From contig NZ_CH672390.1 of the NCBI RefSeq assembly GCF_000152865.1, forward strand, positions 930,001 to 994,000: a stretch of 64,000 bases of DNA, in the 5' to 3' direction. Position numbers and translations under genes: made by a program. Shown here piece after piece: positions 1 through 64,000 of the stretch; positions within the stretch are counted from its first letter, which is position 1, and every line of letters begins with the position of its first letter. The notes under the pieces were generated by a model that had not been told where the DNA came from, did no database searches, and saw nothing but the letters and a program-made list of their open reading frames with translations. The stretch comes from Erythrobacter sp. NAP1 (GTDB lineage: Bacteria; Pseudomonadota; Alphaproteobacteria; Sphingomonadales; Sphingomonadaceae).

Positions 1-1
1 T

Positions 2-247
2 GGAGCATATCTGGTCTCGGTCATGCCCAGCCTGATTGCGGTGGCGCTGTTTTTACCGTGGAGCTTCGGATGGGGCTGGCCGGGACCGGCGCTGCTCTAT
101 CTCGGCGCGCTGATCGTGCTTTCTCCCTTGGTCGACCGCTGGCTCGGTTTTGCTGCGAAGGATTTCATGCAGCTAAGAGTGCAATTGTCGGTCGGCTTGG
201 GATTGTTGACGATCGCGCTCGGCCTCGTTGCCGATCGGATCGTCTAG
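2..247 (+). CDS. C-terminal part of a membrane protein (partial)
   Basis: The reading frame is open to the left edge of the window, so only the last ~81 residues are seen and the start is missing. The visible part is very hydrophobic, with two to three likely transmembrane segments rich in Leu, Gly and Trp, and ends in a short helix just before the stop. No family motif is recognisable from this piece. It is followed by tRNA-Pro on the opposite strand. Function unknown. Confidence 0.6.
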   Translation, partial: GAYLVSVMPSLIAVALFLPWSFGWGWPGPALLYLGALIVLSPLVDRWLGFAAKDFMQLRVQLSVGLGLLTIALGLVADRIV

Positions 248-264
248 TTTCTGGCAAGATGTGT

Positions 265-341
265 TGGTCGGGAAGAGAGGATTCGAACCTCCGGCCCCCG
301 CCTCCCGAAGACGGTGCTCTACCAGGCTGAGCTACTTCCCG
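265..341 (-). tRNA. tRNA-Pro (anticodon CGG)
   Basis: On the minus strand the acceptor stem CGGGAAG pairs with CTTCCCG. The D arm is GCTC..GAGC, the anticodon stem is CCGTC/GGCGG around loop TTCGGGA (anticodon CGG, reads CCG), and the T arm carries TTCGAAT. The discriminator A is followed by an encoded CCA (plus-strand tgg at 265-267). All arms close. Confidence 0.95.
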
Positions 342-444
342 ACTCAGATGGCATGAGCGCGAGCGCGTTCATGCGGTAGGGGCGCGCCTATAAGTGTGGA
401 TAGCGCGGGTGGCAAGCGCACTTTTGCACCTTATAGTTCGCCCC

Positions 445-1413
445 ATGGCCTCTCAGTCGATTCCAACCCAGCTTACCGAGCCCGCTCATCCCGAATGGCA
501 ATACCTCAATCTTATGCGCGAGATTTGGGAGAGGGGGAGCGAGCGCATGGATCGCACGGGCACGGGTACGCGCTCGATCGCAGGGGCAATGCTGCGATAC
601 GATCTTGCCGACGGCGCAATGCCGTTGCTCACGACCAAGCGCGTCTACTGGAAGACCGCTACGCGCGAGATGCTGTGGTTCCTGACCGGCGAGACCAATA
701 TCCGCCCGCTGGTGCTACAGGGTGTGAAGATCTGGAATGAGTGGCCGCACGCCAATTACGTGCGCGAGACCGGCGACGAGATCGCGTTAGAGGACTTTGT
801 CAAACGCATCGCCGATGATGAGGGCTTTGCGAAAAGATGGGGCGATCTTGGTCCCGTTTACGGCAAGCAGTGGGTCGACTGGCCGACCTATCGCTATCGC
901 AAGGATGGCCTCTACGAGAAGGGCGAGGGGATCAACCAAGTCGCCGAAGTGGTCGAAAGCCTACGCAACAATCCTGGCAGCCGCCGCCACATCATCGAAG
1001 GGTGGAACGTCGCCGAACTCGACCGCATGGCGCTGCCGCCGTGCCACAAGACCTACCAGTTCCATGTTGCAGGGGCCAAAGGGAAGGAGCGCCTCAATTG
1101 CCTCCTTTATCAGCGCAGCTGCGATGTTGCGCTTGGCCTGCCCTTCAACCTGTGGTCGGCGGCGCTGCTGACCCGGATGATGGCGCAGCAGACCGGTCTT
1201 GAGGCGGGTGAACTCATATGGATGGGCGGAGACGTCCACCTCTACCTGAACCACGCGCATTTGATCGAGGAGCAGCTGACCCGCGAGCCCACCGGCAACC
1301 CGCGTCTCGAAATCACCAGAAAGCCCGAAACAATATTCGACTACAAAATCGAGGATTTCCGGGTTGATGATTACGCGCCGCTGCCTCCTATCAAGGCTCC
1401 TGTTGCGGTCTGA
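445..1413 (+). CDS. thyA: Thymidylate synthase
   Basis: Makes dTMP from dUMP using methylene-THF, in the cytoplasm. Of 322 residues, the family landmarks are a C-terminal-half catalytic cysteine at ~200 in PPCHKTYQFHV, then QRSCDVALGLPFNL and GGDVHLYLNHAHLIEEQL. It is longer than E. coli ThyA (264 aa) because of an insertion around residues 100-180, as in other alphaproteobacterial forms. I chose ATG 445 (MASQSIPTQ) over an upstream in-frame start at 394, because the extra residues do not look like ThyA and the region between lies in the intergenic spacer. It stands alone between tRNA-Pro and the bkd operon. Confidence 0.93.
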   Translation: MASQSIPTQLTEPAHPEWQYLNLMREIWERGSERMDRTGTGTRSIAGAMLRYDLADGAMPLLTTKRVYWKTATREMLWFLTGETNIRPLVLQGVKIWNEWPHANYVRETGDEIALEDFVKRIADDEGFAKRWGDLGPVYGKQWVDWPTYRYRKDGLYEKGEGINQVAEVVESLRNNPGSRRHIIEGWNVAELDRMALPPCHKTYQFHVAGAKGKERLNCLLYQRSCDVALGLPFNLWSAALLTRMMAQQTGLEAGELIWMGGDVHLYLNHAHLIEEQLTREPTGNPRLEITRKPETIFDYKIEDFRVDDYAPLPPIKAPVAV

Positions 1414-1485
1414 ATACCGCCGCTTGACCGCCGCATTTTGCTGACATAGCTGCCCTCCTGAAACTGTTCTTGGGAGAGCAAATCT

Positions 1486-2790
1486 ATGGCCGATGCGGCC
1501 GACAATCCGTCCCCCAAAGGCGACAATCGCCCGGCGCTCGCTCTGCACGTACCAGAGCCCAAGTCGCGACCCGGCGATCCGGTCGACTTTTCCGAACTCG
1601 ACATTCCCGAAGCCGGCTCGCAGCCGCGCCCCGACGAAGGCGCCAAGCCTGAGGACATGAAGGACCTGGCCTACGGCCTCGTCCGCGTACTGGGTGATGA
1701 CAACAAAGCGCATGGGCCTTGGGACCCCAAGCTGGACCCCGAAACCCTGCGCACGATGCTTGGCCATATGGCTTTGACCCGCGCTTTCGATGAGCGCATG
1801 TTTCGTGGTCAGCGCCAGGGCAAGACATCGTTCTACATGAAGTGCACCGGCGAAGAGGCGACCAGCATTTCTGCTGCTATGGCGCTGGCATCGGACGACA
1901 TGGTATTCCCGAGCTACCGCCAGCAGGGCATCCTGATCGCGCGCGGTTATCCGCTGATCGAAATGATCAACCAGATCTACTCGAACAAGGGCGACAAGCT
2001 GAAGGGCCGTCAGCTGCCGATCATGTATTCGAGCCGCGAGCACTCGTTCTTCTCGATCTCGGGCAACCTCGCAACGCAGACGCCACAGGCAGTCGGCTGG
2101 GCGATGGCGAGCGCGATCAAGGGCGACAGCCGGATCGCTGCAACCTGGGTGGGCGAGGGCTCTACTGCGGAAGGCGACTTCCACTCAGCCTGCACCTTCG
2201 CGACTGTCTACAACGCGCCTGTGATCCTGAACGTGATCAACAACCAGTGGGCGATTTCGAGCTTTTCGGGTTTCGCAGGGTCCGAACGCACCACCTTTGC
2301 TGCACGCGCTCTTGGGTATGGTCTTGCGGGCCTGCGCGTCGACGGTAACGATGCGCTCGCATGCTTCGCAGCGCAGCAGTGGGCGGCCAACCGCGCGAGA
2401 GCCAATCAGGGCCCGACCCTGATCGAATACTTCACCTACCGCGCCGAAGGTCACTCAACCTCGGACGATCCATCCGGATATCGCTCTGCGCAAGAGCGTG
2501 AGGAATGGCCGCTGGGTGATCCGGTCATGCGCCTCAAGAACCACCTCATCGCAATCGGTGAGTGGGACGAAGAGCGCCAGGAAAAGATGGATCTCGAAGC
2601 TGCCGAGCTGGTCAAGAAGACCACCAAGGAAGCCGAGAAGAACGGCATCCTCGGCCACGGCCTCCACCATCCGTTCCACACCATGTTCGAAGACGTGTTC
2701 GAAGAGCTGCCCTGGCACCTCAAGGAACAGGCCGAGCAGGCAACGCGTGAGCGGATTACGAAATTCGGTTCGGAAAGGCCCGACGCATGA
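1486..2790 (+). CDS. bkdA1: Branched-chain 2-oxoacid dehydrogenase E1 alpha subunit
   Basis: Thiamine-diphosphate-dependent decarboxylase subunit of the 2-oxoisovalerate dehydrogenase complex (valine, leucine and isoleucine breakdown). The TPP/Mg motif runs from GEGSTAEGD (residues 223-231) to NNQWAIS (252-258). Length 434 aa fits BCKDH E1 alpha and is longer than pyruvate dehydrogenase E1 alpha. The N-terminal ~50 residues are Pro-rich and low in conservation. ATG 1486 has a GGGAGAG-type ribosome site. The stop overlaps the next start by four bases (ATGA), so the subunits are translationally coupled. Substrate is assigned by family resemblance; acetoin or pyruvate is less likely. Confidence 0.88.
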   Translation: MADAADNPSPKGDNRPALALHVPEPKSRPGDPVDFSELDIPEAGSQPRPDEGAKPEDMKDLAYGLVRVLGDDNKAHGPWDPKLDPETLRTMLGHMALTRAFDERMFRGQRQGKTSFYMKCTGEEATSISAAMALASDDMVFPSYRQQGILIARGYPLIEMINQIYSNKGDKLKGRQLPIMYSSREHSFFSISGNLATQTPQAVGWAMASAIKGDSRIAATWVGEGSTAEGDFHSACTFATVYNAPVILNVINNQWAISSFSGFAGSERTTFAARALGYGLAGLRVDGNDALACFAAQQWAANRARANQGPTLIEYFTYRAEGHSTSDDPSGYRSAQEREEWPLGDPVMRLKNHLIAIGEWDEERQEKMDLEAAELVKKTTKEAEKNGILGHGLHHPFHTMFEDVFEELPWHLKEQAEQATRERITKFGSERPDA

Positions 2791-3845
2791 GCACCGATGT
2801 GAAAACCGATGCGTCCGCAGAGGCGCAGGCCGAACGCCGGATTAACATGATCGAGGCGATCAATGAAGCGCTCGACATCATGCTTGAGCGTGACGACGAC
2901 GTAATCGTGATGGGCGAAGATGTCGGCTATTTCGGCGGCGTGTTCCGCTGCACTGCCGGCTTGCAGGAAAAACACGGCAAGACCCGCGTCTTCGACACGC
3001 CGATTTCCGAATGCGGGATCATCGGTGTCGCCGTGGGGATGGGGGCCTATGGCCTGCGTCCTGTCCCGGAAATTCAGTTTGCCGACTACATCTATCCCGG
3101 CCTCGACCAGCTGATCTCAGAAGCAGCCCGCCTGCGTTATCGTTCGGCCACCGAATACATCGCGCCGATGACGGTGCGCTCGCCTTTCGGCGGCGGTATT
3201 TTCGGCGGGCAGACTCACTCGCAATCGCCGGAGAGCATTTTTACGCACGTATCGGGCCTCAAAACCGTGATCCCGTCTACGCCTTATGATGCGAAGGGCC
3301 TCCTCATCAGCTGCATCGAAGACAACGATCCGGTGATCTTCTTTGAGCCTAAGCGTATCTATAATGGCCCGTTCTCAGGTTTTTACGACAAGCCGGTCGA
3401 GCCGTGGAAAAAGCACAAGGATTCGGTGGTGCCGGAAGGCTACTACAAGATCCCGCTCGGCAAGGCGCGCACCGTGCAAGAGGGCGAGGCGCTAACCGTG
3501 CTCGCCTATGGCACGATGGTTCATGTGGCGGAGGCCGTGTGCCGCGAGAAGGGCGTGGACGCTGACATTCTCGACCTGCGCACGCTCGTCCCGCTCGACA
3601 TCGAGGCAATTGAGGCCTCAGTGAAGAAGACCGGGCGCTGTCTCATCGTTCACGAAGCGACCCGCACCAGCGGTTTCGGCTCCGAACTCTCGGCCTTGGT
3701 TACAGAACGTTGCTTCTATCACCTCGAAGCGCCGGTCGAACGTGTGACCGGCTTCGACACTCCCTATCCGCACAGCCTCGAATGGGCCTATTTCCCCGGC
3801 CCTGTCCGTATCGGCGAGGCCATCGACAAGATTCTGAAGGACTAA
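2787..3845 (+). CDS. bkdA2: Branched-chain 2-oxoacid dehydrogenase E1 beta subunit
   Basis: Second E1 subunit, forming an alpha2beta2 heterotetramer with the upstream product. The pyrimidine-binding fold typical of the family is recognisable: VMGEDVGYFGGVFR near residue 44, then FDTPISECGIIGVAVGMG and PEIQFADYIYPGLDQL. The C-terminal transketolase-C domain includes VHEATRTSGFGSEL. Length 352 aa is normal. It starts inside the stop of E1 alpha and ends six bases before E2. Confidence 0.9.
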   Translation: MSTDVKTDASAEAQAERRINMIEAINEALDIMLERDDDVIVMGEDVGYFGGVFRCTAGLQEKHGKTRVFDTPISECGIIGVAVGMGAYGLRPVPEIQFADYIYPGLDQLISEAARLRYRSATEYIAPMTVRSPFGGGIFGGQTHSQSPESIFTHVSGLKTVIPSTPYDAKGLLISCIEDNDPVIFFEPKRIYNGPFSGFYDKPVEPWKKHKDSVVPEGYYKIPLGKARTVQEGEALTVLAYGTMVHVAEAVCREKGVDADILDLRTLVPLDIEAIEASVKKTGRCLIVHEATRTSGFGSELSALVTERCFYHLEAPVERVTGFDTPYPHSLEWAYFPGPVRIGEAIDKILKD

Positions 3846-3851
3846 GCGCAT

Positions 3852-5147
3852 ATGGCGAAGTTCACTTTCAACATGCCCGATGTGGGCGAAGGCGTGGCCG
3901 AGGCGGAGATCGTCGAATGGCTGGTCAAGGTCGGCGACACCGTTGCCGAGGACCAGCATCTCGTCGACGTGATGACCGACAAGGCGACGATCGACATCGA
4001 GAGCCCGGTCGATGGCAAGGTCCTCGAAGTGGCAGGCGAAGTCGGCGACGTGGTCGCGGTTGGCTCGATGCTACTGGTGGTCGAGGTCGAAGGCGAAGTT
4101 TCCGACGAGGTTGAAGAGGAGGCCGCACCAGCGCCCACTCCTGAACCCGCAGCAGAGCCGAAAGAAGCGTCGGCCCCGATGCCCGATCCCACAATCACGC
4201 CTGAGCCTGAACTCGAGCCTGCACCGGCTCCAACTCCTAGCCCGACGCCCGCATCCGAGCCTGCTGCAACAGCAGCCAAGGTTCTCGCATCGCCTGCCGT
4301 GCGCAAGCGTGCCAATGATCTCGGCGTCGATCTTTCGCGGGTGAAGCCTGCCGAAGATGGCCGCGTGCGCCACGGCGATCTCGATCAGTTCATCGCCTAC
4401 AATTCGGGCGGTGGGTATTCGCCCGCTGGCCGCACCCGCGAGGACGAGCCGATCAAGGTCATCGGCCTTCGCAAACGCATCGCTCAGAACATGAGCGCGG
4501 CCAAGCGTAACATCCCGCACTTCACCTATGTCGAAGAATGCGACGTCACCGCATTGGAAGCGATGCGAGCCGACCTCAACAGCGCGCGTGGCGACAAGCC
4601 GAAGCTTACGATGCTGCCGCTGCTCATCACGGCGTTCTGCAAGCTGATCCCGCATTATCCGATGATCAATGCGCGCTACGATGACGAGGCGAATGTCGTC
4701 ACGCGCCACGGCAGCGTGCACATGGGCATGGCGACGCAGACCGACAACGGCCTGATGGTCCCGGTCATTCGCGACGCACAATCTCGCAATCTGTGGCAGC
4801 TGGCGACCGAGATCGGAAGTCTTGCAAATGCTGCGCGCGATGGTTCGGCGAAGTCGGAAGAGCTCTCAGGCTCGACGATCACAGTCACGTCGCTCGGACC
4901 GCTTGGCGGTGTTGCGACCACTCCTGTCATCAACCGTCCCGAAGTCGCCATCATCGGACCTAACCGTATCATCGAACGCCCCATGTTCGTCTCTGACGGG
5001 CAGGGCGGTGAGCGAATCGAGAAGCGCAAGCTCATGAATATCTCGATTTCCTGCGATCACCGCGTGGTCGACGGATACGACGCGGCAAGCTTCATCCAGG
5101 ACGTGAAGAAGCTCATCGAAACGCCGGTTTTGCTGCTGTCAGATTGA
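3852..5147 (+). CDS. bkdB: Dihydrolipoyl acyltransferase (E2) of the 2-oxoacid dehydrogenase
   Basis: E2 core of the complex. Domains in order: one lipoyl domain (1-80) with the lipoylated Lys44 in MTDKATIDIE; an Ala/Pro/Glu-rich swinging linker with PTPEP-like repeats (~90-142); a peripheral subunit-binding domain (~145-182, ASPAVRKRANDLGVDL); and the acyltransferase domain (~200-431) with catalytic His403 and Asp407 in SCDHRVVDGYD. One lipoyl domain suits BCKDH E2. There is no E3 (lipoamide dehydrogenase) in the operon, so E3 must be shared from elsewhere. Confidence 0.9.
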   Translation: MAKFTFNMPDVGEGVAEAEIVEWLVKVGDTVAEDQHLVDVMTDKATIDIESPVDGKVLEVAGEVGDVVAVGSMLLVVEVEGEVSDEVEEEAAPAPTPEPAAEPKEASAPMPDPTITPEPELEPAPAPTPSPTPASEPAATAAKVLASPAVRKRANDLGVDLSRVKPAEDGRVRHGDLDQFIAYNSGGGYSPAGRTREDEPIKVIGLRKRIAQNMSAAKRNIPHFTYVEECDVTALEAMRADLNSARGDKPKLTMLPLLITAFCKLIPHYPMINARYDDEANVVTRHGSVHMGMATQTDNGLMVPVIRDAQSRNLWQLATEIGSLANAARDGSAKSEELSGSTITVTSLGPLGGVATTPVINRPEVAIIGPNRIIERPMFVSDGQGGERIEKRKLMNISISCDHRVVDGYDAASFIQDVKKLIETPVLLLSD

Positions 5148-5181
5148 GGTGTAGTCTGCTCCCTCGAGGAGGGAGGAGTTC

Positions 5182-5751
5182 ATGCAGCGCAATCCGAAAG
5201 TCGACGCGTATATCGCGCGGCAGGCTGACTTTGCTCAGCCGATACTGAAGCATGTGCGCGATCTGGCTCACGACGCGCTTCCCGATGGTGAGGAAGTGCT
5301 GAAATGGGGCATGCCGTACTTCACCGTGAACGGTAAGAACGCGGTCGGAATGGCGGCGTTCAAGGAGCATGCGTCGGTCATGGTCTGCAGCACCGTCACC
5401 GCAGGCGGCGGGATGGGTAATTTCGGCAAACTCACCGCCATCGACGAATTGCCGGGCGATGAAGACCTGATGCAGCAATTCCGCGATTCTGCGGTCGCGG
5501 TCCAATCGCCAAAAACCTCTAAGCCAAAGCCCAAGGCGGCGCTCGATACGCCCAGCGATCTTGCCAATGCGATCGATTCGACTGCTGGCGCCCGTGCCGT
5601 GTTCGATGGTTTCACCGACGCCCAGCGACGTGACTACATCGACTGGATCACCTCTGCGAAACGCGAAGCGACCCGCGAAAAGCGCGTGGCTCAGGCAGCA
5701 GAATGGATCGGTGAGGGCAAGCGTCGGAACTGGAAATACGAGAACTGCTGA
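5182..5751 (+). CDS. YdeI/OmpD-associated family protein (DUF1801-type)
   Basis: 189 aa soluble protein. The N-terminal ~110 residues resemble DUF1801 (ALPDGEEVLKWGMPYFTVNGKN) and the C-terminal part, with YIDWITSAKREATREKRVAQAAEWIGEGKRRNW-like character, matches the YdeI tail. Family members are described as iron-chaperone-like or bacteriocin-protection proteins, but biochemical function is uncertain. A strong purine-rich ribosome site (GGAGGGAGGAG) precedes ATG 5182. It is separated from bkdB by only 34 bp and could be read through from the operon. Confidence 0.75.
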   Translation: MQRNPKVDAYIARQADFAQPILKHVRDLAHDALPDGEEVLKWGMPYFTVNGKNAVGMAAFKEHASVMVCSTVTAGGGMGNFGKLTAIDELPGDEDLMQQFRDSAVAVQSPKTSKPKPKAALDTPSDLANAIDSTAGARAVFDGFTDAQRRDYIDWITSAKREATREKRVAQAAEWIGEGKRRNWKYENC

Positions 5752-5854
5752 GAGTTTTTCATCGCGCGTGAAAAAAGGTGCGATGCTTTGTTGACAGGGT
5801 TCGCGCACGGCCCTATCTGCGCGTCTCCCAAGGGCGCTGACGCCGCAAAGATGC

Positions 5855-5931
5855 GCGGGTGTAGCTCAGTTGGTTAGAGTATCGGCCTGTCACGCCGAGG
5901 GTCGCGGGTTCGAGTCCCGTCACTCGCGCCA
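5855..5931 (+). tRNA. tRNA-Asp (anticodon GTC)
   Basis: Acceptor GCGGGTG pairs with CACTCGC. The D arm is GCTC..GAGT, the anticodon stem is TCGGC/GCCGA around CTGTCAC (anticodon GTC), the T loop is TTCGAGT, and discriminator G is followed by an encoded CCA. The gene is 77 nt. Confidence 0.96.
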
Positions 5932-6010
5932 CTTGGGACATTTCCAGAAAATGGCAGTCTATCCTCTCGTGTTTTGCGCGGGGGGTTTAGCTGTGTCTGT
6001 GCGAGATGCT

Positions 6011-6024
6011 CAACCAATTGGTTG
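6011..6024. promoter_or_regulatory. Palindrome 1 upstream of arsR-like gene (likely operator)
   Basis: Perfect 14-bp palindrome CAACCAATTGGTTG. Its AACCA/TGGTT arms are the same as those of the second palindrome at 6051-6062, with centres 39 bp apart. Two copies of the same dyad in front of a helix-turn-helix repressor suggest autoregulation. The binding protein is inferred. Confidence 0.6.
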
Positions 6025-6050
6025 ACTTTCACGGCTCGCGATGATTACTT

Positions 6051-6062
6051 AACCATATGGTT
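6051..6062. promoter_or_regulatory. Palindrome 2 overlapping the arsR-like start codon (likely operator)
   Basis: Perfect 12-bp palindrome AACCATATGGTT. The ATG at 6057-6059 lies inside it, so a bound dimer would cover the translation start region. It shares its arms with 6011-6024. Confidence 0.6.
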
Positions 6063-6389
6063 GAACATAAATCGCAAGCCGATCTGGTGTTTCACGCTCT
6101 GAGTGACCCGACGCGGCGCATGATGGTCGAGCGATTGTCGCAGAGGCCACTGACGGTGAGCGAGCTGGCCGAACCGCTCGCGATGAGCATGGCGGGCGTA
6201 TCCAAACATGTCGGCGTGCTTGAAAAGGCCGGGATCGTTGCGCGGCACAAGCGCGGGCGCGAACGGGTCTGTACTTTGCAGCCCGACTCTCTGCTGGCTG
6301 CGCGCGATTGGGTCGAACGGTACGCGCAATTCTGGAGCGAGCGGCTTGATGCGCTCGACACAGCTTTGAAGGAGGATGGCGATGAGTGA
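6057..6389 (+). CDS. ArsR-family transcriptional regulator
   Basis: 110 aa winged-helix protein. The opening FHALSDPTRRMMVERLSQRP and recognition helix region MSMAGVSKHVGVLEKAGIV are typical of the ArsR branch that pairs with SRPBCC proteins. No metal-binding ELCVCDL-type cysteine motif is present, so it is not an arsenic sensor. Its stop overlaps the next gene start by eight bases (ATGAGTGA). Two palindromes upstream suggest autorepression. Ligand unknown. Confidence 0.85.
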   Translation: MVEHKSQADLVFHALSDPTRRMMVERLSQRPLTVSELAEPLAMSMAGVSKHVGVLEKAGIVARHKRGRERVCTLQPDSLLAARDWVERYAQFWSERLDALDTALKEDGDE

Positions 6390-6912
6390 CTATGGAAGGC
6401 AGACGGGGCCGCAAAGCCTCGAGTTCGAACGCATTTTCGACGCTCCGATCGAGAAGGTCTGGCAGTTCCTAGTCGACCCAGAGAAGCGCAAACTCTGGTT
6501 CTGTAGTGGTTCGACCGATGACAGGGTCGGGGGCGAGATCGTGTTCGAATTCGACCACCGCCGCCTTGCTGAAAGCCCTCCGCCGCAGAAATACGCCTCG
6601 GAAGAGACTGCAACGCATCGCGGCGAGATCCTCGAGTACGATCCGCCAAAGCACCTCGCATTTACGTGGTTTGAATCGGCTGGAGGGGGATCGAGCAAGG
6701 TTGAGATTTCGCTGTCTGCCATCGACGATGCCTCCACGCGATTAAGGCTTACGCATGACGGCATCGTCGGCCGTGAAATGCTGGTGGGCGTTTTCGCAGG
6801 CTGGCACGGCCATTTCGACCTGCTCGCCGAGGTGCTCACTGGTCCTCGCAGGAGCGACTTCTGGGTGGTCGACCAACGGCTCGAGGCCGAGTACGAACGG
6901 CGTATCGCCTAG
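6382..6912 (+). CDS. SRPBCC (AHSA1-like) domain protein
   Basis: 176 aa protein of the START/Bet v1-like fold: FERIFDAPIEKVWQFLVDPEKRKLWF at the N-terminus, a central region ending HLAFTWFES, and a C-terminal helix LLAEVLTG. I chose ATG 6382 because GGAGG sits six bases upstream; the alternative ATG 6376 directly abuts that site. It is coupled to the ArsR gene. Such pairs are widespread, and the SRPBCC partner is thought to bind a small hydrophobic ligand; the ligand here is unknown. Confidence 0.82.
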   Translation: MSDYGRQTGPQSLEFERIFDAPIEKVWQFLVDPEKRKLWFCSGSTDDRVGGEIVFEFDHRRLAESPPPQKYASEETATHRGEILEYDPPKHLAFTWFESAGGGSSKVEISLSAIDDASTRLRLTHDGIVGREMLVGVFAGWHGHFDLLAEVLTGPRRSDFWVVDQRLEAEYERRIA

Positions 6913-6918
6913 AACCGA

Positions 6919-8361
6919 TCAGTCCGATTTTACCTCCGCCAGCGCGGCAAGGTTGGCTTCATGCTGCGCCTTGTCGATCTTGTAGCGTGACAAGCAGTAG
7001 AGGGCAGCCATCCATAGAATGAGCAGCGTTGGCGCGTAAAATGCGCCGAGCTGCCAGAGCGTGTCTTGAGGAACGGCAGAGGGCTCCTCGCCCTCGGGAA
7101 ATGCGATCAGCGACAGGATTAGGCCTGCTGCGAGCACGCCGAGCCCCTGGGTTGTCTTCCGCGTGAATGTCATCGCTGCGTAGTAGACGCCCTCGTTTCG
7201 GCGTCCGGTCCTCACCTGATTGGATTCAACGAGGTCTGCGATCATCGAGTAGGACACGGTCTGCACTGCGATGATCAGCGCAAGATCAAAGATATTCACC
7301 GCCAGCATGATCGGGAACAGGATGGGGTCCCCGTTCTCCGGCATCAGGTCCACGAGCCGCAGCAGGACGGGCAGAGGCTGAATCGTGAAGGCAAGCAGCC
7401 CGAGCGCGATGGTCGCGTGCTTCTTGCCCAGTTTGCGCACGGCGAAAGGCGCAATGAAGAAGGACATCGCCGCTGAAATGAAAACAGTCGTCGTCCAGAT
7501 GAAGATCTGAAACTCGCTGAAGCCCCAGAAATAGTTGAGCATCAGGAAAGCGAGCGAGGTGTTTACGCCTAGCGCGATTGAGAAGATCACGGTTGCAATG
7601 AACAGCGCAATGAAGCTGCGCTCGCTCAGGATTTCGAACATTTCGCGCAATATCCGCCTGAGGCTGAAGCGTTCGGGACTGGGGCTTGGCTTGCTGAATG
7701 TGGGAATGCGGTGATGCGTGCCCATCGCTGACACAAGAATAGCGGTCACCATCAGCACGCTCGCCACGACCCCATACGTGCGAAAACCATCGGGATCGCG
7801 CATGCCAAGCGGGCCGGTCAGCAAGACGCCGAACATCAACACGCTCATCGCATTGCCGCCCACCCAGCCGAAAAACAGGCGGTAGGCTTGAATACTCGTG
7901 CGCTCTTCATAGTCGCGCGAAAGCTCTGGCAGTAGCGCGCTTGAGGGCGTCTCGTAGAAGGTGATGAAAGTCCGTATCGTGACCGCAAGCACTGTCAGGT
8001 AGATGAAAAGACCGGTTTGCGACCATTCCGGCGGGCTCCACAACAGGAAATAGCTGAGGCCCACGGGCAGTGCGGCTGCGTACATGAAAGGATGCCTTCG
8101 CCCCCAGCGCGACCGCAGATTGTCCGACCAATAACCAACGACCGGGTCGGAAACCGCATCGAACACCAGCGCGATAAAGATGGCGAGCCCAACAAGTCCC
8201 GGCTCCACGCCGACGACGGTGCCGTAGAACAGCAGAAGGAAATAGTTGAAGCCGCCGTCCTTCACCCCGAACGCGACCGAGCCGAAACCATGCGCCAGTT
8301 TGAGCGCGACAGGCGGCTTGTCGGCAGGTGCCGGCGCTACGCCCTCAGCGGTTGATGCCAT
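6919..8361 (-). CDS. MFS transporter, GPH (glycoside-pentoside-hexuronide) type
   Basis: 480 aa polytopic membrane protein with about 12 hydrophobic segments. The N-terminal half contains DAVSDPVVGYWSDNLRSRWGRRHPFM, the signature seen in GPH symporters (MelB-like). This fold couples sugar uptake to Na+ or H+. It converges on the SRPBCC gene with six bases between. The substrate cannot be told from the sequence, and no sugar hydrolase is adjacent. Confidence 0.82.
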   Translation of the reverse strand: MASTAEGVAPAPADKPPVALKLAHGFGSVAFGVKDGGFNYFLLLFYGTVVGVEPGLVGLAIFIALVFDAVSDPVVGYWSDNLRSRWGRRHPFMYAAALPVGLSYFLLWSPPEWSQTGLFIYLTVLAVTIRTFITFYETPSSALLPELSRDYEERTSIQAYRLFFGWVGGNAMSVLMFGVLLTGPLGMRDPDGFRTYGVVASVLMVTAILVSAMGTHHRIPTFSKPSPSPERFSLRRILREMFEILSERSFIALFIATVIFSIALGVNTSLAFLMLNYFWGFSEFQIFIWTTTVFISAAMSFFIAPFAVRKLGKKHATIALGLLAFTIQPLPVLLRLVDLMPENGDPILFPIMLAVNIFDLALIIAVQTVSYSMIADLVESNQVRTGRRNEGVYYAAMTFTRKTTQGLGVLAAGLILSLIAFPEGEEPSAVPQDTLWQLGAFYAPTLLILWMAALYCLSRYKIDKAQHEANLAALAEVKSD

Positions 8362-8429
8362 TAAGTTCCCTCTCTCAAGAGAGAAGGCTAAGCGGTTGCT
8401 GTCAGGCTGGCAATGGCCGGGATTGAAGC

Positions 8430-8942
8430 CTATCTGCGCGGTCTTCGAGGAAGACAGTTCAAATCATTGGTGCCAAGTTCGGTCTCTTGCGTTCCCGAAA
8501 GGACGTAGGCGAGGCTGCCCCTGCGGTCGGTCTCGACAACATTAAGAGTAATGAGATCGCCCTCGGGATCGCTCCATTCCGCATCGCCCGGTAGTGGGTC
8601 GGCGTCATACTCGTAGATTTCGGTGAGGCTGATCACCGCCTGATTGCCTTCGGTGCTTGTCTCACCACGCCAACTCATGCGCGCACTGACTGGCGCGCCC
8701 GACACGCGGCCGGTGACGACCATGCGGGCATCGACCTGAGACTCGGATTCGAATTTCAGGCGCAGCGAAATGAAGGCCTCACTAGTGGCGCTTGTACGGG
8801 GTTTCACACGGCAGAAATATGTACGCTCAAGCGCAATTTCCTCGATATGCGCGAGCGCTTTTTGAGCCTCCGACTGGGCCGATGCGGGCACGGCTGCGGT
8901 AACGAGGCCTATAGAAATGAGTGAGGTAGCAGTCGCCCGCAT
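8430..8942 (-). CDS. Secreted hypothetical protein
   Basis: 170 aa with a Sec signal peptide (MRATATSLISIGLVTAAVPASA, cleavage after ASA). The mature part has no recognised domain; it is beta-rich in character, with a Cys near each end (YFCRVKPRT and NDLNCLPRRPRR) that could pair. I chose ATG 8942 because GGGAGAA precedes it on the minus strand; an upstream in-frame start would bury the signal peptide. It sits behind the MFS gene with a 68 bp gap. Confidence 0.65.
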   Translation of the reverse strand: MRATATSLISIGLVTAAVPASAQSEAQKALAHIEEIALERTYFCRVKPRTSATSEAFISLRLKFESESQVDARMVVTGRVSGAPVSARMSWRGETSTEGNQAVISLTEIYEYDADPLPGDAEWSDPEGDLITLNVVETDRRGSLAYVLSGTQETELGTNDLNCLPRRPRR

Positions 8943-9021
8943 CAATGCTTCTCCCGTGGCTGGCGGCGAGGATATTGCTCGTCGCAAACGGTGTCAAAGC
9001 GCAGGGCCTATGTATGAAGGC

Positions 9022-9267
9022 TTAAGCTGCGTCCTGATCGATCTCGCGGCTCACGCCCCATTTCCCCGTCTCCATCCAGATCAGGAAGCGCTTGAGCGGC
9101 AGGAGCCAGATGACGCCGAGGGTCACGTAAGTGATTGTTTGCGCCCATCCCGGCCATGTCGCGAGGATATCGGCGAGATAGACCGCGATCAGGATGCCAT
9201 AGATGATGAGCGCGACAAACAGGCCGATGATACCAATCGGAATTCGCCAGGTTGGGGTCTCACGCAT
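9022..9267 (-). CDS. DUF2842 small membrane protein
   Basis: 81 aa with two transmembrane helices and the conserved pattern MRETPTWRIPIGIIGL, then TLGVIWLLPLKRFLIWMETG, which matches the alphaproteobacterial DUF2842 family. Function is unknown. Its ATG overlaps the stop of the cyclo-ligase gene by one base (TGATG), so it is translationally coupled. Confidence 0.78.
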   Translation of the reverse strand: MRETPTWRIPIGIIGLFVALIIYGILIAVYLADILATWPGWAQTITYVTLGVIWLLPLKRFLIWMETGKWGVSREIDQDAA

Positions 9268-9848
9268 CAATTCAGTCCATAAATTCGAGTTGGTGTCACG
9301 ACAGCGTCCAATGCAATGTCGTGCGGCTCTGTTGGCAGCGCCTCGCACAATTGCACGTCCCACGCGAGGCCAATCGCGATCCTGCCGGGGTTTGCGGCAA
9401 GCCAGCGATCGTAATGCCCTCCGCCTTGACCGAGGCGTGCAAGGTCTTCGGTAAAGCCTACCAGAGGTACGAAAAGAACGTCGGGCGAGATGAGGGGCGC
9501 ATCTGGCGCGGGCTGCTTGATACCAAACGGTCCCTCCACAAGATCGCTCTCACCATGGGGCTCGGTGTGAACGCGAAACTCCATGAGTGACGTTTCGGAC
9601 GCGAAATGAGGCAGGGCAACCGTGTGACCGGCCTCGTGGAAAAAGCGGGCATAGCCAGCCGCAGGCGCTTCGGCCCCGGTCGCGTGGTACAGCCCGATCA
9701 CCGCCTCATCGCCAAGCTTCGCCAGCAGCGGCGCAGGGGGCCGATGAAACAGCAAGGCGCGAACGGCATCAGGCTGCGCCGCGACATGGTCACGGCGCGC
9801 TTTTCGAAGGCTTTTGCGAAGTATGCTCTTGTCGGTTGCTAGGTCCAT
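9267..9848 (-). CDS. fau: 5-formyltetrahydrofolate cyclo-ligase
   Basis: Converts 5-formyl-THF to methenyl-THF with ATP. 193 aa, with an N-terminal basic helix (KSILRKSLRKARRDH) and the C-terminal signature DLARLGQGGGHYDRWLA, the ATP-binding loop. The order zapA - 6S RNA - cyclo-ligase is the classical proteobacterial arrangement. The start ATG 9848 lies at the end of a REP-like sequence (9846-9877) and has no obvious ribosome site, so the exact start is less sure than the identity. Confidence 0.88.
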   Translation of the reverse strand: MDLATDKSILRKSLRKARRDHVAAQPDAVRALLFHRPPAPLLAKLGDEAVIGLYHATGAEAPAAGYARFFHEAGHTVALPHFASETSLMEFRVHTEPHGESDLVEGPFGIKQPAPDAPLISPDVLFVPLVGFTEDLARLGQGGGHYDRWLAANPGRIAIGLAWDVQLCEALPTEPHDIALDAVVTPTRIYGLN

Positions 9849-9877
9849 GGATCGCTTCGCTACGCTCACAATGACGA
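9846..9877 (-). repeat. REP-like extragenic sequence at the cyclo-ligase start
   Basis: On the minus strand this 32-nt stretch begins CGTCATTGTGAGCG and ends AAGCGATCCATGG. It resembles short dispersed repeats I know from many bacterial genomes. It includes the probable start codon of the 5-FCL gene. Only one clear copy occurs in this window, so the repeat identity rests on recognition. Confidence 0.45.
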
Positions 9878-9901
9878 AAAGAAAACGGCCCGCGAGGGCC
9901 G
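9877..9901 (-). terminator. Rho-independent terminator downstream of 6S RNA
   Basis: On the minus strand CGGCCC-TCGC-GGGCCG is a perfect six-pair GC stem with a tetraloop, followed by TTTTCTTTT. It lies between the 3' end of 6S RNA and the cyclo-ligase start, so it would end the 6S primary transcript or attenuate read-through into the cyclo-ligase. Confidence 0.6.
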
Positions 9902-10010
9902 CAAGCGCGACTGCGCGTCCGGAGGGGTGGCGCCGAAGGCGTCGGGCCCCGTAGGAAAGCCAAGCGCGCGGATGCGCGCGCCGGCGCTTGAGGCACAAAA
10001 GTAAATGACG

Positions 10011-10178
10011 GGACCACCATGGGTCGGTGCCGGGAAATCCTCTGACGCCTAAAACGTCAGGTGGGCGCCGTATACTCCGGTCCCACAGCCGGACTGGTGG
10101 ACCAGAGCAGGGACAGCTCCCTTGGATTGCTTATAGCCTCAGGGATTTTCTGTGGCTCGTGCCGGGCAGCCCCGCCAC
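10011..10178 (-). ncRNA. ssrS: 6S RNA (approximate ends)
   Basis: 6S RNA binds sigma70-RNA polymerase and down-regulates it in stationary phase. Evidence: it occupies the ~340 bp gap between zapA and 5-formyl-THF cyclo-ligase on the same strand, the conserved location. The ends can pair (GGTGGCGGG near the 5' end with CCCGGCACC near the 3' end, one mismatch). There is a hairpin CTGACG-N7-CGTCAG toward the 3' side, and open purine-rich segments around the middle fit the central bubble. Exact ends are estimates. No good ORF fills the gap. Confidence 0.75.
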
Positions 10179-10186
10179 CGCGTCAT

Positions 10187-10765
10187 TTAGTGCGTGGTTG
10201 ACTGGCCTTCAAGCGCGCTTGCAGTTGCTTCGGCACGCGCAGCCAATGCTTCGAGCTTTTCTGCAAGGGCGGCAGAATGGGCAGCATCTTCCGCTGGGCC
10301 GCCGAACAGGTCGTGTTGATGCCTCTCGCGATCTTCGAAATCGGCAACTTTCGCCTTCAGAGCGACATTTTCCTTTCGAGCGCGTTCCTCGGCCTTGCGA
10401 AGCGTGGCGATCTCGGCGCGCAATTCGGCCTTCGCCGACCCGCTGCGCTCTTTGTCATTCTCGCTGGCCGACGCGGCCTTTTTCAGTGCATTTGCAGCAT
10501 CGTCACGTGCGCGTTGCAGCTCGATCCGAAGTTCAGCAAGCTCGCCCTGAGCACTGGCTGCCTTCTCTTTCGCCTCATCCAGTTCATCGGCCATGAACAG
10601 GGCGGCGAAGACTAGGTTGTCGGCCTCCTGCGGCGCGCGCGCAGTGCCAAGCTTTGCGTAGTTTTCGTCGATAAGCTTTCCAAAAGCTTCGACTTTTTCC
10701 TCTTCGCCCGGTCCGCAGGCAATCGAGTAGGTGCGCGGTCCGACCTTGATCTTCACCTGGGTCAC
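10187..10765 (-). CDS. zapA: Cell division protein ZapA (extended)
   Basis: ZapA bundles FtsZ filaments at the division ring. The N-terminal ~90 residues match the family (VKIKVGPRTYSIACGPGEEEKVE, then ADNLVFAALFMADEL). The protein is 192 aa against ~110 in E. coli, because a long Ala/Glu/Lys coiled coil (~65-190) follows. It starts at GTG 10765, overlapping the stop of the upstream small coiled-coil gene (GTGA), so the two are coupled. 6S RNA follows. Confidence 0.86.
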   Translation of the reverse strand: MTQVKIKVGPRTYSIACGPGEEEKVEAFGKLIDENYAKLGTARAPQEADNLVFAALFMADELDEAKEKAASAQGELAELRIELQRARDDAANALKKAASASENDKERSGSAKAELRAEIATLRKAEERARKENVALKAKVADFEDRERHQHDLFGGPAEDAAHSAALAEKLEALAARAEATASALEGQSTTH

Positions 10766-10998
10766 GCCTCAAGCTCCTCGATCAGATTGTCGATCTGACC
10801 GATCGTATCTGCAACCTCTTCACGAAGTTTCTCATGCGCGTTGACGAGCGCCATGACACGCTGCGAGCCGCCAGCGTTACTCGCGCCATCGCCGGTGTTG
10901 TCGCCCGCCTTTTGTTCGATATCCGCGCGCGCGGCTTCGATCCGCTCCATTGCGGCATTGAGGCGTGTCATCGCCTGTTCGATCCGTGCTGCACTCAT
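10762..10998 (-). CDS. Small coiled-coil protein coupled to ZapA
   Basis: 78 aa, MSAARIEQAMTRLNAAMERI followed by two amphipathic helices broken by a Gly/Asp/Asn-rich linker (~35-48). Overlap with zapA argues for a shared role in division, perhaps ZapB-like, but there is no sequence proof. I chose ATG 10998, since the upstream in-frame sequence has no helical pattern and reads as a promoter region. Confidence 0.7.
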   Translation of the reverse strand: MSAARIEQAMTRLNAAMERIEAARADIEQKAGDNTGDGASNAGGSQRVMALVNAHEKLREEVADTIGQIDNLIEELEA

Positions 10999-11246
10999 GG
11001 TGGACAAGAATTTACCAAGATTGCCCACTTTCGCAAAGCCTTGGGGTCCCCTGTTGATAAGTGCTCTTGAGTCCATTGTGCAAACAAACACTTTGGGGAG
11101 CGCAAGGCGGCAAGTGTTGACCTCACCACATGGCTCGGCAATGGCAATCCGCGCTGGGACAAGGGCCCGAATCGCTGCCCATAGAACAGCGCCCAAAAGC
11201 TAAAGAGCGCGCCTTCAAACTCGCGCCAGCAGGAGCCTGACCGAGC

Positions 11247-13244
11247 ATGACTCTCGACGCCGCCCGCCTTCAGCCGATGGCAAATGCCATCCGCGCGCTT
11301 TCCATGGACGCGGTGCAGGCCGCAAATTCGGGGCACCCCGGTATGCCAATGGGCATGGCCGATGTCGCCACCGTGCTGTTCGACCGGCACCTGAAATTCG
11401 ATCCAAGCCGCCCCGACTGGGCAGACCGCGACCGTTTCGTGCTGTCGGCAGGCCATGGCTCAATGCTGATTTACTCGCTTCTTCACCTGTCAGGCTATGC
11501 GCGCCCGACGATGGATGAGATCGCGAATTTCCGCCAGCTGGGCAGCCCATGCGCCGGGCATCCGGAAAACTTCCTTCTCGAAGGTGTCGAATGCACCACC
11601 GGTCCTCTTGGGCAGGGGCTCGCGATGGCTGTCGGTATGGCGATGGCAGAGCGGCACCTCAATGCGCAGTTCGGCGATGAGCTTGTCGATCACCGCACAT
11701 GGGTGGTCGCAGGCGATGGGTGCCTGATGGAAGGTATCAACCACGAAGCAATCGGCCTTGCCGGGCACTTGAACCTCGGCCGCTTGATCGTTCTTTGGGA
11801 CGACAATGCCATCACCATCGACGGCGCAACCGACCTTTCGACCAGCGAAAACGTCAAGGCGCGTTACGAGGCGACCGGGTGGCATGTCGTATCCTGCGAC
11901 GGTCACGATTTCGACGATATCGAGCGCGCGATCGAAGAAGCCAAGGCTGACCCGCGCCCATCTCTGGTCGCGTGCAAGACCATCATCGGCAAAGGCGCTC
12001 CCAACAAGCAGGGCACCAGTGCCACGCACGGCGCGCCCCTCGGTCCCGACGAAGTTGCTGCGGCCCGCGAAGTGCTTGGTTGGGAAGCTGAGCCATTCAA
12101 CGTTCCGCAAGATATCCTCGTCGAGTGGCGCAAGACGGCCGAGCGCGGACGTCATGATCATGGCGAATGGGAGCGGCGTTTGAACGAGTCGCCCCATAGC
12201 GATGCTTTCGAAAAGCAGCTCGCGGGCGTTGCCGAAGGCGCAGACACCGCGATCCAACAACACATTCGCACGCTCGCAGCAGAACCGCAGAAGGCCGCGA
12301 CCCGCAAGGCAAGCGAGATGGCGCTTGGTCCGCTGACCGAGAACCTGCCGCAGCTGATCGGTGGTTCAGCTGACCTGACGGGATCGAACAACACCAAGAC
12401 GCCATCGACATTGCCGATGAGCGCGGACGATTATTCGGGCCGCTACATCTATTATGGCATTCGCGAGTTCGGCATGGCCGCAGCGATGAACGGCATGGCG
12501 CTGCATGGAGGTGTTGTCCCCTACGGCGGAACCTTCCTGATCTTCTCCGATTATTGCCGCAACGCGATCCGTCTGTCGGCGCTCCAGAAGACGCAGGCGA
12601 TCTATGTCATGACCCATGACAGCATCGGCCTTGGCGAAGACGGACCCACGCACCAGCCGGTCGAGCAAGTCATGAGCCTGCGCCTGATACCGAACCTCTA
12701 CACCTTCCGCCCGTGCGACACGATCGAGACAGCGGAATGCTGGGCGCTTGCGCTCAAGGCGGAGGAAACGCCTTCGGTTCTGGCTCTTACTCGTCAGGGT
12801 CTCCCGCAACTGCGCGGCGAGGGTGACGAGGCATGGACGGGCGAGAGCAATCGCTGCGCAAAGGGTGGTTATCGCTTGCGCAGCGCGAGCGCGGACCGGC
12901 GCGTCGTGATCGTCGCCAGCGGCAGCGAAGTCGCTCTTGCGATGGAATGCGCGGATCAGCTTGAAGAAGCGGGCGTCGGCGCGGATGTCGTCTCGATGCC
13001 ATGCACCGAGCTCTTCGATGCGCAGGACGATGCCTACAAGGCGGACCTGCTGCCTCACGATACGCTAATCGTCTCGATCGAGGCGGGCTCGACCCTGGGC
13101 TGGGAGCGTTATACCGGGCGCGGCGGTCTCAACATCGGCATGGAAAGCTTCGGCGCCTCGGCCCCGGCAAGCGATCTGTTTGCCCATTTCGGTTTCACGG
13201 CGGACGCAATCGTCCCCCAAATCCAGAACAAATTGAACAACTAA
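11247..13244 (+). CDS. tkt: Transketolase
   Basis: Transfers two-carbon units between sugar phosphates in the pentose phosphate pathway. 665 aa, normal length. TPP-binding segment [18 protein letters not shown] (~residue 155) to [10 protein letters not shown]. The pyrimidine domain includes [21 protein letters not shown], and [17 protein letters not shown] is a transketolase signature. First gene of a plus-strand carbon cluster. The 248 bp upstream separates it from the divergent zapA block and should hold its promoter; I could not fix one. Confidence 0.95.
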
Positions 13245-13259
13245 GCAGGAGTTTCTCAC

Positions 13260-14267
13260 ATGGCTACCAAAGTCGCCATCAACGGTTTCGGCCGTATCGG
13301 ACGCCTTGTCGCGCGTGCAATTCTTGAGCGTGACGACCACGATCTCGAACTCGTTTCGATCAACGACCTTGCAGATACGAAGTCGAACGCGCTGCTGTTC
13401 CAGTACGATTCCACCCATGGCCGTTTCCCCGGCACGGTCGAAGTTGCCGACGGCGCGATGGTTGTGAACGGCAAGAGCATCGCGGTTACTTCCGAGCGTG
13501 ATCCGGGCAACCTTCCGCATGGCGATCAGGGCGTCGACATCGTGCTGGAATGCACCGGTTTCTTCCAGAGTCACGAAGCCGCTGAACCGCACCTCAAGGC
13601 TGGTGCAAAGCGCGTTCTGATCTCGGCTCCGGCAAAGAACGTGTCGGCCACCATCGTTTACGGTGTGAACCATGAGACGCTGACCGCCGAAGACGTGATC
13701 GTTTCGAACGCAAGCTGTACCACCAACTGCCTGTCACCGGTTGCCAAGGTGCTGAACGACACGGTCGGTATCGAGCGCGGTTTCATGACCACGATCCACT
13801 CCTACACCAACGATCAGCGCATGCTCGACCAGATGCACAGCGACATGCGCCGTGCTCGTGGCGGTGCGCAGAATATGATCCCGACCACGACCGGCGCAGC
13901 GCGCGCGGTTGGTCTGGTTCTGCCAGAACTCGCTGGCAAGCTCGACGGCTCGAGTGTCCGCGTGCCGACGCCCAATGTAAGCCTCGTTGACCTCGTCTTC
14001 ACGCCGGGCCGCGACACCAGCGCCGAAGAGCTGAACGAAGCTCTCAAGGCAGCTGCCGAAGGTCCGATGAAGGGTGTTCTCGAATACACCGACCAGCCGC
14101 TGGTCTCGAGCGACTTCAACCACCAGCCCGCCAGTTCGACTGTCGACAGCCTGGAAACCAGCGTGATGGAAGGCAAGCTTGCCCGCGTGGTCAGCTGGTA
14201 CGACAACGAATGGGGCTTCTCGAACCGCATGATCGACACCGCGGGCGTGATGGCAAAGTTTCTCTGA
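13260..14267 (+). CDS. gap: Glyceraldehyde-3-phosphate dehydrogenase
   Basis: 335 aa. N-terminal NAD-binding [17 protein letters not shown] and active-site [15 protein letters not shown] (Cys near residue 152). The C-terminal [12 protein letters not shown] is conserved. It starts 15 bases after tkt with an AGCAGGAG ribosome site and is followed by pgk 29 bases later, so tkt-gap-pgk is very likely one transcript. Confidence 0.96.
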
Positions 14268-14296
14268 TAGAAACGAACTGACGGGATGAGCGCGAC

Positions 14297-15505
14297 ATGA
14301 CGGCATTCAAGACACTCGATGATCTTGGTGACGTGACCGGCAAGGTCGCGCTCGTCCGGGTCGATTTGAACCTTCCGATGAAGGATGGTTCGGCAACCGA
14401 TTTGACCCGTGTCGAGGCGGTCAAACCGACCATTCTCGAACTCGCCGACAAGGGCGCGAAAGTGCTCTTGCTCGCGCATTTCGGGCGTCCCAAGGGTCAG
14501 CGTTCGAGCGTGCTTTCGACCAGCATGGTCGTGGGCGATGTCGAAAAGGTGCTCGACAAGGAGCTGATGTTCATTCCCGAGGTCCACGGACCGGTGGTGG
14601 AGCAGAGCATCGGCATCCTGCGCAACGGCGATATTGGCTTGCTCGACAACACTCGCTTCTGGCCGGGTGAGGAGGGCAATGACCCGAACTTCGCGCAGGC
14701 CATCGCGGCGCATGGCGATTTTTACGTGAATGACGCGTTCTCCGCTGCCCACCGTGCGCATGCATCGACCGAAGGCATCACGCATTTCCTGCCCTCCTAT
14801 GCGGGCCGCGCGATGGAACGCGAACTCAAGGCGCTCGACGCGGCGCTGGGCAATCCCGAAGCACCGGTTGCGGCGGTCGTCGGCGGGGCGAAGGTCTCGA
14901 CCAAGCTTGCCGTGCTGGAAAATCTGGTTGGCCGCGTGCAGCATCTCATCATCGGCGGCGGCATGGCCAACACCTTCCTTGCGGCGCGCGGGGTCGATGT
15001 GGGCAAGTCTCTGTGCGAACATGACCTTACAGACACCGCTTCGAAGATCATGGATGAAGCCGACCATTCGGGTTGCACCGTGCACCTGCCCTACGATGTG
15101 GTCGTCGCACAGGAATTCGCTGCCAACCCCGCGTCCTTGCGCACCTGCAACGTCCATGAGGTTTCGAGCGATGAGATGATCCTCGACATCGGACCGCAGG
15201 CAACCGAGGCGCTCGCGGATGTTCTGAAGACATGCCGCACCCTTGTCTGGAACGGGCCGCTTGGCGCATTTGAGACCGAGCCTTTTGATACCGCCACCGT
15301 CGCGCTTGCACGCCATGCGGCGGCGTTGACCCAAGAAGGATCGCTCACCAGCGTTGCTGGCGGCGGGGATACCGTTGCTGCACTTGCGCAGGCGGGTGTG
15401 ACTGAAGACGTGACGTATATCTCGACGGCAGGCGGCGCCTTCCTCGAATGGATGGAAGGCAAGGAACTGCCCGGCGTCGCGGCACTTGAACGCGCCCATG
15501 GCTGA
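14297..15505 (+). CDS. pgk: Phosphoglycerate kinase
   Basis: 402 aa. The family landmarks are [16 protein letters not shown] (substrate site), [24 protein letters not shown], and the C-terminal nucleotide-binding [11 protein letters not shown]. The C-terminal ALERAHG overlaps the start of the next small gene. It works with Gap in glycolysis and gluconeogenesis. Confidence 0.96.
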
Positions 15506-15926
15506 CATCCAGGACAGGATCGAGGTTCTCGAGAACCGATTGATGCGCGCGTGGCTGCATCAGTCGGCAGGAGAGATCAGGAACCTCGTACAGGCGGATT
15601 GCCTGATGATGTTCGGCACCGCGCCGCCGGTATTGCTCGACCGTCCCAGCTTTATTGCCGGGCTTGAACGGGGCCTTCGATGCGACGCTTTCCGTTTTCA
15701 CGAAGTCACCGCGCGCGCTTACGGCAAGACGGCGTGGTTCACCGGCCATGCGGAACTTGATCTGGCGATCGGCGCCCGGCGCTGGACCGGAAACTTCCTG
15801 ATCACGGATATGTGGCGCAAGGGCACGGTTCGCCGGCGTTGGAAGCTTGCCGAACGCAGCATTGCTATGGCGGAGAACAACAGCCAGCTGTCCGATGCTA
15901 TCCTCGCTCTGCAATTGTGGCGCTGA
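15498..15926 (+). CDS. NTF2/SnoaL-like protein
   Basis: 142 aa. The pattern, an opening helix ([20 protein letters not shown]), then [23 protein letters not shown] and a C-terminal sheet, fits the NTF2-like fold (DUF4440/SnoaL). Start ATG 15498 overlaps the pgk stop by eight bases. An in-frame TTG at 15486 is possible but less likely. Function unknown; its position in the tkt-gap-pgk transcript does not reveal it. Confidence 0.68.
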
Positions 15927-15946
15927 TCAGCTAAGGGGCACACGAT

Positions 15947-16594
15947 ATGGCAGAAACACGGCATCTCTTCTCGACCCCTTTCGTCATCGACACGCTGCGC
16001 AGCCCGGAAGGGATCGCGCATCTAAAGAACCTGATCATGGCGGAGAAAGCGCGTGATCAGGACGGGGTGCAGATCTCCAATATCGGCGGCTGGCATTCGA
16101 ACACGCAGATGCTGGAATGGGGCGGCGAAGCGGCACGTGCGCTGGCTCTGAAGGCAATGGACATGGCCGATGCGGCGATGATCAATGTCGGCGCGGATCA
16201 GGGCCGCGAATATGGCTGGGTTCCCGAGATGTGGGCCAACGTGTCGACCAAGGGCAACGCCAACCAGTACCATACGCATCCCGGCAGCTTCTGGTCCGCG
16301 GTCGCCTATATCGACGATGGATATGAAGGCGATCCCGATGCAGGGCTCGGCGGAGAATTGCAGCTTCTGGACCCGCGCATGCCGATGGTGCGGATGACCG
16401 TGCCGGACCTGCGCTTCAAGGACGTGGACGGCGGTTTGCAGAATAATGAGCCTATGGTCCGCCCTCACACCGGCCTGATCGTGATGTTTCCCAGCTGGCT
16501 CCAGCATTCGGTGCGCGCCTTTTACGGACGCGGCACGCGCATCTCGATTGCGATCAATCTGGTCGCTGGCGCCAAGACTCGCGGCGGAAACTGA
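15947..16594 (+). CDS. Putative 2OG-Fe(II) oxygenase (TIGR02466-like)
   Basis: 215 aa. The iron ligands can be read as His...Asp in NQYHTHPGSFWSAVAYIDDG and a distal His in FPSWLQHSVRAFYG, followed by the 2-oxoglutarate-binding RISIAINL (Arg). This matches the small bacterial 2OG oxygenase group TIGR02466, with no assigned substrate. It lies 20 bases after the NTF2-like gene and four bases before the thioesterase, so it is in the same operon. Confidence 0.78.
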   Translation: MAETRHLFSTPFVIDTLRSPEGIAHLKNLIMAEKARDQDGVQISNIGGWHSNTQMLEWGGEAARALALKAMDMADAAMINVGADQGREYGWVPEMWANVSTKGNANQYHTHPGSFWSAVAYIDDGYEGDPDAGLGGELQLLDPRMPMVRMTVPDLRFKDVDGGLQNNEPMVRPHTGLIVMFPSWLQHSVRAFYGRGTRISIAINLVAGAKTRGGN

Positions 16595-16597
16595 GCG

Positions 16598-17056
16598 ATG
16601 AGCGAGACGATCCAGGGAACCGAGGCCTATGGCAGCGCCGTCCTCAATGAAGAGGGCGAATTTGCCGGGTGGCATCACTGGAACTCCGACCCGTTCGAGA
16701 CCCGCTCCGGCCCCTTCTTCATGAAGCGCGAAGAAGACGGCTCGTTCGTCTCCGCATTCCGCTCAGAGGATCACCACATGAACGGGGCCGGCTTCATGCA
16801 TGGCGGGTGCCTGATGACCTTTGCCGATTTCGCCCTGTTCGCCATCGCCACCGATGAGCTTGCAGGGAGCAATGGCGTGACCATGAACCTTTCGGGCGAC
16901 TTCCTTGGCTCGGCCGGACCCGGCGCGCTGATGGAAGCGCGCGGCGAGGTCACGCGCGGCGGCGGCAAGACCATTTTCGTGCGCGGCATGATCACTGCCG
17001 ATGGCCATCCCGTTTTCAGCTTCACAGGCATTATTCGCAAGTTCACCAAACGTTGA
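16598..17056 (+). CDS. PaaI-family hotdog thioesterase
   Basis: 152 aa hotdog-fold protein. MNGAGFMHGGCLMTFADFALFAIA carries the HGG...D motif of PaaI-type thioesterases, and GPGALMEARGEVTRGGGKTIFVRG is the second strand pair. It probably hydrolyses an acyl-CoA; the substrate is unknown. It lies between the oxygenase and aldolase genes. Confidence 0.8.
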   Translation: MSETIQGTEAYGSAVLNEEGEFAGWHHWNSDPFETRSGPFFMKREEDGSFVSAFRSEDHHMNGAGFMHGGCLMTFADFALFAIATDELAGSNGVTMNLSGDFLGSAGPGALMEARGEVTRGGGKTIFVRGMITADGHPVFSFTGIIRKFTKR

Positions 17057-17143
17057 TCGGGGGCCGGTTGCGGCTCGTGCGAGCGAGCGTTAAGGCCCGC
17101 AGGCAACAGCAAAAACAACCAGCAGGAAAGGCGCCCTCACGCC

Positions 17144-18034
17144 ATGAATACCCAGGAAATGACCGCCAAGATCGCCAAAGGCGACGGCTTTATCGCAGCG
17201 CTCGACCAGTCGGGCGGCTCCACCCCCAAGGCGCTGCGCGGCTATGGCGTGGAAGACAGCGAATGGTCGGGTGACGAGGAAATGTTCTCCCGTATCCACG
17301 ACATGCGTTCGCGCGTAATCACCTCGCCGTGCTTTTCCAGCGGCAAGGTGATCGGGGCAATCCTGTTCGAAAAGACCATGGACGGCGAAGTCGACGGAAA
17401 GCCCACTGCCGATGCGCTGAAGGCGCGCGGCATCGTCCCCTTCATCAAGGTCGATCAGGGCCTGATGGACGAAGCCAACGGCGTCCAGATGATGAAGCCC
17501 TTGGACAAGCTTCCCGCGCTGCTCGAAAAGTCGGTCGCGAAGGGCATGTTCGGGACCAAGATGCGCTCGGTCATCAAGGCGGCTGACGCCGAAGGCATCG
17601 CCGCTATCGTCGCGCAGCAATTCTCGGTAGGCAACCAGATTGCTGAAGCTGGCCTGATGCCGATGCTCGAGCCGGAATATGACATCAACGCCGACGACCG
17701 CGCCGAGGGCGAGGACATTCTACTAGCCGAAATCCAGAAGGGTCTCGATGCTCTTCCCGAAGGGCGTCAGGTCATGCTCAAGCTGTCGATCCCCAAGCGC
17801 CCGGGCCACTACACGACGTTGATTGAGCATCCCAAGGTGCTGCGCGTGGTCGCTCTGTCGGGCGGTTACTCGACGGATGATGCGTGCGACCAACTCGCCA
17901 AGAACCCCGGAATGATTGCGAGCTTCAGCCGCGGTCTCCTTCAGGACCTTCGCAAAGACCAGTCAGACGACGAGTTCAATTCCGCACTCAGCGGTGCGAT
18001 CGACAAGATCCAGAAAGCCAGCGTGCTGGTCTGA
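17144..18034 (+). CDS. fba: Class I fructose-bisphosphate aldolase
   Basis: 296 aa. The N-terminus (FIAALDQSGGSTPKALRGYG) and GVQMMKPLDKLPALLEKSV match the bacterial class I (Schiff-base) aldolases, and the lysine in GRQVMLKLSIPKRPGHY is the likely Schiff-base residue. It is metal-independent, unlike class II. The upstream ~87 bp contain AGCAGGAAAGG before the start. Last gene of the carbon cluster; it converges on a secreted protein gene. Confidence 0.92.
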   Translation: MNTQEMTAKIAKGDGFIAALDQSGGSTPKALRGYGVEDSEWSGDEEMFSRIHDMRSRVITSPCFSSGKVIGAILFEKTMDGEVDGKPTADALKARGIVPFIKVDQGLMDEANGVQMMKPLDKLPALLEKSVAKGMFGTKMRSVIKAADAEGIAAIVAQQFSVGNQIAEAGLMPMLEPEYDINADDRAEGEDILLAEIQKGLDALPEGRQVMLKLSIPKRPGHYTTLIEHPKVLRVVALSGGYSTDDACDQLAKNPGMIASFSRGLLQDLRKDQSDDEFNSALSGAIDKIQKASVLV

Positions 18035-18041
18035 TTTGAGG

Positions 18042-18482
18042 TCAGGGCCGGGGCAGAGGCGCCGGCCCAGCCTGCCTGTCGTCGCGGCGCGGCACGGGTA
18101 TGAACTCAATGTCGAGCGCATATTCGCTGAGCGGAAGCGCGCCACGTTCGCGCGGCCGCGTGCCTGTGTCGCGCAACACGAGGAACCCACCGGGGGCCTC
18201 GACCTGCTGTCCGAGCCTGAGCACAATCTCGTAAGGAATGCCGCGATCGCGCACGATTACGGACACGAGCATGTCGTTGGTGCGATAACAGAAACGTGCG
18301 TCGGCGCAGCGCTGGTCGCGGACTATGCCAAATGGTGTGAGCTCGATGGGGCCGACCTGTGCGCGTTCGAAAAAGGCGACGTCATCGACGCGAGAGACCT
18401 GCGCCTGAACCGGCACGGCGCTGACCGCGAGGATCGTGAGCGCAACAATCGGTAACCGGGCAAGGGCCGTTTTTAACCGCAT
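18042..18482 (-). CDS. Secreted hypothetical protein
   Basis: 146 aa. Signal peptide with ALTILAVSAVPVQAQ, cleaved after QAQ or AQA. Mature part has two Cys in RCADARFCYRT, close enough to form a disulfide, and a Pro-rich C-terminal tail. No domain is recognised. The promoter region upstream is shared with thiE. Confidence 0.6.
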   Translation of the reverse strand: MRLKTALARLPIVALTILAVSAVPVQAQVSRVDDVAFFERAQVGPIELTPFGIVRDQRCADARFCYRTNDMLVSVIVRDRGIPYEIVLRLGQQVEAPGGFLVLRDTGTRPRERGALPLSEYALDIEFIPVPRRDDRQAGPAPLPRP

Positions 18483-18613
18483 AATGAGTGGTCTCCTTTA
18501 ACCTTTCGATTACCACGATTCTGCTTTGGAGACGGATGGCAAAATCGGCCTGTGCCGCACATGGACAGTTAGGCGGATTGGCGCGGGCTCGTTAGGTCGC
18601 TATCAGGCGCGCC

Positions 18614-19249
18614 ATGACTGATCCGACCACGCAGCTTTACCTCATTTCACCCTCGCAGGTTGATGGCGATTTCCCCGACAGGCTTGAGCGCGCTCTGGAT
18701 GCGGGCGAGGGGCTGGTGACCGCGTTCCAATTTCGGGTGAAAGGCGTTGATCAGCACGAAGCGGCTCGGCTCGCGGAACCCTTGATGGCGATCTGCGCGC
18801 GCCACGAAGTCGCTTTCATCGTCAACGATTCGGTCCCGCTGGCAAAACGACTGAAGGCCGATGGCGTTCATCTGGGACAGGACGACGGCGACCCGAAAGA
18901 GGCGCGCGAAGTGCTGGGCCGCGATGCACAGATCGGGGTGACATGCCACGCGTCGAAGCATCTCGCTATGGAAGCCGGCGAGGCGGGGGCAGACTATGTC
19001 GCATTTGGCGCGTTCTTCGAGAGCATGACCAAGGACAAGGGCGACGCCGAGCGCCCTACGCCCGACACCATCGAATGGTGGGTCAAGCTGTTCGAAATTC
19101 CGGTCGTCGCCATTGGCGGCATCACGCCTGAAAATTGCGCGCCGCTGGTCAGAGCAGGCGCGGATTTTCTCGCCGTTTCTGGCGGGGTTTGGAACGGCGA
19201 CGAGGCCGCAGCCGTCAAAGCCTTCGCCGAGGCGATCGAAAAAGCTTAG
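18614..19249 (+). CDS. thiE: Thiamine phosphate synthase
   Basis: Joins HMP-PP and thiazole phosphate. 211 aa TIM barrel. Recognisable: VNDSVPLAKRLKADGVHLGQDDGD (pyrophosphate/Mg site), GVTCHASKHLAMEAGEAGADYVAFGAFF, and VVAIGGITPENC near the end. No TPP riboswitch is visible upstream (18483-18613), so feedback by thiamine at this gene is not supported. Its stop overlaps that of the opposite-strand gene by three bases. Confidence 0.9.
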   Translation: MTDPTTQLYLISPSQVDGDFPDRLERALDAGEGLVTAFQFRVKGVDQHEAARLAEPLMAICARHEVAFIVNDSVPLAKRLKADGVHLGQDDGDPKEAREVLGRDAQIGVTCHASKHLAMEAGEAGADYVAFGAFFESMTKDKGDAERPTPDTIEWWVKLFEIPVVAIGGITPENCAPLVRAGADFLAVSGGVWNGDEAAAVKAFAEAIEKA

Positions 19250-19662
19250 CGCCGATCCTGAAGCCGTGTGCACAGGAGCTTGCTGCGCTCTCCTGCATCA
19301 GTGAGCTTGCGCAGCTGATTGTCACCGACCCTCAGGAAACGCTCGCCCTTCTTCGGGCCGCGCGTGAAGGTCAGATTGGTTCCGCGCATGATATAGGTGC
19401 CGTCGCCATCGGAGCTGAAATAGCGAGAAGCGGTCGAGATGCGGAAGTTTTCGTCCGAGACCTCGACAAACGCCTGGCCGCCTGCATCGCCAGGCATCGC
19501 ACACTGGTAATCGCCAAGCGGCATGGTGCGCAGCATTCCGCCCGAAGGCAGCGGCGCGGCCTCGGTCGCCGGCGGCGCGTTGTCCTGACGGCCGGTCGCA
19601 GGCACAGACGCGGCGACGATCACCGCCGTCGCAGTCAGGATGAGAACGTGAGAGGTTTTCAT
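19246..19662 (-). CDS. Secreted hypothetical protein
   Basis: 138 aa. Signal peptide MKTSHVLILTATAVIVAASV, then a Pro/Ala-rich linker. The mature domain has PLGDYQCAMPGDAGGQAFVEV and a C-terminal Cys in LLCTRL, a possible disulfide. I chose ATG 19662 over a TTG-type start 27 bases upstream. The region upstream is shared with efp. No known family. Confidence 0.6.
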   Translation of the reverse strand: MKTSHVLILTATAVIVAASVPATGRQDNAPPATEAAPLPSGGMLRTMPLGDYQCAMPGDAGGQAFVEVSDENFRISTASRYFSSDGDGTYIMRGTNLTFTRGPKKGERFLRVGDNQLRKLTDAGERSKLLCTRLQDRR

Positions 19663-19867
19663 GGTTTCGAGGGATCCCTTTAAGCGCAAGCTTTACCATC
19701 GGGACGCGCGCTTTACCACGCGATTAACCATAGCAATCCTCGCATAGGCCGCCATCAGCAGTGGCGCGCTTGCCGAGTCTGGCGCAAGCGGCTATTGGCG
19801 CGCTTTGATTTCCGGCAGCGCCTGCCCATATGCGCTCGCGCCTCCCACCTACAAAAGAGTTATTCCC

Positions 19868-20431
19868 ATGAAGATCAGCGGCGTCGACATTCGCCCCGGC
19901 AACATCCTCGAATATGAAGGCGGCATCTGGAAGGTCGCGAAGATCCAGCACACCCAGCCCGGCAAGGGCGGCGCCTACATGCAGGTCGAAATGAAGAACC
20001 TGCAGGATGGCCGCAAGACCAACGTGCGCTTCCGCAGCGCCGACACAGTCGAAAAGGTGCGGCTCGACACGGCTGAATACCAGTTCCTCTACGAAGACGG
20101 CGACATGTTGGTCTTCATGGACACCAACACCTACGAGCAGATCAACCTGCCGAACGACCTTCTCGGCGATGCGCGCCCATTCCTTCAGGATGGGATGCAG
20201 GTGCAGCTTGAGCTTTGGGAAGAAAAGCCGATCAGCGTGCAACTACCGCAGCAGATCGAAGCGGAAATCGTCGAAGCCGACGCAGTGGTGAAGGGCCAGA
20301 CGGCATCTTCCAGCTACAAGCCTGCCGTGCTCGACAATGGCGTTCGCATCATGGTCCCGCCGCATATCGAAAGCGGCACTCGCATCGTCGTCGACGTTTA
20401 CGAGCAGACCTATGTCGGGAAGGCCGGCTAA
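19868..20431 (+). CDS. efp: Translation elongation factor P
   Basis: Rescues ribosomes stalled at polyproline. 187 aa, three beta-barrel domains. The modification-site loop reads [12 protein letters not shown], with the conserved Lys34-equivalent. I chose ATG 19868 ([11 protein letters not shown]), which aligns with the family, over an upstream in-frame start at 19805. No EpmA/EpmB homologue lies in the window. suhB-like follows six bases after. Confidence 0.94.
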
Positions 20432-20437
20432 CTTCTC

Positions 20438-21256
20438 ATGAGCATGTTTTCAGGTCTTATCCGCGTCATGGAACGCGCCGCGCGCAAGGCGGGCGGGCGT
20501 CTGCGCCGCGATTTCGGCGAAGTCGAACACCTGCAGGTCAGCCGCAAGGGCCCTGCCGACTTCGTATCCAAAGCCGACATGCGCGCCGAGCGCACGCTAT
20601 ATGACGAGCTGCTCAATGCACGCCCGGGTTGGGGCTTCGTTCTGGAAGAGGCAGGCATCATCGAAGGCGATGAAGGCAAGCCGCGCTGGATCATCGATCC
20701 CTTGGACGGCACGTCGAACTTCCTCCACGGCGTCCCGCATTTTGCAATCAGCATCGCGGTGCAGGAACCAAGGCTGGACGGCAAAGGCTGGGGAGAAGTG
20801 ACCGCTGGCGTTGTCTATGACGTCATTCAGGACGCGACCTACTGGGCGGAGAAGACGCGCGGTGCATGGCTTCAGGATGCGCGTCTGCGCGTTTCCTCGC
20901 GCCGCAGTCTTTCGGACGCTCTGGTCGCGACCGGCATCCCGTTCCAGGGGCATGGCGACTTTGCCGAATGGAGCCGCATCTTCGGCGCGATCGGTCCCGA
21001 AGTTGCCGGTATCCGCCGCTTTGGCGCAGCCTCGCTCGATCTGGCATTCCTTGCGCAAGGTCGCTTTGACGGGTTCTGGGAAAGCGGGCTCAACGACTGG
21101 GACACCGCTGCCGGATGCCTTCTGGTGCGTGAAGCAGGCGGCTTCGTCAGCGACTTCCGCGGGCGTTCCGAAGCGATCCATTCGAAGCAGATCCTCGCTG
21201 CGAACGACACGCTTCACTCCAAGCTGCACAAGATCCTCGCGGGAAGCTTGCGATAA
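20438..21256 (+). CDS. suhB: Inositol monophosphatase family protein (SuhB-like)
   Basis: 272 aa Mg-dependent phosphatase. Metal-site motifs: EEAGIIEG, then DPLDGTSNFLHGVPHFAISIAV (Asp...Asp-Gly), and NDWDTAAGCLLVREAGG near the C-terminus. It could act on inositol phosphate or as a SuhB-type transcription/ribosome factor; the sequence does not decide. Six-base spacing suggests co-transcription with efp. Confidence 0.88.
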   Translation: MSMFSGLIRVMERAARKAGGRLRRDFGEVEHLQVSRKGPADFVSKADMRAERTLYDELLNARPGWGFVLEEAGIIEGDEGKPRWIIDPLDGTSNFLHGVPHFAISIAVQEPRLDGKGWGEVTAGVVYDVIQDATYWAEKTRGAWLQDARLRVSSRRSLSDALVATGIPFQGHGDFAEWSRIFGAIGPEVAGIRRFGAASLDLAFLAQGRFDGFWESGLNDWDTAAGCLLVREAGGFVSDFRGRSEAIHSKQILAANDTLHSKLHKILAGSLR

Positions 21257-21300
21257 AGGCGCTGCGCGGCTAACAGCCCGCATTCCGCGAACGCGCGGGT

Positions 21301-21385
21301 GCCCCTGTGGTGGAATTGGTAGACGCGAGCGACTCAAAATCGCTTTCCTTCGGGAGTGCCCGTTCGAGTCGGGCCAGGGGCACCA
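21301..21385 (+). tRNA. tRNA-Leu (anticodon CAA)
   Basis: 85 nt with a long variable arm. Acceptor GCCCCTG pairs with CAGGGGC, the anticodon stem is AGCGA/TCGCT around CTCAAAA (anticodon CAA, reads TTG), the T loop is TTCGAGT, discriminator A with encoded CCA. Length and long arm fit Leu. Confidence 0.95.
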
Positions 21386-21391
21386 TTTTTC

Positions 21392-21455
21392 GTTGCGCTA
21401 CCGCTTCGCTGCTTGAGCGGGTAGCTTGTTGCGCTACCGCCTTGCTGCTTGAGCG
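21392..21455 (+). repeat. Two imperfect direct repeats after tRNA-Leu
   Basis: Two 28-nt copies at 21392-21419 and 21428-21455, 36 bp apart, differing at two positions (26/28). Both begin GTTGCGCTACCGC and end CTGCTTGAGCG. They fill the space between tRNA-Leu and the next gene. No gene or promoter is obvious in them. They could be a tRNA-linked repeat or slipped duplication. Confidence 0.6.
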
Positions 21456-21482
21456 CGGGATTGGTCTTGGGAGTTGACCCGC

Positions 21483-22316
21483 ATGGAAACCCCATTCGAA
21501 ACAGGACCGGCGCGCTATCAGCCTCCTGCCAATTATCCCTATGCGCGCGATCCCAAGCTACGCTTTGACCAGCGACGGCTTGCACGTGTTGTCGGCTTCA
21601 TTGCCTTTGCCATGCCGGTCGTGCTGGGTTTCGGCGGATATGCGCTTGGGCGGTTCAGAGTGGCGCTGTCCGAATATTACTACGAGGTGATCCTGCTGGG
21701 CGACTTCTTCGTTGGCTGTCTCGTTGCAATCGGCGCTTTGCTGATGGCCTATCGCGGGTGGACGCCCAAAGTCGCGCAATTGGCAACGCTGGCGGGAATT
21801 GCGGCTTTGCTGGTCGCCTTTGTTCCGATGAATGGCTGGATCATGGGCTGCGAAGAATTGGCCGACGATGGCACCTGCGCGGTGCAGGCGGTGCGGTATC
21901 CCGTTATCGGATATTGGGTTCATGCCGGCGCTGCCGGCCTGCTATTCGCGATCCTCTCCTTCTTCTGCCTGTTTGTCTTCACCAAGATCCCGGTCGACGA
22001 TGCGAGCGGCCAGAAAATCATGAGCCCGGCAAAGATGCGCAGAAATGCGATCTACGTCACGTCGGGCATCCTCATCGCTCTGGGCGCGATCAGCATTGCC
22101 GTTGCAGGCTTGCTTGGCGTGCCGTGGTGGTTCGACAACAATATGACATTTTGGGCGGAGGCGATGATCCTTGGAGCCTTCGGCGCGTCCTGGTTGGTTC
22201 AGGGCCGCGCGCTCGCACCGTTCAACGATCCGCGTGATCGCGAGGATGCCAAACTCGCCAAACAGGTCAATGGTCAGCAACTTAGCCTGTTCGGTTTCGG
22301 GCTGTCCGACAAATGA
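21483..22316 (+). CDS. Hypothetical multi-spanning membrane protein
   Basis: 277 aa with about seven hydrophobic segments; the N-terminal ~30 residues are soluble and Pro-rich. A loop contains MGCEELADDGTC, whose two Cys may pair outside the membrane. I chose ATG 21483, since GGGAG is placed nine bases upstream, over a TTG in frame at 21474. Family unknown. It is followed by the SLC13-type permease 71 bases on. Confidence 0.62.
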   Translation: METPFETGPARYQPPANYPYARDPKLRFDQRRLARVVGFIAFAMPVVLGFGGYALGRFRVALSEYYYEVILLGDFFVGCLVAIGALLMAYRGWTPKVAQLATLAGIAALLVAFVPMNGWIMGCEELADDGTCAVQAVRYPVIGYWVHAGAAGLLFAILSFFCLFVFTKIPVDDASGQKIMSPAKMRRNAIYVTSGILIALGAISIAVAGLLGVPWWFDNNMTFWAEAMILGAFGASWLVQGRALAPFNDPRDREDAKLAKQVNGQQLSLFGFGLSDK

Positions 22317-22387
22317 TAGCAGGTCCGCCAGTCATCAAAACACTTGCAAACTTGCGCGCTTATTGAGAAGTCAGCGGCAACGACGCC

Positions 22388-24187
22388 ATGCTGGAAGCAC
22401 CATCCTATCACGCCATGGCGGCAATGGCCGTCACCATCCTGATGTTTATCGGCTTCGTACGCGGTCGCATGAGCATCGAGATCGTCTCATTGCTCACCAT
22501 CGCGGTCATCGCGGTTGGCCTCTATTTCTTCCCCATTGGTGATGCGCGCCCGATTGATGGCCTCGCGCTCGCATTCGGAGGCTTCGGGCATTACGCGCTG
22601 ATCACCATCTGCGCGCTCATGATCATGGGCAGGGGGCTGGTCGTAACCGGCGCTCTCGAACCCGCCGCGCGCGTTTTGGAGCGGGTGTTCAAGTTCAATC
22701 TGCAACTCGGCCTCTTGGTCTCGCTCATCATTGCGCTGGTCCTGTCGATGTTCGTCAACAACACGCCGGTTCTGGTGTTGATGATCCCGATCTTTGCAGC
22801 TTTGGCCAGCAGGGGCGCTTTGCCGACTTCGAAGACGCTCATGCCCTTGAACGCAGCCTCGCTTATCGGCGGGCTCGCGACGACTATCGGCACCTCGACC
22901 AATATCCTCGTCGTCTCGATCGCGATGGACCTTGGCATGCGCGAGATCGGGGTGTTCGACTTTACCCCGATCGTGCTCGTCGCCTGCCTCGTGGCTCTGC
23001 CTTACATGTGGCTGGTCATGCCGCGCCTGCTCAAGGATAACACCGCACAGGCGCAGGCCGGTGCCCGCATGTTCCACACCCGCCTTCGAGTCGGCAGTCA
23101 GTCGATGCTCGCGGGCGTCGAGCTTTCCGAGGTGCGCGACAAGCTGCCTGCAGGGATCACCTTCCACAATCCGCCGGTCGGCCCGATGCAGCCGCAGCAG
23201 CGCATCCACATTTCCGGCACCCACGAAGCTCTCGAAGACGCCACGCGCGAACTGAAAGGCGAACTGGCGCCGAGCTGGGTGCTCGACCGGATCAAGCGCA
23301 CATCGTCTGCCAAGGGCGAGGACGTGATGGTCGTCGAGATGACTGTCACCGCGGATTCGCGCCTCATCAGCCGCACGCTGCCTTCATCGGGCATCGCCGA
23401 CCTCTATTCGGTCGCGGTCCTCGGCATCCACCGTCCTGAGCGGCTGCTTGGCGAGAAAGAGCAATATTCCGACGGCGGCGACCTTCGCATCGTCGAAGGC
23501 GACGTCCTGCTGGTGATGGGGATTGAGGAAGACCTGCAATCCTTTGCCCGCGCGGACAGCCTCCTGATGCTCGAAGGCGCACGTGAACTGCCGCGCCGGT
23601 CAAAGGCGTTGCTCTCGGCCGCGATCATGGGCTTCTCGGTCACCACTGCCGCCGTCGGGATCTTCCCGATTGCGATCTCTGCGCTGGCTGGCGCGATCCT
23701 GATGTTCGTGACCGGCTGCGTGAAGTTTGACCGGGTGGGAAGGGCGCTGTCCGGCCAAGTGATCGTGCTGGTCGCGGCGAGTATCACTATCGGGCGCTTT
23801 ATCGACGAAAGCGGCGCTGCGGCGTGGTTGGGAGAGGCCTTGTCGCTCGGCCTTGCATATCTGCCGCCCGCGCTCGTTCTCGCAGCGATCATGGCCTTCG
23901 TGACGGTGCTAACCAACTTTGCTTCGAATGCGACCGCAGCGACCGTGGGCACTCCCATCGCATTCAGCATCGCTGCGCAGCTCGGCCTGCCGCCTGAGCC
24001 GCTGGTGCTTGCCGTGCTGTTCGGATGCAACCTGTGTTACGCGACGCCGATCGCATACCAGACGAACATGCTGATCATGGCTGAGGGCAAGTACGAGTTC
24101 GGCGATTATATCCGTACCGGTGTGCCGCTGGTGATGATCATGGTGACGACTTTGTCGATCTTGCTGGTGCTCAGTTACGGATTGTAA
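22388..24187 (+). CDS. SLC13/DASS-type permease with RCK_C (TrkA-C) domains
   Basis: 599 aa, with N- and C-terminal transmembrane halves split by a soluble middle (~220-400) holding two TrkA-C-like domains (GVELSEVRDKLPAGITF; DGGDLRIVEGDVLLVMG). The membrane halves carry NNTPVLVLMIPIFAAL, GTSTNILVVSIA and NFASNATAATVGTPIAF, typical of the DASS anion transporters (dicarboxylate or sulfate). The substrate cannot be told. The RCK_C part may sense a ligand. Confidence 0.82.
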   Translation: MLEAPSYHAMAAMAVTILMFIGFVRGRMSIEIVSLLTIAVIAVGLYFFPIGDARPIDGLALAFGGFGHYALITICALMIMGRGLVVTGALEPAARVLERVFKFNLQLGLLVSLIIALVLSMFVNNTPVLVLMIPIFAALASRGALPTSKTLMPLNAASLIGGLATTIGTSTNILVVSIAMDLGMREIGVFDFTPIVLVACLVALPYMWLVMPRLLKDNTAQAQAGARMFHTRLRVGSQSMLAGVELSEVRDKLPAGITFHNPPVGPMQPQQRIHISGTHEALEDATRELKGELAPSWVLDRIKRTSSAKGEDVMVVEMTVTADSRLISRTLPSSGIADLYSVAVLGIHRPERLLGEKEQYSDGGDLRIVEGDVLLVMGIEEDLQSFARADSLLMLEGARELPRRSKALLSAAIMGFSVTTAAVGIFPIAISALAGAILMFVTGCVKFDRVGRALSGQVIVLVAASITIGRFIDESGAAAWLGEALSLGLAYLPPALVLAAIMAFVTVLTNFASNATAATVGTPIAFSIAAQLGLPPEPLVLAVLFGCNLCYATPIAYQTNMLIMAEGKYEFGDYIRTGVPLVMIMVTTLSILLVLSYGL

Positions 24188-24322
24188 GCGGCTGGGCCGC
24201 GTGGACCGCTTTCCTACCGGGAGGGAATGTGGCAGCGTCAAAGCATGCTGATCGCACGCGTTTCGAGGGGTGTTCCTAAGAGGATTTTCGGACCGAGAGG
24301 CGAGGGACAGTTTTTACCGCCA

Positions 24323-24359
24323 GGACCGTGTAACATGCGGTCCACTTCTCAACCAAGTG
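24323..24359 (+). promoter_or_regulatory. Shared 37-nt element upstream of M20 amidohydrolase (copy 1)
   Basis: Contains an inverted repeat GGACCG-N9-CGGTCC (24323-24343) and an overlapping CACTT-N7-AAGTG (24343-24359). The same 37 nt occur with two mismatches on the minus strand at 62495-62531, upstream of another amidohydrolase. It ends 52 bases before ATG 24412. The matching orientation and spacing indicate a regulatory site (operator or 5' leader structure). The regulator is unknown. Confidence 0.7.
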
Positions 24360-24411
24360 CCTCAAAAGGCTTGGCTTGTAGGAAATGGCTCAAACGAGGG
24401 GAAAGACCGAC

Positions 24412-25767
24412 ATGATGAAGCACCTGATGGCAGGCGCAGCAATGGCAATGGCGCTTTCAATGAGCGCCACTCCGGCACTTGCCGAGGCTCATGCAGAAGC
24501 AGGCGCAGATGAGCTTCGCGCAGCTGTGATGGAAGACATGCCGGGCCTGTTTGAGCTCTACAAGGACTTGCATGCTAATCCTGAGCTCAGCTTTCAGGAG
24601 TTCGAAACCGCAGCCAAGTTGGCAGAGCGGGCAAGGGCGCTCGGCTTTGAAGTGACTGAGGGTGTTGGCCAGACCGGCGTCGTTGCTGTGATGGAGAACG
24701 GCCCTGGCCCCGTGGTGATGCTGCGCGCCGACATGGACGGCCTTCCGGTTATCGAACAGACCGGCCTGCCATACGCCTCGAAACGCACGGCGGTTCCGGC
24801 AACGGGCGTTGAGACAGGCGTCATGCACGCCTGCGGTCACGATACGCACATGGCCGCGTGGGTCGGCGCGGCGCAGCTGCTGGCCGAGCGTAAGGATGAC
24901 TGGTCGGGCACGCTGGTCATGATCCTCCAGCCAGCCGAGGAAACGGGCGAGGGCGCTCTCGCCATGCTGCAAGACGGCCTCTACGAACGCTTCCCCAAAC
25001 CCGACTACGTGCTCGCCTTCCACGATGCCGCTCAGGCGCCTGCGGGCTTCATCGGCTATTCGAAGGGCTACGCGCTAGCCAATGTCGACAGCGTCGATGT
25101 CGTGATCCCCGGTATCGGAGGCCATGGTGCCTATCCACACACGACGGTCGACCCGGTGGTGATCGGCGCGAATGTGGTGACGCGCCTGCAAACGCTGGTC
25201 AGCCGCGAGATCAGCCCGCTCGACCCGGCGGTGGTGACAGTTGGCAGCTTCCGCGCTGGCTCCAAGCACAACATCATCAGCGACGAAGCGCGCCTGCAAA
25301 TCACCGTGCGCAGCTACACCGACGAAGTGCGCGCTGCATTGCTCGAAGGGATTGAGCGAATCGCTCGCGGCGAGGCGATGGCCGCGGGCATGCCCGAAGA
25401 CAAGCTGCCGAGCGTGACGGTGCAGGATCCGTATACGCCATCGACCTACAACACGCCCGAATTCACCGAGAACGTGATGGCGGGCCTGAAAGAGCGGTTT
25501 GGCGACCGCGTGCGCGAGACGCCGAGTGTCATGGGCGGGGAGGACTTCGGCCAGTTCTACCGCGCTGATCCCGAAACGGTGGAATCGCTGATCTTCTGGG
25601 TCGGCGGTGTGCCGATGGAGCAATACCTCGCCTCAGAACGCGGCGAGGTCGAGTTGCCGAGCCTTCACTCGCCCTTCTGGGCGCCTGACGCCGAAGTGGT
25701 AATCGCCACCGCGACGGAAGCGCTGACGGCAGCGACGCTGGACCTGATGCCGAGGAGCGGCGGCTAG
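24412..25767 (+). CDS. Secreted M20 family amidohydrolase
   Basis: 451 aa. Signal peptide MMKHLMAGAAMAMALSMSAT..ALAEA. The mature part is an M20D peptidase/aminoacylase (hippurate hydrolase, IAA-amino-acid hydrolase type): VVMLRADMDGLPV, THMAAWVGAAQLLAE after HACGHD, and PAEETGEGA are metal/catalytic segments. Acts in the periplasm, presumably on N-acyl amino acids or peptides. I chose ATG 24412 for AGGGGAAA upstream; an in-frame ATG 27 bases earlier would put charged residues ahead of the signal peptide. Confidence 0.85.
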   Translation: MMKHLMAGAAMAMALSMSATPALAEAHAEAGADELRAAVMEDMPGLFELYKDLHANPELSFQEFETAAKLAERARALGFEVTEGVGQTGVVAVMENGPGPVVMLRADMDGLPVIEQTGLPYASKRTAVPATGVETGVMHACGHDTHMAAWVGAAQLLAERKDDWSGTLVMILQPAEETGEGALAMLQDGLYERFPKPDYVLAFHDAAQAPAGFIGYSKGYALANVDSVDVVIPGIGGHGAYPHTTVDPVVIGANVVTRLQTLVSREISPLDPAVVTVGSFRAGSKHNIISDEARLQITVRSYTDEVRAALLEGIERIARGEAMAAGMPEDKLPSVTVQDPYTPSTYNTPEFTENVMAGLKERFGDRVRETPSVMGGEDFGQFYRADPETVESLIFWVGGVPMEQYLASERGEVELPSLHSPFWAPDAEVVIATATEALTAATLDLMPRSGG

Positions 25768-25786
25768 CACCCGCTCCCAAACCATT

Positions 25787-25824
25787 ACGGCCACCAAGCG
25801 GGACGAATCCCTCTCGGTGGCCGT
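25787..25824. terminator. Inverted repeat after the M20 gene (possible terminator)
   Basis: Perfect nine-pair arms ACGGCCACC (25787-25795) and GGTGGCCGT (25816-25824) around a 20-nt loop, 20 bases after the stop codon. There is no long T tract, so termination is only likely from position; it may also serve the opposite strand. Confidence 0.4.
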
Positions 25825-25902
25825 GTTCTCCTCCCCAGGAGAATTGGTGAAGGTGTTAGGTCGGCCCGGCGCGCTGTGGCGCAAGGGGCCAAAAGCGCTT
25901 TC

Positions 25903-26088
25903 CTACTCGGCGTTGGGTACGTAGGTCCCAAGACGGTGGTGCAGCGCGTTGATCTTGGCGAGCTCGTCACGGTCCTCGGTGCCGCGAGCGTGGCTTTCAA
26001 GCGCGCGACGAAGAAGCTTCATGTCGGCGGTCGAAAGCAGCGCACGAGCGCGTGAGGGTTCTTTGCTCGGGGTATCGGTATCGCTCAT
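25903..26088 (-). CDS. Small hypothetical protein
   Basis: 61 aa, soluble and charged: an N-terminal Ser/Pro-rich stretch, then a helix (STADMKLLRRALESHARG) and a second helix ending HHRLGTYVPNAE. GAGAGAG precedes ATG 26088. It lies just after isocitrate lyase on the same strand (122 bp gap). Function unknown. Confidence 0.55.
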   Translation of the reverse strand: MSDTDTPSKEPSRARALLSTADMKLLRRALESHARGTEDRDELAKINALHHRLGTYVPNAE

Positions 26089-26157
26089 CTAGTCTCTCTC
26101 GCTTGCCCGGTTTGATCCGGGTGATGGTGATACAGCTAATGAAGGTTGTGTTCGGTT

Positions 26158-26189
26158 CCCGCAAGGCCAGTGTTTGCCGACCTCGCGGG
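26158..26189 (-). terminator. Hairpin after isocitrate lyase
   Basis: Imperfect GC-rich hairpin with arms CCCGCGAGG and CCTTGCGGG (one mismatch region) on the minus strand, starting 21 bases beyond the aceA stop. No T tract follows, so it may stabilise or end the aceA message. Confidence 0.35.
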
Positions 26190-26209
26190 ATCCCTCTCTT
26201 CGCCGCTGC

Positions 26210-27808
26210 TTATGCAGCCTCGAACTGGTTCATCGTGTTGTCCTTGCCGCCTGCCTTGAGAGCGGCTTCACCGGCGAAGTACTCCTTGTGATCATCGCCG
26301 ATGTCGGAACCGGCCATGTTCTGGTGCTTCACGCAGGCGATGCCCTGGCGGATCTCTTCGCGCTGAACGTTGAGGACGTAGCCAAGCATGCCTTCCTCAC
26401 CGAAGTAGCGCTTGGCAAGGTTGTCCGTGCTGAGCGCCGCGGTGTGGTAGGTCGGCAGCGTGATGAGGTGGTGGAAGATGCCCGCGCGCTTCGCAGCGTC
26501 GGCCTGGAAGGTGCGGATCTTCTCGTCGGCTTCGATCGCCAGATCGGTGCCGTCGTAGTCGATGCTCATCAGCTTGTCGCGGTCATAAGCGCTCACGTCC
26601 TTGCCGGCTTCCGCGTAGGCATCATAGACCTGCTGGCGGAAGTTCAGCGTCCAGTTGAACGAAGGCGAGTTGTTGTAGACGAGCTTGGCGTTCGGGATCA
26701 CTTCGCGGACGCGATCAACCATGCCTGCGATCTGCTCGACGTGAGGCTTCTCTGTCTCAATCCAAAGCAGGTCCGCGCCGTTCTGAAGCGAAGTGATGCA
26801 GTCGAGAACGCAGCGGTCTTCGCCAGTGCCAGAGCGGAACTGGAAGAGGTTCGATGGGAGGCGCTTGGGAGCCATCAGCTTGCCGTCGCGGCTGATGAAG
26901 ACCTGACCGTTGGTGATTTTGGCCGGATCGACTTCGTCGCAATCGAGGAAGCTGTTGTACTGGTCGCCAAGATCGCCAGGCTCGGTCGAGTAAGCGATCT
27001 GCTTGGTAAGGCCTGCGCCGAGCGAGTCGGTGCGCGCAACGATGACGCCATCTTCAACGCCCATCTCGAGGAAGGCATGACGGATCGCGCGGATCTTCTG
27101 AAGGAAGTCTTCATGCGGGACGGTGACCTTGCCGTCCTGGTGACCGCACTGCTTCTCATCCGAAACCTGGTTCTCGATCTGAAGCGCGCAGGCGCCTGCT
27201 TCAATCATCTTCTTGGCGAGCAGGTAGGTCGCCTCGGCGTTGCCGAAGCCCGCATCGATGTCTGCGATGATCGGAACGACGTGGGTTTCGTAGTTGTCGA
27301 TCTGGTTCTCGATGTCCTTGGCCTTCACCTCGTCACCCGCGTCGCGCGCTGCGTCGAGTTCGCGGAACATCATGCCGAGCTCACGGGCATCGGCCTGCTT
27401 GAGGAACGTGTAGAGCTCTTCGATGGTCTCAGGCACGGTCGTCTTCTCGTGCATCGACTGGTCGGGAAGGGGCCCGAACTCGCTACGCAGCGCGGCGACC
27501 ATCCAGCCCGAAAGGTAGAGGTAACGCTGCTTGGTAGTGCCGAAGTGCTTCTTGATCGAGATCATCTTCTGCTGCGCGATGAAACCGTGCCAGCAACCAA
27601 GCGATTGGGTGTAGTTGGCCGGATCAGCGTCATAGGCGTCCATGTCTGCGCGCATGATCTTCGCGGTGTACTTCGCGATGTCGAGACCGGTGGGGAAACG
27701 GTTCTGGATTGCCATACGGGCAGTCGCTTCGGCGTCAATTGCGCCCCAGCTGGGGCCATTTGCTTCAATAACGCTCTGCATTTGGGCGATGGTATTCTGG
27801 TAGGTCAT
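26210..27808 (-). CDS. aceA: Isocitrate lyase (long form)
   Basis: Splits isocitrate to glyoxylate and succinate, the glyoxylate bypass. 532 aa, the long form seen in Pseudomonas and related organisms. Catalytic loop EKQCGHQDGKV (Cys221, His223) with Gln in place of the Lys of the KKCGH motif in the E. coli type; this is normal for the long subfamily. Metal site in DIDAGFGNAEAT. Ribosome site AGGAG before ATG 27808. It diverges from a RamB/ScfR-type regulator. No malate synthase in the window. Confidence 0.95.
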   Translation of the reverse strand: MTYQNTIAQMQSVIEANGPSWGAIDAEATARMAIQNRFPTGLDIAKYTAKIMRADMDAYDADPANYTQSLGCWHGFIAQQKMISIKKHFGTTKQRYLYLSGWMVAALRSEFGPLPDQSMHEKTTVPETIEELYTFLKQADARELGMMFRELDAARDAGDEVKAKDIENQIDNYETHVVPIIADIDAGFGNAEATYLLAKKMIEAGACALQIENQVSDEKQCGHQDGKVTVPHEDFLQKIRAIRHAFLEMGVEDGVIVARTDSLGAGLTKQIAYSTEPGDLGDQYNSFLDCDEVDPAKITNGQVFISRDGKLMAPKRLPSNLFQFRSGTGEDRCVLDCITSLQNGADLLWIETEKPHVEQIAGMVDRVREVIPNAKLVYNNSPSFNWTLNFRQQVYDAYAEAGKDVSAYDRDKLMSIDYDGTDLAIEADEKIRTFQADAAKRAGIFHHLITLPTYHTAALSTDNLAKRYFGEEGMLGYVLNVQREEIRQGIACVKHQNMAGSDIGDDHKEYFAGEAALKAGGKDNTMNQFEAA

Positions 27809-27887
27809 GAGAGGTCTCCTATGTCCGAGGGGAGGAATGTGACGAGCGGAGCGATGCCATGGTGCAGTGCAGCGCGACAGGAAAAGT

Positions 27888-27907
27888 TACAGAATTTCGT
27901 GTCTGTA
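27888..27907. promoter_or_regulatory. Inverted repeat in the aceA-regulator intergenic region
   Basis: TACAG-N10-CTGTA, an inverted pair with a one-turn spacing, between divergent aceA and its likely regulator. Possible operator; no homology to a characterised RamB site was proven. Confidence 0.4.
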
Positions 27908-27939
27908 TGGCACCAGATCAGGTAATTCTTGTGTAACGA

Positions 27940-27955
27940 TGTAAAGATATTTACA
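27940..27955. promoter_or_regulatory. TGTAAA-N4-TTTACA dyad before the XRE/IrrE regulator
   Basis: Six-base arms TGTAAA (27940-27945) and TTTACA (27950-27955), nine bases upstream of ATG 27964. It fits an autoregulatory operator. Same ACAT/GTAA-type character as the neighbouring repeat at 27888-27907. Confidence 0.5.
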
Positions 27956-27963
27956 GATCGCGT

Positions 27964-29301
27964 ATGGCTGAGAGCACACTCCTTGCTGGCCCGTCGCTGC
28001 GCCGTTTGCGCAAGCGCGAAGGCCTGACCCAGGCGGCAATGGCCGCATCACTCGGTATCTCGCCGAGCTATCTGAATCTGATCGAACGAAACCAGCGACC
28101 GCTCTCTGCGCGCGTGCTGGTGCAGGTGATTGAGCGGTACGACTTTGATCCGCGCGACCTACGTGAGGATGAGGCAATTGGCGGCGTTGATGGTCTTGCT
28201 CGGCGCATGGCGGACAAGCGGTTCAATGACCTCGGGATTGATCGAGAAGAGGTGCAGGAGTTTCTCGCCGCAGCACCGCAGGCGGCTGCTGCCTTTGCAA
28301 GACTTTACGACAACTCCCATCCGGATGCGGAACGCGGTGAGGATCCGATTGGCGAAGCGCGCCGTGCAGTGGAGCGTTGGCAAAACCATTTCGCCGACCT
28401 CGATCACGCCGCGGAAGACCTCGCGGACGAGCTGCGTCTGTCGCGCGGTGACATAAGCGCTGCCCTGATTGAACGGTTGCGCGAAAAACATCGTCTCAGC
28501 GTCCGCGTCTTGCCTTCGGAGGTTGTGCCCGGCCTTGTCCATCGCCTCGATCTGCATGCGCGCCAGCTGCAGCTTTCAGAGATGCTAGGCGGTGCCGCGC
28601 GGCGTTTTCAGATAGCACGCCAGATCGCGACGCTGGAACAACGCGATGGTATCGAGACCGTGGTTGCGGGCGCCAATCTGACATCGCCGGAGGCTCGTGA
28701 GCGGTTTCGTGAGCATGTGACCGACTACGTCGCATCGGCACTTCTCATGCCTTACAGTCGTTTTCTGAGAGCCTGCGAGCAGACGGGGTACGATTTGCCG
28801 ATCCTCGGGCGACGCTTCTCGGTCAGCTTCGACCAGTTGGCACAGCGATTGACGACCCTTCAACGCGTCGGTGAGCGCGGCCTTCCATTCTTCAGCGCCC
28901 GGTTTGGGCGAACCGGGCGAATGGTCCATTTCACGGCGGGCGCTAGCGGTGCAGCCTATCCGCTCGAAGGAGCACGCTGGCCTGCATGGGCGCCATATGC
29001 TGCGTTCGAGAGCCGCGGGACTATGCTGACACAAGCGGTCACGTTTGGGGAAGGCGAGGCAGTACCCCGGCATTGGTTCACAATCGTCCGAACCGTCGAA
29101 GTCGACGGCGCGGCCTGTTCAGCGCGCCGCGCTATCGTCCTTGGACTGGAAGCACGGTTTGCAAGCGAATTGGCGCAGGCCCGCGGTGTATCGCTTGACC
29201 CGCTCGACGCGGTCCCTCTTGGCGTAGGATGCCCCCGATGCGGCCGCGCCGATTGCCTGACGCCGGCACCCGCCAGACTGTCGCTTCAGAGGGGAAGCTG
29301 A
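27964..29301 (+). CDS. XRE/IrrE-domain transcriptional regulator (RamB/ScfR family)
   Basis: 445 aa. N-terminal helix-turn-helix (residues ~8-65, LRRLRKREGLTQAAMAASLG then SYLNLIERNQRPLS). The middle has an IrrE-like domain with HRLDLHARQLQLSEML, and a C-terminal Cys-containing DUF2083-type region (VGCPRCGRADCLTPAP). Family members such as RamB and ScfR regulate acetate/short-chain fatty acid use and isocitrate lyase. Divergence from aceA supports that role here; it is inferred, not shown. Confidence 0.86.
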   Translation: MAESTLLAGPSLRRLRKREGLTQAAMAASLGISPSYLNLIERNQRPLSARVLVQVIERYDFDPRDLREDEAIGGVDGLARRMADKRFNDLGIDREEVQEFLAAAPQAAAAFARLYDNSHPDAERGEDPIGEARRAVERWQNHFADLDHAAEDLADELRLSRGDISAALIERLREKHRLSVRVLPSEVVPGLVHRLDLHARQLQLSEMLGGAARRFQIARQIATLEQRDGIETVVAGANLTSPEARERFREHVTDYVASALLMPYSRFLRACEQTGYDLPILGRRFSVSFDQLAQRLTTLQRVGERGLPFFSARFGRTGRMVHFTAGASGAAYPLEGARWPAWAPYAAFESRGTMLTQAVTFGEGEAVPRHWFTIVRTVEVDGAACSARRAIVLGLEARFASELAQARGVSLDPLDAVPLGVGCPRCGRADCLTPAPARLSLQRGS

Positions 29302-29443
29302 GCTATGAGGCTTACACGCTGTTAACCGCTGCCACCCAAGGAAATGCGCGGCTTCCAACTGCACTGTAAAGTTTACCGACACTTAAGCCTTGGCGCTTAC
29401 AGAGATCATCGCACCAAACCGTATTCAAAGGTTTCGCCACGCG

Positions 29444-30829
29444 ATGATCCGCTTGTTCAAGCACTACATTCCCCATGCCGTGATTTTGCTCGGCTTGCTG
29501 GACTTTGCCTTGCTGGTGCTGGCTGGCGAGCTGGCGTGGCAGGTTCGCGCGTCGCAGATCGGGATGGACCTGGACCCGATCGAGTCGCGCTGGATACCGC
29601 TGCTTGGATCCGCCGCGATTGTCTGGCTCGCGATGATCTCTGTCGGGGTTTACGGGCCCTATGCCCTGCGATCGTTGAGGTTTGCAGGGGCACGATTGCT
29701 GGTTGCGATCAGCCTTGGCATCATCGCACTTGCCACCATCGACTGGATCTTGCCCGGCGAGACCTTTTGGCGTTCGACACTGCTCTACGCGATGGGCTTT
29801 ACGGTTCTGGTGCTCGTTGCCGACCGTCTTCTGCTCAACAGCTTCCTAGGTTCGAGTGCGTTTCGCCGACGGGTCATGGTTCTTGGCGCGGGAGACAGGG
29901 CACAGCGGCTTCGCAAACTGTCCGAAAAGCCAGAGGCTGGCTTCGCGATTGTCTCTTACATCGCGATGGGTGAACCTGAACGCGTGGTCGAAGAAGCGAT
30001 CCCGCGTGAGGCGATCCATGATCTTGGCCGCTTTGTTGAGAACCTCGGCGTGAGCGAAGTGGTTCTCGCCCTGCAAGAGCGCCGCAACTCGCTGCCTCTC
30101 AATGACCTGCTGCGCATCAAGACCAAGGGTGTGCACGTCAACGACTTCTCCAGCTTCCTGGAACGAGAGACCGGCCGGGTCGATCTTGATACGGTCAACC
30201 CGAGTTGGCTGATCTTCTCTGACGGCTTCTCAAGCGGGCGCATGTTCTCGAGCGCAGTCAAACGCGTGTTCGACATTGTGGCGAGCTTGATACTGCTCTT
30301 CCTCACTGCCCCAATCATCGTCGTGTTCGCGATCATCGTGAAGCTGGACAGCAAGGGCCCCGCCTTCTTCCGGCAGGAGCGCGTGGGTCTATTTGGACAA
30401 ACATTCCACCTCATCAAGCTTCGTTCCATGCGAGTCGATGCCGAAAAAGACGGAGCAAAGTGGGCTGAGAAAAATGACAGTCGGGTCACGCGCGTGGGTC
30501 GCTTCATTCGAAAGGTTCGCATCGACGAACTGCCGCAGACATGGAGCGTGCTCAAAGGCGAGATGAGCTTTGTAGGCCCTCGACCCGAAGTACCCACCTT
30601 TGTCGATGAACTCCAGGAAGAGATCCCTTTCTTTGGCGAGCGCCACATGGTCAAGCCGGGCATAACGGGGTGGGCGCAGATCAATTACCCTTATGGCGCG
30701 TCGACTGAGGACAGCCGCAAGAAGCTCGAATATGACCTGTATTACGCCAAGAACTACACGCCTTTCCTCGATTTCGTAATCCTGTTGCAGACGGTGCGCG
30801 TGATCCTGTGGCCTGAGGGTGCACGCTAA
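29444..30829 (+). CDS. PEP-CTERM/XrtA-system sugar transferase (TIGR03013-like)
   Basis: 461 aa polyprenyl glycosylphosphotransferase that starts exopolysaccharide synthesis on the membrane. The N-terminal ~110 residues give about four membrane segments and MIRLFKHYIPHAV. The central CoA-binding-like part precedes a fifth membrane helix (RVFDIVASLILLFLTAPIIVVFAII). The C-terminal bacterial sugar transferase domain has KLRSMRVDAE, DELPQTWSVLKGEMSFVGPRPE and GITGWAQINYPYG. ATG 29444 is chosen because family members begin this way. It overlaps prsK by one base. Confidence 0.86.
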   Translation: MIRLFKHYIPHAVILLGLLDFALLVLAGELAWQVRASQIGMDLDPIESRWIPLLGSAAIVWLAMISVGVYGPYALRSLRFAGARLLVAISLGIIALATIDWILPGETFWRSTLLYAMGFTVLVLVADRLLLNSFLGSSAFRRRVMVLGAGDRAQRLRKLSEKPEAGFAIVSYIAMGEPERVVEEAIPREAIHDLGRFVENLGVSEVVLALQERRNSLPLNDLLRIKTKGVHVNDFSSFLERETGRVDLDTVNPSWLIFSDGFSSGRMFSSAVKRVFDIVASLILLFLTAPIIVVFAIIVKLDSKGPAFFRQERVGLFGQTFHLIKLRSMRVDAEKDGAKWAEKNDSRVTRVGRFIRKVRIDELPQTWSVLKGEMSFVGPRPEVPTFVDELQEEIPFFGERHMVKPGITGWAQINYPYGASTEDSRKKLEYDLYYAKNYTPFLDFVILLQTVRVILWPEGAR

Positions 30830-32967
30830 TGGAATGGCTGACCTCACTCCTGAACAGCGCGACAATGCTGTGCTATCTCGCTGGGGCATTCCTGGCGGGT
30901 GGCGCTGGCTTGTGGATTGCGCGCTCAGGGGATGAAGCGCGGCCTGATCGCAGGGCCGCCATCGCTGCCTCTACTCTCACCGCAATCTGGTGCGTTATAA
31001 GCGTCGTTTTCGGGCCGAATGCCGCTGAGGCGGAACTCGCAGCGACGGCACGCAATCTCGCATTGATCGCGGTGATCTCCCGGCTCTTTGCCGCCGACGG
31101 CCGCGATGAAAGCCTGAAGCCGATCCGCCCGGTAATCGCTTCGCTAGTTGCCGTGCAATTTCTTCAGCCGGTTCTGCTCTTCGTGAGTTCGCAAACTGCC
31201 GAATATGAGCAGATCCAATTGGTGATCTTTGAGATCGGCACGCTCCTGAACATGCTTGTGGCAGTTGGCGCTCTGGTGCTGTTGCATAACCTTTATGCAA
31301 GCGCCGCCAATGTTTCGCGCCAGATCATCCGGTGGAGCGGCATCGCGCTTGCCGGAATATTTGCCTATGATCTCAATCTCTTCACCGTAGCCTATCTCGC
31401 TGGAGAAACGCCGGCGTTCCTGATTGCTGCGCGCGGAATTGCTGCTGGCCTCTTTGCTATTGCGCTTGCGCTAGGGGCGAATGCCACCAGCGCGGGTCTG
31501 CAGTTCAGCCCATCGCGAGCGGTGACGTTCCAGACACTCTCGCTGCTTGTGATCGGCAGTTACTTGTCGATGATGATTGTCGTCACGCGAGGGCTGGCCC
31601 TGCTCGGCGGCGATATCGCCCGGGCGAGCCAGGCTTTGTTCCTTGTGCTGGCGGTAGTTGCCGCAATTCTGTGGCTTCCGTCGGAACGCATGCGCGGTTG
31701 GTTGAGGGTCACCGCTGCAAAGCATCTGTTTCAGCATCGTTATGACTACCGCGAAGAATGGCTGCGCTTCACGCAGACGATCAGCCAAAAGTCGAGCGGC
31801 AATTCCAGCTTCCACCAGCGTGCGGTGAAAGCGATCGCAGACATCACCGACAGTCCGGCGGGACTTTTGCTCGTTCCCGATGAGGAAGCACGCCTCGAAC
31901 TCTCTGCTCGTTGGAACTGGGCAACGCTCGAAGTCCCCGCACAAGCCACCGATTTCGCGCTTGCTGGCTTGTTGGAGCAGCACAATCATATCCTAGATCT
32001 CGGAGAGGCTCGAGCGGGGATCGACCACGTCGGTGAGCTTGAACATGTCCCCCAATGGTTGATCGAAGCCGAAGATGCATGGGCGGTCGTACCGCTCATT
32101 CACTTCGACAGGCTGGTGGGCGCCATCGTGCTCGCGCGACCACGGATCGAACGTCGTCTAGACTGGGAAGACTTCGATCTGTTGCGCGTCGTAGGTCAGC
32201 AATTGGCCAGCTATCTTGCCGAGCAGGCGGGACAACAGGCTCTGATGGACGCAAGCCGGTTTGACGAATTCAATCGGCGAATGGCGTTCGTGATGCACGA
32301 CATCAAGAACCTGGCGAGCCAGCTCTCACTGCTTTCCGGGAATGCCCAAAAGCACGCAGACAATCCTGCGTTTCGGGCAGACATGTTGGTGACGCTGCGC
32401 AATTCCTCGGACAAGCTTAACGCGCTTCTGGCAAGGCTGGGCCGATATGGTGGCCAGTCGGCAAATACGCTTCGACCGGTCGATTTGAGTGTCTTGGCCC
32501 GCGACCTTGAGCAGCGTTTCAAGAGCGCTCACCCGGTCCAGGTGACGCAAGCGGAAACGTTTGAAGTACTGGCGGATGCGGAAAGCCTTGAGCAGGCACT
32601 CGTGCATATTGTTCAGAATGCAGTTGATGCGAGCGGGCCGGAAGATGCGGTCCACATCAGCGTCAGCAGCGACGGTATCACCGGACAGATCGAGATCATC
32701 GATTCGGGCGAAGGAATGTCGCCTGAATTCGTGCGCACGGGCCTTTTCAAACCCTTCGTTTCATCGAAACAGGGCGGTTTTGGAATTGGCGCTCTTGAGG
32801 CCCGCGAGATGATCAAATCAATGGGTGGCCGTCTGTCAGTCGAATCCCGAGAAGGAATCGGGACGCGCTTTGCTGCCACCTTGCCCGTCGCCGAAACGGC
32901 AAGCCTGCTTTCCCGCGCGAATGCTGGGTCAATCGCACCCCAGCCCAAGAACGAAAAGGTCGCATGA
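30829..32967 (+). CDS. prsK: PEP-CTERM/XrtA-system sensor histidine kinase PrsK
   Basis: 712 aa. About eight to nine membrane helices in residues 1-290, a GAF-like soluble domain (~310-475), then the phosphoacceptor His490 in FVMHDIKNLASQL and an ATPase domain with HIVQNAVDASGP (N box), DSGEGMSPEF and FGIGALEAREM (G boxes). The HD-I-K-N variant of the H box is typical of PrsK. The stop overlaps the prsR start. Confidence 0.88.
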   Translation: MEWLTSLLNSATMLCYLAGAFLAGGAGLWIARSGDEARPDRRAAIAASTLTAIWCVISVVFGPNAAEAELAATARNLALIAVISRLFAADGRDESLKPIRPVIASLVAVQFLQPVLLFVSSQTAEYEQIQLVIFEIGTLLNMLVAVGALVLLHNLYASAANVSRQIIRWSGIALAGIFAYDLNLFTVAYLAGETPAFLIAARGIAAGLFAIALALGANATSAGLQFSPSRAVTFQTLSLLVIGSYLSMMIVVTRGLALLGGDIARASQALFLVLAVVAAILWLPSERMRGWLRVTAAKHLFQHRYDYREEWLRFTQTISQKSSGNSSFHQRAVKAIADITDSPAGLLLVPDEEARLELSARWNWATLEVPAQATDFALAGLLEQHNHILDLGEARAGIDHVGELEHVPQWLIEAEDAWAVVPLIHFDRLVGAIVLARPRIERRLDWEDFDLLRVVGQQLASYLAEQAGQQALMDASRFDEFNRRMAFVMHDIKNLASQLSLLSGNAQKHADNPAFRADMLVTLRNSSDKLNALLARLGRYGGQSANTLRPVDLSVLARDLEQRFKSAHPVQVTQAETFEVLADAESLEQALVHIVQNAVDASGPEDAVHISVSSDGITGQIEIIDSGEGMSPEFVRTGLFKPFVSSKQGGFGIGALEAREMIKSMGGRLSVESREGIGTRFAATLPVAETASLLSRANAGSIAPQPKNEKVA

Positions 32968-34331
32968 TGGCTGATAAGAAACCAACCCTGCTTGTCATCG
33001 AGGACGACGAAGGCCTCCAGGCGCAACTCAAATGGGCGTATGAGGACTTTGAGGTCGTCATCGCCGGTGACCGCGACAGCGCGATCGCGGCGCTGCGCAG
33101 CGAGGCCCCAGCGGTCGTGACGCTTGATCTTGGATTGCCGCCCGACCCAGACGGCACCACCGAAGGCTTCGCCGTGCTCGATGCGATAATGGAGCTCAAA
33201 CCTGACACCAAGGTCATCGTCGCCAGCGGACATGGCGCACGTGAGAGCGCGCTGCGGGCAATCGAACGCGGAGCCTATGACTTCTATCAGAAGCCGGTCG
33301 ATATCGACGCTCTCGGTCTCATCGTGCGCCGCGCGTTCAACCTTCATGCAATTGAGAGCGAGAACCGCCGGCTTGTAGCCAATGCCAGCGAGGACAAGAC
33401 TGTCCTTGGCCGGTTGATTACGGGCGCGCCGGAGATGGTGAAGGTTGCAAGGACAATCGAGCGCGTTGCATCGACTTCGGTTTCCGTGATGCTGCTTGGT
33501 GCGAGTGGGACGGGCAAGGAGCTGCTTGCGCAAGGCTTGCACGAGACGAGCAACCGCGCGGACAAGCCCTTCGTCGCCATCAATTGCGCAGCGATCCCCG
33601 AGAACCTGTTGGAAAGCGAGCTATTCGGTCACGAAAAGGGTGCGTTCACTGGTGCAGTGAAGACAACTGAGGGCAAGATTGAAAGCGCAAACGGAGGCAC
33701 GCTGTTCCTCGACGAGGTCGGTGACATTCCGCTCCCTCTTCAGGTGAAGCTGCTGCGTTTCCTGCAGGAGCGTACGATTGAGCGGATCGGTGGTCGCAAG
33801 ACGATTGCGGTCGACACGCGAATTGTGTGCGCTACCCATCAGGATCTTGAGCAAATGATCCGGGACGGAACCTTCCGCGAAGACTTGTTCTACCGACTGG
33901 CCGAGATCGTAGTGCGCATTCCCGGTCTGGCAGAGCGCCACGGAGACGCAGTCCTGCTCGCCAAGGCTTTTCTAAAGAGATTTGCGACAGAGATGAACCC
34001 GGCCGTATCTGGCTTTGCACCCGATGGGCTGGCGGCAATTGATGCACATGATTGGCCGGGCAATGTGCGCGAACTGGAAAACCGCGTGAAACGGGCGGTG
34101 ATCATGGCGGAAGGCAAATTGGTTGGCGCTGCCGACCTCGATTTTGACGGCGAAGATGAAGAGAGTTCTGACGTCCTCAACCTCAAGGCTGCTCGTGAAC
34201 AGGCCGATCGCCGCGTGATCCGCCATGCGCTAGCACGCAGCGAGGGCAACATCTCCAGTACCGCGAAGCTGCTCGGGATCAGCCGTCCAACACTTTACGA
34301 TCTACTCAAACAGTACGACCTTCATGCGTAG
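32964..34331 (+). CDS. prsR: PEP-CTERM-system sigma-54-type response regulator PrsR
   Basis: 455 aa. Receiver domain (1-120) with phosphoacceptor Asp55 in [15 protein letters not shown]+ domain with Walker [16 protein letters not shown], sigma-54 contact loop GAFTGA and [22 protein letters not shown]; and a Fis-type helix-turn-helix at the end ([20 protein letters not shown]). It pairs with PrsK. It should activate sigma-54 promoters of exopolysaccharide and PEP-CTERM genes; no such promoter was identified in this window. Confidence 0.9.
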
Positions 34332-35802
34332 ATTGTTCGCGATCTTAGGTGCAATCGCGCTCAGCTCCTGTTCAGGGGACAGTGAGACCGCCGCCTCGAC
34401 CGCCATCTCGGGAGGTCCCGACTTTCTCGAATTGATCGACGATGCGCGAGTGTCGGTGAATGCTGGCAATCTGAGTGAAGCGGGTCAGTACTATGACGAG
34501 GCGCGCGAACTTGAGCCTGAAAATCCGGGTCTGTGGGTGGAGATCGCGCGCCTGCGTTTCCGTGGAGGCGAGCATCTGACTGCAATTGAAGCGGCGGACT
34601 ATGCTCTCGAGCTTGACCCGCAGTATCCTTCAGCCCTGCTGATGCGGGCGCAATTGGTGCGCGATGCCAATGGGCTTTTGGAATCGCTGCCCTGGTTCGA
34701 GGCCGCTGCGGCTGCAGCCCCCTCAGACCCGGAGATCCTCGCCGACTACGCGGCCACGCTTGGCGATCTGGGCCGGTACGCCGACATGCTGACAGTTGTC
34801 CGGCAATTGGCTGTGGTAGCGCCCGACCATCCGCAGGTGCATTTTCTCCAAGCCGTTCTTGCGGCACGCGGAGGCGATCCGGTCTTGGCGGGCACATTGC
34901 TTAATCGAAGCGGACTTGTTCAGCGCGGAGTGGCTTCGGCCATGATGCTCAATGCCATTGTCAACTTACAGCAAGGCACTTTCGACACTGCGGCAGAAAC
35001 TCTGGAAGAACTGGCAGAACGTCAGCCAGCGAATGTGCGTGTGAACGAACTGCTCGCGCGAGCGCTCTGGCTTGGTGGGCGCGATCGTGCTCTCATTGAT
35101 CGGTTCGAGGCGTTGGCATCCCGCCCTTCCGCTTCACCCTATCTCGTGATGCTGGTCGGGCGCAGTCTCGAACGTATGGGTGAGCGTGAGCGTGCGATCC
35201 CGTTCATTGAAAGAGCGCTGGAGGGTCGCGCCGATGAACAAATCGTACTCCAAGGATCTGCGCGTCAAAGTGGCCAACTGCCGATTGCCACTGCCGAGCT
35301 GCGAGACTTCGTCGGTGCGGGCAACCTCGCTCCTGCACGTCGGCTGGCAAACATCCTGATAGATAGGGCCCCGCTGTCGGGAGACATTCATTCGCTTGCC
35401 GGTGACACCTACCTTGCGAGTGGTGACGCTGAGAGAGCGCTTCAACTTTATGAAGTCTCCGCTCGTGTCCGTCGGTCGTGGCCGCTAACGCGAAAAATGG
35501 TCGAGGCATTCATCGCCAATGGTGACGAGATTTCCGCCGAGGTACTGCTCGCTCGCCATATTGCAGGCGACCCGCATAACACCGAAGCAATGTTCCTCTT
35601 GGCGCAGCGAAGCGCTGGGAATGAGGATTGGTTGAGAGTGGCCGTGCTGCTCGACACAGCGATCGAGCTTGGCGCGGGCAACGATCTCGATGTCCTTGCC
35701 TTGCGCGCGGAAACTGCGCGTGCACTGGGGCAGCAAGATGATGCGGCGAAGTTCGATCAATTGCTGAGCGATCTCAAGCCAAGCGAATTTCTGACCCCAT
35801 AA
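34324..35802 (+). CDS. prsT: PEP-CTERM-system TPR lipoprotein PrsT
   Basis: 492 aa. Lipoprotein signal [18 protein letters not shown], with the lipid-modified Cys at residue 16. The remainder is made of tetratricopeptide-like helical repeats (for example FLELIDDARVSVNAGNLSEA, and further pairs through ~490). It overlaps prsR and is the usual fourth gene of the module. It probably scaffolds envelope or polysaccharide assembly. Confidence 0.82.
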   Translation: MRRLFAILGAIALSSCSGDSETAASTAISGGPDFLELIDDARVSVNAGNLSEAGQYYDEARELEPENPGLWVEIARLRFRGGEHLTAIEAADYALELDPQYPSALLMRAQLVRDANGLLESLPWFEAAAAAAPSDPEILADYAATLGDLGRYADMLTVVRQLAVVAPDHPQVHFLQAVLAARGGDPVLAGTLLNRSGLVQRGVASAMMLNAIVNLQQGTFDTAAETLEELAERQPANVRVNELLARALWLGGRDRALIDRFEALASRPSASPYLVMLVGRSLERMGERERAIPFIERALEGRADEQIVLQGSARQSGQLPIATAELRDFVGAGNLAPARRLANILIDRAPLSGDIHSLAGDTYLASGDAERALQLYEVSARVRRSWPLTRKMVEAFIANGDEISAEVLLARHIAGDPHNTEAMFLLAQRSAGNEDWLRVAVLLDTAIELGAGNDLDVLALRAETARALGQQDDAAKFDQLLSDLKPSEFLTP

Positions 35803-35842
35803 CTCGACAATCTGCAGCCGACCGGGCACTGGCGCATCGCAC

Positions 35843-36814
35843 ATGGGCAAACGCTTTTCCATTCTCGCTGACCCGATGATTGCAGTGCTTCTCTTAGCGA
35901 CTGCATTGGCGTTCATGATGCCCGCGAGTGGCGAAGGTCGGCAAAGCGCTCAATTGGTCTCCAATGTCGCAATATTCGTCCTGTTCTTGGTGAACGGAAT
36001 GAGGATCGCTCGCGGCGAAATCGCACGCGGGTTCACCAATTGGCGGTTCTTCGGGCCGCTCTTTGCATTCGTTTTCGGAGCCATGCCGCTGATCGGCTTG
36101 GGGCTGTCCAATCTGGCGCTCACCGCTTTGCCGCCAATGGTCGCGATGGGCTTTCTCTATCTCGGGACGCTGCCCTCGACGATCCAGTCAGCGACCTCCT
36201 ACACGAGCCTTGCTGGCGGCAATGTGGCGCTATCGGTCGTTGGGGCTGCGCTCATCAACATTGCGGGCGTATTCATAACTGCGCCGTTGTTCGCGCTGCT
36301 CGCCGGGAGTGAGGCGGCAGATATTGGAACTGAGACGATCATCCGGATTGGCCTGATACTCATCTTGCCTTTCATGATTGGACAAGCGGTGCAGGGGTGG
36401 ACGATCAAGTGGCTGCAGGACCGCAAGTCGCAGGTCGCGTGGCTCGACCGTTTGGTTATCGGTATCGCGGTGTATGTCGCGTTCTCCGGCGCAGTCGAGC
36501 AGGGTCTTGCATCGCTTTTCGGTGCCACTGGCTGGGCGATCCTGATCGCGCTGGTGGTAGCTTATCTGATCGCGGCTTCAGGCTGTGCCTGGCTTACCGG
36601 CGGTATGCTCAAGATTGCGAGAGAGGATCGCATAGCGTTCCTGTTTGCGGGTGCGCAAAAGAGCGTGGCAATCGGTGCCCCGCTGGCCGCGATTCTGTTT
36701 CCTGCCGAAATAGCGGGATTCGTGATCGCGCCGCTGCTCCTCTACCACTTGCTGCAGTTGATGATTGCGGCGCCAGTCGCAACGCTGCTCTCCGACGATC
36801 AAGCCTTGGGCTGA
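35843..36814 (+). CDS. BASS-type (bile acid:sodium symporter) membrane protein
   Basis: 323 aa, about ten hydrophobic segments. [38 protein letters not shown] and the C-terminal [20 protein letters not shown] match the SBF/DUF4137-like branch. Likely an Na+-coupled transporter; substrate unknown. Its C-terminus overlaps panB on the other strand by 16 bases. Confidence 0.8.
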
Positions 36815-37671
36815 TAAGTCTGGTCTTCACTCGGGAATGAACGCTCACGCACTTCCTGGGCATAGGATGCGACGGTTTTCTCAATAACGCTCGCAATATC
36901 CTCGTACTTCTTCACAAAGCGCGGGACGCGTTCGAACATGCCGAGCATATCTTCGGTGACTAACACCTGCCCATCGCATTGTGCAGATGCGCCGATCCCT
37001 ATGGTTGGACAAGCAACCGCTTGTGTGGCTTCAATCGCGATCGGTTCAACGACGCCTTCGATAACGATGGCAAAGGCACCCGCCTTGTCGAGGGCTACGG
37101 CGTCACTGACAATCTTGTCCGCTTCGGCGTCAGACCGACCGCGCGCCATGTAGCCTCCAAGCACATTTACTGCCTGCGGAGTAAGCCCGACGTGCCCCAT
37201 GACAGGGATGCCGCGTGAATTGAGGAACTCGACCGTCTCGGCCATCGCTTCGCCGCCTTCGAGCTTCACCGCCGCTGCGCCCGTTTGCTTCAGTAGGAAA
37301 GCGGCGCTTTCGAATGCCTGTTCTTTCGAGGCCTCATAAGAACCGAAAGGCATGTCCACGACTACAACCGAATGATAGCTCCCGCGCACTACCGCAGCGC
37401 CGTGATTGGCCATCATTTCGAGGCTGACCGGGATGGTCGAATCCAGCCCGTAGATCACTTGCCCAAGCGAATCTCCAACCAGCAGAATGTCGCAATGTGC
37501 GTCGAGTAGCTGTGCCTGACGCGCCGTGTAGGCGGTCAGCATCACCAGCGGCTCTTCGGTGACGCCGTCCTTTTTCTTCGCACGGATGCGCGGGACAGTG
37601 AGCCGTTTCATCGGCTGAGGGGTGGGATGGGCTCGGCTGGTGCTCGTATCGAGCTGAAATGTGGTCGACAT
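36799..37671 (-). CDS. panB: 3-methyl-2-oxobutanoate hydroxymethyltransferase
   Basis: Makes ketopantoate from 2-oxoisovalerate, the first step of pantothenate synthesis. 290 aa. Landmarks: [43 protein letters not shown], and [17 protein letters not shown]. Uses the same substrate that the bkd complex degrades. No panC neighbour is present in the window. Confidence 0.93.
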
Positions 37672-37817
37672 GGGCGCTCATTTAGCGCCGCATGCGACAA
37701 ACGACAAACAAGGATATTGCTCTCCCCCCTTGGCGAGAGCGCAGAATCATTGCAGATAGGCGTCCACACAAGACAACGCGCTTGGGGAAGCGCGATCCAA
37801 GAGGGATTTTTCTACAC

Positions 37818-39218
37818 ATGGCAGCAGCAGGTTCAGGCCACGAGAATTGGTCTTCACGCAGCGCGTTCATTCTCGCAGCGGTCGGTTCAGCGGTGGGCCT
37901 TGGCAACATGTGGCGCTTTCCAGCAGAAGCCGGCGAGAATGGCGGCGGTGCCTTCGTGCTGTTCTACATCTTTTGCGTTCTGCTCATTGGCCTGCCGGTA
38001 CTTCTGTCGGAGGTGCTGATCGGGCGTCACGGTCAGGCCAATGCGCCTGAGAGCGTGCGGCGTGTAGCGCGCGATTCAAACGCTCCCGAAGGGTGGAGCG
38101 TTCTTGCTTCGATGGGCGTATTTGCGGCGTTCCTGATCCTCAGCTTTTACTGCGTCGTAGGCGGCTGGGTGGTCTATTATATCGGCGTCTTCGCGAACGA
38201 TCTGGTACAAACGGGTCTGGCTGGCGGCGCTTTCGAGGGCCGTGCTCCCGACGATATCGAAGGACTGCTTCCCGGCCTGTTCGGCAATGGCGGCTTGATG
38301 GTTGGCCTCAACCTCGGGTTCCTAGTTGTGACTATGTTCTTCGTCGCGCGTGGTGTTTCTAGCGGGATTGAGTGGGTTGCCGTTTACCTGATGCCGCTCT
38401 TTTTCCTGCTGTTCCTTGCTATCACCATCTACGGCGCCTTCACGGGCAATTTCAGTGATGCGGTAAGCTACCTGTTCACCTTCGACTTCTCGAAGCTGAC
38501 CGGCGAAGTGATGCTCGCAGCTGTGGGGCAGGCATTCTTCTCGTTGTCGCTCGGCGTGGCCGGGATGATGACCTACGGCGCATATGCCAACCGCGATACA
38601 AACTTGGGTGAAACCTCGGGCATCATCGCGAGCGCCGACACTGGCGTTGCGTTGCTGGCTGGCCTTGCAATTTTCCCGATCGTGTTTGCTGCGGGTCTCT
38701 CGGCGAGCGCCGGGCCGGGCCTTATGTTCCAGTCGCTCCCGATCGCGTTTCAGGCCATGCCGTTCGGATCGCTGATTGGCCTCGCGTTCTTCGTGATGGT
38801 GTTCTTCGCTGCGCTGACCAGCTCGGTCTCGCTACTAGAAGCGCCGACCGCCTACGTTTTCGAGAAGTTCAATATCTCGCGTTCGGTTGCGACCGTCATC
38901 GTCGGTGCAGGTGCCGCGGTTCTTGGGGTGCTGTCGGCGCTCTCTTTCAACGATCTGGCAGGTTTCTATCCGCTCAGCTTCATCCCGATCTTTGCGGAAA
39001 CGAACTTCTTCGACACACTTGATGGTGTGACGGCGAAATTGTTCATGCCCATCGGTGCGATCCTGACCTGCATCTTTGTTGGTTGGATTGCGGATGCGAA
39101 GCTGATCGACAGCGAGAACGGGCTGGACGGTTTGCTGCACAAGACGTGGAGAGCGCTGGTTCGCTATGTTTGTCCGATCGTGCTGACCGTGATCCTCTAT
39201 GTTGGCCTCTTCGGCTAA
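37818..39218 (+). CDS. Sodium-dependent transporter (SLC6/NSS family)
   Basis: 466 aa, twelve-segment symporter of the LeuT fold. The N-terminal SRSAFILAAVGSAVGLGNMWRFPAEAGENGG is the family hallmark (Na+/substrate site). I chose ATG 37818, 12 bases after GAGGG, rather than an in-frame start 126 bases earlier. Likely carries an amino acid; the substrate is not known. A terminator follows. Confidence 0.86.
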   Translation: MAAAGSGHENWSSRSAFILAAVGSAVGLGNMWRFPAEAGENGGGAFVLFYIFCVLLIGLPVLLSEVLIGRHGQANAPESVRRVARDSNAPEGWSVLASMGVFAAFLILSFYCVVGGWVVYYIGVFANDLVQTGLAGGAFEGRAPDDIEGLLPGLFGNGGLMVGLNLGFLVVTMFFVARGVSSGIEWVAVYLMPLFFLLFLAITIYGAFTGNFSDAVSYLFTFDFSKLTGEVMLAAVGQAFFSLSLGVAGMMTYGAYANRDTNLGETSGIIASADTGVALLAGLAIFPIVFAAGLSASAGPGLMFQSLPIAFQAMPFGSLIGLAFFVMVFFAALTSSVSLLEAPTAYVFEKFNISRSVATVIVGAGAAVLGVLSALSFNDLAGFYPLSFIPIFAETNFFDTLDGVTAKLFMPIGAILTCIFVGWIADAKLIDSENGLDGLLHKTWRALVRYVCPIVLTVILYVGLFG

Positions 39219-39229
39219 GCTCAGAATCG

Positions 39230-39261
39230 AAAGGGCCGCCCAATAATGAGCGGCCCTTTTT
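39230..39261. terminator. Bidirectional rho-independent terminator
   Basis: Perfect ten-pair stem AAAGGGCCGC/GCGGCCCTTT (39230-39239 with 39250-39259) around a 10-nt loop, with T residues on one side and A residues on the other. It lies between the convergent SLC6-type and PNPOx-like genes and serves both strands. Confidence 0.85.
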
Positions 39262-39276
39262 CGTTTGGGTCGGGTT

Positions 39277-39762
39277 TTAGAGCGCGACTTCTTCGACGTG
39301 CTCCTTCTCGGCTTCGTCGTGGACGTTCATGCCAAGCGCCATCTTGGCAGTGTTGAGCAGGCCGAGATCGCCACTCCAGATTTCGGCGTCGCCCAGGTCC
39401 ATGCGCAGAAAGACGATGTTGGGATCGTCCTTGCCACCTTCGTACCAGGCCTCGACGAAGTTGTTCCAGAACTGGTCGAAACGCTCCTGGCTTGTCTCGC
39501 GGGTCAGCGTGCCATTGAAGCGAGCGTACATGTCGTGGCCCTTGCCTTGAAAGGTTGCGGTCGCTGCGCCGAGCTTGTTGAAGTCGCTGTGCGCGTGGGT
39601 GAAGAACCAGATCGCGCTGTCGGCGTCCTTGTCGAGCTGCGGGCTCATGGGGACTGCGGTTTCGGGCTGTCCGTCCAGTTGGAGGAACAGGAATGGCGAA
39701 TCCGCCAGAGCTTTCCAGAATTGGGTCTTGAGTTCGTCGGCTTTGCCTTGATTGTAACGCAT
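39277..39762 (-). CDS. General stress protein 26-like flavin-nucleotide-binding protein (PNPOx fold)
   Basis: 161 aa. MRYNQGKADELKTQFWKAL, FFTHAHSDFNKLG and TATFQGKGHDMYARFNGTL are typical of the pyridoxamine 5'-phosphate oxidase-like stress protein group, which binds FMN or F420-like cofactors. I chose ATG 39762, since AAAGGAG sits eight bases upstream; an in-frame start 99 bases earlier is weaker. Role unclear. Confidence 0.78.
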   Translation of the reverse strand: MRYNQGKADELKTQFWKALADSPFLFLQLDGQPETAVPMSPQLDKDADSAIWFFTHAHSDFNKLGAATATFQGKGHDMYARFNGTLTRETSQERFDQFWNNFVEAWYEGGKDDPNIVFLRMDLGDAEIWSGDLGLLNTAKMALGMNVHDEAEKEHVEEVAL

Positions 39763-39875
39763 TGTTGTATCTCCTTTGTCTATCCATCCAATGCGCAGGC
39801 AGGGGGCAACGTTCCATTTGAGTTGGCGGTTGCGGTCAGGCGGTTCGAAAAACCGTTGCACTGACAGGTAAATGA

Positions 39876-39890
39876 GAACATATTAGGAAC
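39876..39890 (+). promoter_or_regulatory. LexA (SOS) box upstream of imuA
   Basis: GAAC-N7-GAAC, the alphaproteobacterial LexA site, 34 bases before imuA ATG 39925. A candidate promoter is TTGCAC (39856-39861), 17-base spacer, CATATT (39879-39884), so the -10 lies inside the box and LexA would block RNA polymerase. Known imuABC genes are LexA-regulated, which fits. Confidence 0.85.
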
Positions 39891-39924
39891 AAATGAGACT
39901 CAGGCGAGTCTTTTACATGTTCCT

Positions 39925-40812
39925 ATGACCAGTCCTGCTCTTCCTTCCGGGGCGAAAGCCCTGCGCGATCTGTCCGTGCCATCACGTCCTCCGGTTCGCC
40001 CGGCAGGCGGCGCAGCGTCGCACTTGTCGGCTCATACTCTGTCGGCGGAGGAAATCGCGGCGATCTCGAAGGCGAGGGAAGGGCGCTGGCAACCGGGCCT
40101 TCGCGATCAGCCGCTTCATAGCGAGATTTTCGCCAGCGCCCGTGATGCAAGTGGGGCAGGACTGGCGCTGGCTCTGGCACGCGATGCACTGGAAGCAACC
40201 GCGCAGCCTGAAGGCCCGCTCGCTGAGGCCGATGATCGCCGACACGTGTTGTGGGTTCAGGATGCGCGTGCGGTGCAAATGGGTGGGCGGCCTTACGTTC
40301 ACGGCCTGCCGGAAGAGTTTCGCGAGCGCCTGATCCATGTTGAGGCTCACAAGCCCGAAGATGCGCTGTTCGCGCTGGAAGAGGGGCTCAAGTGCCGCGA
40401 CCTTGCCTGCGTCATCGGTGAGATCGCGGGCAATCCGCGCGTGCTCGATTTCACCGCCTCGCGCAGGCTCAGCCTTGCTGCTGAAAAGCATGGCATCGCC
40501 TTGTGGCTGGTGCGGATCGAGGCGGAGGCGGACCTATCCTCGGCGCGGATGCGCTGGCGGGCCCGGCCTGCCGTTTCGAAGCCACCGCTCTGGAATGCAG
40601 ACGCTCCCGGTGTGCCTGCCTGGCAGGCCGAGCTCTTCCGAGCGCGCGGCCATGCTCCCGGACAATGGACACTCACTTATGACAAAGGACGCCTCTCTGC
40701 CCGCAGCGCCTCGCAAGTCCCCGGCACACTCGAGCACGCCGCCCCGCCGTATCCTGGCCGTCTGGTGCGCCCGACTGTCGGTCGATCGCTGGCGGCTGTC
40801 GCTCGCGCCTGA
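39925..40812 (+). CDS. imuA: ImuA-like SOS mutagenesis protein
   Basis: 295 aa. RecA/SulA-like protein needed for translesion synthesis by ImuB-DnaE2. HTLSAEEIAAISKAREGRWQ, HVLWVQDARAVQMGGRPYVHGL and the stretch ending GHAPGQWTLTYDKG are characteristic. Its C-terminal 44 residues overlap imuB in another frame. SOS box upstream. First gene of the damage island. Confidence 0.86.
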   Translation: MTSPALPSGAKALRDLSVPSRPPVRPAGGAASHLSAHTLSAEEIAAISKAREGRWQPGLRDQPLHSEIFASARDASGAGLALALARDALEATAQPEGPLAEADDRRHVLWVQDARAVQMGGRPYVHGLPEEFRERLIHVEAHKPEDALFALEEGLKCRDLACVIGEIAGNPRVLDFTASRRLSLAAEKHGIALWLVRIEAEADLSSARMRWRARPAVSKPPLWNADAPGVPAWQAELFRARGHAPGQWTLTYDKGRLSARSASQVPGTLEHAAPPYPGRLVRPTVGRSLAAVARA

Positions 40813-42343
40813 AGGGCCTGAGGCAAAGGTCTGCATGCCTGGTGAGGGCGCGGATGCTGACCCTACCGTCCTCATCACGGAAACCGCGCACGGGCCACGC
40901 ATCCACGCCGTAAACCGCGCGGGGCAAGAGGCCGGTGCGATGGCCGGGATGATGCTCGCCGATGCGCGCACGGTTTGCCCGTCGATCCAGACGGCTCCCG
41001 CTGACCCGGCGGGCGATCTTGCATGCCTCGAAAAGCTTGCCGTGTGGGCACAGCGCTGGGGTCCATGGAGCGCGCTTGACCCACCCGACGGTGTGCTGGT
41101 CGATACTACTGCCGCCGCGCACCTGTTCGGCGGTGAGACGCGCTTGCTGGCCGACGTTGAAGCCGCGTTTGCCGCGCGCGGTTATGCCGTGCGCACCAGC
41201 ATTGCGCCGACCGCAGGTGCAGCATGGGCCTTGGCTCACTACGGGCCGCCACGTTCAATCCTGTCAGCAAACGACAATATGAACCGCGCGCTTGCCGAAC
41301 TGCCAGTCGCAGCGCTGCGGCTCGATGACGACGTGCTCACCGTCTTGCGGCGTTTGGGTCTCAAGCGGCTTGGCGACCTTGCTGACATCACGACCGGCGC
41401 CGTGAACCGCAGCGAGGAGGCTGCGCGCGATGCTCTCCATCGCCGGTTCCGCAACCGCAAGTCGCCCAGCGCAAACCCGCTTATCCGGCTCGACCAGCTG
41501 CTTGGCCGGGTGCCCGAACCGCTGCTGCCGGTCATCCCGCAGCAAATGCCGCTTGTGCAGCGCCGCCTGATGGAACCTCTGCGCCATCGTTCGCTGCTGG
41601 ACCGCGTGCTTGCAGATCTTGCCGAGGACATGACCCGCGAGCTCGAAGGGCGGGGAGAGGGGGCGAGGCGGCTCGAACTCGGCCTGTGGCGGGTTGACGG
41701 CGAAGTCATCGTGCGGCGCCTCGAACTCGCCGCCGCGACCCGCGATGCAACGCACATCACTCGTCTGTTCGAGGAAAAGCTCGACAATATCGACGCCGGT
41801 TTCGGGATAGAGACTGTCCGGCTGCGTGCCAGCTGGGCTGAACCGCTCGCTGCGGAACAGGGGGACGTCGAGGCAGCGGCAGAGCGCCATGGCACTTCGC
41901 TTGCGGCCTGTATCGACAGGTTGAGCGTGCGGCTTGGACCTGACGCAGTGCGTCGCCCGGTTCCGCATGCCAGCCATTTGCCCGAGCGAGCGCAAAGCTG
42001 GCACCCGCCGCTTGAAGGCGCATGGCCGGTTCAGACTGAGCCTGTGCGCGACAGGCCACTGAAACTGCTCGATCAGCCCGAACGAATCGCGGTCCTTTAT
42101 GCGTCGCCCGACGGCTATCCGCAGCGTTTTCGCTGGCGTGGGCAGGTGCACGAAGTGATGCGGGTCGAAGGACCGGAACGTATTGCGCCGGAATGGTGGC
42201 GAGTGCGCTCTACCGTGCGGCTGCGCGATTATTACCGGATCGAAGATGCCGATGGTGCCCGCTACTGGATCTACCGGCATGGCATTGTCGGAGATGGTCG
42301 GGGCGGAATGCCCGACTGGTTTCTTCAGGGCTTGTCCGCTTGA
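40679..42343 (+). CDS. imuB: ImuB, Y-family polymerase-like SOS protein
   Basis: 554 aa. N-terminal RRILAVWCARLSVDRWRLSL and DGVLVDTTAAAHLFGGE replace the acid-rich motifs of active Y-family polymerases (the Asp of the first and the Glu of the second are missing), so it should be catalytically dead and act as a hub for DnaE2 and the sliding clamp. A helix-hairpin-helix region (LRRLGLKRLGDLADI) and little-finger-like domain follow. ATG 40679 gives the correct N-terminus but overlaps imuA by 134 bases; any start that keeps the core must overlap it. Confidence 0.85.
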   Translation: MTKDASLPAAPRKSPAHSSTPPRRILAVWCARLSVDRWRLSLAPEGPEAKVCMPGEGADADPTVLITETAHGPRIHAVNRAGQEAGAMAGMMLADARTVCPSIQTAPADPAGDLACLEKLAVWAQRWGPWSALDPPDGVLVDTTAAAHLFGGETRLLADVEAAFAARGYAVRTSIAPTAGAAWALAHYGPPRSILSANDNMNRALAELPVAALRLDDDVLTVLRRLGLKRLGDLADITTGAVNRSEEAARDALHRRFRNRKSPSANPLIRLDQLLGRVPEPLLPVIPQQMPLVQRRLMEPLRHRSLLDRVLADLAEDMTRELEGRGEGARRLELGLWRVDGEVIVRRLELAAATRDATHITRLFEEKLDNIDAGFGIETVRLRASWAEPLAAEQGDVEAAAERHGTSLAACIDRLSVRLGPDAVRRPVPHASHLPERAQSWHPPLEGAWPVQTEPVRDRPLKLLDQPERIAVLYASPDGYPQRFRWRGQVHEVMRVEGPERIAPEWWRVRSTVRLRDYYRIEDADGARYWIYRHGIVGDGRGGMPDWFLQGLSA

Positions 42344-42408
42344 ATGTCCTAAGCGGGCCTTACCGCCAGACTAAACTTTCCTTTACGGAAATATGCGATC
42401 TGGAAACC

Positions 42409-42747
42409 ATGAGCCTACACGCTACTCCACGCGACTCGCAGCGCCGCCCATTGCGCCTGACGGTGAAGAGCCGTGTTGAGTCGCGCCCCGTCTATGTCGA
42501 AATGATCGATATCTCCGAAGGCGGCTGCAAGGTCAGTGGCTCACGCGGGTTTGCCAATGTGGGTGATCGCATCACCATGAAAGTGTCGAACATTTACGTC
42601 CCCGTAGGCAAAGTTGCATGGATGGAGGACCGGGTGGCGGGCATCTCTTTTGAAGGAGAGGTTCACCCCGCGGTGCTCGATCATCTCTGCGCAGCACAAG
42701 TGCCGGACGTAGCCGTTGAGAAAGACGATCAGTCGCGCAGACTATAG
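42409..42747 (+). CDS. PilZ-domain protein
   Basis: 112 aa. RRPLRLTVKSRVESRPVYVEMIDISEGGCKVSGS is a PilZ-type beginning, with the RxxxR-like and D-S-GG cyclic-di-GMP-type motif partly present (DISEGGCKV). It might bind c-di-GMP or be a degenerate PilZ. It begins 65 bases after imuB and ends 70 bases before the radical SAM gene. It may be a bystander in the damage island or link damage to surface state. Confidence 0.75.
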   Translation: MSLHATPRDSQRRPLRLTVKSRVESRPVYVEMIDISEGGCKVSGSRGFANVGDRITMKVSNIYVPVGKVAWMEDRVAGISFEGEVHPAVLDHLCAAQVPDVAVEKDDQSRRL

Positions 42748-42782
42748 TCTAGCCTCACATAGCTGAATTGCATCCTTTGCAT

Positions 42783-42811
42783 TTGGCAAAATCCGCTTTG
42801 GAACATATAAA
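42783..42811 (+). promoter_or_regulatory. Promoter of the radical SAM-udgX-dnaE2 operon
   Basis: TTGGCA (42783-42788), 17-base spacer, TATAAA (42806-42811). The -10 sits exactly in the seven-base gap of the LexA box (42801-42815). Transcription would start near 42818, the first base of the start codon, which suggests a leaderless mRNA. Confidence 0.65.
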
Positions 42812-42815
42812 GAAC
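42801..42815 (+). promoter_or_regulatory. LexA (SOS) box upstream of the radical SAM gene
   Basis: GAAC-N7-GAAC, three bases before ATG 42818 (42816-42817 intervene). Same type as the imuA box. LexA would cover the -10 element. This gives the radical SAM-UdgX-DnaE2 block its own SOS control. Confidence 0.85.
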
Positions 42816-42817
42816 AT

Positions 42818-44056
42818 ATGTCCAGTGAAACGCTCCGCGAAAAGCTCGAAATCCTTGCCGATGCGGCGAAATACGATGCTTCGTGCGCGTCGTCGGGGAC
42901 CGCGCGCAAGAACTCGCTTGGCGGAAAAGGCATCGGTTCGACCGAAGGCATGGGAATTTGCCACGCTTACGCCCCGGACGGTCGCTGCATCTCGCTGCTC
43001 AAGATCCTGCTGACCAACCACTGCATTTTCGACTGCCATTACTGCGTGAATCGTAAGAGCTCGAATGTGCGCCGCGCGCGTTTCACACCGCAGGAGGTCG
43101 CGGACCTCACGCTCAACTTCTACAAGCGCAATTATATCGAGGGGCTGTTTCTGTCCTCCGGCATTGTCAAAAGCGCCAATCACACGATGGAGCAGTTGGT
43201 CGAGGCTGCGCGGATCCTGCGCGAGGAACACGATTTTCGCGGCTACATTCACCTCAAGTCGATCCCTGAGGCCGATCCTGAACTGATCGATCAGGCGGGC
43301 CTGTTCGCCGACCGCGTTTCGATCAATGTCGAACTGCCGACCCGTTCAGGCCTCTCGCGTCTCGCGCCTGACAAGAACGAGGCGCAGATCGAAGGCGCAA
43401 TGGGCAAGACCAAGGCGCGGATCATTCAGGCAAAGGACGAGCGCAAGCGTTTCAAGCACGCGCCGCGCTTCGCGCCTGCTGGTCAGTCGACCCAGATGAT
43501 CGTCGGCGCGGATGCGGCGCGCGATGTCGATATCGTGGGCAAGGCGAGCACGCTCTACAAGGCATTCGGTCTACGCCGCGTCTACTACAGCGCTTTCTCT
43601 CCAATCCCCGATGCGAGCGCAGTGCTGCCTTTGAAGCGCCCTCCATTGATGCGTGAGCACCGTCTGTATCAGTCCGACTGGCTGATGCGTTTCTATGGCT
43701 ACGCTCCCGGAGAAGTCGCGCAGGCGACCGAGGCTGATGGCAACTTGCCGCTCGACATTGATCCAAAGCTCGCATGGGCGCTGAAATTCAGGGGTCAGTT
43801 CCCGGTCGACGTGAACCGCGCGTCGAAGGAGCAATTGCTGCGCGTTCCAGGGCTGGGAACGACGGCGGTGGCGCGCATCCTCAAGGCTCGGCGGCATCGG
43901 ACCCTGCGGCTTGATGACGTCGCCAGGCTCACCCAGTCGATCGCCAAGGTGCGACCCTTCCTGTGCACCGTCGACTGGCGGCCGACCATGCTGACCGATC
44001 GCGCGGACCTGCGCGCGCTGCTCGCGCCCAAGCAAGAGCAGCTGGAGCTGTTCTGA
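42818..44056 (+). CDS. Putative DNA modification/repair radical SAM protein (TIGR03916-like)
   Basis: 412 aa. Radical SAM cluster ligands Cys69, Cys73 and Cys76 in CIFDCHYCVNRK. The partial barrel continues to ~300 (FLSSGIVKSANHTMEQLVEAAR, HLKSIPEADPELI). C-terminal helix-hairpin-helix (~327-370, DVNRASKEQLLRVPGLGTTA), a DNA-binding fold. This family is found beside UdgX in many bacteria and its reaction is unknown. ATG 42818 sits at the predicted transcription start. The last base of its stop codon is the first base of the udgX start (TGATG). Confidence 0.88.
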   Translation: MSSETLREKLEILADAAKYDASCASSGTARKNSLGGKGIGSTEGMGICHAYAPDGRCISLLKILLTNHCIFDCHYCVNRKSSNVRRARFTPQEVADLTLNFYKRNYIEGLFLSSGIVKSANHTMEQLVEAARILREEHDFRGYIHLKSIPEADPELIDQAGLFADRVSINVELPTRSGLSRLAPDKNEAQIEGAMGKTKARIIQAKDERKRFKHAPRFAPAGQSTQMIVGADAARDVDIVGKASTLYKAFGLRRVYYSAFSPIPDASAVLPLKRPPLMREHRLYQSDWLMRFYGYAPGEVAQATEADGNLPLDIDPKLAWALKFRGQFPVDVNRASKEQLLRVPGLGTTAVARILKARRHRTLRLDDVARLTQSIAKVRPFLCTVDWRPTMLTDRADLRALLAPKQEQLELF

Positions 44057-45492
44057 TGACCGCGATGCAGAATGTCTCGCTCGGTGCGCATTATGCCGTG
44101 CATCTGCCCGCGCCAGATGATTTCGCCTTCTGGCGAGAGCGTGCGCGTGGGCTGATTCAGTGCGATGTGCCGCCTGACCGGGTAAGCTGGGTCGAGCCGG
44201 GCGGAACTGGTGATCTCTTTGCGCTCGAAGGACCGGCACGCAGCGAGAAGCGTTTGCCGGTGCCCAGCTCCAACGCGCGGCCCGTGCGCGCGAGCAAACG
44301 CTTTCTCAAGCTTGCCCGCAACGCCGCGCTCCATTCCGATCCGCAGCGTTTCGGCCTCCTGTACCGAGTGCTGTGGCGTCTCCAGTCGAACCCGCGTGCG
44401 ATGGAAGACAGCGCCGATCCCGACGTGCGCCGGATCGAGGAACTCGACAAGGAGGTGCGCCGCGACAGCCACAAGATGCACGCCTTCGTGCGCTTTCGCG
44501 AAGTGGGAGACGACCACTACGTCGCGTGGTTCGAGCCCGATCATCACATCGTGCGCGCCAATGCCGGATTTTTCATGCGCCGCTTTGCCAACATGCAGTG
44601 GTCGATCCTGACCCCGCGCGGCTGCATTCACTGGGATGGTGAGACGATGCGCGAAAGCGGCCCCGCGCGCCGCGAAGACGCTCCACAAGGCGACCCGACC
44701 GAGGAGCTGTGGAAGTCCTATTACGCCTCAATCTTCAATCCGGCGCGTTTGAAGGTCGGGGCGATGCTCTCCGAGATGCCCAAGAAGTATTGGAAGAACA
44801 TGCCAGAGGCCGAGCTGATCCCCGATCTGATCGCAGGGGCACAGGCGCGCGAGGCGGGCATGGTCGCCGCGGGCGAGCGCGAGGTAAAGACGATTCCCGA
44901 AAGCCTCGCCGCTGTCGAACAGGGCATTGCCGCCTGCCGCGATTGCCCGATCGCCGATTGCGGCACGCGTGCAATAATGGGAGAGGGGGCTGCTGATGCG
45001 CCCTTGATGATCGTAGGTGAACAACCTGGCGATCAGGAAGACCAACAGGGAAGACCTTTTGTCGGGCCTGCCGGGCAGTTGCTCGACCAGTGCCTCGACC
45101 ACGCCGGGATCGATCGCAGCACGGCCTACGTCACCAATGCGGTCAAGCACTTCAAGTTCAAGTGGAAGGGCAAACGCCGCATCCACCAGACCCCGACCGC
45201 AAAGGAGGTCGATACGTGCCGTTGGTGGCTTGAGGCCGAACGCAGCCTCGTCAAACCGCGCGTGGTCCTCGCTCTAGGGGCAAGCGCAGCGCGCGGGCTC
45301 CTAGGCCGCACGGTGAGCGTCGGCAAGGAACGCGGTCGCCCGATCCCACTGGAGGATGGCAGCGAATTGTGGGTCACGGTCCACCCCTCCTACCTGTTGC
45401 GGCTAGAGGGAGAGGCTTGCGATGAGCAAGGACAGCTGTTTGCACGCGATCTCGCAGCGGTGCGCGCGCGGCTAGCCGAGCTGACGGAATAG
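44056..45492 (+). CDS. udgX: UdgX uracil-DNA glycosylase-like protein fused to DUF4130
   Basis: 478 aa. N-terminal ~240 residues are a DUF4130 domain (TIGR03915-like; FGLLYRVLWRLQSNPRAMED, DDHYVAWFEPDHHIVRANAG). C-terminal UdgX part: GEQPGDQEDQQGRPFVGPAG, the KRRIH loop (373-377) with His377 the predicted covalent uracil-DNA attachment residue, and HPSYLLRL. Cys in AACRDCPIADCG and DTCRWW fit a [4Fe-4S] site. UdgX proteins bind uracil-DNA covalently. dnaE2 follows 12 bases later. Confidence 0.9.
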   Translation: MTAMQNVSLGAHYAVHLPAPDDFAFWRERARGLIQCDVPPDRVSWVEPGGTGDLFALEGPARSEKRLPVPSSNARPVRASKRFLKLARNAALHSDPQRFGLLYRVLWRLQSNPRAMEDSADPDVRRIEELDKEVRRDSHKMHAFVRFREVGDDHYVAWFEPDHHIVRANAGFFMRRFANMQWSILTPRGCIHWDGETMRESGPARREDAPQGDPTEELWKSYYASIFNPARLKVGAMLSEMPKKYWKNMPEAELIPDLIAGAQAREAGMVAAGEREVKTIPESLAAVEQGIAACRDCPIADCGTRAIMGEGAADAPLMIVGEQPGDQEDQQGRPFVGPAGQLLDQCLDHAGIDRSTAYVTNAVKHFKFKWKGKRRIHQTPTAKEVDTCRWWLEAERSLVKPRVVLALGASAARGLLGRTVSVGKERGRPIPLEDGSELWVTVHPSYLLRLEGEACDEQGQLFARDLAAVRARLAELTE

Positions 45493-45504
45493 GGTTGTGA
45501 GCCG

Positions 45505-48500
45505 ATGCCCGACGCCCCGCTTACCCCTGACAAACGCACGCTGGAGATCGACCCTGACCTGATCGATCGTCCTGAACGCGCGCCCTTCGTCGAGCTCGGC
45601 CTGGTCAGCTGTTTCAGCTTCCTTCGCGGTGCTTCGGACGCGGTCGACCTTGCGATGACGGCGCGCAGCCTTGGTTACGACGCGATCGGGATTGCCGATG
45701 CGAACTCGTTTGCGGGCGTGGTGCGCATCCACACCGAGGCGACAACGCTCAAACTGCGGCCCGTGATCGGCTGCCGGATCGAAACGGTCGAGGGGATCGC
45801 CTTCCTCGCCTATCCAAAGGACCGCGCCGCTTATGGTCGTCTCTCACGGCTTATCAGCGCTGGCCGGATGCAGACCTTGTCGGGCGAATGGCAGGAAAAG
45901 GGCGTGTGCCAGATCGACCTCGCAATGCTGGCAGAGCATGGTGAGGGCATACAACTGATCCTGTTGCCGCCCGAAGACCTTGAGACCGAATTCGCAATCC
46001 TGGTGCCGAGCAACGTCGTGCCGCTGCGTCCGCAAGGTGACGAGGCAGAGGCGATCGAGGTCGTTGCCTCATTCGGCGAGATCCTCCCCCATCTGACGCG
46101 CCAGCTTCCCTCGCTGGGCCATATCGCCGCCTCGTATCTCTATCGCGGCGACGACACCGCGAGGATCGACCGGCTCGATGCGCTGGCCCATGAAAACGGC
46201 CTGACGTTGCTTGCGACGAACGATGTTCACTATCACGCGCCCGAGCGCCGTCCGTTGCAGGACGTGATGACCGCGATTGCGAACAAGACCACGGTCGCGC
46301 AGGCCGGGCACCTGCTTCACGCCAATGCCGAGCGGCACCTGAAATCCCCGCAGGAAATGCAGCACCTGTTCGCCCGCTGGCCGCACGCGATCCACGCTGC
46401 CCGCGAGGTTGCCGACAATTGCGATTTCAGCCTCGAGGAACTGCGCTACGAATACCCCGAAGAGATCTATCCCGATGGCATGTCCCCGCAGGAATATCTC
46501 GAGATCGAGACATGGGCGGGGGCAGAGCGACGCTATCCACATGGCGTTCCTGACAGCGTGGAGCAGACGCTCGAACGCGAACTTGCGCTGATCGCGAGGC
46601 TCGACCTTGCGCGCTACTTTCTCACCATCAAGGATATCGTCGATTTCGCCCGCAGCGTTGAGCCGCCGATCTTGTGTCAGGGGCGCGGGTCGGCGGCCAA
46701 TTCTGCCGTGTGTTATTGCCTCGAAATCACATCGGTCGATCCGGCCAAACACCAACTGCTATTCGATCGCTTTATCTCCGAAGAGCGCAAGGAGCCGCCC
46801 GATATCGACGTCGATTTCGAGCATGAGCGGCGCGAGGAGGTGATCCAATACATCTACAAAAAGTATGGCCGCGAGCGTGCCGGGCTCACCGCGACCGTCA
46901 TCCACTATCGTCCACGTATGGCGATCCGCGAAGTGGGCAAGGCGATGGGCCTATCCGAAGACGTGACTGCGAGCCTGGCCAAGACCGTTTGGGGTGGGTG
47001 GGGCCGCGAGATCAGCGAAAAGCACGCCGCCGAAACCGGCATGGACATCACCGACCCGCACCTTCGCCGCGTCCTCAAGCTGACCGAGCAGATGATCGGG
47101 ATGCCGCGCCATCTCTCGCAGCATGTCGGCGGTTTCATCCTGACCGAGGGCGCGCTCACCGAAACGGTTCCGATCGGCAATGGAGCGATGCCGGAACGCA
47201 GTTTCATCGAGTGGGACAAGGACGATATCGAGGCGCTCGGTATCCTCAAGGTCGATGTGCTGGCGCTTGGTATGCTGACCTGCATCAAGAAATGTCTCGA
47301 CCTGCTCGAAGCGCATCACGGTCGCGCACTCACGCTTGCGACGGTCCCGCGCGAAGACCCTGAGACCTACGCGATGCTGCGCAAGGGAGATTCGCTCGGC
47401 GTGTTCCAGGTCGAAAGCCGCGCGCAGATGAACATGCTCCCGCGCCTGCGTCCACGTGAATTCTACGACCTCGTCATTCAGGTCGCGATTGTCAGGCCCG
47501 GGCCGATTCAAGGCGACATGGTGCACCCTTACTTGAAGCGCCGCCGTGGGGCAGAGCCGGTGCAGATCCCCGCGCCATCGCCGCAGCATGGTCCGCCTGA
47601 CGAGCTTTCAAGTATCCTTGAGCGCACGCTAGGTGTGCCAATCTTTCAGGAACAGGCGATGAAGATTGCTCTCGATGCGGCAAAGTTCTCGTCGCTTGAG
47701 GCCAATCGCTTGCGCAAGGCGATGGCGACCTTCCGATCGCGCGGGATGGTGGATGAGCTTCAGGACATGATGGTCGGGCGCATGGTGACGCGCGGCTATG
47801 ATCCCGACTTTGCCGAGCGGTGTTTCAATCAGATCAGAGGCTTTGGCGAGTATGGTTTTCCCGAAAGCCATGCCGCTTCGTTCGCGCATCTGGTCTACGT
47901 GTCGAGCTGGCTCAAATGCCATTTCCCGGCGGCCTTTGCGGCTGCCTTGCTCAATTCCCAGCCCATGGGCTTTTACGCGCCGGCGCAGATCGTGCGCGAT
48001 GCGCGCGAGCATGGGGTTGAGGTGCTGCCGCCCGATGTGAACGCATCGCAATGGGACTGCACTCTGGAAGAGATCGGCGAGGCTGGTGACGGCGAGACGG
48101 GGCGCCTCGACAAGCATATCGCGATGCGCATGGGCCTTCGCCAGATCGATGGATTGCCCGAGCATATCGCTGCGCAACTGATTGCTGCGCGCGAGGAGGG
48201 CGGGGGTTACCGCGATGTTGCAGAGCTGCGTGAGCGGGGCGGGCTTGGTCCGGCGCATATCGAGCGGCTCGCAAGCGCCGACGCCTTCACATCGCTGGGC
48301 CTTTCGCGCAGGCAAGCCTTATGGGATGCGCGCAGCCTGATCGCTGGGCCAGACCTGCCGCTATTCCGCGCGGCGGCGGAGCGGGACGAGGGGGCAGAGC
48401 GCGCCCGGACTCAGCTACCCGCCATGCCGCTGTCCGAAGAGGTGGTTGCCGATTATCAGACAACCCGCCTCAGCCTCAAAGCGCACCCTATGTCCTTCCT

Positions 48501-49080
48501 GCGCGCAGGGTTGGCGGAGCGTGGCTTTGTGCGTGCCTGCGACCTCAGGAACCGCAAGTTCCGCTCCATGGTCAAGGTCGCAGGTGTGGTGCTGATCCGT
48601 CAGAGGCCGGGGAGCGCGAAGGGTGTTTGCTTTATCACGCTTGAGGACGAGACAGGCGTGATCAACCTCGTCGTATGGCCCGATCTCAAGGAGAAACAGC
48701 GCCGCGTCGTGATGGGAGCGCGACTGATGGAGGTGCGGGGCCGCGTCGAATATGATGACGAGGTGATCCACGTCATTGCTCACCATATGGATGATGCGAC
48801 GGATCAGCTCTATTCGCTCTCGGACGACATGCTCAACGCACCGGTCGCGCGTGCGGATCACGTCCATTCCCCGCTTCCAAGCCAAGTCGGTGGCAAGCGG
48901 GTGATGAATCCGAGGGATGACTTGATCGACAGCGACGCCGAGGCGATCCGTCCGCGCGATCTGATCGATGAACTGCCCGATGCCAATGGCGCTCCACGGC
49001 GAGGACGCCGCAAAATGCCCAATACGCGTGTGCATCCGAGGAATGTGAGGATACTTCCGAACTCTCGCGACTTTCATTGA
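45505..49080 (+). CDS. dnaE2: Error-prone DNA polymerase DnaE2 (ImuC)
   Basis: 1191 aa, longer than the usual ~1050-1080. PHP domain at the N-terminus (VSCFSFLRGASDAVDLAMTA; AIGIADANSFAGV). Polymerase palm with PPDIDVDFEHERREEV and KVDVLALGMLTCIKK, the C-family metal Asp residues. C-terminal OB fold (MVKVAGVVLIRQRPGSAKG, FITLEDETGVINLVVW). Translesion polymerase partner of ImuA and ImuB. It probably shares the SOS promoter of the radical SAM gene. Confidence 0.93.
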   Translation: MPDAPLTPDKRTLEIDPDLIDRPERAPFVELGLVSCFSFLRGASDAVDLAMTARSLGYDAIGIADANSFAGVVRIHTEATTLKLRPVIGCRIETVEGIAFLAYPKDRAAYGRLSRLISAGRMQTLSGEWQEKGVCQIDLAMLAEHGEGIQLILLPPEDLETEFAILVPSNVVPLRPQGDEAEAIEVVASFGEILPHLTRQLPSLGHIAASYLYRGDDTARIDRLDALAHENGLTLLATNDVHYHAPERRPLQDVMTAIANKTTVAQAGHLLHANAERHLKSPQEMQHLFARWPHAIHAAREVADNCDFSLEELRYEYPEEIYPDGMSPQEYLEIETWAGAERRYPHGVPDSVEQTLERELALIARLDLARYFLTIKDIVDFARSVEPPILCQGRGSAANSAVCYCLEITSVDPAKHQLLFDRFISEERKEPPDIDVDFEHERREEVIQYIYKKYGRERAGLTATVIHYRPRMAIREVGKAMGLSEDVTASLAKTVWGGWGREISEKHAAETGMDITDPHLRRVLKLTEQMIGMPRHLSQHVGGFILTEGALTETVPIGNGAMPERSFIEWDKDDIEALGILKVDVLALGMLTCIKKCLDLLEAHHGRALTLATVPREDPETYAMLRKGDSLGVFQVESRAQMNMLPRLRPREFYDLVIQVAIVRPGPIQGDMVHPYLKRRRGAEPVQIPAPSPQHGPPDELSSILERTLGVPIFQEQAMKIALDAAKFSSLEANRLRKAMATFRSRGMVDELQDMMVGRMVTRGYDPDFAERCFNQIRGFGEYGFPESHAASFAHLVYVSSWLKCHFPAAFAAALLNSQPMGFYAPAQIVRDAREHGVEVLPPDVNASQWDCTLEEIGEAGDGETGRLDKHIAMRMGLRQIDGLPEHIAAQLIAAREEGGGYRDVAELRERGGLGPAHIERLASADAFTSLGLSRRQALWDARSLIAGPDLPLFRAAAERDEGAERARTQLPAMPLSEEVVADYQTTRLSLKAHPMSFLRAGLAERGFVRACDLRNRKFRSMVKVAGVVLIRQRPGSAKGVCFITLEDETGVINLVVWPDLKEKQRRVVMGARLMEVRGRVEYDDEVIHVIAHHMDDATDQLYSLSDDMLNAPVARADHVHSPLPSQVGGKRVMNPRDDLIDSDAEAIRPRDLIDELPDANGAPRRGRRKMPNTRVHPRNVRILPNSRDFH

Positions 49081-49082
49081 TA

Positions 49083-49823
49083 ATGGCCAAAAAACCCAAG
49101 CCTTTTCGCATCTCCCGCAAGGTCGGAAAATTCCACGCTGAGCGCAGACTTCTGTTGCTCGCGATGCTGGGTATCCTTGCCTATTCCGGATACATCTGGG
49201 TTGAAGCTCACCCCGAGCATAATCCTTCGGCCCCGCTTGATCTGAGGCATCCGGTCGGAATGGCGACCGCTACGAAGCTGGTCGCGCTGAAGGACGACGT
49301 GCCGGAATGCCGCGCCGTCATTGATCGCAGCGAGGTCGGATATGCCGTACTTGATCCAACCGGCGAGGGACCATGCGCGCGGCCTGACCGAACACGGCTC
49401 ACCGACTACCCATTCGCGCCAAACTCGCCGCCGATGACGTGCCCGGTTGCAGCAGCGATGGAGTTGTGGCGAACCAAGACCGTTGAGCCTGCCGCGCTCG
49501 ATATCTTCGCCAGCGAAATTGCGCGGATCGAGCACCTAGGCGTCTATTCCTGTCGGCGGCTCTACGGCCGAAGCGAAGGCGCGTGGAGCGAGCATGCGAC
49601 CGGCAACGCGATCGACATTTCGGCATTCGTGCTCGAGGATGGGCGCCGGATCAGTCTGATCAGCGATTGGAACGGCGACGCTGACGAGGCGAGATTCTTG
49701 AGACAGGTGCGCGACGGAGCGTGCGGCGTGTTCGCCACCGTCCTGTCACCTGACTATAACGAGGCACACGCCGACCACTTCCATTTCGATCAGGATGGTC
49801 GGTGGACTGGTGTTTGCCGCTAA
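49083..49823 (+). CDS. Extensin-like family protein
   Basis: 246 aa. N-terminal membrane anchor (RLLLLAMLGILAYSGYIWV), then the extensin-like C-terminal domain: CRAVIDRSEVGYAVLDP, MTCPVAAAMELW, and ARIEHLGVYSCRRLYGRSEGAWSEHATGNAIDISAFVL with the His/Asp-rich C-terminal HADHFHFD. Such proteins face the periplasm, and the HxTGNAxD...H pattern resembles D-Ala-D-Ala peptidases. ATG 49083 is used (an in-frame TTG/ATA precedes it). Two bases after dnaE2. Confidence 0.82.
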   Translation: MAKKPKPFRISRKVGKFHAERRLLLLAMLGILAYSGYIWVEAHPEHNPSAPLDLRHPVGMATATKLVALKDDVPECRAVIDRSEVGYAVLDPTGEGPCARPDRTRLTDYPFAPNSPPMTCPVAAAMELWRTKTVEPAALDIFASEIARIEHLGVYSCRRLYGRSEGAWSEHATGNAIDISAFVLEDGRRISLISDWNGDADEARFLRQVRDGACGVFATVLSPDYNEAHADHFHFDQDGRWTGVCR

Positions 49824-50509
49824 GCCGCTTCGAGAGCGTAACCTGCTGATCGAACCGTGCGGATCGGGTCTTTTGCGCCTTCAAGTCCGATGGCCTTGCG
49901 CAGGCGCCGGATATGCACGTCGACCGTGCGAAGCTCGATATCCGAGCCCGTGCCCCACACTCCATCGAGCAACTGTCCGCGGCTGAAAACGCGGCCCGGG
50001 CTTTCCATGAAGAACTTGAGAAGGCGGTACTCGGTCGGGCCCAGCTGCAGGGCGCGGCCGCGACGCTGAACCTTGTGAGCGACCGGATCGAGCTTGATAT
50101 CGCCCACTTCGATCGTCTCGCCAGCAAGAGCGGGGCGAATACGGCGCATGACAGCGGCGACACGGGCGAGAAGCTCGCGCGGACTGAAAGGTTTGGTGAG
50201 ATAGTCGTCCGCGCCGGTCTCAAGACCGCGAACGCGATCGTCTTCTGCTTCGCGCGCGGTCAGCATAATGATGGGAACGTGCGCGGTTTCCTTGTCCCGG
50301 CGCAGCCTGCGACAAACCTCGATGCCGCTCGTGCCTTCGATCATCCAGTCCAGAATGATCAGATCGGGCACGTCTTCACTCGCAAGAACCATGGCCTCAT
50401 CGCCATCGCCAGTGCAGCGAACATTATAGCCTTCGTTCTGGAAGCGATACTCGAGCAGTTCCGAAAGAGCCGGATCGTCTTCGACGAGAAGCAGCTTGGC
50501 AGCGGACAT
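49820..50509 (-). CDS. phoB: Phosphate regulon response regulator PhoB
   Basis: 229 aa OmpR/PhoB type. Receiver: LLLVEDDPALSELLEYRF, phosphoacceptor Asp54 in LIILDWMIEG, and Lys in DYLTKPFSPRELLARV. C-terminal winged helix ends RTVRSAGYALEAA. ATG 50509 is chosen over a TTG three bases upstream. It converges on the extensin gene with a four-base stop overlap. It lies 146 bp after phoU. Confidence 0.93.
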   Translation of the reverse strand: MSAAKLLLVEDDPALSELLEYRFQNEGYNVRCTGDGDEAMVLASEDVPDLIILDWMIEGTSGIEVCRRLRRDKETAHVPIIMLTAREAEDDRVRGLETGADDYLTKPFSPRELLARVAAVMRRIRPALAGETIEVGDIKLDPVAHKVQRRGRALQLGPTEYRLLKFFMESPGRVFSRGQLLDGVWGTGSDIELRTVDVHIRRLRKAIGLEGAKDPIRTVRSAGYALEAA

Positions 50510-50655
50510 CAAATGTCTCCCACGCGAGGCCCGGATTCACACAAGGGCAATCGCAATCCACATGTTTCACTTTGGCTACAGTTTGATGAATCTCACGGCG
50601 CCAACTTTTCCACAAGCGGCGAAAGCGACATTCACCTGCAGTGCACCCGTGACGC

Positions 50656-51324
50656 CTAGCGGTCGTCTTCCGGGGGATATGAGCCGGTCGCAGCGAAGTG
50701 AACCATCTCAGCCACGTTGGTCGCGTGGTCACCGATCCGTTCAAGATTTCGAGCCACGAACAACAGCTGTGCAGCGCTAGAAATGGTAGCAGGGTTCTCG
50801 ACCATGTGACTCACAAGGTTGCGAAAAATGCTGTTGTAGAATGCATCGACCTTAGCGTCAGTGCTGATGACCTCGCGCGCGAGGCCGGGGTCGCGTGCGG
50901 CATATGCGGTCAGCACATCGTGCACCATTTCACCGGCAAGTTCTCCCATCGCAGGCAGAAGGGTGAGCGGTTCGAAACGCTCTCGCCCCTCGATCATGCT
51001 GACGCGTTTCGCAATGTTCTTCGAATAATCACCGATGCGTTCAACGACGCCGGCGATCTTCAAGGCAGCGATAACTTCGCGCAGGTCGTCGGCCATAGGT
51101 GCGCGCAGGGCGATAATCCGCACAGCAAGCTTGTCGACCTCGGTCTCAAGCGCGTCGATCTTCTTGTCGCGCGCAACCACGCGATCACCGAGCTCTTCGT
51201 CGCCTCGAACCATCGCCTCCAGCGCTTCCTGGATAGCAACTTCCGCAAGACCGCCCATCTCCGCGATCAGACCGCGAAGCCGGGTGATGTCTTCATCAAA
51301 TGCCTTGACCGTATGGTCTGCCAT
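50656..51324 (-). CDS. phoU: Phosphate transport regulator PhoU
   Basis: 222 aa, two three-helix bundles, with VKAFDEDITRLRGLIAEMGG and ERIGDYSKNIAKRVSMIE; second repeat NLERIGDHATNVAEMVHF. PhoU mutes PhoR signalling when phosphate is plentiful. It overlaps the PstB stop by one base (TAATG). Confidence 0.93.
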   Translation of the reverse strand: MADHTVKAFDEDITRLRGLIAEMGGLAEVAIQEALEAMVRGDEELGDRVVARDKKIDALETEVDKLAVRIIALRAPMADDLREVIAALKIAGVVERIGDYSKNIAKRVSMIEGRERFEPLTLLPAMGELAGEMVHDVLTAYAARDPGLAREVISTDAKVDAFYNSIFRNLVSHMVENPATISSAAQLLFVARNLERIGDHATNVAEMVHFAATGSYPPEDDR

Positions 51325-52115
51325 TAGCCGTAGCGCCCTGTAATGTAGTCCTTGGTCCGCTCTTCAATCGGGTTGGTGAAGATGTCCGAGGTAGGGCCGT
51401 ATTCGACCATCTTCCCAAGGTGGAAAAAGGCGGTGCGTTGTGAAACGCGCGCAGCTTGTTGCATCGAGTGCGTCACGATTACGATAGCATAACGCCCGGA
51501 AAGCTCATCGATCAACTCTTCAATCTTGGCAGTCGCAATCGGGTCGAGCGCGGATGCTGGTTCGTCCATCAGGATTACTTCAGGATCGACGGCGATTGCG
51601 CGAGCGATACAAAGGCGTTGTTGCTGGCCTCCCGAGAGAGCGGTACCGGAGTCTTCCAGACGGTCTTTCACCTCGTCCCATAGGCCAGCACGAGTGAGCG
51701 ATCGTTCCACGATCACATCGAGATCGGCCTTCTTTTCCCCGAGGCCATGGATCTTCGGCCCGTATGCAATGTTCTCGTAGATCGACTTGGGGAAGGGGTT
51801 TGGCTTCTGGAACACCATTCCCACGCGAGCACGCAGTTGCACGACGTCCATCGCGTCGGAATGGATGTCTTCGCCTTCCAATTCGATGAGGCCTTCAACA
51901 CGGGCAACAGGAATGGTGTCATTCATACGGTTGAAGCACCGCAGGAAGGTCGATTTTCCGCAGCCGGAAGGACCGATAAAGGCGGTCACATAGTCGGGCG
52001 AGATGTCGATCGACACCTCGTCGATGGCCTTCTTCGCCCCATAGTAGACCGAGACATCGCGCGCGATCATCTTCGCGCCTTTGTCTTGCTGGATGCTTTC
52101 GTGGACTAGGGTCAC
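51324..52115 (-). CDS. pstB: Phosphate ABC transporter ATPase PstB
   Basis: 263 aa. Walker [10 protein letters not shown] (~48-56), signature LSGGQQQR, Walker [15 protein letters not shown] chose GTG 52115, which overlaps the pstA stop (GTGA); an ATG 126 bases upstream lies inside pstA and has no support. Import of inorganic phosphate at the inner membrane. Confidence 0.93.
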
Positions 52116-53377
52116 CAGGTTTTCTCGAACTTGTTGCGCAGGTAAATGGCGAGGCCGTTCATCAGAAGGAGGAACAGCAGGAGGACTATGATCGCAGCGC
52201 TGGTGCGCTCGACAAAACCGCGGTCGATTTCGTCCGACCAAAGGAAAATTTGCATCGGCAGAACCGTGGCAGGCGCGGTAAAGCCATCAGGAGGTGTCGC
52301 GACGAATGCTCGCATGCCGATCAACAGCAGCGGTGCGGTTTCTCCCAGCGCGCGGGCCATGCCGATAATCGTTCCCGTCAGCATGCCGGGAAGGGCGAGC
52401 GGAAGGACGTGATGGAACACGACCTGCACTGGTGAGGCACCAACAGCGAGGGCTCCGTCACGGATCGACGGGGGAACCGACTTGATTGCATTGCGTCCCG
52501 ATATGACGATCACAGGCATCGTCATCAGTGCGAGTGTCATGCCCCCGATGACGGGTGCAGAGCGCAGGTTCGGGAACAGCGTCAGAAATACTGCAAGGCC
52601 AAGAAGACCGAAGATGATCGATGGGACCGCAGCGAGATTGTTGATCGAAACCTCGATCAGATCGGTCCAACGATTCTTCGGCGCATATTCCTCAAGATAC
52701 AGTGCAGCGAGAACGCCGATAGGGAAGGCAAGAAGGAAGGTGACGATCATCGTGAGGATCGAGCCCTTCAATGCGCCCCAAATTCCGACCTGCTGAGGGC
52801 TGGTTGCGTCAGAGCGGGCAAGGAAACCCCAGTCCCAATTCTCGGCCAGTTTGCCCTCGTTTGCGAGCTGCTCTGCGAGAGCCTGCATCTCTGCAGAGCC
52901 TTCGCCGGCAAGGCCAGCTGCAAGGTCGGATGATGCGGCCAGTTGGAAAGTCTCGGTGCGTTCGATCAGCGAGGGATCTTCTTTCAATGCATCGGCGACG
53001 TCGCGCCACGCATCCCGGCTGACCTGCTCAGCGCCGGCTTCGCCAAGCGATTGCTCGGCATAGAACTCCACGATGTCCGGCAGACCCTGCATCTCGAGAA
53101 CTTGCGTCGAACTCGGCGCTGTCAATGAGACTTCGTCCCCGGTCACGCCGCTTTCCGGCATGTTTATCTCGACAGCAAGCTCGGCGCGCTGAAACCCGCC
53201 GATGCCGTTGGCAAGCATGTTGCCAAGAAGGAAAATCAGCACCGCGATCGAAAAGACGATCGCGCCAAGGCCAAGTGCACGGAAGCGGCGCTCAGCGCGG
53301 TATCGCTGGTTCAGGCGTTTTGCGAAGGCTTCGGTGCGGGTCGGGCCGCCAGCCATATTGGCGCTCTGATTATTCAT
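52112..53377 (-). CDS. pstA: Phosphate ABC transporter permease PstA
   Basis: 421 aa, longer than the ~290 aa E. coli form. A cytoplasmic N-terminus and first membrane segment ([22 protein letters not shown]) precede a large periplasmic insertion (~60-180, Glu/Ala-rich, DUF3333-like). The permease domain fills the C-terminal half and carries [23 protein letters not shown] (EAA loop). ATG 53377 lies inside the pstC stop region (overlap of 8 bp). Confidence 0.9.
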
Positions 53378-54755
53378 AGGCCTCACGGAAGCGTTTTACG
53401 ACGCGCAGTGCGATGATGTTCAGCACAAGCGTCACAAGGAACAGGACAAAGCCGAGCGCGAAAGCGCTGAGGGTTGCCGGGTGGTCGAAACTGCCTTCGC
53501 CCGTCAGCATAGCGACGATCTGGTACGTAACCGTCGTCATAGTCTCGAGCGGGTTTGCTGTGAGGTTCGACGATGCACCGGCGGCCATCACGACGATCAT
53601 GGTCTCGCCGATAGCGCGGCTGACTGCGAGCATGATCCCGGCGACGATGCCCGGCAAGGCGGCGGGAAAGAGAACACGCTTGATCGTTTCCGACTGCGTC
53701 GCCCCCATCGCGAGACTGCCATCGCGCATTGCGCTGGGAACCGCTGCCATCGAATCGTCGGCCATCGAAGAGACAAACGGGATAATCATCACGCCCATGA
53801 CGACACCAGCGGCGAGCGCGCTCTCGCTTGATGCGCCGGAAATGCCAACGGATACTGCAAGATCACGCACGGCGGGCGCGACAGTCAGGGCGGCGAAATA
53901 GCCATAAACGACGGTTGGGATACCGGCGAGTATCTCGAGAGCGGGCTTAACCCAGGCGCGAAGCGAGGGAGCAGCGTACTGTGTGAGGTAGATCGCGCTC
54001 ATCAGGCCAAGCGGGATGGCGACGATCATCGCAATGATCGCGCCAATGAAGATAGTGCCCCAGAACAGAGGGATTGCGCCAAAGCGCGAGCCATCCGGAT
54101 TGTCCGGATTGCTCATCGGATCTGGACCCCAGAACGTCCCGAACAGGAAATCTATCGGAGAGACCATTCCAAAGAAGCGGATGGTTTCGAACACCAAGCT
54201 CGCGACAATGCCGAAGGTCGTAAGGATGGCGACGAGAGAAGCGGCAAGCAGAATACCCATCACAGTGCGTTCGACCTTGGTACGCGCACGAAAATCGGGG
54301 CGAACACGCATGAAGGCAAACGCACCGCCAGCAAACGCGATAAGAACCGTCAAAGCATAGCCGATGAGTGAGTATCGCTGGATCGCATTGCGAAATGGCT
54401 CGACCAGCGCCTGTGCTCCATCGTTGAAGACACCGGGCGCGTACCCGCTCGCAACAGCGCGCGCTTCGGACAACCATGCTTCGCGCTCAAATCCGAAGCT
54501 CGGGAGGTTTTCCCCTGCTGGCGAGGCGAGAACCGACTGCGTTACTAGGTAAGGCGCGATCTGGGTCCAAAGAACGACGAAGGCGAGAACTGGCAGGACG
54601 ATCCATATCGCCACATACCATGCGTAGTAGGTCGGACGTGCCGCTGCGCGTGTTTCAGGGTCCGCTTTTTGGAAGCTCCACGCCTTGGCCCGACCCGCGA
54701 GCCATCCGGCGAGCCCCAACCCGATAGCTATCAAGAGGAGTGTGATTGGCGACAT
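53370..54755 (-). CDS. pstC: Phosphate ABC transporter permease PstC
   Basis: 461 aa, longer than E. coli PstC. A large N-terminal region with extra membrane segments (~1-230) precedes the BPD permease domain, whose EAA loop is PSAMRDGSLAMGATQSETIKRVLFP. A Pho-box-like repeat 110 bases upstream. No pstS (phosphate-binding protein) precedes it, which is unusual. Confidence 0.9.
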   Translation of the reverse strand: MSPITLLLIAIGLGLAGWLAGRAKAWSFQKADPETRAAARPTYYAWYVAIWIVLPVLAFVVLWTQIAPYLVTQSVLASPAGENLPSFGFEREAWLSEARAVASGYAPGVFNDGAQALVEPFRNAIQRYSLIGYALTVLIAFAGGAFAFMRVRPDFRARTKVERTVMGILLAASLVAILTTFGIVASLVFETIRFFGMVSPIDFLFGTFWGPDPMSNPDNPDGSRFGAIPLFWGTIFIGAIIAMIVAIPLGLMSAIYLTQYAAPSLRAWVKPALEILAGIPTVVYGYFAALTVAPAVRDLAVSVGISGASSESALAAGVVMGVMIIPFVSSMADDSMAAVPSAMRDGSLAMGATQSETIKRVLFPAALPGIVAGIMLAVSRAIGETMIVVMAAGASSNLTANPLETMTTVTYQIVAMLTGEGSFDHPATLSAFALGFVLFLVTLVLNIIALRVVKRFREAYE

Positions 54756-54865
54756 GAACTAGACCTGGGTTCCCTTGAAGGATGATCACGCGGTCAGGTT
54801 AGCCGCGAATTTCCTGTGTGAATTGCGCCCGAGCGAATCCCTGTTAGGGGCACTCGGAGCCGCAT

Positions 54866-54893
54866 GTAGACAAAATAAGACACCACTAAGACA
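54866..54893 (-). promoter_or_regulatory. Pho-box-like direct repeats before pstC
   Basis: On the minus strand TGTCTTA-N4-TGTCTTA (54876-54893, period 11) followed by a third, TGTCTAC (54866-54872, period 10). The 7-4-7 layout matches the Pho box. It overlaps the phoR stop codon and lies ~110 bases before pstC. Inferred PhoB target. Confidence 0.6.
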
Positions 54894-56151
54894 ATGACGG
54901 GCTTTCCGGTTCTCGATCTTCAGTTCCGTTTGCAGCCGCAATTGTCTCAGAGGACTGATCAGATGCATTCCTCTTAGCCTTCGCAACCGGGAGGCGCACC
55001 ACCACGCGCGTGCCTTTACCCAGATCACTATCGATGTTGAGTCGTCCGCGGTGGCGCTCCACAATGTGTTTGACGATGGCGAGTCCGAGGCCCGTCCCAC
55101 CCGAGGCGCGGCTGCGGCCGGGATCGGTCCGATAGAACCGGCGAGTGAGGTGCGGAAGTTGTTCTGGCGCGATGCCATCGCCTTGATCGGTAACTGCAAT
55201 TCGCGCCATCCCATCTTGAGAACGATCAAGACGAACCGTTACTGAAGTGTCGGCCGAACCGTATTTCAGCGCATTGTCGACAAGATTCCTCACGACCTGT
55301 TCGAGCTGCTGAAGGTCGCCTTTGACCAGGGGATCGCTCAAAATTTCGAGCTTCAGCCGGTCAATCCTGTTCGTTCCCGCCGCGTCGCATGCAGCGCGCT
55401 CTGTCAACGCTGCAAGTTCGAGCCGTGTTTCGGGAAGGTCGTGCTTTTCCGCCTCAACGCGCGAAAGGCTCATCAGATCGCTGATCAAGTTCTGAAGACG
55501 CTGCCCTTCGCGTTCAATAATGCCGAGGAACTTCTGCGATGTGGGAGAATCGAGACTGTCGCCGCTTTCGCGCAGAGTCTCGACATAACCGAGAATCGCT
55601 GCGAGCGGGGTGCGCAGCTCGTGGCTGGCATTTGCAACGAAGTCCGTGTGAGCTCGGCTAATGTCGGCTTCGCTCGTCTGGTTGATGAGTTCGATAACCG
55701 CGAGGTCTTTGTCCACTGACTGATGATTGATTTGCCAGATGTCCTGACGTCGCACGAGCCCTCTGACGATTGCCTGCCCGTTGCGGTTCTCGCTCAGAAG
55801 CGAGATCGCTTCCGGCTGCCTGAAGGCAACTCGTGCATCCTGGCCGATAATGTGCTGCCCAAGCATCCTGCGGGCTGAACGATTTGCGATGGCGATCGTG
55901 TTGCGCTCTGTCACGAGGAGGGGAACTGACGAGTTCTCGATCAGCTTTCCCATCGATTGCGTGCTGAAGGGCGCTTCAACTACGACCTTTTCCGGCTCAG
56001 GAGGTCGACCGGATGCCAGCAAGAGCGAACCGATCCAAACGATAGTGACAGCAAACGCGATTGCAGCATCGAGCCCCTGCAAGAGCATCGCCACAAGCGC
56101 TGCCAATGCGAGAAGAACACCTGCGATTGGAAAGGTCTGTTTAAGGCCCAT
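54886..56151 (-). CDS. phoR: Phosphate regulon sensor kinase PhoR
   Basis: 421 aa. Two N-terminal membrane helices (~5-47), a PAS-like region (~65-160, IENSSVPLLVTERNTIAIAN), phosphoacceptor His177 in FVANASHELRTPLAAI, and an ATPase domain with NLVDNALKYGS, DQGDGIAPEQLPHL and GTGLGLAIVKHIV. It lies upstream of the pst genes and pairs with PhoB. Confidence 0.91.
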   Translation of the reverse strand: MGLKQTFPIAGVLLALAALVAMLLQGLDAAIAFAVTIVWIGSLLLASGRPPEPEKVVVEAPFSTQSMGKLIENSSVPLLVTERNTIAIANRSARRMLGQHIIGQDARVAFRQPEAISLLSENRNGQAIVRGLVRRQDIWQINHQSVDKDLAVIELINQTSEADISRAHTDFVANASHELRTPLAAILGYVETLRESGDSLDSPTSQKFLGIIEREGQRLQNLISDLMSLSRVEAEKHDLPETRLELAALTERAACDAAGTNRIDRLKLEILSDPLVKGDLQQLEQVVRNLVDNALKYGSADTSVTVRLDRSQDGMARIAVTDQGDGIAPEQLPHLTRRFYRTDPGRSRASGGTGLGLAIVKHIVERHRGRLNIDSDLGKGTRVVVRLPVAKAKRNASDQSSETIAAANGTEDREPESPSLS

Positions 56152-56252
56152 GGCGAGGTGGCTCTACAGCGCAGCGCAAGGGCGCGAAACCCCGCGCGTG
56201 CAAATTGCACGCTTTCCAGAACAATTCTGCAGGGAGCGTCGCAACGAAGAAG

Positions 56253-56327
56253 TGGTGACCCGTACGGGAATCGAACCCGTGTTTCAGCCGTGAAAGGGCC
56301 GCGTCCTAACCGCTAGACGAACGGGCC
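56253..56327 (-). tRNA. tRNA-Glu (anticodon TTC)
   Basis: Minus strand. Acceptor GGCCCGT pairs with ACGGGTC (one G-U), anticodon stem CGGCC/GGCTG around CTTTCAC (anticodon TTC), T loop TTCGATT, discriminator A with encoded CCA. 75 nt. Confidence 0.95.
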
Positions 56328-56432
56328 ACGCTCGTTGCGAGAGCGCGCATCTAGGGGGGCAATTCGGATGGGTCAAGCCCTGTGTGCGCTGGTTTGTAGA
56401 AAAATTTCGCGACCGCACAATTTTCCGTTACG

Positions 56433-58232
56433 TCAGTCGGCGAAAGCAGCGTCTTCTAGGTGCAGTTCGGCTGCCGGACGGGGGCCCCAATCATCGATTT
56501 TCACACGACCAGCAAAGTGGAATTGTCGGCCCTTGCTGCGGTGAATCAGTGTCTGAGCCATCTCCGTTTCGGCAGCTCTGAAGGCAATGGCTTTGAATGA
56601 GCGGCCATCACCACCGCTCGCAATCACCCGCAGGTGATCCTTTCCGACGATGTCCGCGTTCACGATGCGAACGGGCCCCACCGCCACGCGCGGCGCAGGC
56701 CAACCGACACCGTAGGGGCCTGCCGCTTCCAATGTGTTGACCAGGTCAGGAGTGAGACCACCGGGCGCAAGGCTCAGGTCGAGTTGCATGACCTGCGAGA
56801 TCCGCGCGCGCTCTACATCGCGAGCGAGCCGCTCATCCAGGAATTCGGTGAAGGCCGACAGCTTGTCCTGTGCGATGGTAAGGCCAGCAGCCATGGCATG
56901 GCCGCCTCCAGCAACGAGCAGGCCTTCTTCGCGCGCTGCGATGATGGCGGCGCCCAGATCTACGCCGCTAATCGACCGCCCTGACCCCTTGCCCGTGCCG
57001 TCGGCCGGATCAAGAGCGATCACGATTGATGGTTTGCCGGTCTTTTCCTTGATGCGCGCTGCGACAATGCCGATCACGCCCGGATGCCACCCGTCCGCGG
57101 CAAGGACCTGAACAGCCATGTTGTGCTGTCCTTCGAGTTGAGCTTCGGCAGCTTCCTGCACTTCAGCCTCTATTGCTCGCCGCTCTTCGTTCAGGGCCGA
57201 CAGCTGCTCCGCGATTTCACGGGCCTCTTCCGCATCACTCGTCGTCAGGAGGCGCACTCCGAGAGTCGATTCGCCGATCCTTCCTCCCGCATTGATCCGC
57301 GGGCCGAGAGCAAAGCCGAGGTCGGAGGCAATGGGGGCACGTTTCAACCGGCTCGCATCGATAAGGGCTGCCATCCCTATGCGATCTCGTCGGGCCAGCA
57401 CTTTCAATCCTTGAGAAACGAAAGCGCGATTAAGCCCGTGCAATGCGGCTACATCGGCCACTGTCCCCAAGGCAACGAGGTCCAGCAGGCTCATCAGGTC
57501 AGGTTCGCGACGGCTCTCGAAAAAGCCTTTGGCCCGCAATGTCCGGACCAAAGCGATCGCCAATAGAAAGGCAACGCCAACTGCGGCAAGATGACCGTGC
57601 GAGGCTGCGAGGTCGCTTTCATCAAGCCTGTTCGGATTGACCAGAGCAGCAGTTGGTGGAAGCTCGGCCGCGCATTTGTGGTGGTCGACCACAATCACAT
57701 CGACCCCTGCATCGCGCGCCATGGTAAGCGCTTCGTGCGCCATCGCGCCGCAATCGACAGTAACGATCAGGCTCGACCCGTCCTCTGCGAGCTTCACCAA
57801 TGCCTCACCGCTTGGGCCGTATCCTTCAAGAAGCCTGTCCGGGATGTAGTACCCGGCTTCCACGCCAAGCGATCGCAGCAGGTCGACCAGCAATGCCGAA
57901 CTGGTGGCACCGTCGACATCGTAGTCGCCGTAGATTGTGATCTGCTCTTCGTTGAGCACCGCTTGAGCGATCCGTTCAGCTGCCTGCTCCATGTCGCGGA
58001 ACTCGGAAGGATCTGGCAGGAATTCGCGCATTGTCGGCTTGGCGTGTTTCGCGACCTCGTCCGCCGCTACGCCGCGGGTCATCAGGAGCTGTGTCACGAC
58101 GCTCCTATCCAGATCCTGCGAGGCTGCGGTTGAGCCTGTGCCAAGCTCCATGTTCCCACCTCGCCACAGCCATGCTTTGCCGGCAAGCGATTGAGAAACT
58201 CCAAGGACGTGGGAAAGCGAACGCGTACTCAT
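56433..58232 (-). CDS. recJ: Single-stranded-DNA-specific exonuclease RecJ
   Basis: 599 aa DHH-family 5'-3' exonuclease in recombination and mismatch repair. Metal motifs: YGDYDVDGATSSALLVDLL, VTVDCGAMAHEA, VVDHHKCAAELPPTAALVNPN (DHH) and GHAMAAGLTI in the DHHA1 part. The C-terminal OB-like domain is present. No LexA box is visible upstream, so it does not join the SOS genes at 40-49 kb. Confidence 0.93.
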   Translation of the reverse strand: MSTRSLSHVLGVSQSLAGKAWLWRGGNMELGTGSTAASQDLDRSVVTQLLMTRGVAADEVAKHAKPTMREFLPDPSEFRDMEQAAERIAQAVLNEEQITIYGDYDVDGATSSALLVDLLRSLGVEAGYYIPDRLLEGYGPSGEALVKLAEDGSSLIVTVDCGAMAHEALTMARDAGVDVIVVDHHKCAAELPPTAALVNPNRLDESDLAASHGHLAAVGVAFLLAIALVRTLRAKGFFESRREPDLMSLLDLVALGTVADVAALHGLNRAFVSQGLKVLARRDRIGMAALIDASRLKRAPIASDLGFALGPRINAGGRIGESTLGVRLLTTSDAEEAREIAEQLSALNEERRAIEAEVQEAAEAQLEGQHNMAVQVLAADGWHPGVIGIVAARIKEKTGKPSIVIALDPADGTGKGSGRSISGVDLGAAIIAAREEGLLVAGGGHAMAAGLTIAQDKLSAFTEFLDERLARDVERARISQVMQLDLSLAPGGLTPDLVNTLEAAGPYGVGWPAPRVAVGPVRIVNADIVGKDHLRVIASGGDGRSFKAIAFRAAETEMAQTLIHRSKGRQFHFAGRVKIDDWGPRPAAELHLEDAAFAD

Positions 58233-58315
58233 TGGTCATTCTTTACCCGAAGCGCGGCCCAGCTGACAGAGCAGGGGCATTGACAATCGACAGGCCTATT
58301 GGCGAGGCAAGCTAA

Positions 58316-58798
58316 ATGAGTATCGATCCTCACCTTCTGATAGTTTGGCACAGCCGGACTTCAGCCAGCGAGCAGATGGCGCGCGCTGCTGCGGAGCATG
58401 AGGCTTCGAAGTTGATGCGAGCGAACGAGGTGACGAGCGATGACCTCATGCAAGCGTCGGGATACCTGTTCGTTTGCCCGGAGAACCTTGCGTCGATGAG
58501 CGGCGAGATGAAGGAGATGTTCGACGCCAACTACTACAGCGTCCTGGGCAAAATCGAGGGCCGCCCATACGCTTCGATAATTGCCGCTGGAACAGATGGG
58601 GAAGGCGCTCAAAGGCAATTGGACCGCATCGCAACAGGATGGCGGCTAAAGCGCGTTGCCGAACCGATAATTGCCGTCCTTGGCGCTCAAACCCCGGAAG
58701 AGATCTGGGCGACAAAGTCGGTTCCAGACAGGGTCTTGCGCGATTGCCGTGAACTTGGAATTGGGCTAGCTGAGGGAATTGTCGTGGGAGTCTTCTGA
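58316..58798 (+). CDS. Flavodoxin-like/NAD(P)H reductase family protein
   Basis: 160 aa. LLIVWHSRTSASEQMARAAAEHEA begins like a flavodoxin phosphate loop, with YLFVCPENLASMSGEMKEMFD and YASIIAAGTDGEGA for the flavin sites. Probable FMN-binding electron-transfer protein; partner unknown. It starts 83 bases after the divergent recJ. Confidence 0.74.
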   Translation: MSIDPHLLIVWHSRTSASEQMARAAAEHEASKLMRANEVTSDDLMQASGYLFVCPENLASMSGEMKEMFDANYYSVLGKIEGRPYASIIAAGTDGEGAQRQLDRIATGWRLKRVAEPIIAVLGAQTPEEIWATKSVPDRVLRDCRELGIGLAEGIVVGVF

Positions 58799-58837
58799 CC
58801 TCACGGCAGTATCGGACGCGCCAAGCAAACTGCGAGC

Positions 58838-59764
58838 GTGCATGATCAAGCGCAAGAGCCCAGGCTGATTGCGCAGAGCATCGGGGGGCGCGGACTTGTG
58901 GTAAGACGTTACGCCGAAGGGCTGACGAGCGAAGGGATTTGGACGATCACAGAGTCTTCCAAGCCAATGCCTCATGGAGTGTTTCTGCTGTTTGCCAAAG
59001 GCAAGCGGCCATCCGTCGGTGACATCAAGGATTTCGTAGCGAGCAACCCGGTCGTGTCGTTGGTTCACGACCCTAGCGCCGATGCGCCGATCAGGTTGGC
59101 GTCCAATCACGGTGAGCCAGTCGCTGAAGAAGGCTTGCTTGACCAATCGGCAAATGAGGTTTCCTGGGTGGAGCTTCTTCGCGAGGGCCTTGCATTTGAT
59201 CTGAACGGGCTTGCACCTGGGGATGGATTTGCTGTGCCTAACGTTGAACATTTGTTCGACCTTAAGGAACAACCTGGGACTGCTCGTTTCGAAGCACTCC
59301 ACCTTGCTCCAGGCTATCACCTGGCTGGTGGCGAACGGACAATGCCGGTCGCGAGAGGCCTGATCGCCCTCGCTTGCGACCTTGTTCAGCATTTCGCGGG
59401 CATCGAGGCGATTGCGTGGCCGCCTTCGAAGAGTGCGAGCAGTCGACAATACTTCGAGTCGGTAACAACTGCCTGGCTTGGCGGTGGCCCGTTCCCGGCG
59501 CTTGGCCTGACGGCCTTCCGGCAGACATTCGATGGCGCGTTGCAAAGCGTAGGCCTCGATTTCTGGCTGGATCAGGAGCTTCGTATCGAGCCACCGCTCT
59601 CGACCGACAAAGTGGCAGCGACGCGGCTTGGCGTTCGCCTGATCAATCAGCTGATGATTGTTGGCGGCGTCGAGGGAAGCGAACGCATCGTCGCGCCTGA
59701 TGGCAGTCGGCTTGTTCTTCGACCTTCCAGGAATGGCAAGTTCATTCGGGTTTGGCGCGAATAG
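58838..59764 (+). CDS. Conserved hypothetical protein
   Basis: 308 aa soluble protein of no recognised family. Recognisable features: GIWTITESSKPMPHGVFLLF near the N-terminus, HNGE-like acidic loops, and a C-terminal region GVRLINQLMIVGGVEGSE. No signal or membrane segment. The start codon is GTG 58838; no strong ribosome site is seen, so the N-terminus is uncertain. It ends just before an AHH gene. Confidence 0.55.
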   Translation: MHDQAQEPRLIAQSIGGRGLVVRRYAEGLTSEGIWTITESSKPMPHGVFLLFAKGKRPSVGDIKDFVASNPVVSLVHDPSADAPIRLASNHGEPVAEEGLLDQSANEVSWVELLREGLAFDLNGLAPGDGFAVPNVEHLFDLKEQPGTARFEALHLAPGYHLAGGERTMPVARGLIALACDLVQHFAGIEAIAWPPSKSASSRQYFESVTTAWLGGGPFPALGLTAFRQTFDGALQSVGLDFWLDQELRIEPPLSTDKVAATRLGVRLINQLMIVGGVEGSERIVAPDGSRLVLRPSRNGKFIRVWRE

Positions 59765-59769
59765 GCAGC

Positions 59770-60330
59770 ATGACAAGAAGCCGTGTCGCGTGGAGGGTTC
59801 GATCATTCGACCGCCGAGCCGGTCGATCAACCTTGCCGCGCGCCGCGATATCGTTTCGTTCCGTCAACCGCCGCGGATCACCCGGTCATGATCCAGGCCT
59901 ACAGCGGCACCATCTCTTGCCCCGCCAGCTTCTGGGACAGCGATGTTTCGGAGCCCTGTTTCAGGCAATCGGTCGCAAGCGCGTCGGGTTTGATGACTTC
60001 AGGCGCAATGGCCTGCTGCTTCCGGCAACCGACGATGCGACTATGCGCACGGGCATGCCGCTTCATCGTGGACCGCACCGCTATTACAACGAGCTTGTGA
60101 TTGAGCGGGTAGGGCGGATCGAAGAGAGTTGGTCTGCTGCGCAACCACAAGACGCCGAACAGGCTCTGACTGAAGCCCTCGAGCGCCTCGCATTGCTTCA
60201 GTCAGCACTCCGCAACCGCTTGCTCAGCGAGCGAAGGCGGATGATCTTGAACCACAAGGATCCGCTTGGTCATGGCTTTGATTTTGCCGAGCTCGACGCG
60301 ATGGCGGAGGCGCTTTGGGACGCAACCTGA
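59770..60330 (+). CDS. AHH-domain (HNH/endonuclease VII-like) protein
   Basis: 186 aa. A His pair (47-48, LQRHHLLPRQ), then the NGLLLPAT segment and MPLHRGPHRYYNELV (His99, His103), resembling the AHH branch of HNH/ENDO VII nucleases, often toxin domains. The C-terminal helices (LQSALRNRLLSERRRMIL) lie beyond. It stands alone: no long toxin stem and no obvious immunity gene. I chose ATG 59770; an in-frame TTG at 59752 is possible. It overlaps no gene and converges on nitronate monooxygenase. Confidence 0.72.
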   Translation: MTRSRVAWRVRSFDRRAGRSTLPRAAISFRSVNRRGSPGHDPGLQRHHLLPRQLLGQRCFGALFQAIGRKRVGFDDFRRNGLLLPATDDATMRTGMPLHRGPHRYYNELVIERVGRIEESWSAAQPQDAEQALTEALERLALLQSALRNRLLSERRRMILNHKDPLGHGFDFAELDAMAEALWDAT

Positions 60331-60345
60331 GCAGGTGGTGCTGGC

Positions 60346-61350
60346 TTACTCCGCTGCTTCTGCGAGGGCCGTCCATGGCGAGTAATCCGACTTCGCGGCG
60401 AGATCTGCTTTGGCAGCGTGGTACTCGCGCTCGAATCGAGAGACCATGTCCTCGACAGTGCCGACCGACTTGACCGTGCCGATACCCTGACCCGATCCCC
60501 AGATGTCCTTCCAGGCCTTTGCCTTGGTGTTGCCGCCCGATCCGAAGTTCATCTTGGAAGGATCGCTCGTCGGAAGGTCGTCGGGGTCCAGTCCCGCATT
60601 CTCGATCGATGAGCGCAGGTAGTTGCCGTGCACACCGGTGAAGAGGTTGGAATAGACAATCCCCTCGGCGCTGCCATCGACGATGCCTTGCTTGTAGTTC
60701 TGATCCGCGTTCGCTTCCTCCGTCGCGATGAAGGCGCTTCCGGTATAGCCGAAGTCTGCGCCCATGGCCTGCGCTGCAAGGATTGAGGAGCCGTGTGCGA
60801 TTGAGCCTGAGAGGGCGACCAGACCGTCGAACCATTCACGGATTTCGCGCATCAGGGCAAAAGGTGACTGCGTGCCGGCGTGGCCACCAGCGCCGGCTGC
60901 CACAGGGATGAGACCGTCTGCACCTTTCTCGATTGCCTTGTTGGCGAAGCGGTTGTTGATGACATCGTGCATGCTGATCCCGCCCCAATTGCGGATCGCA
61001 TCGAAGATCTCGGTGCGCGCGCCCAGCGAGGTGATGACCAGCGGCACCTGCCATTTTTCGCAGGTCGCCATGTCCTGCATCACGCGGTCGTTCGACTTAT
61101 GTACGATCTGGTTGACCGCAAACGGGGCAGCGGGACGATCCGGGTTTTCGCGATTGTGCTTCGCAAGCTCCTCGGTGATCTGGTGCAGCCATTCATCGAG
61201 AAGCGATTGCGGGCGCGCGTTCAGGGCGGGAAAGCTGCCGATGATCCCCGCCTTGCACTGAGCGATCACCAGTTCGGGGCCGGAGACGATGAACAGTGGC
61301 GAGCCGATGAGCGGCAGACGCAGGCGATCGAAAGGGGCGGGCAGGGTCAT
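60346..61350 (-). CDS. Nitronate monooxygenase family protein
   Basis: 334 aa FMN-dependent TIM barrel (2-nitropropane dioxygenase type). LIGSPLFIVSGPELVIAQCKAGIIGSFPALNARP, then LVITSLGARTEIFD and ADGLIPVAAGAGGHAGTQSPF, and ALSGSIAHGSSILAAQAMGADFGYTGSAF are family landmarks. I chose ATG 61350, which has AGGAGAG eight bases upstream. It may be transcribed with the amidohydrolase upstream (48 bp gap). Confidence 0.88.
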   Translation of the reverse strand: MTLPAPFDRLRLPLIGSPLFIVSGPELVIAQCKAGIIGSFPALNARPQSLLDEWLHQITEELAKHNRENPDRPAAPFAVNQIVHKSNDRVMQDMATCEKWQVPLVITSLGARTEIFDAIRNWGGISMHDVINNRFANKAIEKGADGLIPVAAGAGGHAGTQSPFALMREIREWFDGLVALSGSIAHGSSILAAQAMGADFGYTGSAFIATEEANADQNYKQGIVDGSAEGIVYSNLFTGVHGNYLRSSIENAGLDPDDLPTSDPSKMNFGSGGNTKAKAWKDIWGSGQGIGTVKSVGTVEDMVSRFEREYHAAKADLAAKSDYSPWTALAEAAE

Positions 61351-61398
61351 TGCGTTCTCTCCTGAAGCTTTGTCCACGCGGTAGGTTGCGATTTGCAA

Positions 61399-62445
61399 CT
61401 ACGCAAGCACCTCTTCGATGCGGTAGAAGCGTGCGGCGTTCCCCGCGTAGAGGTCAGCCTTCTCATCTGCGCTCGCATCGGCGGTGATCCGCTTGAAGCT
61501 GTTCCACAGAACGGGATAGGTCGCGCCCCAGCGGTCGACGGGATAGTTGCTTTCGAACATCGCTCGCTTGGTGCCGAACGCCTCGATGCAGGTCTCGATG
61601 TAGGGCTTCCAGAGGCGAGCAAGCTCTTCGGAGCCGATCCCCGCTGCTGGGCCTTCTGCGGGCAAGGCGCAATTGTGCATGGCGAGGCCGCCCAGCTTGA
61701 CCATCACGTTTTCGCATTTGCCAAGCTCGATGATGTTGTCGCGCCAGATGCCGAAGCGCTCCTCAAGCTTTCCGGTATAGCTCGCCATGCCGAGAGGGGT
61801 GCCGCAATGATCGAGACAGATCGGGGTCTCCGGAAAGGCCCGAGCGAGGTCGATCACATCGGGGATTTGTGGCTCGAGTATCCATGCATCGAAGCTAAGG
61901 CCGCGCTTGCCAAGTTCCGCGAAGCCCTTGCGGAAGCCTGTATCCAGATAGCGCTCAGGTGGGTGAGCGAATGGAGGGCCGAGCACTTCGGGGTCGGCAT
62001 CCCAGGCGCCTGCATGGCGGATACCGCGGAACCTACCCGGTGCTGCGGCCTGCAATGCATCGAGCACCTCGCCAGCTTCCTCGCCAAGCATCAGGTCAGC
62101 GTGCCCGACGATTCCGGCGCATAGCTTTGCAGGGCCATAGAGCCCGCTTGCGCTTTGGGCGGCGACGCCGTTCACATATTCGACTTCGCCCACGACCTTT
62201 TTCGCCTCTCCATAGGCGCCGTTGTAGAACGCGCCGCACTCCATGAAGACGGTTGCGATTACATTGTGACCGCTCGACGCCACCTCCTCATTGAACTGGT
62301 CGAAGGTGTAGTGGGCGACTGGCACGAGCGTCTCGATGAAGCGATGATGCGGCTCTGGGAACATCGGGAGCATGGGCCGCAAATCCCACAGGTGATGGTG
62401 GGGGTCGATGATCGGCAGATTGGGTTCAAGGATCGCTTCGGTCAT
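61399..62445 (-). CDS. Amidohydrolase family protein
   Basis: 348 aa metal-dependent TIM barrel (amidohydrolase-2 type, as in PDC lactonase or 4-oxalomesaconate-type enzymes). LPIIDPHHHLWDLR is the metal-binding start; CLDHCGTPLG and FESNYPVDRWGATYPVLW are later metal/active-site segments. Substrate unknown. A 37-nt element shared with the M20 gene lies upstream. Confidence 0.84.
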   Translation of the reverse strand: MTEAILEPNLPIIDPHHHLWDLRPMLPMFPEPHHRFIETLVPVAHYTFDQFNEEVASSGHNVIATVFMECGAFYNGAYGEAKKVVGEVEYVNGVAAQSASGLYGPAKLCAGIVGHADLMLGEEAGEVLDALQAAAPGRFRGIRHAGAWDADPEVLGPPFAHPPERYLDTGFRKGFAELGKRGLSFDAWILEPQIPDVIDLARAFPETPICLDHCGTPLGMASYTGKLEERFGIWRDNIIELGKCENVMVKLGGLAMHNCALPAEGPAAGIGSEELARLWKPYIETCIEAFGTKRAMFESNYPVDRWGATYPVLWNSFKRITADASADEKADLYAGNAARFYRIEEVLA

Positions 62446-62494
62446 TGCGTCAGATGTCTCCTGATCTGGGATTGGGAGGTCTTTGAATTACAGT

Positions 62495-62531
62495 CACTTA
62501 CTTGAGAAGTGGACCGCATGTTACACGGTCC
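62495..62531 (-). promoter_or_regulatory. Shared 37-nt element upstream of amidohydrolase (copy 2)
   Basis: On the minus strand it is identical to 24323-24359 at 35 of 37 positions. Inverted repeats GGACCG-N9-CGGTCC and CACTT-N7-AAGTG are both kept. It lies 49 bases upstream of ATG 62445, against 52 bases for copy 1. Both copies lie in sense orientation. Confidence 0.7.
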
Positions 62532-62848
62532 AGGGCGAAAACTCCCCTGGCTCCCTTTGCTTGCTTCGCTTGGGCAGAAAATCACATCGCGCATGGCATT
62601 CATGACCGATGTGTAGCGCGTCGGCCAAGAGTAGGAAACGGTCGCGTGCTAGCCCAGCCAGCCGTGTCTCAATCTAGCCAGATGCTCGCTTACACGCGGA
62701 AATTGTGTGAAAAAATCGCATGTCAGCTCAAAAAGATGCGGCAATCTCAAAAATTGTGATAGCCTTGACATTGGGCAGCGAATTGCATTCATTGCTCCTT
62801 ACCTAACGGTAAGTAGGGTCGCCAAAAAACCAGAAAAAGGGTTGAGGT
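62532..62848. other. Intergenic region without a gene
   Basis: Apart from the regulatory element just before it, this ~317 bp stretch holds no ORF with coding character. It must contain the promoters of the minus-strand amidohydrolase and the plus-strand small gene. An AT-rich run at ~62690-62760 may contain the latter, but no clear -35/-10 pair was found. Confidence 0.4.
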
Positions 62849-63040
62849 ATGAGCAAGCATGATGAGTTGCGGCGACTGCGCGAAGATCTTCGCAAATGTG
62901 AGCTGGAAGCAGCGCGATTGAAGCTGGGCATTGCGACAGATTACCTGTCGCACGCCATCGAACACGTGGAATACGTGCAGTCGATCACTCCGCACACTCC
63001 GGTGTTGCGTGCGGTGGCCGGTTCGAAATCGGAGCGCTGA
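62849..63040 (+). CDS. Small coiled-coil hypothetical protein
   Basis: 63 aa. A continuous amphipathic helix (DELRRLREDLRKCELEAARL), then HAIEHVEYVQ. GGGTTGAGG precedes ATG 62849. Stops eight bases before the end of leuA on the other strand. Function unknown. Confidence 0.55.
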   Translation: MSKHDELRRLREDLRKCELEAARLKLGIATDYLSHAIEHVEYVQSITPHTPVLRAVAGSKSER

Positions 63041-63048
63041 GAGCGTCC

Positions 63049-64000
63049 TTAGTCGACGGAAACAGCTGATTTAGCAGCACTGAGCACGGCGCGGACGCTT
63101 GCGGTGGCAACGTCCTCGTCGATGCCGCAGCCCCAGACGGTCCGTCCGTCCGGATCGACACATTCCAGATATGTCGCCGCATTTGCATCGGTGCCGCTGC
63201 CCAGCGATTGCTGGGTGTAGTCCACCACTTCGAGCTCCACGCCGAATACGTCGCGAATGGTCGCCATGACGCTGGAGATCAGACCCTTGCCGCGGCCCGA
63301 CACGCTTTGCTCGCGTCCTTCGACCGCGATCTTTCCGCTGAATACCCGCGTTCCGTCGCTGGCACGGGTTTCATTGTAATCGACCAGTTGGAAGTGCTTG
63401 TCTGGCGTCTGCACGTGGTAGGCGCCTTTGAATGCCTGCCAGATGTCCTCGGCGTTGAGCTCGCGTGAGCTTTCATCGGCGAGGCGCTGGACATGCTTGG
63501 AAAAATCGCGCTGCATGGCCTTGGGCAATTTCAGACCCTCGCGCTGTTCGAGCACCCACGCAAAGCCGCCTTTGCCGCTCTGCGAGTTGACACGGATGAC
63601 GGCCTCGTAATCGCGCCCGAGATCAGCCGGATCGATCGGCAGGTAGGGAACGCGCCAAAGCTCATCATTTTGCTGGTCATGGGCTTCGAAGCCCTTCTTG
63701 ATCGCGTCCTGGTGACTGCCGGAGAAGGCGGTGTAGACCAGCTCGCCGCCATAGGGATGGCGCTGGTGGACCGGCAGGTCGTTGCAGTACTCAACCGTCT
63801 CGATCACGCGGTCGATGTCGGAGAAGTCGAGCCCCGGATCGACGCCCTGCGTGTACATGTTGAGCGCCATCGTCACGAGGCAGCAATTGCCCGTGCGCTC
63901 TCCATTTCCGAACAGACAGCCTTCGACACGGTCCGCGCCTGCCATAAGGCCTAGCTCGGCCGCAGCCACACCGGTTCCGCGATCGTTATGCGTGTGAAGC
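63049..64000 (-). CDS. leuA: 2-isopropylmalate synthase, C-terminal part (partial)
   Basis: The frame is open to the right edge; ~316 residues remain. The first visible residues LHTHNDRGTGVAAAELGLMAGADRVEG include the metal-binding HTHND, and GCLFGNGERTGN is the active-site loop of the TIGR00970-type enzymes. The C-terminal regulatory (LeuA dimer) domain includes the leucine feedback fold. First step of leucine synthesis. The N-terminal catalytic part lies outside the window. Confidence 0.9.
   Translation of the reverse strand, partial: LHTHNDRGTGVAAAELGLMAGADRVEGCLFGNGERTGNCCLVTMALNMYTQGVDPGLDFSDIDRVIETVEYCNDLPVHQRHPYGGELVYTAFSGSHQDAIKKGFEAHDQQNDELWRVPYLPIDPADLGRDYEAVIRVNSQSGKGGFAWVLEQREGLKLPKAMQRDFSKHVQRLADESSRELNAEDIWQAFKGAYHVQTPDKHFQLVDYNETRASDGTRVFSGKIAVEGREQSVSGRGKGLISSVMATIRDVFGVELEVVDYTQQSLGSGTDANAATYLECVDPDGRTVWGCGIDEDVATASVRAVLSAAKSAVSVD

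Follow-up and report, generated by a model that had tools for sequence, protein, structure and literature searches.

The question raised by this locus is what a 37-nt sequence does in front of two unrelated amidohydrolase genes that lie 38 kb apart in the genome of Erythrobacter sp. NAP1. Within the window, that is, the whole stretch of 64,000 nt that was analysed, one copy occupies 24323-24359 of the forward strand and the other 62531-62495 of the reverse strand. The two are identical at 35 of 37 bases, both are in sense, and they precede the ATG codons at 24412 and 62445 by 52 and 49 bases, respectively. The initial annotation had described this geometry correctly, together with the inverted repeat GGACCG-N9-CGGTCC that is present at both sites. 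A second inverted repeat that it had recorded, CACTT-N7-AAGTG, is by eye absent from most of the other copies listed and is therefore probably a chance feature.

A genome-wide set of words and the genes behind it

The full 37-mer is found at only three places in the whole 3.27-Mb genome (G000) at up to three mismatches. Its 21-bp core, GGACCGTGTAACATGCGGTCC, referred to here as the word, is present in 31 copies, 29 of them exact and 2 with one mismatch; no copies with two or three mismatches were found in this genome, and a reversed-pattern control returned 0. The copies are divided between the forward (16) and reverse (15) strands, and the core is followed by ACTT in 26 of them, by ATGT in 4 and by ATCG in 1. 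According to a crude GC-frame score, 20 of the 31 point in sense at a downstream gene and 11 do not, the latter including one inside a terminase-like gene (L074) and one that is in sense before ybeY (L077); by the same score, about 9 copies point towards a convergent gene. A dispersed repeat had been expected to show itself by numerous, randomly placed or oriented copies; the copies are numerous, but their placement is not random. As a side observation, ATGT follows the word in 10/10 copies of the same-genus genome G180, versus ACTT in most copies here; the copy inside the terminase-like gene also carries ACTT, which appears to be a recent joint change.

The two copies in the window share one anatomy. 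At site 1 (forward strand), a promoter-like upstream box, CTTTCCTAC, at 24209-24217 is followed by a leader ORF at 24245-24415, whose ATG lies 33 nt after the start of TCCTAC and which is open through the word, its TGA stop overlapping the gene start (ATGATG). A T-run at 24311-24315 ends 7 nt 5′ of the word core at 24323-24343, the putative binding site of the protein discussed below, and the core is followed by the own-genome extension ACTTCTC, to 24350. The M20 peptidase gene occupies 24412-25767, with an in-frame ATG at 24385 as a possible alternative start. At site 2 (reverse strand), the box TTTCCTAC lies at 62631-62638, the leader ORF at 62442-62603 runs through the word to a stop overlapping the gene start (ATGA), a T-run at 62538-62541 ends 6 nt 5′ of the word core at 62511-62531, ACTTCTC follows to 62504, and the Amidohydro_2 gene occupies 61399-62445.

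Other features of the window were seen in passing. A CTTTCCTAC box that lacks a word lies at 25898-25906, in the stretch that separates the M20 gene from an isocitrate-lyase-like gene, and another (9951-9959, reverse strand) lies a little downstream of a 6S RNA gene (10007-10175, reverse strand). There is also a 28-nt direct repeat at 21392-21419 and 21428-21455, with 93% identity and 36 nt apart.

Besides the M20 and Amidohydro_2 genes, the copies of this genome precede genes for MoaC, PPDK, a pyridine nucleotide-disulphide oxidoreductase, GcpE, PNPOx, PALP, a pterin-binding protein, GST, YbeY, RF-1, MOSC, SDR and L35. Since these are unrelated and housekeeping genes, the regulon for amide or peptide use that had been suggested does not hold. 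In other genomes, with any form of the word and counting a match anywhere within 1 kb downstream, the genes that recur are those for moaC (12 genomes, a group enriched because moaC loci were fetched deliberately), the pterin-binding protein (9, with an upstream placement in one more genome), PALP (7), lpd-like (6, in one of which the lpd-like gene is by eye a gene away), PPDK, GST, ispG and arsC-like (5 each) and M20 (3). The site is thus conserved at orthologous leaders in several genera, the moaC leader among them. Further targets, named by eye and from general knowledge, are presumably lpd, queE, ilvA, maiA, pyrC, trpA, rpsA, ruvA, moaB, arsC and others; Pfam matched neither the gene at the queE-like copy L062 (threshold 1e-10) nor that at L088 (threshold 1e-5).

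The leader module and its dialects

The word core forms the downstream end of a module of about 110 bp, in which the promoter-like box TTTCCTAC, an ATG, the leader ORF, a hairpin with T-run and the word follow each other in front of the gene. The module was characterized on 151 elements from this and related genomes, deduplicated by their 120-nt context and picked by patterns requiring GGAC..TGT, so that conservation of those letters is built into the set. TCCTAC lies within 620 bp upstream of 30 of the 31 own copies, at spacings of 69-573 bp, the far-off instances of which may be chance (as at L068, 313 bp, where it sits within the upstream gene), and within 330 bp upstream of 136 of the 151 elements. 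Alignment of these 136 on TCCTAC yields YT[TG]TCCTAC followed about 13 nt on by a G[GC][CT]A box. A strict promoter pattern gave 4 matches, each of them at an element, in 2 of 6 genomes, although it is too strict to gauge how common the box is, and looser boxes that lack a word occur in the window.

Where the spacing is below 130 bp, an ATG lies 27-43 nt past the start of TCCTAC, mostly 33-35 nt, in 102 of 115 elements, and the ORF that it opens continues through the word in 88 of the 102. The frame of the ORF relative to the word is variable (50 in frame 0, 23 in frame 1 and 29 in frame 2), hence the word is not selected as a peptide. In 45 of the 73 leader ORFs that close 15-130 nt beyond the beginning of the word, the stop overlaps an ATG or GTG, compared with 121 of 308 stops when all frames of the same stretches are counted, these 45 included, which suggests that the leader ORF is coupled to the gene.

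In 105 of the 151 elements, a T-run of at least four T stops 5-10 nt short of the word, the distance being 6-8 nt in 92 of the 151, and the flank AGTTTT, noted at the outset as partly kept, is a piece of this run; in 39 elements there is no such T-run within 40 nt. Among 2250 control windows upstream, a T-run ended 4-12 nt before the reference point in 29. Hairpins abutting the T-run in the 84 elements from other genomes have a mean of -8.2, versus -5.8 for shuffles and -3.5 for shifted windows. A cruder terminator test with a 38-nt window gave a weak mean z (-0.34 for the others, -0.56 for the own copies), so the reading as a terminator depends on the hairpins that abut the T-run.

Several other identities for the element were considered and set aside. 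A mini-ORF peptide motif, GPCNMRSMS, has its variable letters on codon positions 1 and 2 and its frame relative to the word is unfixed; a sigma-70 -10 box within the word would have a variable last base; and a leaderless start at ATGT after the word is at odds with the ACTT that this genome mostly carries there. Rfam at gathering score matched only tRNAs and 6S in the whole window and nothing at the element, nor did site 1 match any Rfam family up to an E-value of 10, which removes a known riboswitch from consideration.

Some elements carry additional parts. In 14 of the 31 own copies (by regular expression, at least two repeats), for example L078, L080, L088 and L089, the stretch from TTTCCTAC to the word contains repeat arrays of the GGTGACAC type with a spacing of 22-23 bp, and the distance from box to word increases in steps of the repeat spacing. 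In variant elements, GCTCTTTC-NNA-YYGTC takes the place of the ATG (L086 and L084 in G000; L026 in G180; L200, L201 and L203 in G006; L217, L219 and L224 in G102); 8 of 11 that were scored face a gene on the opposite strand, and it is possible that these variants mark the start of a small RNA. GTAGGA, the complement of the upstream TCCTAC, often follows words of the TGTTCC form (L234-L243 in G096; L230 and L231 in G062).

The letters of the word are mostly uniform inside one genome and differ between genomes, so that one may speak of dialects. At up to three mismatches, a 30-mer was found in 5 of 199 genomes of the family and the 21-mer in 8 of 59. The pattern GGACNNTGTNACANNNGGTCC was found in at least 20 of 199, and TCCTACN{84,114}GGACNGTGTNNC in at least 28 of 119, with a control giving at most one match per strand and genome among the matches listed. 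By eye, the 28 loci read from the latter search comprise 12 of the CGGTCC type, about 14 with a 9-nt direct repeat and 2 that look like chance; roughly half of the related genomes viewed use the direct repeat, TGTxyCAnnTGTxyC, as their word. Both halves are TGTGTC in 17 of 19 copies of G006, the copies read in G062, G096 and G102 have TGTTCC with few exceptions, and all 10 of 10 copies in G180 have TGTAAC..CGGTCC. At the trpC-moaC locus, three genomes of a single genus carry TGTAAC..CGGTCC (G002), TGTTCC (G096) and TGTGAC (G158), and G041, from the genus of the window itself, has no element there. When 12 genomes were picked solely by the word at the gene described in the next section, most genome-wide words were of that same dialect in each of the 11 listed (G203 was left out of the listing, and G210 seems to be the same as G082). 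One metagenome-assembled genome, G209 (the genome of L372), has 13 CAC-type and 6 TCC-type words, which reflects either a mixture in the assembly or a genome in transition from one dialect to another.

A terminase-small-subunit-like protein and its recognition helix

Two of the own copies are located at small helix-turn-helix (HTH) genes. One of these genes has relatives in G121, G016, G033 and G065 at 44-56% identity, and in all five genomes (5/5) the gene contains the word in frame. Its product matches PHROGs 4044, annotated as terminase small subunit, with E-values of 4.8e-18 and 5.3e-21, and is referred to here as the TerS-like protein. Pfam Sf6_terminase matched only at E=0.005, under its cut-off, and no NCBIfam family matched above cut-off. 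The AlphaFold model has a mean pLDDT of 78 and a pTM of 0.54. Against a library of viral structures the best E-value was 7e-5, with low TM-scores; the named matches in the top 12 were mostly small terminases, and the three at E<=0.001 were a terminase small subunit, Gp58 of a phage and one nameless protein. A fold search of the PDB returned nothing significant, Sf6 TerS being at rank 44 with E=5.7. By eye, the 19.5 kb around the own gene consist of host-like genes, with no phage or packaging genes, the large terminase included, and a scan of viral contigs found only two distant relatives, at 36 and 39% identity.

The distribution of the protein follows that of the element. A full-length alignment of five proteins was used to search 36 genomes, 28 classed as element-positive and 8 as element-negative; among the matches listed, 27 of the 28 positives and none of the 8 negatives had a match at E<=6e-38, a line drawn post hoc with the data already viewed, and with matches by construction in the five positives that supplied the query. 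The best E-value in the negative genomes was 1.2e-27, again among the matches listed. The sole exception among the positives, G018, has a fragmented assembly that contains a C-terminal piece of the protein, and G009, classed as negative, has one isolated word-like match. When the HTH of L081 by itself served as the query, relatives turned up in 22 of 24 genomes, negatives too; thus it is only the full-length alignment that separates the two classes.

A second scan reached 80 named loci, from Erythrobacter, Qipengyuania, Tsuneonella, Aurantiacibacter, Novosphingobium and others. The word lies in, or up to 170 nt after, the TerS-like gene at 64 of these 80 and at 85 of 110 loci overall, some of the 110 being one gene reached via two collections. 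The remaining 25 of 110 lack a word at threshold; in G026, G092 and G191 the scorer missed dialect-like words that are visible by eye at the gene, and no convincing word was found with the patterns used in G051, G048 and G086. Where read, the word at the TerS-like gene is mostly in the dialect used elsewhere in the same genome, G002 being an exception.

The HTH of the protein covaries with the word. The 85 loci with a word, less one that lacks the helix columns, gave 84 rows and 77 distinct word-helix pairs, among which TGTAAC occurs with SHQ in 30 of 31, TGTTCC with S[AP]Q in 24 of 25, TGTCAC with ARQ in 7 of 9, TGTGAC with SYR in 3 of 3 and TGTGTC with SRS in 2 of 2. Two residues of the recognition helix are involved, such that HQ corresponds to TGTAAC..CGGTCC, AQ or PQ to TGTTCC, YR to TGTGAC, RQ to TGTCAC, RS to TGTGTC and RA to TGTCTC. 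The mutual information in the 77 pairs is 1.43 of 1.90 bits, versus at most 0.59 in 10,000 shuffles. Exceptions are the TGGTCC words, which keep SHQ (5/5), TGTCAC with SHQ in G019, TGTAAC with TPM at L331, and the word in the gene of G002 mentioned above.

Shared ancestry explains part of this covariation and much of the clustering, and it limits the statistics. A helix-masked tree of the 84 rows has only about 10 changes of the word. The YR type is nested within the HQ group and the RQ type within the AQ/PQ group with modest support (83 and 80), owing to which some switches look joint. A test on independent pairs had only two supported pairs to work with; both agree, and so small a number is below the reach of significance.

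The second small HTH gene is a distinct case. In G000, this shorter terminase-like HTH ORF (L081/L254) lies in front of a GGTGACAC-type array; relatives at 73% identity are found in two genomes, L255 (G096) with one GTGAC copy nearby and L256 (G158) with four. It may encode the array's own binding protein.

Competing readings, a proposed mechanism and its meaning

Regulation through a shared, oriented cis element, as suggested in the initial annotation, is upheld by the fixed architecture, by the orthologous genes across genera and by a cognate protein to which the covariation points. The element is probably the recognition word of an orphan chromosomal TerS-like protein, placed at the end of a leader module, from where it may control the downstream gene; the genome-wide set, the module, the word inside the TerS-like gene and the covariation of word and helix are read directly from sequence. 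The order of promoter, ORF and word is the same in the TerS-like gene, at L081 (where an HTH ORF lies between) and in the short copies, which would also fit a dispersed mobile element, in which a unit comprising the TTTCCTAC promoter, an HTH gene and the word would have given rise to the short copies as non-autonomous forms, with the word as its end or target. The near-uniform words within a genome, the empty trpC-moaC site of G041 and the GTAGGA that mirrors TCCTAC could be taken the same way. However, orthologous positions across genera carry different words, and neither the tight spacing from T-run to word nor the covariation of the recognition helix is in keeping with such an element, an origin that we consider unlikely. 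In phage P22, pac lies at or near terS. The same is reported for SPP1 (PMC4737164), and the word inside its own gene, together with the match to a phage terminase family, brings to mind dispersed, pac-like packaging starts, with the TerS-like protein marking chromosomal sites for a GTA or a helper phage. That reading is equally improbable: the neighbourhood of the gene is, by eye, devoid of packaging genes, packaging sites do not need a promoter box, a T-run or a leader ORF, and the R. capsulatus GTA TerS is reported to package DNA with no specific site known (PMC6854486).

An action of the word in the mRNA, as a hairpin, an attenuator peptide or a target of a small RNA, appears slightly less probable still. 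The openness of the leader ORF through the word and the overlap of its stop with a start codon are compatible with it, as is the hairpin that GGACC and GGTCC can form in one dialect, but that hairpin is missing in the direct-repeat dialects, the shifting frame implies that the peptide is not conserved, Rfam gave no match, and words face convergent genes too. The most remote of these readings is a regulon for the use of amides or peptides. It has in its favour that M20 and Amidohydro_2 genes follow 2 of the 31 copies and that both placements are seen again elsewhere, in other genomes (for the amidohydrolase, as judged by eye), yet the list of targets contradicts it.

From the sequence we strongly infer that the TerS-like protein uses its HTH to bind the word and, more weakly, that this binding controls whether RNA polymerase enters the gene downstream. 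Judging from the geometry, regulation is probably by a roadblock at the T-run: at the prevailing spacing of 6-8 nt, a polymerase paused there would meet the bound protein, which favours roadblock-assisted termination, that is, an attenuator. Polymerase would pause at the T-run, the word-bound protein would block its path and termination would ensue, whereas release of the roadblock under some conditions would allow the downstream gene to be transcribed; where termination fails, ribosomes may reach the gene start by way of the leader ORF. Autoregulation would come about through the word in the TerS-like gene, although this word could be simply another copy of the set. A function in leaders leaves the copies that face convergent genes, about 9 of 31, unexplained; these could act as plain terminators. 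A tentative extension, for which we would stop short of the word probable, is that a packaging-site recogniser was domesticated into a global roadblock regulator of some 20-30 mostly housekeeping leaders, and that helix and words switched together several times, giving rise to species dialects and to a readable amino-acid-to-base code.

Among known systems, the TerS and pac of headful phages (Sf6, SPP1, P22) are similar in that an HTH protein matching a terminase-small-subunit family has its cognate sequence at its own gene. The TerS-like protein differs from the phage proteins in being encoded by an orphan gene among host-like genes and in having an added C-terminal region, and its words differ from phage pac in being dispersed over the chromosome by the dozen and tied to promoter-like leaders. 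The DNA-binding domain of the SF6 terminase is reported to be largely non-specific (PMC4737164), unlike the strong covariation of word and helix described above. RcGTA gp1 is likewise a terminase-derived protein encoded in an alphaproteobacterial chromosome, although RcGTA TerS is reported to have no known specific binding site (PMC6854486), in contrast to the clear word of the present system. An autoregulated transcription-factor regulon offers another likeness, in that a single factor would serve as many as some 30 sites, many of them before genes and one at the factor's own gene, and sites are absent where the full-length factor is absent. Unlike in such a regulon, the word lies about 100 bp downstream of a promoter-like box and just past a T-run, the factor descends from phage packaging, and dialects differ within one genus (G002, G096, G158). 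REP/RAYT systems consist of dispersed, genome-specific intergenic palindromes with one cognate protein. The words resemble these in being intergenic, genome-specific and served by one protein, and differ in their orthologous positions and in being direct repeats in many dialects. Among the best-ranked matches of a full-text literature search, no title or abstract describes the element or a regulatory small terminase. The system is best seen as a terminase/pac-type recognition pair put to use outside packaging, and it may be a new class of regulator.

A leader element of Erythrobacter and its relatives is now linked to a concrete protein, which suggests a third career for small terminases, besides packaging in phages and in GTAs. 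The system also opens to experiment the long-standing question of how such a protein and its target sites in a genome shift specificity together, as related species, some of one genus, have different dialects at the same orthologous sites and the matching helix residues are known.
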